From positions 1-25,583 of the IMG/VR virus record IMGVR_UViG_3300046466_000069: 25,583 nucleotides of DNA. One strand, given 5' to 3'. The position numbers and the translations under genes were made by a program. The DNA comes from a virus. Below, piece by piece: positions 1 to 25,583 of the stretch. Below the pieces are notes generated by a model, which saw only the letters and a program-made list of their open reading frames with translations, was not told the DNA's origin and did not search any database. The number at the start of each line of letters is the position of its first letter. Position 1 is the first letter of the stretch.

Positions 1-1143
1 CCTCAGACGGAAGAAAGTATTTATAACAAGCTACAAACAAAAGGATATGAATGTCGTATCTGGCCTTCAAGGTATCCAAAGAAACCACAGAAATACGGTG
101 CTGCGTTAGCACCAATGATACTTGAGAACTGTGTCGATCTTGTTAATAAACCAACTGACCCTGATCGCTTTAATGAACTAGATCTAATTGAAAGAGAAGC
201 TAGTTATGGTAAGTCGCAATTTACTCTTCAGTTTCAACTAGATACGACACTTAGTGATCTAAATCGTTTCCCTCTTAGATTGTCTGACTTAGTAGTTTTA
301 GAAGTTGACCAAGACGCACCTGAGAAGGTGGTGTGGTCTTCTGGTGCTGAGTATCGGATTACTGATTTACCGGCTGTTGGGTTTAGTGGTGATTACTATC
401 ACAGGCCAGCGTTTATACATGGGCAGTGGATTGAGTTTCAAGGATGTGTAATGTTTATAGATCCTTCAGGTAAGGGTTTAGATGAAACTGCTTATTCCAT
501 TGTCGCTCATCTCAATGGAAATTTATTTGTACTGGAGGTGGGTTCCTTTCGTGAAGGTTATACCGAGCCTGTCTTAAGAGGAATTGCAGAAGCAGCTAAA
601 CGTAGAAAAGTAAAACTGATTCTCTTAGAAGATCAGTTTGGTCAAGGCATGATGGAAAATTTATTGCAGCCTTACCTCAGAGAGATCTATCCTTGCACGA
701 TTGAACCAACTAGGAGCAACGTCCAGAAGGAAAGAAGAATTATTAATGCTCTTGAGCCAGTAATGAATCAACATCGGTTGATCTTTAATCGCTCGGTAAT
801 TGAAGATGATTCCAAAGCTAGAGATGATGATTCCGTAGAGACAGCCTTGGCATACCAGTTGTTTCATCAATTAACTCATCTCACTGTCGATAAACAATCT
901 TTACAACATGATGACAGATTAGACTCGTTAGCTGGTGCAGTTCAGTATTGGAACGAATCTCTTGCTATAGATGAAGATAGAGCTATTAAGGAACGTGAAG
1001 CAGAACTCTGGGAATTGGAATTGGCAGCGTATAAAGGTGATATTGAGGGCCTTCTCGATGCACAAATACTTGGTGTCCCACTCACACAAGTCCAAAATAA
1101 AAACCCAAAAGCAGGATGGATCAGAACCCACGGGAACCACTAA
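1..1143 (+). CDS. Terminase large subunit, T7 gp19-like (5' end outside window)
   Basis: This is the C-terminal 380 residues of the DNA packaging motor. The frame is open from base 1, so the ATPase domain and start codon lie outside the window. The first residues (PQTEESIYNKL, then CRIWPSRYP) match the T7 gp19 segment that follows the ATPase core. The RNase H-like nuclease domain is intact. The first acidic residue is in FIDPSGKG (Asp codon 460-462), the second pair is in LLEDQFGQG (codons 628-633), and the last cluster is DDRLDSLAGA (910-924). In this family such acidic residues bind the metals that cut concatemeric DNA. It is transcribed rightward, opposite to all virion genes in the window; in T7 terminase and virion genes run in the same direction. 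The 3' end overlaps a possible tiny ORF at 1116. Confidence 0.95.
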   Translation, partial: PQTEESIYNKLQTKGYECRIWPSRYPKKPQKYGAALAPMILENCVDLVNKPTDPDRFNELDLIEREASYGKSQFTLQFQLDTTLSDLNRFPLRLSDLVVLEVDQDAPEKVVWSSGAEYRITDLPAVGFSGDYYHRPAFIHGQWIEFQGCVMFIDPSGKGLDETAYSIVAHLNGNLFVLEVGSFREGYTEPVLRGIAEAAKRRKVKLILLEDQFGQGMMENLLQPYLREIYPCTIEPTRSNVQKERRIINALEPVMNQHRLIFNRSVIEDDSKARDDDSVETALAYQLFHQLTHLTVDKQSLQHDDRLDSLAGAVQYWNESLAIDEDRAIKEREAELWELELAAYKGDIEGLLDAQILGVPLTQVQNKNPKAGWIRTHGNH

Positions 1144-1235
1144 ATACAGACCTAGAGGATGGGTGGTGCGCATCCCTTCTGCTTTTGTTGGTTATAGTTC
1201 TGTTTCTGATTGTGGATTTCAAACGGTTGTCATAG
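1116..1235 (+). CDS. Possible 39-residue single-helix membrane peptide overlapping the terminase end
   Basis: An ATG at 1116 inside the last codons of terminase opens a 39-codon frame. It has a polar, mostly acidic N-terminus (MDQNPREPLNTDLEDGW) followed by one very hydrophobic stretch of about 17 residues (CASLLLLLVIVLFLIVDF) and a short basic tail (FKRLS). This layout fits a small membrane peptide such as a pinholin or spanin component, and in T7 the lysis genes lie near the terminase genes. Against it, there is no convincing ribosome binding site (an AGG directly abuts the ATG), and T-rich DNA often gives hydrophobic frames by chance. The frame also overlaps the alternative candidate at 1166-1342. 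Treat it as a candidate only. Confidence 0.25.
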   Translation: MDQNPREPLNTDLEDGWCASLLLLLVIVLFLIVDFKRLS

Positions 1236-1342
1236 CTGAAACTCCTGATGCTGCTTTAGATGTCGCTTCTAATTCTCATGTATGGGAGCATCTAGGGTTT
1301 CCTGTTAGTGATTTCCAAGTATTTCCGCAAGATCCTCTTTAA
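1166..1342 (+). CDS. Possible small hypothetical protein (58 aa), GTG start
   Basis: A frame open through the end of terminase continues to a TAA at 1340-1342 and reads like real protein in its second half (VVIAETPDAALDVA, then WEHLGFPVSDFQVFPQ). The best start is the GTG at 1166, six bases after AGAGGA; another GTG at 1163 is too close to it. From there the product is 58 residues, soluble, with no membrane segment. The frame is also open upstream to an ATG at 971, but that part is antisense-like low-quality sequence inside terminase. It ends tail to tail with the minus-strand gene at 1339-1518, sharing three bases. I recall short proteins of this style in cyanophages but cannot name a function. 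Confidence 0.45.
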   Translation: MRIPSAFVGYSSVSDCGFQTVVIAETPDAALDVASNSHVWEHLGFPVSDFQVFPQDPL

Positions 1343-1518
1343 ACTCTCCACTTACGATTACGTTCTGGTGGATGATGACCAGCGACAGTTTTTTCTAATT
1401 CATTTAGTCGATTAAATAATTCTCTAGTATCTCTATCTCGGCGGTTGCTGATATTACTAAGTGACATGATGACAACGCTGGCTGTTGCACCAATGATTGC
1501 TGCTGTAATCTCTGCCAC
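1339..1518 (-). CDS. Small membrane-anchored protein (59 aa), GTG start, on the opposite strand to its neighbours
   Basis: The complement reads from a GTG at 1518 to a TAA at 1339 and encodes 59 residues. Residues 2-22 (AEITAAIIGATASVVIMSL) form one predicted membrane helix. Next come a strongly charged helix rich in Arg, Asp and Glu (SNRRDRDTRELFNRLNELEK) with leucines spaced as in a short coiled coil, then a His/Pro/basic tail ending RNRKWRV. An in-frame stop lies two codons upstream of the GTG, so no longer start exists; an internal ATG at residue 18 would remove the helix. I see no Shine-Dalgarno. One helix plus a short coiled coil is common in small phage membrane proteins of holin-accessory or pinholin type, but no function can be assigned. 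It is the only minus-strand gene embedded in the rightward cluster. Confidence 0.6.
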   Translation of the reverse strand: MAEITAAIIGATASVVIMSLSNISNRRDRDTRELFNRLNELEKTVAGHHPPERNRKWRV

Positions 1519-1542
1519 TGTTCAAAATAACAAATTGTGTCT

Positions 1543-1563
1543 AGTGTAGGACGGCCTACCACT
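1543..1563 (+). other. Hairpin just upstream of the gene at 1571
   Basis: GTAGG (1546-1550) pairs with CCTAC (1555-1559) around the loop ACGG. A one-base bulge at 1560 then allows three more pairs, AGT (1543-1545) with ACT (1561-1563). It ends seven bases before the ATG at 1571, and the only AGG that could serve as ribosome binding site is inside the stem. It has no T-tract on either strand, so it is not an obvious terminator. Confidence 0.4.
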
Positions 1564-1570
1564 GATTTCT

Positions 1571-2017
1571 ATGGAAGAAAAGAAAGTAGATGAACCGAAA
1601 AAGAAGAATCCTCTTCAAAAACTAAAGGAGGGTTTAGATGATAAAGAAGAACAACTGCAAGTCTTGTCTACATTTGTGAGATTGGGAGTTGTCGTCTGGA
1701 GTGGCTTTATATTAACACTTAATTACGTTACTATTCCTGGATTAGGGGAGCAAGAAAGGATCGACCCGACTTTCATAGCAAGTGTTTTCACAGGTGCATT
1801 AGCTTCATTTGGATTGGAAACTGCAAAGAAAAGAGGAGATGGAACTTATAAAGCAGATGAAGATAAGAAAAAAGCAGAAGCAGCAGGAGGATTTGCTAAT
1901 GGTGTTCCTTATACCATTGTAAGAATTGAGACTCCAGTAAAATTAGTACCAGATAAACCACGTATTGACCCTATTTCTGGTAAAGAGATAGATCCACAAA
2001 CAGGCAAATTGACATGA
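1571..2017 (+). CDS. Two-helix membrane protein, holin candidate (148 aa)
   Basis: The N-terminus is a charged cytoplasmic-type segment with many Lys, Glu and Asp (residues 1-30). It is followed by a hydrophobic segment at about 32-53 (FVRLGVVVWSGFILTLNYV) and a second, weaker one at about 67-83 (TFIASVFTGALASFGLETAK). The rest is a lysine-rich, probably flexible tail. Two helices joined by a short loop with a charged terminus resemble class II holins, although 148 residues is long for that class. I recall very similar proteins in marine cyanophages annotated only as hypothetical. It starts a run of signal-peptide genes: its TGA overlaps the ATG of the next gene (ATGA at 2014-2017), so translation is probably coupled. 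The holin role is inference. Confidence 0.85.
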   Translation: MEEKKVDEPKKKNPLQKLKEGLDDKEEQLQVLSTFVRLGVVVWSGFILTLNYVTIPGLGEQERIDPTFIASVFTGALASFGLETAKKRGDGTYKADEDKKKAEAAGGFANGVPYTIVRIETPVKLVPDKPRIDPISGKEIDPQTGKLT

Positions 2018-2511
2018 AGAAGTTATTAATCCTTTTGTTACTGGCTGCACCCTGCCAAGCAGAAATTACATCGAAGCTTTCTAGCTCTACTTCTTTGTCG
2101 GTTGGAGGTAGTACCACTCAGGCAATTAGAATTCCATCAACTTACGCAGTATCGGGAACAAATATCAAGGTTTCTACTGGAGAACATATAGGCAAGCTTA
2201 CGGCTGGTTCAGCTACAGCCGCAGCTACGCTTGATGTTGGGACATACGAGATAAATACGGCAGGATCAGCATTTTCACTAAGCACCTCTTGGCAGCAAGG
2301 GGACGCTATACCAGCAATAGGAAGTGGTGTAGATGTTAGCAGTGGTATTGTTGCTGACATGCCTGTTTTTGGTAATACAACTACTATGTCAGGCGGCGTA
2401 GCAGGCACACTTGCGGGTACAGTGCTTAGTTCTGGTGTGGTTACAGTAGTAGCAGGTGGTGCAAATACTACGGCTGTAGGACAAGTAACTAACGAGCTTA
2501 CAGTTAGGTGA
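2014..2511 (+). CDS. Sec-exported low-complexity beta-rich protein (165 aa)
   Basis: The N-terminus is a textbook signal peptide: MKK, a run of leucines, then APCQA with cleavage likely after residue 16. The Cys in it lacks a good lipobox because Pro precedes it, so signal peptidase I is the better call. The mature part is rich in Ser, Thr, Gly, Ala and Val, has no Cys, and alternates small and beta-branched residues (for example VGGSTTQAIRIPSTYAVSG and the Gly/Thr/Val-rich end). That suggests an extended beta structure such as an adhesin or fibre. It overlaps the upstream gene by four bases and is followed ten bases later by another signal-peptide gene. I recall similar proteins in cyanomyoviruses, function unknown. 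Confidence 0.85.
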   Translation: MKKLLILLLLAAPCQAEITSKLSSSTSLSVGGSTTQAIRIPSTYAVSGTNIKVSTGEHIGKLTAGSATAAATLDVGTYEINTAGSAFSLSTSWQQGDAIPAIGSGVDVSSGIVADMPVFGNTTTMSGGVAGTLAGTVLSSGVVTVVAGGANTTAVGQVTNELTVR

Positions 2512-2521
2512 AATTAGTATT

Positions 2522-2950
2522 ATGCGCACCCTTTTACCTTTTGTATTGTTGTTTGGTTCTGCTGTACAAGCCGTACCAGTTGTGCCTCAGTTCACACAAG
2601 GTACGCAAACCACAAACACCGAAACGGTTACAAAAATTACAGAGACAATCAACTCGATTGACATAAATACAGGCTGGCAATACACGGTTACAGGTACAAA
2701 CATGAAACATTCTGGTTCATCTGTTTCTCCAACAACCATTGCAGCCCCTTCTCAAACCACTGATGGCATTACTTACACATGGGTTGGCTTAGATCATTCC
2801 AACAAACCAAATTGGGAACTAGAAATACCAGGTTCAGCTTTTCAATTTACCGAAACATACGCTGCTCCTGGGGTTGCAAGTCAGACAATCATCCAAAGAA
2901 CAACCGATCAAACAAGTATTACCGACACTACCTCTATATTCCAGCAATAA
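2522..2950 (+). CDS. Sec-exported hypothetical protein (142 aa)
   Basis: Residues 1-17 (MRTLLPFVLLFGSAVQA) form a signal peptide with an AQA-type site (VQA), giving a mature protein starting VPVVPQF. The mature part is Thr-rich, has no Cys and reads as beta-sheet (INTGWQYTVTGTNMKHSG, then GITYTWVGLDHS). It ends in a glutamine- and threonine-rich tail. The ATG lies eleven bases after the TGA of the preceding gene, with a weak AGGTGA upstream. The last codons overlap the region where the next exported protein must begin. The function is not recognisable; size, composition and position suggest it works with its two exported neighbours. Confidence 0.82.
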   Translation: MRTLLPFVLLFGSAVQAVPVVPQFTQGTQTTNTETVTKITETINSIDINTGWQYTVTGTNMKHSGSSVSPTTIAAPSQTTDGITYTWVGLDHSNKPNWELEIPGSAFQFTETYAAPGVASQTIIQRTTDQTSITDTTSIFQQ

Positions 2951-3645
2951 TTGCGTTATGTTTACCTGCTAATGCTGGTGATGTCGGCGGCGTTAGTGCT
3001 ACCGCTGCTCCTAATGCGTCATCTAGTGGAAGCGTTATCAACCAAGGCGTACAAGTCCTACAAGGGCCATTCCATACCAACACATACGGTAACGGAATAC
3101 AGTGCCAAGGGACTACATTAAGCATTACACCGTTTATTACAGGTGCTTTATCGCTTAAGCGACCCTACGAAAGCTATTACCAAGACCCTGTTTACGATAC
3201 AACTGATGTAGATGGTGATGGAATAATTGATAATCCAGGGAATGTTTTATATTTCAAAGACATAAGGACAGGACAAAAGGACTCTACAAGCATCACAGGC
3301 GGCCTCTCAGCGACGCTTAGTGTCCCACTGGATAAAAGATTCACGACTCGTTGTTTATCTGCCGCTACAACCCAAGAGAAAATACAACAGCAGGTCTTGG
3401 CTAACAAGAGGCTTGATTTTGAAATTGCGAGGCTTCGTGAGTGCAGTAAATTTAAAGCTCAAGGAATTAACTTTCATCCTGATAGTCCTTCATATACTAT
3501 CTGTGCTGATATTTTGACGACTCCTTATAAGGAGAAACCAATACCTCATGTTCATTCTATTTCCTCAGACTCTTCTGTTCCTTTCTCCTTTCAGATAAAG
3601 ACAGAACCTTTGGTTTCTTCCCCCGTAGAGCAAGAAGCTTCTTAG
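2938..3645 (+). CDS. Sec-exported protein with four cysteines; start codon unclear
   Basis: The frame encodes a hydrophobic segment ending CLPANA, a likely signal-peptide cleavage site before GDVGGVSATAAP, then about 220 mature residues. These include four Cys (in IQCQGTT, TRCLSAA, RECSKFK and TICADIL) that could form disulfides outside the cytoplasm, and a DVDGDGIID stretch like a calcium-binding loop. A helical charged segment lies near QQQVLANKRLDFEIARLREC. The start is a problem: the only ATG in frame, at 2779, adds 53 residues that are an out-of-frame shadow of the previous gene, and no GTG or TTG lies near the signal peptide. ATT at 2938 would give a compact signal peptide and is used here provisionally. 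I recall the GDVGGVSATAAP-type N-terminus from cyanophage hypotheticals. The 3' end overlaps the opposing gene by 89 bases. Confidence 0.7.
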   Translation: MPAIIALCLPANAGDVGGVSATAAPNASSSGSVINQGVQVLQGPFHTNTYGNGIQCQGTTLSITPFITGALSLKRPYESYYQDPVYDTTDVDGDGIIDNPGNVLYFKDIRTGQKDSTSITGGLSATLSVPLDKRFTTRCLSAATTQEKIQQQVLANKRLDFEIARLRECSKFKAQGINFHPDSPSYTICADILTTPYKEKPIPHVHSISSDSSVPFSFQIKTEPLVSSPVEQEAS

Positions 3646-4333
3646 TAATTTTCTTAGAAATCTTTTTAACTTGACCTTTCATCTGTTTCTGGAGCAGCTT
3701 TGCTATCGGTTGGCCTAATACAGTTACACCGATAACTGAAGTAACAGCTATCGCGCTTGTATTAAGTAATGTCGTTGGTGGAGGAGTGTAAGTGTTAACA
3801 ACTTCCAGTACACTTCTTTCCTCGTATAGGACTTTGCATTGATTTCCATTTCGTTTGTACCCTTGAATTATTTTTGTTCCATATTTTCCAATTGCTCCTA
3901 TGGGTAAATCGTCAGGTCTAGGGCAAGGAAGGATTTTTGGAACTAAAGGACTTTGTGGTGAAGGTGGTGGGTTATTGTTTGTTTCTGTTGAATTAGATTC
4001 TTTCTTTTCTTCTTTTTGTTTAGCAGAATTAATTTTTGGTGTGGTGGGTTGAGGAGTTGGTTCTATGTCTTCTGGTCTAAAAACAAGAGGATTAAATGAA
4101 GGCATCCCTGCGTCACAAAATACCTTAAGTCCTCGGTCATCGGCTGAGTTTAAATTCTTATTGTTACCTGAATCTGGATTTGCTTCTACGCAACCAGGGA
4201 TTTCAAATATTAAATTAGGTTGTTCTAATGTAAGAGTTATGGGTTGAACATTGGGAATGTTCGGAGAAATTGTGTCGATAGAATTATCAGGGATAAAAAT
4301 ATTATCGATTTGTATATCTGGAATCTCATCCAC
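3557..4333 (-). CDS. Membrane protein with cysteine-bearing N-terminal domain and basic tail (258 aa)
   Basis: The GTG start at 4333 directly follows the TAA of the upstream gene (TAAGTG), implying translational coupling. Residues 1-90 are Ile/Pro/Asn-rich with Cys48 and Cys73. Residues 91-130 are a low-complexity Pro/Lys/Glu/Asn linker. Residues 131-180 hold Cys137 and Cys166 in a small domain (KILPCPRPDDL, GYKRNGNQCKVLYEE). A hydrophobic helix lies at about 188-212. The C-terminus is strongly basic (KKISKKITKKLLALRGKK, then LSLSERRKEQK). Four Cys before the helix and Lys/Arg after it suggest an N-outside, C-inside topology without a cleaved signal. I recall this architecture and the LSxSERR ending in cyanophage hypotheticals. 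The function is unknown. Its last 89 bases are antisense to the convergent gene. Confidence 0.85.
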   Translation of the reverse strand: MDEIPDIQIDNIFIPDNSIDTISPNIPNVQPITLTLEQPNLIFEIPGCVEANPDSGNNKNLNSADDRGLKVFCDAGMPSFNPLVFRPEDIEPTPQPTTPKINSAKQKEEKKESNSTETNNNPPPSPQSPLVPKILPCPRPDDLPIGAIGKYGTKIIQGYKRNGNQCKVLYEERSVLEVVNTYTPPPTTLLNTSAIAVTSVIGVTVLGQPIAKLLQKQMKGQVKKISKKITKKLLALRGKKPKVLSLSERRKEQKSLRK

Positions 4334-4855
4334 TTAGCAGTCCACGAAATCACTACCAATATCTTTACCAATCTGCCCTGCTTTCTTAACAGCAACTGCA
4401 CTAGCAATCCAGCCTATAACTGGGATGTTAGACAATGTGCTAGCAGCAGGAGTAGCAGTAACTAAAGAAGTTCCTACTATCTCTCCCTGTGATTCTGCAC
4501 TGCCTTTGTTTTTAATACACTGAAGATAACTAGCTGCTAACCCTGCATTTTCTCCAGGCTGATGTGCAACATATTCTTTCCTTGTGTAATCAGTTTTACC
4601 ATTCCATTTAGATTTTTCTGAACTAAATAAAACTGTTTTAGGTGAATGCATGTTGTGGTTTATTGTCACCTCTAATCCTTGCTCGTCTTTCTTGTATCGC
4701 ATCTGGCTACTACTGTTTTCTGTCGTAGCTAACGATGCAAGATTTGGCAGCGAGTCTCCTGACTTGCTTAGCAAGATAAGGGAAAAGAAATTACTACCGA
4801 TTAATCCGAGACCGAGGAGAAGAGGAAGATAGTTACCTTCCTTCAACTGTGTCAT
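4334..4855 (-). CDS. Membrane-anchored hypothetical protein (173 aa)
   Basis: A hydrophobic segment at residues 9-30 (YLPLLLGLGLIG, then FFSLILLS) looks like an uncleaved N-terminal anchor, since no good cleavage site follows. A polar domain comes next, with a conserved-looking block EYVAHQPGENAGLAASYLQC around Cys113. A second hydrophobic, Ala/Gly-rich stretch lies at about 129-156 (LSNIPVIGWIASAVAV), and the protein ends exactly in a cysteine (DFVDC, Cys173). Cys113 and the terminal Cys could pair. The ATG overlaps the TGA of the preceding gene (ATGA at 4852-4855), and the next gene starts at the base after this stop, so the three genes are translated as a tight unit. I recall similar cyanophage proteins but know no function. 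Confidence 0.85.
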   Translation of the reverse strand: MTQLKEGNYLPLLLGLGLIGSNFFSLILLSKSGDSLPNLASLATTENSSSQMRYKKDEQGLEVTINHNMHSPKTVLFSSEKSKWNGKTDYTRKEYVAHQPGENAGLAASYLQCIKNKGSAESQGEIVGTSLVTATPAASTLSNIPVIGWIASAVAVKKAGQIGKDIGSDFVDC

Positions 4856-5040
4856 AACTTAGGTAATCCTGTTGTGGTGGGCATTGAAGGCATTGATTCT
4901 TTAACCAATTCAGGGATTTGACCCTTTACCTTATCTAAAAGTATATTCACAACTTTATCTTTATTCAAGTAACCAAAAACACCAAGCCCAATAACTCCTA
5001 TGTTTAAAGTTAAAGAAGCGATAGCGATAGTTTTAATCAT
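4852..5040 (-). CDS. Small single-helix membrane protein (62 aa)
   Basis: The ATG at 5040 gives MIKTIAIASLTLNIGVIGLG, a membrane helix that is either an anchor or an unusual signal. An amphipathic segment follows (NKDKVVNILLDKVKGQIPEL), then a Pro/Met/Thr-rich tail ending TGLPKL. A longer frame from 5118 adds 26 basic residues, but that part overlaps the upstream gene and the inner ATG sits four bases after the upstream stop, so I prefer 5040. A GGGAGG motif lies 13 bases upstream, which is far for a ribosome binding site. Its stop overlaps the next start (ATGA). I recall the helix plus TG-P-L tail pattern from cyanophage hypotheticals. Confidence 0.8.
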   Translation of the reverse strand: MIKTIAIASLTLNIGVIGLGVFGYLNKDKVVNILLDKVKGQIPELVKESMPSMPTTTGLPKL

Positions 5041-5044
5041 TGGT

Positions 5045-5347
5045 TTATTCTGCCTCCCATTCTGCACCAATCTCTTTCTCAACGTCCTCCTCTTTCCATT
5101 TATAAGTTTTACCGTCATCTAATGGATGATTATTCTTCCATCCTCCATCATAAATATATTTAAGGGGATGCCAGTCAGTCTTATCAGCTACGTCTTTTAT
5201 TAAAGTACAAGTTGATGAATTGTGATCAAGAATAGTATTAGTTACTGGATTGCCTACAAATATGCGATCAGTTAATATATCTATTTTTTCATCATCACTC
5301 CATAAGTACATAGAGCGTTTAGTTGTGTTGTCGATTAAAGTTTGCAT
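5045..5347 (-). CDS. Small acidic hypothetical protein (100 aa)
   Basis: This soluble protein has no membrane segment. Its first half reads as beta strands (RSMYLWSDDEKIDILTDR, then IFVGNPVTNTILDHNSSTC). A segment DWHPLKYIYDGGWKNNHPLD follows, resembling short cyanophage proteins in which a K-Y-x-Y/F-D-G motif recurs. The end is Lys/Glu-rich (KWKEEDVEKEIGAEWEAE). It lies 34 bases after the tail-fibre stop and begins the four-gene leftward unit that ends at 3557. No Shine-Dalgarno is visible. It could be a small virion or fibre-associated protein, given its place next to the fibre gene, but that is inference. Confidence 0.8.
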   Translation of the reverse strand: MQTLIDNTTKRSMYLWSDDEKIDILTDRIFVGNPVTNTILDHNSSTCTLIKDVADKTDWHPLKYIYDGGWKNNHPLDDGKTYKWKEEDVEKEIGAEWEAE

Positions 5348-5381
5348 TTTTAAAATAATAAATAGGTAGATGATTAAAGTG

Positions 5382-8300
5382 TTAACTTCCTTTAATCAAT
5401 AATGAGCTAGAAGATAATGCTATACCTGCTTTTATTTCGTAGGCATCTGCGGCGGTTCCTAATGTCCCATTATTTTGTACATAATATTCTGTACCTGCTG
5501 TTAAACCAGACTGCACCGTTGACACACCTCCCAATACGTTAATTGTTGCTGTTGCTCCATTTGAATAAGCAGCGTTTGATAAACCAATAAAATTAGTTGA
5601 TCTTATATTGGTACTTCCTGATTTATAAGTACCAAACTTTACGGTATAAGGAAATCCGTAAATCAGAACACCTCTCTTAGTGCCGCTGTCAAAGGCGATT
5701 CGGGGGTTGTAAGCTATAGTACTATTAGAAATAGTTTCGAGTGTTGTTGGTGTCGAGCAACTAGCTGATGTACCACTTATTGTCACTTCAGCTCTATAAG
5801 AATTACCATTATTCCAAGAACCAGACACATATTCTTGATAATGTAATACGGTTTTTTTAATGTCAGGACTATAAGCCATGTGCATCTGTCGCAGTTGAAA
5901 GTTTAAAGGAAGGGTTAATCTCGTTCCTGCTGACAGTGATGTACCACTAACTGATAAGGGTTTTACGTAAGTAGCATTGTAAGAATTGGAGGCTATAGAA
6001 TTTGCATATTGAACTAAGAATTTATTTGCATGTTCGTCATATACAATATTTGGTGTTTGACTATTGAGTCCACCCGATTCGTATGTAAGTTCACTCCCTC
6101 CAGTAATAGTTGTACCAGTCACAGAGGAAAGTCTAGCGTGAGCAACGTACGTACTTCCACTTATATATTGCCATGCAGTACACCACTGTTTTGTATCTGG
6201 ATCATAGGCTGTACTTGCATATTGAACCTGATTGCTACTATCAAGACTCAGGTTTCCGCTGACTGAAAAAGGTGTTCCAGACATTTGCAAGTTATAAGCA
6301 AACTGAAGGTTTCCATACATAGGATTAGGTATATATGAAGTGAGCATTAAACCACTCACACCATTAGTATCCTGACCGTAGGTAATATCAATTCCAGAGT
6401 AATTACCACTAGATACGCTTGAGTTATAATATGTAGTTGCATTTACAGTAATAGTATTACTTGAGAATGAGAAAGTTTGGAATATGGCTCTGTAACTATA
6501 ATCTTGCCGTCTATAACCAACTATTCCTAACTGATTAACTGGGTCCCAACCAACACATCCGTTATAACAACTAGTAGATAGTACTGTTATATCCCCACCC
6601 CAAGTATGTGAACCATCTGCTGCAACTGATATGTATTTCATCATCAAGTATCCATTACTCTGGTTTCTCCAAACCATGATGAATTTTCCATCGCCAACGG
6701 AAGTTATATTCTGACCAGCGTATGATGAGACTGAAGAAGCAGGACTTGCATTTAAAGTCCAACTTCCTGTTGTAAGAGTAGGTTCACTTACTGTTCCATT
6801 TGCATTAATAAGCACACCTTTTCCACTAGCTATTGCTCCACTAGCTGTAGCTGTAATTGCACCACCAGAAGCAGGTAAGTTAGTTAAGTTTGCACCTGAT
6901 ATTGCAGGTAGTGTTCCTGTTAAATTTGCTGCTGGTAAAGAAGTTAAATTTGCACCACTAGCAGCAGGCAATGTTGCAGGAAATCTTGCATCTGGAATTG
7001 TGCCAGCGTTTAAATTAGAAGCATTTACATTGATATTTAAAGACTCAATATCGGACTTAGTTTGATCAGCAGTTGCAGCAGTTTCTATCCCATCAAGCTT
7101 TGTATGATCAGCATCTGTAAAGACGTTTGAATCTGTTGCTGCTTCGACTGCTGTTCTTATCTCTGCATTAGTTTGATCTGCTGTAGCACCAGTTTCAATA
7201 CCATCCAACTTAGTTCCATCAACCGATACATCTCTTCCGTCAAAAGTTTGACCAGCAATAAAAGTTTGTGCCCCTGTAAAAGTGTTAGTACCTAACCCTG
7301 CTAAATTTCCTGTTGCTGTTACGCCACCCTGCCAAGCTGATCCGTTATAAACTCTTAATTCATTTGAAGTTGTATCAAAGTAAAGATCTCCTTCATCGTT
7401 ATTACTTCCTGGGGCACTACTTGCAACACGGTATCTATCTGCAAAATTATTAACTCCACTAAGATTTGTAGCGACAGTATTTACATTTGCTATTGATCCT
7501 CCGACGTTGGTGACATTTGTATTGTTACCAGCAACCGTAGTTACGTTGGCTGAAATACCAGCGACAGTAGTTACATTTGCAGCGATGCCAGCAACTGTAG
7601 TTATATTTCCTGAGATACCAGCAACCGTAGTTACTTCTGTTGCTTTAGGAGATAAACGATGGAATGTATAGGTGTGAAGTGTTGATGTTGTCTCGACAAT
7701 TCCACCAAAACCAGCAGTTAAAACTGTTGATCCACATCCTGTAATTGTTACTGTATTACCTGAACCTGCACCATTAGCAATAGTTACAGTTCCACCAGAA
7801 GGGGTATGAGAAGAAGCAAATTCCTTGATGCTGACTAAAGTTCCAGTTCCGTTATTTACATCAGGGTTTGCAGTGGGGAAGGATGTTTCATTTGCTATAG
7901 GAACAAAACCACCAACGTCATCAACTAGATCAATAATCCTGTCATTGATAGCTGCTGTAGTTGCAATTGTTGTGTCGTTATCTGGGAAGGCATCACCATC
8001 TTTAATAGTCTCTCCGCTACTAATATTGAAATAACGAGCATCTGCTTCAGTTTCTGTAAAATACCTTCCGTCTAAAGCGCCTCCTGTTAATTCAGTTTCT
8101 GTAAAATATCTGTTATCTAATTGACCAGCGTTTAGTTCTGTTTCTGTGTAATACCTGTTGTCTAGTTGACCTGCATCTAACTCTGTTTCTGTGTAGTAGC
8201 GACCATCTAAAGTTCCTGTTGCTAAATCTCCTGCAACGATTGTTCCATCTGTAATATTTGTAGTTGTAACAACGACGTTTGATAATTGCCCGCTACTAAA

Positions 8301-8927
8301 GACTTTTGTGTCTACATAGTTTTTTGTTGCTACATCTTGTGCTGCTGTTGGGTCTCCTACTCCTGTAACTTTATTTGTACCCATTGCCAAGGCACCTGTC
8401 ATTGAGTCACCGGCTTTCGTGACTTGTAGTGCATCTTTTGTATCTACATAGTTCTTAGTTGCTGCATCCTGTGCTGCTGTTGGATCTGCAACTTTAGTCA
8501 GTCTTAAATTACCAGCACTAGATTCTCCCATTGAAGGAAGACCTGTATCTTCATCAACGCTGACTGTTTTACCTTGGTTATCTTTTAGCTCTTGGTCAAT
8601 ATATAAACTCTGTAATGCACTTGTATCTAAGTCATTAGCAGTAAGGGTTGAACCATCTGCATAATCGACAAGAGGTGAACCAAGTGATGAGTTTCTTCTT
8701 ACTTCTACTCTTAAGTTTGCTGACGCTATACCTGTATTAAGTCGTATAAGTTTAGGAGATACGTTAGTTATTACTTGGTACTGGGCTGATCCTGTCCCTT
8801 GAGTGATCTTGCTGTAATCAAGGTAAACCTCAATGTGCTCTTCCTTTATATAAGGGAAGGTGAACGTAAAGTCAGTAGTGTTCTGTGCTGAATTTGAATT
8901 GACTATGTACGATGCTGTGTAACTCAT
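5382..8927 (-). CDS. Tail fibre with T7 gp17-type N-terminus and predicted beta-propeller (1181 aa)
   Basis: This is the probable receptor-binding fibre. Residues 1-135 (MSYTASYIVNSNSAQNTTDF, IKEEHIEVYLD, TALQSLYIDQELKDN-type ending) match the gp17 domain that attaches the fibre to the tail. Then come two copies of DPTAAQDAATKNYVDTK-like sequence (148-164 and 192-208), four 15-residue RYYTETEL repeats (240-300) and six 10-residue TTVAGI-type repeats (433-492). Two KLDGIETGATADQT repeats lie near 570-620, followed by LTGTLPAISGANL repeats. Residues about 725-1095 show seven units spaced about 57 residues apart, suggesting a seven-bladed propeller. The C-terminal about 70 residues (INVLGGVSTVQSGLTAGTEY, then YYVQNNGTLG) resemble a C-terminal module of cyanophage fibres. 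The ATG has GGAAG just upstream. Confidence 0.92.
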   Translation of the reverse strand: MSYTASYIVNSNSAQNTTDFTFTFPYIKEEHIEVYLDYSKITQGTGSAQYQVITNVSPKLIRLNTGIASANLRVEVRRNSSLGSPLVDYADGSTLTANDLDTSALQSLYIDQELKDNQGKTVSVDEDTGLPSMGESSAGNLRLTKVADPTAAQDAATKNYVDTKDALQVTKAGDSMTGALAMGTNKVTGVGDPTAAQDVATKNYVDTKVFSSGQLSNVVVTTTNITDGTIVAGDLATGTLDGRYYTETELDAGQLDNRYYTETELNAGQLDNRYFTETELTGGALDGRYFTETEADARYFNISSGETIKDGDAFPDNDTTIATTAAINDRIIDLVDDVGGFVPIANETSFPTANPDVNNGTGTLVSIKEFASSHTPSGGTVTIANGAGSGNTVTITGCGSTVLTAGFGGIVETTSTLHTYTFHRLSPKATEVTTVAGISGNITTVAGIAANVTTVAGISANVTTVAGNNTNVTNVGGSIANVNTVATNLSGVNNFADRYRVASSAPGSNNDEGDLYFDTTSNELRVYNGSAWQGGVTATGNLAGLGTNTFTGAQTFIAGQTFDGRDVSVDGTKLDGIETGATADQTNAEIRTAVEAATDSNVFTDADHTKLDGIETAATADQTKSDIESLNINVNASNLNAGTIPDARFPATLPAASGANLTSLPAANLTGTLPAISGANLTNLPASGGAITATASGAIASGKGVLINANGTVSEPTLTTGSWTLNASPASSVSSYAGQNITSVGDGKFIMVWRNQSNGYLMMKYISVAADGSHTWGGDITVLSTSCYNGCVGWDPVNQLGIVGYRRQDYSYRAIFQTFSFSSNTITVNATTYYNSSVSSGNYSGIDITYGQDTNGVSGLMLTSYIPNPMYGNLQFAYNLQMSGTPFSVSGNLSLDSSNQVQYASTAYDPDTKQWCTAWQYISGSTYVAHARLSSVTGTTITGGSELTYESGGLNSQTPNIVYDEHANKFLVQYANSIASNSYNATYVKPLSVSGTSLSAGTRLTLPLNFQLRQMHMAYSPDIKKTVLHYQEYVSGSWNNGNSYRAEVTISGTSASCSTPTTLETISNSTIAYNPRIAFDSGTKRGVLIYGFPYTVKFGTYKSGSTNIRSTNFIGLSNAAYSNGATATINVLGGVSTVQSGLTAGTEYYVQNNGTLGTAADAYEIKAGIALSSSSLLIKGS
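7452..7631 (-). repeat. Six 10-residue TTVAG repeats within the tail fibre gene
   Basis: The gene encodes consecutive decapeptides TTVAGISGNI, TTVAGIAANV, TTVAGISANV, TTVAGNNTNV, TNVGGSIANV and NTVATNLSGV (residues 433-492). A 10-residue period with buried V/I positions suits a fibrous beta or helical-bundle shaft. The 30-base period makes the region prone to slippage and length change. Confidence 0.85.
8028..8210 (-). repeat. Four 15-residue RYYTETEL repeats within the tail fibre gene
   Basis: Residues 240-300 consist of LDGRYYTETELDAGQ, LDNRYYTETELNAGQ, LDNRYFTETELTGGA and a final LDGRYFTETEADARYF. The 45-base units differ mainly at third positions, so they are old or selected at the protein level, not a fresh duplication. 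The pattern is known in several cyanophage tail fibres, as I recall, and probably forms part of a trimeric shaft. Confidence 0.88.
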
Positions 8928-8943
8928 GGCTTCCGTTTACTGG

Positions 8944-11900
8944 TCATTGTACTGATTGTATATATTCTGTCGCACTAACCCTCTTTTTGGAACCTGCTTT
9001 TATATCTCCTGGTGGAGTTTGCTTTGATCCGAACTTAACAGCAAAGTCTCTATCTAGCTCTTTTAGTACCTGAGTTGCTCTTGTTGGTAGTACTTCTAGT
9101 ACATAAGGATTGTTAGGATCATTAATAAATAGCCATTTAGCATTCTTTCTAAACTTGCTAAATACAGGCCGTAGCATTTCTGCTCTTGCTGATCTTGTCA
9201 ATTCATCACCTTCTGCCTCTCTGGGTTGGTTTTGATATTTTTTAGAGTTCATTATCTTAAACAATTCCTGAGATAAAGTCATTTTGGATAATGGATCAGG
9301 AGATTGGGAAAGATATTTAAGGTATTGATCGTATCCTTCTGTTGTTAGTTTTGTTCCTGCTTGTATGTCTTCTGGGCTAGGTGGTGCATATCTTGTTCCA
9401 AATCCTCTTAATCTCATCAATTCATTCATTACATAATCCTGTTGTGCAGTTATTTCGTGACCTGTTCTGCCTGTTACTTTTGGTAATGCTCCTACAAATG
9501 GTATAGCAGAATAAGCTATTGGTGCATGTGTAAGAGTGAAAGCTGATGTTAATCTGTGTAGCCAAGGTTCATCGTCTAAAGGTAAAGAATCATCATGCAA
9601 GAAGCCAGCGTTATAAAGAGGTTGTCCTGTTACCCAATTACGTCTAACAGGTAATGTCTCTGACCAGAAAGGAGTATTCCTTTTGACTTCGTTTATAAAA
9701 CTTTCAAACAACATAAGTTTAAAAGTTGTTCTATAAGGGTATTTCCCTCCAATAGTTTCACCATCACCTCCCCATTCCCAGACCATTCCTTCTTTCCCTC
9801 TTCCAATCTCTTCATCAATTACTTGTCCACTGACATTGCTAGGTGTCCGTTTGTATGGATCAATCGCTTGGGTTAATGCTCTAACTCTTGAACTATGAGG
9901 GAAAGAACTAACAATCATTTTATTAAGCCATCTTTGTGTCCTTGATGTTTCTCCTGGTCTTTTAGGTCTTCCAAAACCTGCTCCAGTTTGACCCCATGCA
10001 GAACCTGTCATTGGAGTTACGACACCATCTAAGAAATCTAAAATACCTTGGTAATAAGTTGCATGAAGATTCCCTTTCATAACTTCCCCTGCGACATTAA
10101 AGATTAAAAGTGCTGATGCGTTCTGTCTTTCCTGATGTGTCATTGATACGCTTAATTCTCTATAATCAGCTATCGTTCTTATAAGTGTTGCAACTGGTTC
10201 ATAAGCTCTGTATGACTCAAATTCTGACCATCTCTGAACACCATCTTCACCTGTAAATTTATATCTAATTGACATTGGCCTTAGTCCTCTTGCTTCCCAT
10301 AAGCTTTTGCTTTCGTTATTTAATGGGCCAGCACCTGTGATCTGTACATCTTCATTGTCTAGTATCTGCATCATCACAGTAATTGCTGTTGCACCTGTTG
10401 CTAGTTCTGCTTTCCAGTGATTAGAAAAGAAAGCAGATTCATCAAAAGCATCTCTATAAAAAGTATCGACAGTAAGATTTAATCCAGGGATTGTTCTTGC
10501 TGCTTGCTTCATTATTTCTGCTGGTGATCTAACGAAAGGTTGAATGTGAGTAGCAATCCAACCCCATTTTTCGTTTTGAAGTCGTGCCCATATAGAAGGT
10601 AAATATGACCATACACCTGTTAAAGCAGGTGTTTTCTCTCCTGCGAGAGGAATACTTTTGTCGCCTCCTCTTAGGAATGACAATTTATTATTTAAGAAAC
10701 CTTTTGCTCCTTTTACATCCGCAGTACCTTTTACATATTCCAATGCAAACTTGTTAATTGCATCGAAATCATTAGGGTCTATTCCTGATTCTCTTGCTAG
10801 TTCTTGTCCAAAGGAGAATGATCTGTTCTCCATTCTTGCTCTTATATCATCTGTAAATGTAAGCATCCGACCAAACTTCAATGCAGTTGGGTGAGAGTTA
10901 ATTGCACCTGTAATAGTTTTTCCATTAACTATTGCATCGTGGGTGAAGTAATCAACTTTTGCTTTAGCCCATTCTGCTGCAAAGCTCCACTGTTCCTTAC
11001 CTGTTAATCCTTCTTTAGCTGCCTGTATATATCCTTCTTCTATTCCTATTGCATACAACATACTATTTCCTGCTAATGCCTTCTGGAATGTTTCAATAGC
11101 GGCTTGTGCTCTAACATCGAAAGTTGCAAATTTCCAATAGGCATCTGCTACTTTGATCGCTGCTGGATTATCAGTCATTGCTCTCATCGCCTCTGCTTCA
11201 TTAAGATTGAAAGCACCTCGTTTATTAGGTAGTTTGATAGGTTGACCACCTTCTGCTTGTCTCACTGCTGCTGCGACAGTTTGATTGGTATGAGTATCAA
11301 ATGAACCTGGGTGTCTAAAAGCATCGAAATAAGTTTGTCCATCTCTAAATGCTTTTGCTGCTAGTTTTAATGCTCCCCAATGTTCTAAGAATATTTGTTT
11401 ATACCAGATACCAGTCATAGGTAACTTCTGTAAACCTCCATCTATATCTACAGGCAATAAGTTTGATCCCTTCTGAACTAGAACGGATTGGTTGAATAAA
11501 TCTAAGGCTGGTTCTGTTAATAATCTTGCGTAGGGAATAGATGACTGAACTGCATACGTTCCACCTGCACTAAGGATTCCACTTACTTTATGAGTGGCGG
11601 TACTTCTTCCAAAGAGTTCAACTTTCTGCATGATTTTACTTTTAGACTTAAGAGTTCCACCACCTATTTCATCTTGCTTTGAAGGGTCAACGTCTAATCC
11701 ATCTTCATAATGTGGCCCTTTGATTTGCTTATCAATGTGACCAATACCTTCACCACTTCTATAAGCAGAATCTGAAATACTATTTGCTATTTGATTTACT
11801 TGAGATTTAGCACCTGGCCCCCATTTTCCTGTCGCCATTGCTTCTCTTACCTCTTCTCCAAAAAGTGATCCAAAGTTAATATCATTTGTCTTGCCACGTT

Positions 11901-14900
11901 CAATAATATTCTGTTCTATGTTTTCTTTGTAAACAGGTAACTTCTCTCCTTTTTGAATAAGATTAATGTCATCAATTTCAGAACCAAATTTAACTTGTAA
12001 AGCTCTAAAATTTTGAGCTAACATTCTTGTTATCTTTTGATATTCTCTGAAATAATGAAGAGCTTCAACTGTTGATACTTCTAATTCTTTAACAGCTTTA
12101 TTCCAATTTATTGTTCCATTATTCATTGCGTTCATTACGTTTGCTGCTTTAGTTCCTGCTATTTTTCCTAATCTATTAACTGCTATTCTTAACTCCATAA
12201 CACTTCTTACATACTTCGGATTATTGGCAGCAATATATCGGAAGACCTTGGTTGCATTATCAACTTGATCTAGGCTTAAACCAAACATATCTAGATCACG
12301 CAATACTTCTGACCTCATTTGGTCTAGATTTATAGAAGGCATATCTGTTGCACTTTGTCTATCTAAAAGATCGGAAGCAGCTTTTAAATATAATTCAAGA
12401 TTTTGATCTCTTTGCATATAAAGTGTTTTATTTTTTCCAGCACTTTGAATATTAATAACATCTTGCATTGCATAACCATAAGCCTCTTCTAGATCTAACT
12501 CACCCCTTTGTACTTTCTCTAAATTCTCTCTGAAATTATCAAGCATTTGCTCTGTAATTTTATAATTAGTACCAGTCTCCCCAGGTCTATTAGGATCTCC
12601 ATCTACTTCTCTGTCTTTCCTGAAATCAGGTAGGTCAGCCATGAAATCATCTGGACTTTGTGGTGCATCTTTTCCGATAGAATCAAATTCTAATTTTTTA
12701 TTTCTATATATTTTTGAATATCTCTGATTAATAAAGTTATTAAATATTTTTTGAGTAGCATTAAGTCCTAATTCTGCTCTGATATTATTAAGTATTTGAT
12801 TAAAGAAATTCCGTACTGTTTCAGCAATAGCCTGTAAACTACCTCTTGGTGGAACTGGCATCTTGTCGTATGCCATCCATAGATCTAACATTGTTTCTGT
12901 AAAGTATTCGTCAATATTTGCATATCTATAATTTGCTTCTGTGTACTCTCCTCTCTTAAATGCTTCTAATTCTGGTTTTGGTATCTTGTTTAAATATTTT
13001 GTTCTCTCCCAATTAAATTCACTCGTTAATTGTTTTAGTTCTGCTTTTGGTATGAAACGAGAAAGTGTATGCCAGAGTTCGTGAATTGCAGTTCTTTTAA
13101 GCTCATTATTTTTAATAGCTTCTTTCTGGATGAGTACAACTTTTCTAAGGAAATCGTATCTACCTTTCTTAGGTAAATTAGCTAACACCTGTGGTGCTAT
13201 GTCTTGAAACATTTCTCTTCCAAGCTTATCCATAAACCCAAGAGTTTGTTCTATTTCACGCTTATTACCACCCTGTTTTGAAAGAGTCTCATCCCAAGCA
13301 CCATAACCTCTACGACTTAAATCACTTACATCATCAAACCATCCTGCCTCGTAAGGATTCCATGTAAGGAACTTTCCAGTTTTGGGGTCTTGGTAACGAG
13401 CGTCAGGTCTTTTCTTTGAACTTGTACTTTCAATCTTAGTTTGAAATTCTTCAGGATTTAATTTAGTTTCGACAGGAGCATCGACCTTCTTTTGATTAGC
13501 TCTTATTTCTGCTTGATTAGCTTTAATAAGTTTGTTGATTTTATCTATAGTAGGTTTTGCTTCTCGCTGCCACTTCATATATTTCTTATAAGCAGGAGTC
13601 TGTGTTTTCTTTAGTTCTCCTGGTGCTTGATAATAACTTTTACCTTTGCCTGGTTTAGCTGGTGCTGGCCCTAGTGCTTCTAATTCTGCTGTTAGTTGAG
13701 CAATAGCATCTCGATATTCTTTACTTGCGTATTGTTGAGGAACAGTTTGTTGAGGAGTAGTTGGTGTTTTTGTTCCTGGTGTTGGTGGTATCTCTGTTGC
13801 TGCTGGAGGTGTAGGTACTACGTTCTGAGTCGGTGGCCCTTCTGGTATTTGTTTAGTAGAAGGTACTGTTGGTTGATCTCCCAACATTTGAGTGACTTGT
13901 CTATTGGTTGCAAGTTTCCCTGCTTCCATTTTCTTTCTCCATCCTTGTACTCCTATTAACAGTTCTCTTTCAGGTCTTTGATCTGGAGGTAAAAGTAGAT
14001 TGTTTACATCTCTAAGTGCTTTTTGTACACCTTCTTCTGTCGCAACTCTTGCAACATTTAATAAATTAACTAGATCACCGACAGTATCTAAAGGTTGTCT
14101 TGGCTTACCTCCTCTATCTGGAGCGACAAACTTATTCATTGCTTCTTCTAATCTATGAATAGCAATGAAAGCCTGATCTTCAAAGGCAGCAGTTCTGAGG
14201 AACAAAGAAAGAGGTTGATTCTTATCTGCCTGTTCTAATGCTTTAGGTAGTGGTAGTTCAGGTGCTTGGTAGCTCTGTCCTTCTAAATATTTAAGGAGAG
14301 GATTCTTTTCTAAAAGCTCTGCTTGCTTTTCTATTTTCGTTTGTATTGCTTTAACTTCTGGACTCTCTGCACCGAAAGTTCTTGTTGCTTCTGCTAACTG
14401 TTCAGTATATCCAGTTGCTTTTGTTACTCCTGCTAACAGGTCAGGAAAGAATTTTGAAAGAGATGCTTCTGCTCCTTTTAATAATCCACCAAATGCCCAA
14501 TCAACACCCCATCCTTCTGCTAATTGTTTAAATCTACGCTCTGTCTCTGTGTCATCAGGATCAAAAATTAATTCTTTAGCAACAGGAAAACCTTTTAACC
14601 AACCACCTATTTCACTATTCGCAGCCATAGTAATTAAATTACCTTCCCAAGGATCAAAGCCAGCGAAATCAATGGCAAGACCTTTTGGTTCTACTGTTGA
14701 TCTAACAGTTTGAGCAGCAACGAATCCACCACCACGGGCTAATGTTTTACCAGCGATGGGTGTTAGACCTTTAGTAACTGCCTGTGAAACAGCTTTATCT
14801 GCTTGTGCAACTTTTGAGAAACCTTTGCTTGCTTTGACAAGTGCTGGTACTTTTGAAGTTTTTAATGCCCAGTTAGCACCCTTTAAAACTTTAGAAAGAG

Positions 14901-15336
14901 CAATCCATTCAAGTGCAAATTGACCGACACCTGTACCAAAATCTTCTACACCACTTAACCAAGCTTCTTGATTATTTGCCTTTACAGGTTTCCAATTTCC
15001 GAATACAGGTTTGTCTGGTTCCTCTTGAGTAGTTGATGTACCTGGTTCTAGTAATCCTGTTGCTTCTCCTAAGTATCTAGCAGAGTCGCTGGTTTCCTGT
15101 ATTGCTCCTGCCATCATGTTGACAGGCATCCTTAGTGCTGTCTTCCCTGTACCGACAAAAAAGTTATCATCTTTGTCGGCTCTTAATGCACCTGCTGCTC
15201 CTTTTAATTGTTCTTGTGCGTCACCGTGAAGAGTAGGGAGGATAGCAGCGTTGCTACCCCTTTCTCTCATTTGATCTTCATCTAAATATTCATAGCCAGT
15301 AGAACCATCTTCTCTAGTTACAAATGTAAGTCCCAT
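8944..15336 (-). CDS. Internal virion (ejection) protein, T7 gp16-like, with HELWH metallopeptidase motif (2130 aa)
   Basis: Position, size and style identify the largest internal core protein, which is ejected to form the DNA conduit across the envelope. It is far longer than T7 gp16 (about 1318 residues) and lacks the N-terminal lytic transglycosylase found there. Residues 1-480 hold several hydrophobic and amphipathic helices. Residues about 490-540 are a Pro/Thr-rich linker, followed by a Lys-rich coiled segment. Residues 752-756 read HELWH in the context RTAIHELWHTLSRF, a zincin motif, with a candidate third ligand in IDEYFTETM (Glu810 or Glu814). The remaining 1300 residues, including the blocks SSIPYARLLTEPALDLF and FVRSPAEIMKQAARTIPGLN, look like the ejection-protein body. 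It starts one base after the gp15 stop (TGA A ATG) and is probably coupled to it. Confidence 0.88.
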   Translation of the reverse strand: MGLTFVTREDGSTGYEYLDEDQMRERGSNAAILPTLHGDAQEQLKGAAGALRADKDDNFFVGTGKTALRMPVNMMAGAIQETSDSARYLGEATGLLEPGTSTTQEEPDKPVFGNWKPVKANNQEAWLSGVEDFGTGVGQFALEWIALSKVLKGANWALKTSKVPALVKASKGFSKVAQADKAVSQAVTKGLTPIAGKTLARGGGFVAAQTVRSTVEPKGLAIDFAGFDPWEGNLITMAANSEIGGWLKGFPVAKELIFDPDDTETERRFKQLAEGWGVDWAFGGLLKGAEASLSKFFPDLLAGVTKATGYTEQLAEATRTFGAESPEVKAIQTKIEKQAELLEKNPLLKYLEGQSYQAPELPLPKALEQADKNQPLSLFLRTAAFEDQAFIAIHRLEEAMNKFVAPDRGGKPRQPLDTVGDLVNLLNVARVATEEGVQKALRDVNNLLLPPDQRPERELLIGVQGWRKKMEAGKLATNRQVTQMLGDQPTVPSTKQIPEGPPTQNVVPTPPAATEIPPTPGTKTPTTPQQTVPQQYASKEYRDAIAQLTAELEALGPAPAKPGKGKSYYQAPGELKKTQTPAYKKYMKWQREAKPTIDKINKLIKANQAEIRANQKKVDAPVETKLNPEEFQTKIESTSSKKRPDARYQDPKTGKFLTWNPYEAGWFDDVSDLSRRGYGAWDETLSKQGGNKREIEQTLGFMDKLGREMFQDIAPQVLANLPKKGRYDFLRKVVLIQKEAIKNNELKRTAIHELWHTLSRFIPKAELKQLTSEFNWERTKYLNKIPKPELEAFKRGEYTEANYRYANIDEYFTETMLDLWMAYDKMPVPPRGSLQAIAETVRNFFNQILNNIRAELGLNATQKIFNNFINQRYSKIYRNKKLEFDSIGKDAPQSPDDFMADLPDFRKDREVDGDPNRPGETGTNYKITEQMLDNFRENLEKVQRGELDLEEAYGYAMQDVINIQSAGKNKTLYMQRDQNLELYLKAASDLLDRQSATDMPSINLDQMRSEVLRDLDMFGLSLDQVDNATKVFRYIAANNPKYVRSVMELRIAVNRLGKIAGTKAANVMNAMNNGTINWNKAVKELEVSTVEALHYFREYQKITRMLAQNFRALQVKFGSEIDDINLIQKGEKLPVYKENIEQNIIERGKTNDINFGSLFGEEVREAMATGKWGPGAKSQVNQIANSISDSAYRSGEGIGHIDKQIKGPHYEDGLDVDPSKQDEIGGGTLKSKSKIMQKVELFGRSTATHKVSGILSAGGTYAVQSSIPYARLLTEPALDLFNQSVLVQKGSNLLPVDIDGGLQKLPMTGIWYKQIFLEHWGALKLAAKAFRDGQTYFDAFRHPGSFDTHTNQTVAAAVRQAEGGQPIKLPNKRGAFNLNEAEAMRAMTDNPAAIKVADAYWKFATFDVRAQAAIETFQKALAGNSMLYAIGIEEGYIQAAKEGLTGKEQWSFAAEWAKAKVDYFTHDAIVNGKTITGAINSHPTALKFGRMLTFTDDIRARMENRSFSFGQELARESGIDPNDFDAINKFALEYVKGTADVKGAKGFLNNKLSFLRGGDKSIPLAGEKTPALTGVWSYLPSIWARLQNEKWGWIATHIQPFVRSPAEIMKQAARTIPGLNLTVDTFYRDAFDESAFFSNHWKAELATGATAITVMMQILDNEDVQITGAGPLNNESKSLWEARGLRPMSIRYKFTGEDGVQRWSEFESYRAYEPVATLIRTIADYRELSVSMTHQERQNASALLIFNVAGEVMKGNLHATYYQGILDFLDGVVTPMTGSAWGQTGAGFGRPKRPGETSRTQRWLNKMIVSSFPHSSRVRALTQAIDPYKRTPSNVSGQVIDEEIGRGKEGMVWEWGGDGETIGGKYPYRTTFKLMLFESFINEVKRNTPFWSETLPVRRNWVTGQPLYNAGFLHDDSLPLDDEPWLHRLTSAFTLTHAPIAYSAIPFVGALPKVTGRTGHEITAQQDYVMNELMRLRGFGTRYAPPSPEDIQAGTKLTTEGYDQYLKYLSQSPDPLSKMTLSQELFKIMNSKKYQNQPREAEGDELTRSARAEMLRPVFSKFRKNAKWLFINDPNNPYVLEVLPTRATQVLKELDRDFAVKFGSKQTPPGDIKAGSKKRVSATEYIQSVQ

Positions 15337-15337
15337 T

Positions 15338-18300
15338 TCAAGCTAAACCTGACGATGGATCTATGGTACTGGATTCTTGGGGTTGAAGCTCAATAATTTC
15401 TTTTGCTATCTTCCTTGCTGCATCCATGTGTTCAAGATGTAGTTTATCTTTATAAGAAGCCCAAGCATTAAATAGTCCTTCTAAATCTTTATTTAGCCAA
15501 GGTTCATTCTTATAAATATCATAGGCAGCTTTTGCATTTAAATTAATATCAAACAAGTCACCTCTGTTTTTTAGCCAAGGCCATTTAGCTTCACGCCATT
15601 TACCTAAATCTTTTGTCATACCTGTGTCTAACATATTTATTTGAAGAGGCCCATAGCTTTCGTCTGTATCATTTAAGTCAGGATGATTTCTAATACTGCG
15701 TGTTCCTGTCTCTGACATCGCAATAGCAATCATTGTTGTAAGTTCTTCTTCATCTTTAAAACCTGCGGAATATAAAGCAGTACCTAGTTCTGTTTGTCTT
15801 TGTTTTAAAGGTGTATTAGGTTCCCAAGTTCTATCAAATTTTGATTCTGCTAATGGTTTTAATCCTGAAGGTACTGTTTTTATATTAATTTGTGGAAGCA
15901 TACCAGCTTGTAAGTTACCAGCAATTAATAGTTCATCTTCTCTGTCAAGAATCATTGCTTGATCTTTGTCGTTGTTAACTTTATTTAATAGTCCTTTTCT
16001 AAATAAAGGATTTTCTATTTTGCCATGCCCTTCTATTTTCTGAGTAGATAATCTTTTGATAATTCTTTCTTTAAGTTTTTCTGGCATCTCATCTCCTGTA
16101 TGAACTTTATATTGTTTAACCAAGAAATCAATAGGTTGTGTACCTGTTTTTTTAAGAATTATATTTAGATCGTGAGCATAAGGAATCCACGGTGCTTGTG
16201 CATCTAATGCGTTTATTTGTTCTAAGAAAGTATATTTTTCATATAAAGCTTTTTCTGTCATCTCTATTCTTAATGTATTTCTATCGTTTAATTTTCCTCT
16301 CCCTTCTCCAAGTTTTTCGACAATCTGAAAAGGTGTCTCTGCAAAGAATGTACCTCTCATTTCCATTAAAGTTATCTCATGTGGTTCTGGTGCTGCTGGA
16401 TCAACACCTTGTCCGAAATATGTAAATAATTCTTCTTTTCTTTTGTTATTATAATTTTTTAAGATAGAAGAACCAAGGAGTTCTGAAGCCTCTAATTCAT
16501 TGTCTAACCATCCTATATGTATGAGTGGTTTATATATCCCTCTAAATTTCTGATTAAGTTCTGTCTTTGTTCTTTCCTTTGCTAGTCCTCTTGCATCTGC
16601 TTGAGCACTTACATTTTCTTGAAATGCAGCAGAGAAAGTAGGAATGTATTTATATTCTTTTCCACGTGTTGATAGTTGATTAGAACTGTATCCGTTCCAA
16701 TGTAAATTAGATTGGAAAACAGGATCATTAGCTTGTTCAGATTTATCTATTAATAAGTCAATATCTTTATACATTTGATCTAATATTTCTGGTGAAAGAT
16801 AGCCAGCATTATCTTTAATCGCCTTCTCTAATCCTGCTGTTAAGAAAGAACTGGTTGCAGTATATGGTTTAACACGTTGCCAAGCTTGAGGATCTTTTCT
16901 TAAGAGGTCTAGGTCGGGCATTAATATCTGATCTCCATCTTTAATTGTTCCATCTCCAACTAATTTTTTATAGTACTCACTTAGAGTTTCCCAGTTGTAA
17001 ACAGCTTCTTCTACATCACTAACAGCTAATTCATATTCTTCATTATCTGAATAAGAAGTGTCGGGTACTGTATATACAGAGTTGTCTAATCTTGTGATTG
17101 TAACTTGTTCTACTTCTCCATCTTTTAAATTTGGTTTACCACCTTCAGTTCTCTGAACATCGGATTGTTTACCTAGTATCCGTTCATATTCTTTAATGTA
17201 TGGATTGTTAGCATTTAGTTTATCTTTAGCCTCTACATTCATCTTATTAAATTTGTCTTTAGTAACACCCCATAACTTTCTTATCTCAGCAAGTTTCTGG
17301 CGTTTATTAAGTTTGTCTTCTTTATCTGCCCATATACGACTAGATTCAAGAACAGTTTCATCTAGTAGGGCTGCTATCCTGACTTGCTCATCACCAGTTA
17401 CTTGATTCCTGCTTTCTATTCCTGCAACACCTAGCAGGTCATTTAGTGCAGCTTGATTTAATTCATTTTGTACAAGATCATTGTAGGCAGTATCAATAAC
17501 ATATTTCACTTCAGCTTCCTGAAGTCTAATTAAACCATCTACTCTACTTGTTAAGTCATTAGCTTGATCTTTAGAAATAAGATTATATCTTTCAGCGTGT
17601 CTTACCTTTGCAAGTTTTAGTTGAGGTGAAACATTAAAGAGTCCAATATAATCCTCTAATTCTTGGCCTGCGGTATATTGATCTCCTTCTAATCCTTTAA
17701 GATGTAAGGATACTAAATCTTCTAGTACTTCTATTTTATCTTTGCGAGTTTTGTAATCACCAGGTGCATTAAGAATCTCTTGTTTTCTGGTAGTTGCGTA
17801 TTCTGTTAATCGTTTAGGGTTAAGGGAGAACTTAACATTTCTAGGATTTTTTAAACCACCAACATTTATGACCCACGGTTGAATACCTTCTGTTTTCTCA
17901 TCTGCATCTTTAAAACTTTCTAATTTGCTGTAGAAAAGATTTTGTTCACTGTTAACTGCTGCTAATTTATTTGTAAGTTCACGACTGTTTTTCGCCTGAT
18001 AATATTTATTACCAAGTTCTGTTTCTAATTCTGCTATAAAGAATGGGCCTAGTTTACCTTTGTCACTTATTAATAAAGATCTCTTTTCATTAGTAAGTGG
18101 CCCTGTTTCGGCTGCTTTTAATTCATCTATTATATAATCTTTAACTGAATCAAATAAGGCAGGGTCTATATTTCCTTCCTTATTTATTGAATTTGCTATA
18201 ACTAAATTAGTTAATGTCGTCTTAAAATTAGTCTCTATATCTTCACGACCTTTGAAGCTCATTCCTGAGATAAATAAGGTATCAAAAGCTTCAGTAAGAT

Positions 18301-19192
18301 CTGTTCCTTTTACATAGTTTTTCCTTTCAGTTAAAAAATTACTTTTTATTTTATTGTTAATATCATAAATGAAAGCATCTTTATGAAATCCATCTTGTTG
18401 ATCAGCATATTGTTTACTTACTGTCCTTTTTATATTTGCATTTTGATTGACCATCGATTGCCTTAAGTCAATTAAAACACTTGGAGTACCAACACCTGCA
18501 TCGCTATAGTATTTAGTTAAGGCAATATCTAATGGACTTGGAGTTCCATCTTCTGTATATGGTTTTAATATAATAGGTTTGTCATCTTCATCTCTTAAGT
18601 TGTTTATATAATCAGGTGCATTAGCTATTAACTGTAATCCCTTTTGGTATTCTAAAGATCTTGCTAAATAATCTCCTGCTCTGGGGTCTAATGACTTAAG
18701 TAAGTTGTAATTATCCTCGGCTAATGTTATTTGTTGTGCTGATAATACCTTGCTATTTCTATCTCTATCTGCTTTCTCAAGAAGTTTATTGTAATCACCC
18801 ATCAAGTTTCCATTTGTCTTAGAAAGCTTGACAGCAACTTCTTCTGCTCTTTCTTTTGCTAATTTATTTTCTTGTTGTTCATAAGAAAGATAAGAAGTCG
18901 TAAAATTTTGAAGATTAGTATTTAAACTTTTAAGTGATGTTGCAAGGTTATCTAGGTCAGGACTTGGCTTGGCAACAGTAGATCCTTGTGGAACTGCTGT
19001 TGGCCCTGCTGCTCTAGGTGCAGTAGGAGCGACAAAAGTACTAGCACCTGAAGCTTGAGGTTGAAGGCTTGGAATCCTTAGATCTAAACCTTGTCCAATA
19101 GGTAAGGAACTAGCTCCCATCGAAGGGCCACCACCTCTTTTCTTAGAAGTAGTTACGTCAGGAGAACCGAAAGAGAATTTTTTAGTAGCCAT
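15338..19192 (-). CDS. Internal virion protein, T7 gp15-like, with C-terminal lytic transglycosylase-like domain (1284 aa)
   Basis: This second ejection protein lies between gp14 and gp16 homologues. The N-terminus (residues 1-75) is a Gly/Ser/Pro/Ala-rich flexible segment. The middle is a long, charged, mostly helical body with no membrane segment, as in gp15. Residues about 1140-1270 form a lysozyme-like fold of the SLT/goose-lysozyme type: the putative catalytic Glu1161 in IAIAMSETGTRSI, then ESYGPLQINM (1178-1187), which corresponds to the family's S-x-G-LMQI-N motif, then FNAWASYKD. Such domains cut the glycan strands of peptidoglycan to let the ejection tube through. In T7 this activity is at the N-terminus of gp16, so here it lies on the other side of the gene junction. 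The start overlaps the gp14 stop (TGATG). Confidence 0.9.
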   Translation of the reverse strand: MATKKFSFGSPDVTTSKKRGGGPSMGASSLPIGQGLDLRIPSLQPQASGASTFVAPTAPRAAGPTAVPQGSTVAKPSPDLDNLATSLKSLNTNLQNFTTSYLSYEQQENKLAKERAEEVAVKLSKTNGNLMGDYNKLLEKADRDRNSKVLSAQQITLAEDNYNLLKSLDPRAGDYLARSLEYQKGLQLIANAPDYINNLRDEDDKPIILKPYTEDGTPSPLDIALTKYYSDAGVGTPSVLIDLRQSMVNQNANIKRTVSKQYADQQDGFHKDAFIYDINNKIKSNFLTERKNYVKGTDLTEAFDTLFISGMSFKGREDIETNFKTTLTNLVIANSINKEGNIDPALFDSVKDYIIDELKAAETGPLTNEKRSLLISDKGKLGPFFIAELETELGNKYYQAKNSRELTNKLAAVNSEQNLFYSKLESFKDADEKTEGIQPWVINVGGLKNPRNVKFSLNPKRLTEYATTRKQEILNAPGDYKTRKDKIEVLEDLVSLHLKGLEGDQYTAGQELEDYIGLFNVSPQLKLAKVRHAERYNLISKDQANDLTSRVDGLIRLQEAEVKYVIDTAYNDLVQNELNQAALNDLLGVAGIESRNQVTGDEQVRIAALLDETVLESSRIWADKEDKLNKRQKLAEIRKLWGVTKDKFNKMNVEAKDKLNANNPYIKEYERILGKQSDVQRTEGGKPNLKDGEVEQVTITRLDNSVYTVPDTSYSDNEEYELAVSDVEEAVYNWETLSEYYKKLVGDGTIKDGDQILMPDLDLLRKDPQAWQRVKPYTATSSFLTAGLEKAIKDNAGYLSPEILDQMYKDIDLLIDKSEQANDPVFQSNLHWNGYSSNQLSTRGKEYKYIPTFSAAFQENVSAQADARGLAKERTKTELNQKFRGIYKPLIHIGWLDNELEASELLGSSILKNYNNKRKEELFTYFGQGVDPAAPEPHEITLMEMRGTFFAETPFQIVEKLGEGRGKLNDRNTLRIEMTEKALYEKYTFLEQINALDAQAPWIPYAHDLNIILKKTGTQPIDFLVKQYKVHTGDEMPEKLKERIIKRLSTQKIEGHGKIENPLFRKGLLNKVNNDKDQAMILDREDELLIAGNLQAGMLPQINIKTVPSGLKPLAESKFDRTWEPNTPLKQRQTELGTALYSAGFKDEEELTTMIAIAMSETGTRSIRNHPDLNDTDESYGPLQINMLDTGMTKDLGKWREAKWPWLKNRGDLFDINLNAKAAYDIYKNEPWLNKDLEGLFNAWASYKDKLHLEHMDAARKIAKEIIELQPQESSTIDPSSGLA

Positions 19193-19914
19193 CAGGGTTT
19201 TCTATACATATTGAACCAGGTTTTAGCACCACCAGTATCTGTTCTTGTGTAACCAGCTTGACCAAGGCTTGCTTCTGCACTTAAGCCAGCACTTGCACCT
19301 TGTAAGCCAGCACTTAGATACCCAACTAAACCAATACCACTAGCTTTCCCTCGCATCATTGGTTTTAACGGGTCAAGGTACATTCGTTCTAAGTATGGCT
19401 GTTGGCTAGTAATTCTGGCTCCCCTTTCTATTGCTGCACCTCTCTTATCTTGTGTCGCTGCTGCTCCTGAGAAGGCTAAGTTTCTATCTGTTGCCCAATC
19501 AAATGCTGCTTTCTGTCTTCGATAGTCAGCCAGCAAACTACTTACACTATTACCTACACGACCAGAAGCCAGTACTTCTCCACGACCTTCCAGAAATTCT
19601 TTTTGTGCTGCTTGTTTTTGTTGTGCTGATGCTGCTGACTCTTGCATCATTCCTAAATTTATCTGAGCAATTCTATTTTCAAAGTCTTCATTAGCTAGAG
19701 ATGTAGTTTGTGCTATGAGATCTTCTTGTAAAACTTTCTGTTGTTGTTCTGCTGTCCTATTCGCTGTGGTTTGTAATACTTGTTGATCGTATTGCTGTTG
19801 TGCTGCTTGGTTCTCAAAATCTATCTGAGCATTTTGTGCTTGGACAGCAGCCCTTTGCTGCATGATCGACAGAGCAGCAGTAGCAATACCAAGACCAATA
19901 ACGGGATCGCACAT
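19192..19914 (-). CDS. Internal virion protein, T7 gp14-like (240 aa)
   Basis: The start MCDPVIGLGIATAALSIMQQ combines a short hydrophobic segment with a long Gln/Ala-rich helix (residues about 20-110), typical of gp14, the core protein that on ejection inserts in the outer membrane. The C-terminal third is Gly/Ala/Ser-rich (GIGLVGYLSAGLQGASAGLS) and could be membrane-inserting. The length is close to T7 gp14 (196 residues). The ATG lies two bases beyond the TAA of the gp13-like gene, and its TGA shares a base with the gp15 start. Confidence 0.9.
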   Translation of the reverse strand: MCDPVIGLGIATAALSIMQQRAAVQAQNAQIDFENQAAQQQYDQQVLQTTANRTAEQQQKVLQEDLIAQTTSLANEDFENRIAQINLGMMQESAASAQQKQAAQKEFLEGRGEVLASGRVGNSVSSLLADYRRQKAAFDWATDRNLAFSGAAATQDKRGAAIERGARITSQQPYLERMYLDPLKPMMRGKASGIGLVGYLSAGLQGASAGLSAEASLGQAGYTRTDTGGAKTWFNMYRKP

Positions 19915-19916
19915 AA

Positions 19917-20414
19917 TTAAATCCTCACGAACTCATAGAACAAACGACCTTCTGGCCCATATTCTGAGTGCTTTTTGATGAATGTAAATCCCATCCACTG
20001 AAGCCATCTAACATGGATTTTGTTTCTAGCATCTACTACGTTAAATAATACAGGATACTCCTGAATAATCTTGTCTAGTTCTATCTTAGATCGTCTTAAG
20101 AACGTACGCTTGTCACGTGCATCATCTAACATTGACTGACAACCCAACATCCATATACGACCAGATGTCTCTGATTCAGGTACAACACCCCACATACCCA
20201 TTGGGTGTCCATGCCTGCTAACCATAGTCATGCAGGGGTTACTCTTAAAGAAACAGTAGAACAAACTAGCCACAGGTGTTAACCCTGACTGTGCTCTGAT
20301 CTCAGCTATATCTTCATCTCTCATATTGTCGCCAATAATTCTAATATCTTCTAATTCTGTACGTCTTTGATAGGCTACATCCTTTTCGCTCTCGTATGAT
20401 AGAACCCTTCCCAT
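19917..20414 (-). CDS. gp13-like protein with GNAT-like features (about 165 aa)
   Basis: The gene sits exactly where T7 gene 13 lies (between 12 and 14) and has the same layout. An early DIRIIGDNMRDEDIAEI segment is followed by GMWGVVP, WMLGC, a helix RRSKIELDKIIQEYPVLFNVV and then WLQWMGFTFIKKHSEYGP. The last segment resembles the ending of phage proteins with an acetyltransferase-like fold. T7 gp13 is needed for proper virion core assembly; whether this protein has enzymatic activity is unknown. The start is uncertain. A TTG at 20435 and an ATG at 20414 both lie inside the end of gp12, and the next ATG is at 20324. I chose 20414, a 40-base overlap with gp12, because it is the first ATG; no start has a Shine-Dalgarno. 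Confidence 0.82.
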   Translation of the reverse strand: MGRVLSYESEKDVAYQRRTELEDIRIIGDNMRDEDIAEIRAQSGLTPVASLFYCFFKSNPCMTMVSRHGHPMGMWGVVPESETSGRIWMLGCQSMLDDARDKRTFLRRSKIELDKIIQEYPVLFNVVDARNKIHVRWLQWMGFTFIKKHSEYGPEGRLFYEFVRI

Positions 20415-23098
20415 TCGGCTGATTGGAATCGACAAGGTAGTGGACTCGTAGAACTTATTACTATCTTAGTATCTATATTGCTTGCCATCACAGGAACACG
20501 GAAAGATCCTGTAAGAACTGAAGGATCTCCTATGAGTGGAGGTGATTGCCCAACGACAATTCCGTTATATGGATAAGTGTTTGTGTCTCTACTAGCAGGG
20601 GTAACTTTCAACTCAAAAGCTGACGACTCATCAAACAAGACAGTCCATGTCCTCATCTGTAGTTTCGGCCCTGCTGCTATTGCAACACCACCACCAGGGG
20701 GTTCTTCTTTTATGTAAGGAGTGCTGAACTCATAGGTCATTTCATACCTTTCACCTATAAAGAAGCGTGGTGTTTTACCTGCATTGTCACCTGAACTTGG
20801 AACTGTCTTGAGATCTCCAAGGACTGTGATTGAGTTAGAGGTAGTTAGATCAGCGATAGGCTCAATAACTTGTCCATGTCTAAGGAGAGTATTACCTGAC
20901 TCGTATCTTCCTACTACTACCATCTGTGATCCTGCTGCTATTGGGTAAGGAAGAGTGATAGTTGTTTGAACTCCTAATGCACCAGGGTTTACAAGTGCTG
21001 TTGATAATCCTGACACTGATTCTGTTGTCTTTCTATCTAGCAGGATTTCTATCTCTGTACCTGCATCTACATTCTCAGGTCTTATAACTAGATGTTCTAA
21101 GTAAACACCATCGCTATATTCAACAACTGCATATAGATCACTATCAACAATACCTGCTCCTAGTATTTTCTTAGCACCAGCGTCTGCGTTTACTTCCCAG
21201 TAAGACCAAGCTGATTGAAGTTTAGTGTCGTCTTCATAGAAGAACTTATATATATACATCCTTCCAGGTTGATCCTTACTAATTAGAATCAATGCCTCTT
21301 CTGATACTGAGGCAATAAAGCTACAGATATTACTTGGTAGGTAACGAGGAATACTTGCAGTTATATCTTCTGATAAAGGAACTGAACCACTGGAGTCAGG
21401 TAGGAAGAACTCTCTTACACCTGAGAAGCTATCTCCCTTTGGTATAGGGAAGTAAAGGTTACGACCAACAGCAACAGGGTCAACAGTGTCAGCCATGTCA
21501 AAGGTTGTCATCGCTGTGATTGATGCAGTCTTTGGTGTTAAAGAAGAACCGACATTGATACCTGCATCTAGCCTGAACTGTCCATGTCTACTGAATAGGA
21601 GAAGAGTGTTAGCGAATGAGACTGCTGAGACAAGGAAGTTAATAGAAGTACCACCAGTGCTTAGATCTACTGGGTCACTATCTACAACAGTTTGCACAGT
21701 CTCAGGCCAGAACCTTTCAAAGGCAGCAGCAGCGCTAAGGATGACGTTCTCATCTGCTAGTAGTACCAGCCTGTTTCTAAAGAGGTTGATGTTTTGTATG
21801 TAGCTATCGACAAAGGAAGGTTCAGGTGCTGTTGTTTCATTACCAGCTAATCGTTCACCCCATGTATGTTTCTTAAATTCAAACGATACAGTTCCATTGG
21901 CTGCCACATTTCTAACTAAGACATGAGGCATTGTTGTTGCATTGAACTTGTATTCAATACCAGGTGCAACAGTTTCTTTCCATGTTCCATCTCCGAATCC
22001 AGTACCTGCTACTGTGTTGAACTTGATGAAGTAATCATCCAGTTGTGTTGCTTTACTTCCTTGCACTCTGACAATAAAGCCATGCTCTGCAATGGTTGGC
22101 AGGTCACTCATATCATCAACAACTTCTTTAATAGCCTTGGTATCTTCTCCAGTTCTATTGTCTTTACTACTTAAGGTGTAAGCACCTCCATCATCTTTAG
22201 TAATACGAATGATGTAGTCGGTGTTTATAACAGTAAACCCTGAGATTGTATCAAGCAGGGTGGCTAACTCATTAGCAATCGTGACGTTAGATAGTGTTGG
22301 GTTATAAACGACAGTGCAATTACCAGAAGCAGTGCTGGCTGAAGCAACTGTGTATTGGAATTGATTGGCACTACCACCTGGTACTGTGATCGTGTACTTA
22401 CCAGCTACTCCTGCGACACCAGCAGGGAATGACATCTTGACTTCATCTCCTGTTGATAAGCCATGACCATTAGCTGTGACTGTGACAGTTGTGCTGCTAG
22501 TGGTAAAGGATGCAGGTGTTTCCCTACCTCCTGCTGGCATTGTCTTAAATACTTTTGTTGTGCCGTTTAAGTTGACGCTGTACTCAGTGTCATAGTTAGC
22601 TGCCTTTATAAATACCATTGACTTTGTTCCCCATACAGGAGACAAAGCAGTGTCCATTATTACTTTCTTTTCTCTATTAACAATGAATGTAAAGTCAGCA
22701 ATACTTGCAACTCTAATTCCCTCTGATGGAGAATTTGTATTGTCTAAGTAATCAAGGGTACTAACACCATCTGGTGTGCTTGGTGTGTATGTTGTTCCAT
22801 CTAAATCACATACCTTGATGGCTGGCCCACTACTTGTCTCGTAAATAATAATCATATATTGAACTGCTCCATCCCTATCGACCATGTGAATGAAAGGTCG
22901 ATTGGTTCCACCTGAGTTCAATGCTGTGCCAGTAAACAACTGAGCAATATGTTTCATTGATGGACGTTTCTTTAATCCTTCAACTGGACTAGGCAAACAA
23001 TTAATTACAGCTTCTGCCTGTGATGCCAGTCTTAATGCAGGCGGCTGTTGGCTAACCCCATTGATGAGGTTGGGAATAGCAGAACTAATTAAAGGCAT
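20375..23098 (-). CDS. Tail tubular protein B, T7 gp12-like nozzle protein (907 aa)
   Basis: The N-terminus (PLISSAIPNLINGVSQQPPA, then LRLASQAEAVINCLPSPVEG and LKKRPSM) is a clear match to gp12, which starts with a similar NL-GGISQQP motif and forms the tail nozzle. The body shows the expected beta-rich pattern, including FRNRLVLLADENVILSAAAA and RYLPSNICSF. Residues about 195-265 look like an extra module (TVTANGHGLSTGDEVKMSF, then GKYTITVPGGSANQF) inserted in the tail protein. The G-HGL-x-x-GD pattern recurs in other cyanophage virion proteins, as I recall. At 907 residues it is longer than T7 gp12 (794). Its ATG follows the gp11 TAG with no gap, and its end overlaps the gp13-like gene. 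Confidence 0.95.
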   Translation of the reverse strand: MPLISSAIPNLINGVSQQPPALRLASQAEAVINCLPSPVEGLKKRPSMKHIAQLFTGTALNSGGTNRPFIHMVDRDGAVQYMIIIYETSSGPAIKVCDLDGTTYTPSTPDGVSTLDYLDNTNSPSEGIRVASIADFTFIVNREKKVIMDTALSPVWGTKSMVFIKAANYDTEYSVNLNGTTKVFKTMPAGGRETPASFTTSSTTVTVTANGHGLSTGDEVKMSFPAGVAGVAGKYTITVPGGSANQFQYTVASASTASGNCTVVYNPTLSNVTIANELATLLDTISGFTVINTDYIIRITKDDGGAYTLSSKDNRTGEDTKAIKEVVDDMSDLPTIAEHGFIVRVQGSKATQLDDYFIKFNTVAGTGFGDGTWKETVAPGIEYKFNATTMPHVLVRNVAANGTVSFEFKKHTWGERLAGNETTAPEPSFVDSYIQNINLFRNRLVLLADENVILSAAAAFERFWPETVQTVVDSDPVDLSTGGTSINFLVSAVSFANTLLLFSRHGQFRLDAGINVGSSLTPKTASITAMTTFDMADTVDPVAVGRNLYFPIPKGDSFSGVREFFLPDSSGSVPLSEDITASIPRYLPSNICSFIASVSEEALILISKDQPGRMYIYKFFYEDDTKLQSAWSYWEVNADAGAKKILGAGIVDSDLYAVVEYSDGVYLEHLVIRPENVDAGTEIEILLDRKTTESVSGLSTALVNPGALGVQTTITLPYPIAAGSQMVVVGRYESGNTLLRHGQVIEPIADLTTSNSITVLGDLKTVPSSGDNAGKTPRFFIGERYEMTYEFSTPYIKEEPPGGGVAIAAGPKLQMRTWTVLFDESSAFELKVTPASRDTNTYPYNGIVVGQSPPLIGDPSVLTGSFRVPVMASNIDTKIVISSTSPLPCRFQSAEWEGFYHTRAKRM

Positions 23099-23707
23099 CT
23101 ACCTAAGAACAGTACGACTTGGTTGATAAGTTTGAAATACTCCTGTGTGATTAGGATTACCTCTGATCATATTGTGATCTCCTGCATTATTCTCCTCCTC
23201 CATGAACAAAGCTTTAGCTTCTGCTTCTGCTGTAATGTTTATCTTACTTAGATCTGCACTACCTAGTATCTGTTCTTGTAGTGTGCGACCTGCCTTTGTC
23301 ATTATGAATTGACGGGCATGTTCAGGTAGGTCAGTCCAACTAAGAATGTAAGTAACATCTGCTTTTAAATCTTCAGTAAAGATAGAAGTATTTTTTCTTC
23401 TGTCGTATAACTTCAATCCTCTTTGCACTACCTCATTGTCTGGGTATTCATAAGGATCAACCTTCACTCTGCTTATATCTGAACTCAATTCAATTTCATT
23501 AGTACCAGCAGTACGAGCAAGGGTTCTCTCATAGTCAGTATTAAATGACCACCCCTCTGATTGGATTGTTCTGCTTGTTTCTTTAAGAGTATCGTGTGCT
23601 TGCTTTGCAAGACCGAACTGACCAGCCAAGGAGTTAACAGGTGCTTCACCCATCATCCTTAATACTTTGTTGACTGCTTCTAGTTCTGAAGTGAGGTTAA
23701 GACCCAT
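23099..23707 (-). CDS. Tail tubular protein A, T7 gp11-like (202 aa)
   Basis: The tail tube protein that joins portal and nozzle. Sequence features match gp11: SELEAVNKVLRMMGEAPVNS at the N-terminus, SRTIQSEGWSFNTDYE, and a DLPEHARQFIMTKAGRTLQ helix. The length matches the family (T7 gp11 has 196 residues). The ATG at 23707 comes two bases after the T-tract of the terminator that follows the capsid gene, leaving no room for a Shine-Dalgarno outside the hairpin. Translation must therefore begin on read-through transcripts within or beside that structure. The TAG is directly followed by the gp12 ATG. Confidence 0.95.
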   Translation of the reverse strand: MGLNLTSELEAVNKVLRMMGEAPVNSLAGQFGLAKQAHDTLKETSRTIQSEGWSFNTDYERTLARTAGTNEIELSSDISRVKVDPYEYPDNEVVQRGLKLYDRRKNTSIFTEDLKADVTYILSWTDLPEHARQFIMTKAGRTLQEQILGSADLSKINITAEAEAKALFMEEENNAGDHNMIRGNPNHTGVFQTYQPSRTVLR

Positions 23708-23709
23708 AA

Positions 23710-23733
23710 GAAAAGAGGGGGCATATAGCCCCC
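23710..23733 (-). terminator. Intrinsic terminator between capsid and tail tube A genes
   Basis: On the minus strand GGGGGC (23733-23728) pairs with GCCCCC (23722-23717) around a five-base loop TATAT, and TCTTTTCTT follows. A six-pair all-GC stem plus a T-tract is a standard rho-independent terminator. It sits where T7 has Tphi, right after the capsid gene, and would make capsid message more abundant than the genes beyond it. Confidence 0.88.
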
Positions 23734-23740
23734 ACGGTAG

Positions 23741-24706
23741 TTAGCTGGTTGCCCAGTAGATTTCGATAGCACAGTCTGGACGTAGAACTCCAGTACCATG
23801 AGCCATAGATCCGACCATGAATGTACCCTGCCATAGTGCATGTACATCTGATCCTGTCTGTTCCATCTTCAAGTCCATCAACTTAACTGTACCAACAGCT
23901 TGCTTGTTGAAGACAAGTCCAACGCTGTCTGTGTAGTTAGCGTGGTATGTGTTGTTCTCACCAGTTACAGCAGAACGGTTTGTAGTTGGCAAGTGGTTAG
24001 ACTTAACGATGCTGATACCAGCTACCTTCAAGACTGTTCCATCTGCGTATGCTCCAGAACCACCCCAATCTCTGTTGAGTACGTCTGTTGTCTGAGCTAA
24101 CTTGTAGTACTCAGTTGGGCCAAGAACGATGTATCTATCATTCTCTGGGACGTTGTTGATATCAAACTGCTCGGCTGCTGACCACATTGCAGCAACTAAG
24201 TTTGCACCTGTGATGGCTGCTTTGTTTGCAGCAACAATCTTGATACGAGTACCACCAGGTAAGTCAGTGTTAGCGTTAGTGCTGGTTCTTGCTGCTTGAG
24301 CAATAGTAGCTGCTACGTTCTTGTCAAATGTGTACGCTAATGCGTTACCCATCTCAACAGAATACTGGCTACGCACGTCATAATGGTTCTTAGCCTCATC
24401 AATGTCAGCAATGAATACTTGTGATACAAGCTTGTCATCGATGTTGATAGTTACTTCAGCGTGCTTAATAGCATTACCTGTAAGCTGCGTACCAGGTGTA
24501 TGATATGAAGTTGAAGAATTTCCAATTATTGGAAACTGACTGCTCTTCCCTGATGCTATAGTCCGTACGTTATGTAGAGACTCGAACACTGTTGCTTTAC
24601 GGAACGAAGACAGAACCTCTCCCGAAAAAGTTTTAAGGAATAAAGCGTCATAGCTAGTACCCGTAGCATTTACGAGACCTAGCCTTGAGCTAGTAAAGTT
24701 AGCCAT
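23741..24706 (-). CDS. Major capsid protein, T7 gp10-like (321 aa)
   Basis: It lies between the scaffold and tail-tube genes and reads as an HK97-fold podovirus capsid protein. Recognisable parts are the N-terminal FLKTFSGEVLSSFRKATVFE, IDDKLVSQVFIADIDEAKNH (the E-loop/P-domain side), VPENDRYIVLGPTEYYKL and a C-terminal strand GTGVLRPDCAIEIYWATS. At 321 residues it is close to T7 gp10A (345). Only 7 bases separate its stop from the terminator stem, so there is no room for a 10B-type frameshift extension. The ATG is preceded by a structured leader and no Shine-Dalgarno (ACCGTACAAATTGT before the ATG), unusual for what should be the most highly translated gene of the phage. Confidence 0.95.
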   Translation of the reverse strand: MANFTSSRLGLVNATGTSYDALFLKTFSGEVLSSFRKATVFESLHNVRTIASGKSSQFPIIGNSSTSYHTPGTQLTGNAIKHAEVTINIDDKLVSQVFIADIDEAKNHYDVRSQYSVEMGNALAYTFDKNVAATIAQAARTSTNANTDLPGGTRIKIVAANKAAITGANLVAAMWSAAEQFDINNVPENDRYIVLGPTEYYKLAQTTDVLNRDWGGSGAYADGTVLKVAGISIVKSNHLPTTNRSAVTGENNTYHANYTDSVGLVFNKQAVGTVKLMDLKMEQTGSDVHALWQGTFMVGSMAHGTGVLRPDCAIEIYWATS

Positions 24707-24720
24707 ACAATTTGTACGGT

Positions 24721-24749
24721 AGATAGAAAGGGTTTACCCATAACTATCT
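24721..24749 (-). promoter_or_regulatory. Stem-loop in the capsid leader
   Basis: AGATAG (24721-24726) pairs with CTATCT (24744-24749), and inside it GGG (24730-24732) pairs with CCC (24737-24739) around TTTA. The stem ends 14 bases before the capsid ATG on the transcribed strand. There is no T-tract after it, so it is more likely an RNA-stability or translation element than a terminator. Confidence 0.5.
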
Positions 24750-24758
24750 CTTCCACTT

Positions 24759-24819
24759 GGGGTATCCCTCGCAAGGGGCCGCCGCTTCTATGAGAAGTTA
24801 GGTGCTTTTATAATACCCC
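24759..24819 (-). promoter_or_regulatory. Branched structured element between scaffold and capsid genes
   Basis: A seven-base outer stem, GGGGTAT (24759-24765) with ATACCCC (24813-24819), can enclose two separate hairpins. One is CCCT (24766-24769) with AGGG (24774-24777), whose loop on the transcribed strand is UGCG, of the UNCG type. The other is CTTCT (24785-24789) with AGAAG (24793-24797) and a three-base loop. The transcribed strand begins this fold at the base right after the scaffold stop. The shape could be a processing site, a stability element or a translation regulator of the capsid gene. Confidence 0.5.
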
Positions 24820-25583
24820 TTACATTACGTTTGAGCGACTAAGTTTTTCTTGTACTTGTTTTCTGTATGCCGAGTCAGTTGCATATCGTTCATCATTCAT
24901 AGCTGCTACTACCTGTGCTGCTGACTCGTACTTAGTTGTATCTTCTCTAGCTGTTCTACCTCCTACAAGTTTAGGTTCTCTTGGTGCATTGTTCATGTAT
25001 GCAGCTTGAAGACCAGCGACAGCAATCCTTATTTGATGTGGGTTACTAGTCTTAAGCATGTCGTTGAACGCATCAATCTCACCTTGTTCTAAGTTTCCAG
25101 CAGCCCACGTAAGCATCTCGTCATACACTTTCTCTCCACCAAACTCTTGTTTAATTGAAGTTACTTCTTTGGCTGCAAGCTCTGAGTCTTGTGCCTGTCT
25201 GTATTGCACACCATCTAGGTATGCTTCGACCATATCCTTGGTAAAGCCAGCACCTTCTAAGGATGTGTAGTCTTCGTCAGTTAACTTACCTGTCTCTTGC
25301 CACCTAGTATTCATACCTTGGTAGTCAACACCAACTTCATCAAGGCGACTACCTATGTATTCACCATAGATTTCTGTTGCATTACTAGGTTCTGATTCTT
25401 CTTTTGTTTCAGATACTTCTGGCTTGTCGCCTTCTTCTGGACTACCTAACTTCTTCTGAAGTTCTTCGTATCCTTTCTCTAAGTCTTGGACAGACTCATA
25501 CTTGCCAGCAAATTTAACTGGCCCATTTTCTTGCGACTCATTTATTAGTGCTTCGTCTTTAGCGTCAACCTCCTGTTCAGGAG
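24820..25583 (-). CDS. Scaffolding (capsid assembly) protein, T7 gp9-like (5' end outside window)
   Basis: The frame is open to the right edge, so the N-terminus is missing; 253 residues are visible. The composition is very acidic and helical, rich in Glu, Lys, Gln and Asp (PEQEVDAKDEALINES, then KYESVQDLEKGYEELQKKL, a motif common in podovirus scaffolds). The remainder (EYIGSRLDEVGVDYQGMNTR, SNPHQIRIAVAGLQAAY) fits gp9-like scaffolds, with a basic C-terminal end (YRKQVQEKLSRSNVM) of the type that contacts the capsid protein. It directly precedes the capsid gene, as in T7. The scaffold guides prohead assembly and then leaves. Confidence 0.9.
   Translation of the reverse strand, partial: PEQEVDAKDEALINESQENGPVKFAGKYESVQDLEKGYEELQKKLGSPEEGDKPEVSETKEESEPSNATEIYGEYIGSRLDEVGVDYQGMNTRWQETGKLTDEDYTSLEGAGFTKDMVEAYLDGVQYRQAQDSELAAKEVTSIKQEFGGEKVYDEMLTWAAGNLEQGEIDAFNDMLKTSNPHQIRIAVAGLQAAYMNNAPREPKLVGGRTAREDTTKYESAAQVVAAMNDERYATDSAYRKQVQEKLSRSNVM

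Follow-up and report, generated by a model that had tools for sequence, protein, structure and literature searches.

The closest described relative of the locus considered here is a cyanomyovirus cluster of five hypothetical genes, often accompanied by a plasmid-stability gene, which the available text of Sullivan et al. 2010 reports in 15/16 cyanomyoviruses and regards as 'clustered for functional reasons' (PMC3037559). That cassette consists of T4-GC 218, 219, 234, 235 and 237, to which 414 (plasmid stability) and 236 are added (PMC3037559, available text). Topology, a nested start, a podovirus core and a lysis proposal are all absent from the available text of the 2010 description (PMC3037559).

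The window, meaning the whole 25,583 bp stretch of DNA analysed, is a fragment of a T7-like cyanopodovirus genome (IMGVR_UViG_3300046466_000069). Its left edge cuts terL, whose product has 77% amino acid identity to TerL of P-SCSP1p, and its further genes encode T7-type head and tail proteins (tail fibre, internal virion proteins, nozzle, tail and major head protein), one internal virion protein having an SLT-type lysozyme domain. Between terL and the tail fibre lies an island of seven recognisable envelope-targeted genes, with p1, p2, p3 and p4 converging on p6, p7 and p8:

p1, 1571..2017, plus strand: 148 aa, holin-like membrane protein having two helices and charged ends; DUF6450/phrog_2714; core
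p2, 2014..2511, plus strand: exported protein of 165 aa; phrog_564; accessory, a relative of p3
p3, 2522..2950, plus strand: 142 aa exported protein, DUF6322/phrog_650; core
p4, 2779..3645, plus strand: 288 aa, start within p3 in the -1 frame, export signal, phrog_848; core
p6, 3557..4333, minus strand: 258 aa from a GTG start; Pro-rich, with a C-terminal TM followed by a basic tail; four Cys; phrog_570; core
p7, 4334..4855, minus strand: 173 aa, anchored by an N-terminal TM and having a C-terminal Cys; phrog_605; accessory
p8, 4852..5118, minus strand: membrane protein with an N-terminal TM; phrog_568 ('plasmid stability'); accessory; start more likely at about 5040
ORF x, 1339..1518, minus strand: 59 aa single-TM peptide; membership uncertain
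p9, 5045-5347: no family match, signal or TM

The island is larger than expected by chance, with seven ORFs matching conserved phage families in Pfam and PHROG profile searches; all of these families are without known function, save for the name 'plasmid stability' attached to p8. An earlier sequence-only reading of this DNA had proposed an island of membrane and secreted proteins, which is confirmed by the seven family matches and by export and TM signals from hydropathy. A 39-aa single-helix ORF at 1116 is probably not a gene, as it overlaps p0 in another frame and it is the p0 frame that the most divergent relative keeps; at the other end p9, being without signal, TM or family match, is outside the shared set. 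ORF x is kept in this podovirus lineage (71-100% identity in relatives; phrog_26178, 1.5e-5). The p8 start probably lies near 5040, which makes the protein about 62 aa long, like its relatives.

The window resembles the 2010 cassette in its genes and convergent order, as judged from PHROG matches, synteny and the annotation of S-SM1, in which 218 is p1, 414 is p8, 219 is p7, 234 is p6, 235 is p4, 236 is p3 and 237 is p2; the sequence-only reading had likewise named cyanomyoviruses as holding relatives. The window differs in that the carriers of the cassette are T4-like cyanomyoviruses whereas the window phage is T7-like, and in that p1 heads the other operon in the window. What is new here is a four-gene core extending across several phage lineages, the nested p4 start, the late motifs, the position in the lysis interval and the exchange of the module.

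The p1 protein matches PF20048 (DUF6450; 6.3e-33) and phrog_2714 (7.7e-44), and hydropathy and alignment indicate a two-helix hairpin, with two TM helices, a short loop and a charged C-tail; the P-SSP7 homologue is likewise annotated with 2 TM regions. The p1 protein has no similarity to Pfam holin families, its matches being limited to DUF6450 and PHROGs without relevant function. N-terminal export signals are recognised by hydropathy in p2 (phrog_564, 4e-41), p3 (DUF6322, 3e-33; phrog_650) and p4. Profile comparison relates p2 to p3 (96.8% probability, E 2.4e-10), the signal peptide contributing part of the score. A literature search found no paper naming DUF6322, and sequence searches of solved structures with the p2, p3, p4 and p6 profiles gave no match.

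On the opposite strand, p6 (phrog_570, 2e-46) is Pro-rich, with one C-terminal TM helix and no N-terminal signal by hydropathy, and has cysteines at C48, C73, C137 and C166. Its C-terminal tail has a net charge of +7 to +16 in five groups, and from a positive-inside reading of this basic tail we infer an N-out/C-in orientation. Where their 3' ends meet tail-to-tail, p4 and p6 share 89 nt, and the Syn9 pair overlaps similarly. Hydropathy places an N-terminal TM helix in p7 (phrog_605, 3e-13) and a single one in the short p8 (phrog_568, 3.4e-8), which was not detected in P-SSP7- and P-SCSP1-type loci and in which Pfam and profile searches revealed no toxin or antitoxin domain.

The p4 protein (phrog_848, 1e-92) has an export signal with its core near residues 54-66, and C43, C126, C156 and C176 of its mature part are invariant in 77 sequences. 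As p4 has no start codon near its signal region, a programmed -1 frameshift from p3 was considered, and was set aside for want of a consistent slippery site in favour of a conserved internal ATG. In 79 loci p4 starts in the -1 frame with ATG, never with GTG, TTG or CTG, at a point 163-169 nt short of the p3 stop; in the window p3 and p4 overlap by 172 nt in that same frame. After synonymous reshuffling of p3 codons, 2% of trials kept an open frame and 0.8% per locus kept one that also had the ATG, against 47/47 distinct real p3 tails, these being related sequences and not 47 independent events. Four other p3 tails lack the conserved ATG (P-SSP10, MED4-184, one truncated and L081); in L081 p3 and p4 stand apart and p4 has an ordinary signal peptide. 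In P-SSP7-like loci p4 is likewise nested in p3 in the same relative frame, starting with GTG, TTG or ATG. Given the conserved ATG and the reshuffling result, the window p4 is therefore placed at 2779-3645 rather than at the start of 2938 proposed earlier, where the codon is the non-standard ATT; the accompanying observation of four cysteines in each of the products at 2938 and 3557 is right for mature p4 and for p6. This nested start corrects the output of gene callers that overlook p4 or begin it at the wrong codon. AlphaFold models of p4 (pLDDT 57 then 66; pTM 0.28 then 0.36) are too weak to use, and Foldseek gave no significant match outside the protein's own family.

The core of p1, p3, p4 and p6 is common to T4-like, T7-like (P-SSP7, P-SCSP1 and the window) and MED4-184-like phages, in keeping with the earlier suggestion of a module common to several phage families. 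The four core genes are present or absent together across 18 complete genomes, all four occurring in 12/18 and none in 6/18, and five of the positives (P-SSM2, P-HM1, S-SM1, S-TIM5 and S-RIP1) were absent from the query alignments. Two further cyanomyoviruses, S-SZBM1 and S-CREM2, lack p3, p4 and p6, so that among 20 isolate genomes in total 12/20 have all four core genes, 7/20 none and 1/20 a lone weak p1-like gene; this two-helix gene of S-CREM2 would be compatible with an autonomous holin. In 150 metagenomic loci with enough flank, p3, p4 and p6 are present in 150/150 and p1 in 149/150, in several gene orders, a linkage that is conditional on p4, by which the loci were picked. Independent occurrence of the genes, which would speak against a single module, was thus not seen, the core standing together in 149/150 p4-bearing loci. 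In S-TIM5 and P-SSM2, p1 is separate from the other core genes, yet retained.

Profiles give the order p6-p1-p3-p4 in P-SSP7 (PSSP7_042 to 045), P-SSP10 and SS120-1, p1-p3-p4 with a convergent p6 in P-SCSP1p, and p1, p2, p3 and p4 converging on p6 and p8 in MED4-184, a phage that one source assigns to Siphoviridae and another calls a dwarf myovirus. For the short podovirus p6 proteins, first-search homology is weak (E 1e-3 to 1e-5), and the alignment that later gave an E of about 1e-20 already included them. By tblastn, 429 phage records match p1, 404 p3, 419 p4 and 366 p6; the p1 records are all cyanophages or marine SAG (single-cell) viruses, and the matched record names are Synechococcus, Prochlorococcus, cyanophage, Tiamatvirus or marine virus, with one 'uncultured' exception each for p4 and p6. 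Scanning a genome collection with p4 gave nine contigs, a long one from a Prochlorococcus single cell and others from MAGs whose taxon labels are mixed, and these are read as probable phage DNA; no clear cellular homologue that would indicate a host origin of p4 appeared in that collection. In the collections searched, the core is thus found only in phages of marine picocyanobacteria. The horn/knob proteins of Syn5 were rejected as relatives, as Syn5 is without any core gene.

The window p4 has 51-64% identity to cyanomyovirus versions and about 25-30% to those of P-SCSP1p, P-SSP7 and P-SSP10, while the window terminase is closest to that of P-SCSP1p. A 99/99 branch separates the other podoviruses from the remaining sequences in the p4 tree; because the MED4-184 and P-SCSP1 branches are very long, placements deeper in the tree are uncertain. 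Because the module version is cyanomyovirus-like while the terminase is P-SCSP1-like, the module has been exchanged; the sequences support replacement by a cyanomyovirus-type module, the direction of transfer being tentative.

In P-SSP7, P-SSP10 and SS120-1 the core sits between the fibre and TerS genes, an interval which in T7-like cyanophages we take to be that of T7 17.5-18.7 (holin/spanin); P60, which is without the module, has an endolysin (gp37) in the same slot (PHROG 2.8e-31). The cyanophage late motif is NATAAATA in S-PM2 (PMC2984593). Among cyanomyovirus loci a T4-type late promoter motif precedes p2 in 17/33 against 4.0 expected, and p1 in 16/32 against 3.8, with expectations from mononucleotide shuffles, and is not enriched upstream of p6 or p7; both operons of the module thus have the motif in T4-like phages, and judged by this motif, late expression of the module in T4-like phages is suggested. 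A spanin survey lists about 20 cyanophages without an identifiable spanin system (PMC6139136), and many module carriers appear on this 'spanin-less' list. Because of the T7-like position, the P60 endolysin in that slot, the late motif, the restriction to these hosts and the published lack of spanins, the module is read as a late, cyanophage-specific envelope module whose most likely role would be the membrane steps of host lysis, a judgement to which we give an even chance. Among the four functions offered by the sequence-only reading, multi-part lysis thus fits best, with virion decoration and superinfection exclusion less likely, and its view of the module as an addition to the standard lysis set is doubtful, as in T7-like cyanophages the module occupies that set's place.

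In this lysis reading p1 would act as a two-helix inner-membrane holin; p6 would be anchored in the inner membrane by its C-terminal helix and basic tail, its proline-rich part extending into the periplasm; p3 and p4, exported from overlapping frames, would act at the outer membrane; and p6, p3 and p4 would jointly stand in for the lipoprotein-based spanins absent from these phages, with p2, p7 and p8 as accessory parts. The sequences themselves show homology and co-inheritance, export and anchor signals, the nested start, the late-promoter motifs, the position in the genome and the horizontal exchange, whereas topology, complex formation and lysis function are what we infer. More tentatively, and with the balance somewhat against it, p6, p3 and p4 could form a dedicated, lipoprotein-free trans-envelope machine that breaks the outer membrane of marine picocyanobacteria and, with p1 as holin, makes up a common lysis system passed as a unit between unrelated lineages. 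The C-terminal anchor and basic tail of p6 would agree with the alternative i-spanin topology proposed in PMC6139136. A lipobox is found in 0/24 p4 and 0/23 p3 sequences of window-type loci and at near-zero frequency in exported members of other groups; with practically none in p2, p3 or p4, these are not classical spanins. Nor was a peptidoglycan hydrolase recognised among the module proteins; searches of the 18 genomes with PF00182 and PF01510 found nothing, but the PF00182 (GH19) control was silent as well, which makes the search uninformative for GH19. Further points against the lysis model are that p6 has no signal for exporting its long N-terminal part and that the p4 model is weak, with no significant solved-structure match. 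As Syn5, S-PM2, P60 and S-CBS4 are spanin-less and without the module, the module cannot be the sole solution. No paper calling this module lytic was found in the literature search.

Superinfection exclusion or outer-surface remodelling, in which exported p2, p3 and p4 coat or plug receptors and so block other cyanophages or the loss of progeny to debris, is unlikely: the envelope targeting of all products, the two related secreted proteins (p2 and p3) and the sharing of the module by unrelated phages of the same hosts favour it, whereas the late-promoter motifs make early protection less likely. Genes for exclusion tend to be variable and dispensable. By contrast, the core is kept as a fixed set and the cluster is reported in 15/16 cyanomyoviruses (PMC3037559, available text). 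A trans-envelope channel for phage metabolism, such as nutrient uptake or efflux, with p4 and p3 in the outer membrane and p6, p7, p8 and p1 in the inner one, comes next and is likewise improbable; the set does combine inner- and outer-membrane-type parts, and the p4 model weakly resembles outer-membrane ring and pore proteins, namely the L-ring protein FlgH (E 0.13) and the lysenin pore (E 0.39), but these matches are not significant, come from a poor model and are joined by no transport domain in Pfam or PHROG searches. Less probable again is a place for these proteins in the virion or tail, or as a decoration attached in the periplasm: the late motif, the adjoining tail fibre genes in T7-like phages and weak Foldseek matches of the p4 model to phage tail/collar proteins would suit such a role, while three members have export signals and four have membrane helices, features ill-suited to cytoplasmic capsid assembly, and the virion proteomes of S-CREM2 and S-SZBM1, phages without the core, are uninformative on core proteins in virions. 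A selfish mobile cassette or plasmid-maintenance unit, proposed in the available text of Sullivan et al. 2010 (PMC3037559) and repeated for S-SCSM1 (PMC9602691, available text), is very improbable, as the 'plasmid stability' label rests on the family name of the phrog_568 profile that p8 matches, p8 is a short single-TM protein missing from searches of P-SSP7- and P-SCSP1-type loci, and the module was found to contain neither a toxin or antitoxin nor a recombinase.

The lysis reading bears on phages that are among the most abundant marine viruses, those of Prochlorococcus and Synechococcus, the ocean's most abundant photosynthetic bacteria. For the way in which these phages break the host outer envelope, the fixed four-gene core is a concrete candidate with testable parts. 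Carried as a block by otherwise unrelated phages, the module may be the missing machinery for this step, and it would also show that envelope-facing genes pass between phage lineages as a unit.

In comparison with known lysis regions, the fibre-TerS interval of P60 and Syn5 is the same slot as that of the module and holds membrane or lysis genes (the P60 endolysin gp37 and the single-TM P60 gp38 and Syn5 gp47), but differs in that p1, p3, p4 and p6 are all absent. Class II holins (T7 gp17.5, lambdoid S21) resemble p1 in their two helices, expected N-in/C-in topology, charged C-tail and position after the tail fibre; unlike them, p1 is similar to no Pfam holin family and is a candidate by its sequence features. 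The two-component spanins Rz/Rz1 (T7 18.5/18.7) share with the module of T7-like cyanophages the genome interval, an overlapping out-of-frame gene pair and the combination of an inner-membrane and an exported partner. The module differs from Rz/Rz1 in having no lipoprotein and no sequence match, in that both members of the overlapping pair are exported, and in the C-terminal anchor of p6. As for the N-terminal TMD of a type II inner-membrane i-spanin, N-terminal TM helices are seen in p7 and p8, which lie outside the minimal core.

Two overlapping frames follow terL in the window:
1116-1235 (+), single-helix peptide of 39 aa
1118-1342 (+), p0, a 74-aa frame
In the most divergent relative the p0 frame is retained and has an ATG of its own; an ACG appears to occupy the position of that ATG in the window.

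The following protein ends in a lysozyme-like domain of the SLT_3 family (Pfam 6e-6) and may be a murein hydrolase that acts at ejection time:
15338-19192 (-), large internal virion protein

The exported proteins p3 and p4 are naturally uncoupled in locus L081, lying ~600 nt apart, and p4 of this locus has an ordinary signal peptide. In the cyanomyovirus S-CREM2, a p1-like gene stands alone, without p3, p4 and p6:
L353 180-374, gp131, p1-like two-helix gene

In several cyanopodoviruses, module-bearing or without the module, small proteins that look similar (phrog_2738 where scanned) are encoded close to the terminase genes:
L004 4763-4927
L096 7581-7742
L097 3376-3537 (-)
L098 10666-10836

The gap between p0 and p1 holds an opposite-strand ORF, which is 71-100% conserved within the window's podovirus lineage:
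1339-1518 (-), 59 aa, single TM
In topology this ORF is like Syn5 gp47 and P60 gp38.
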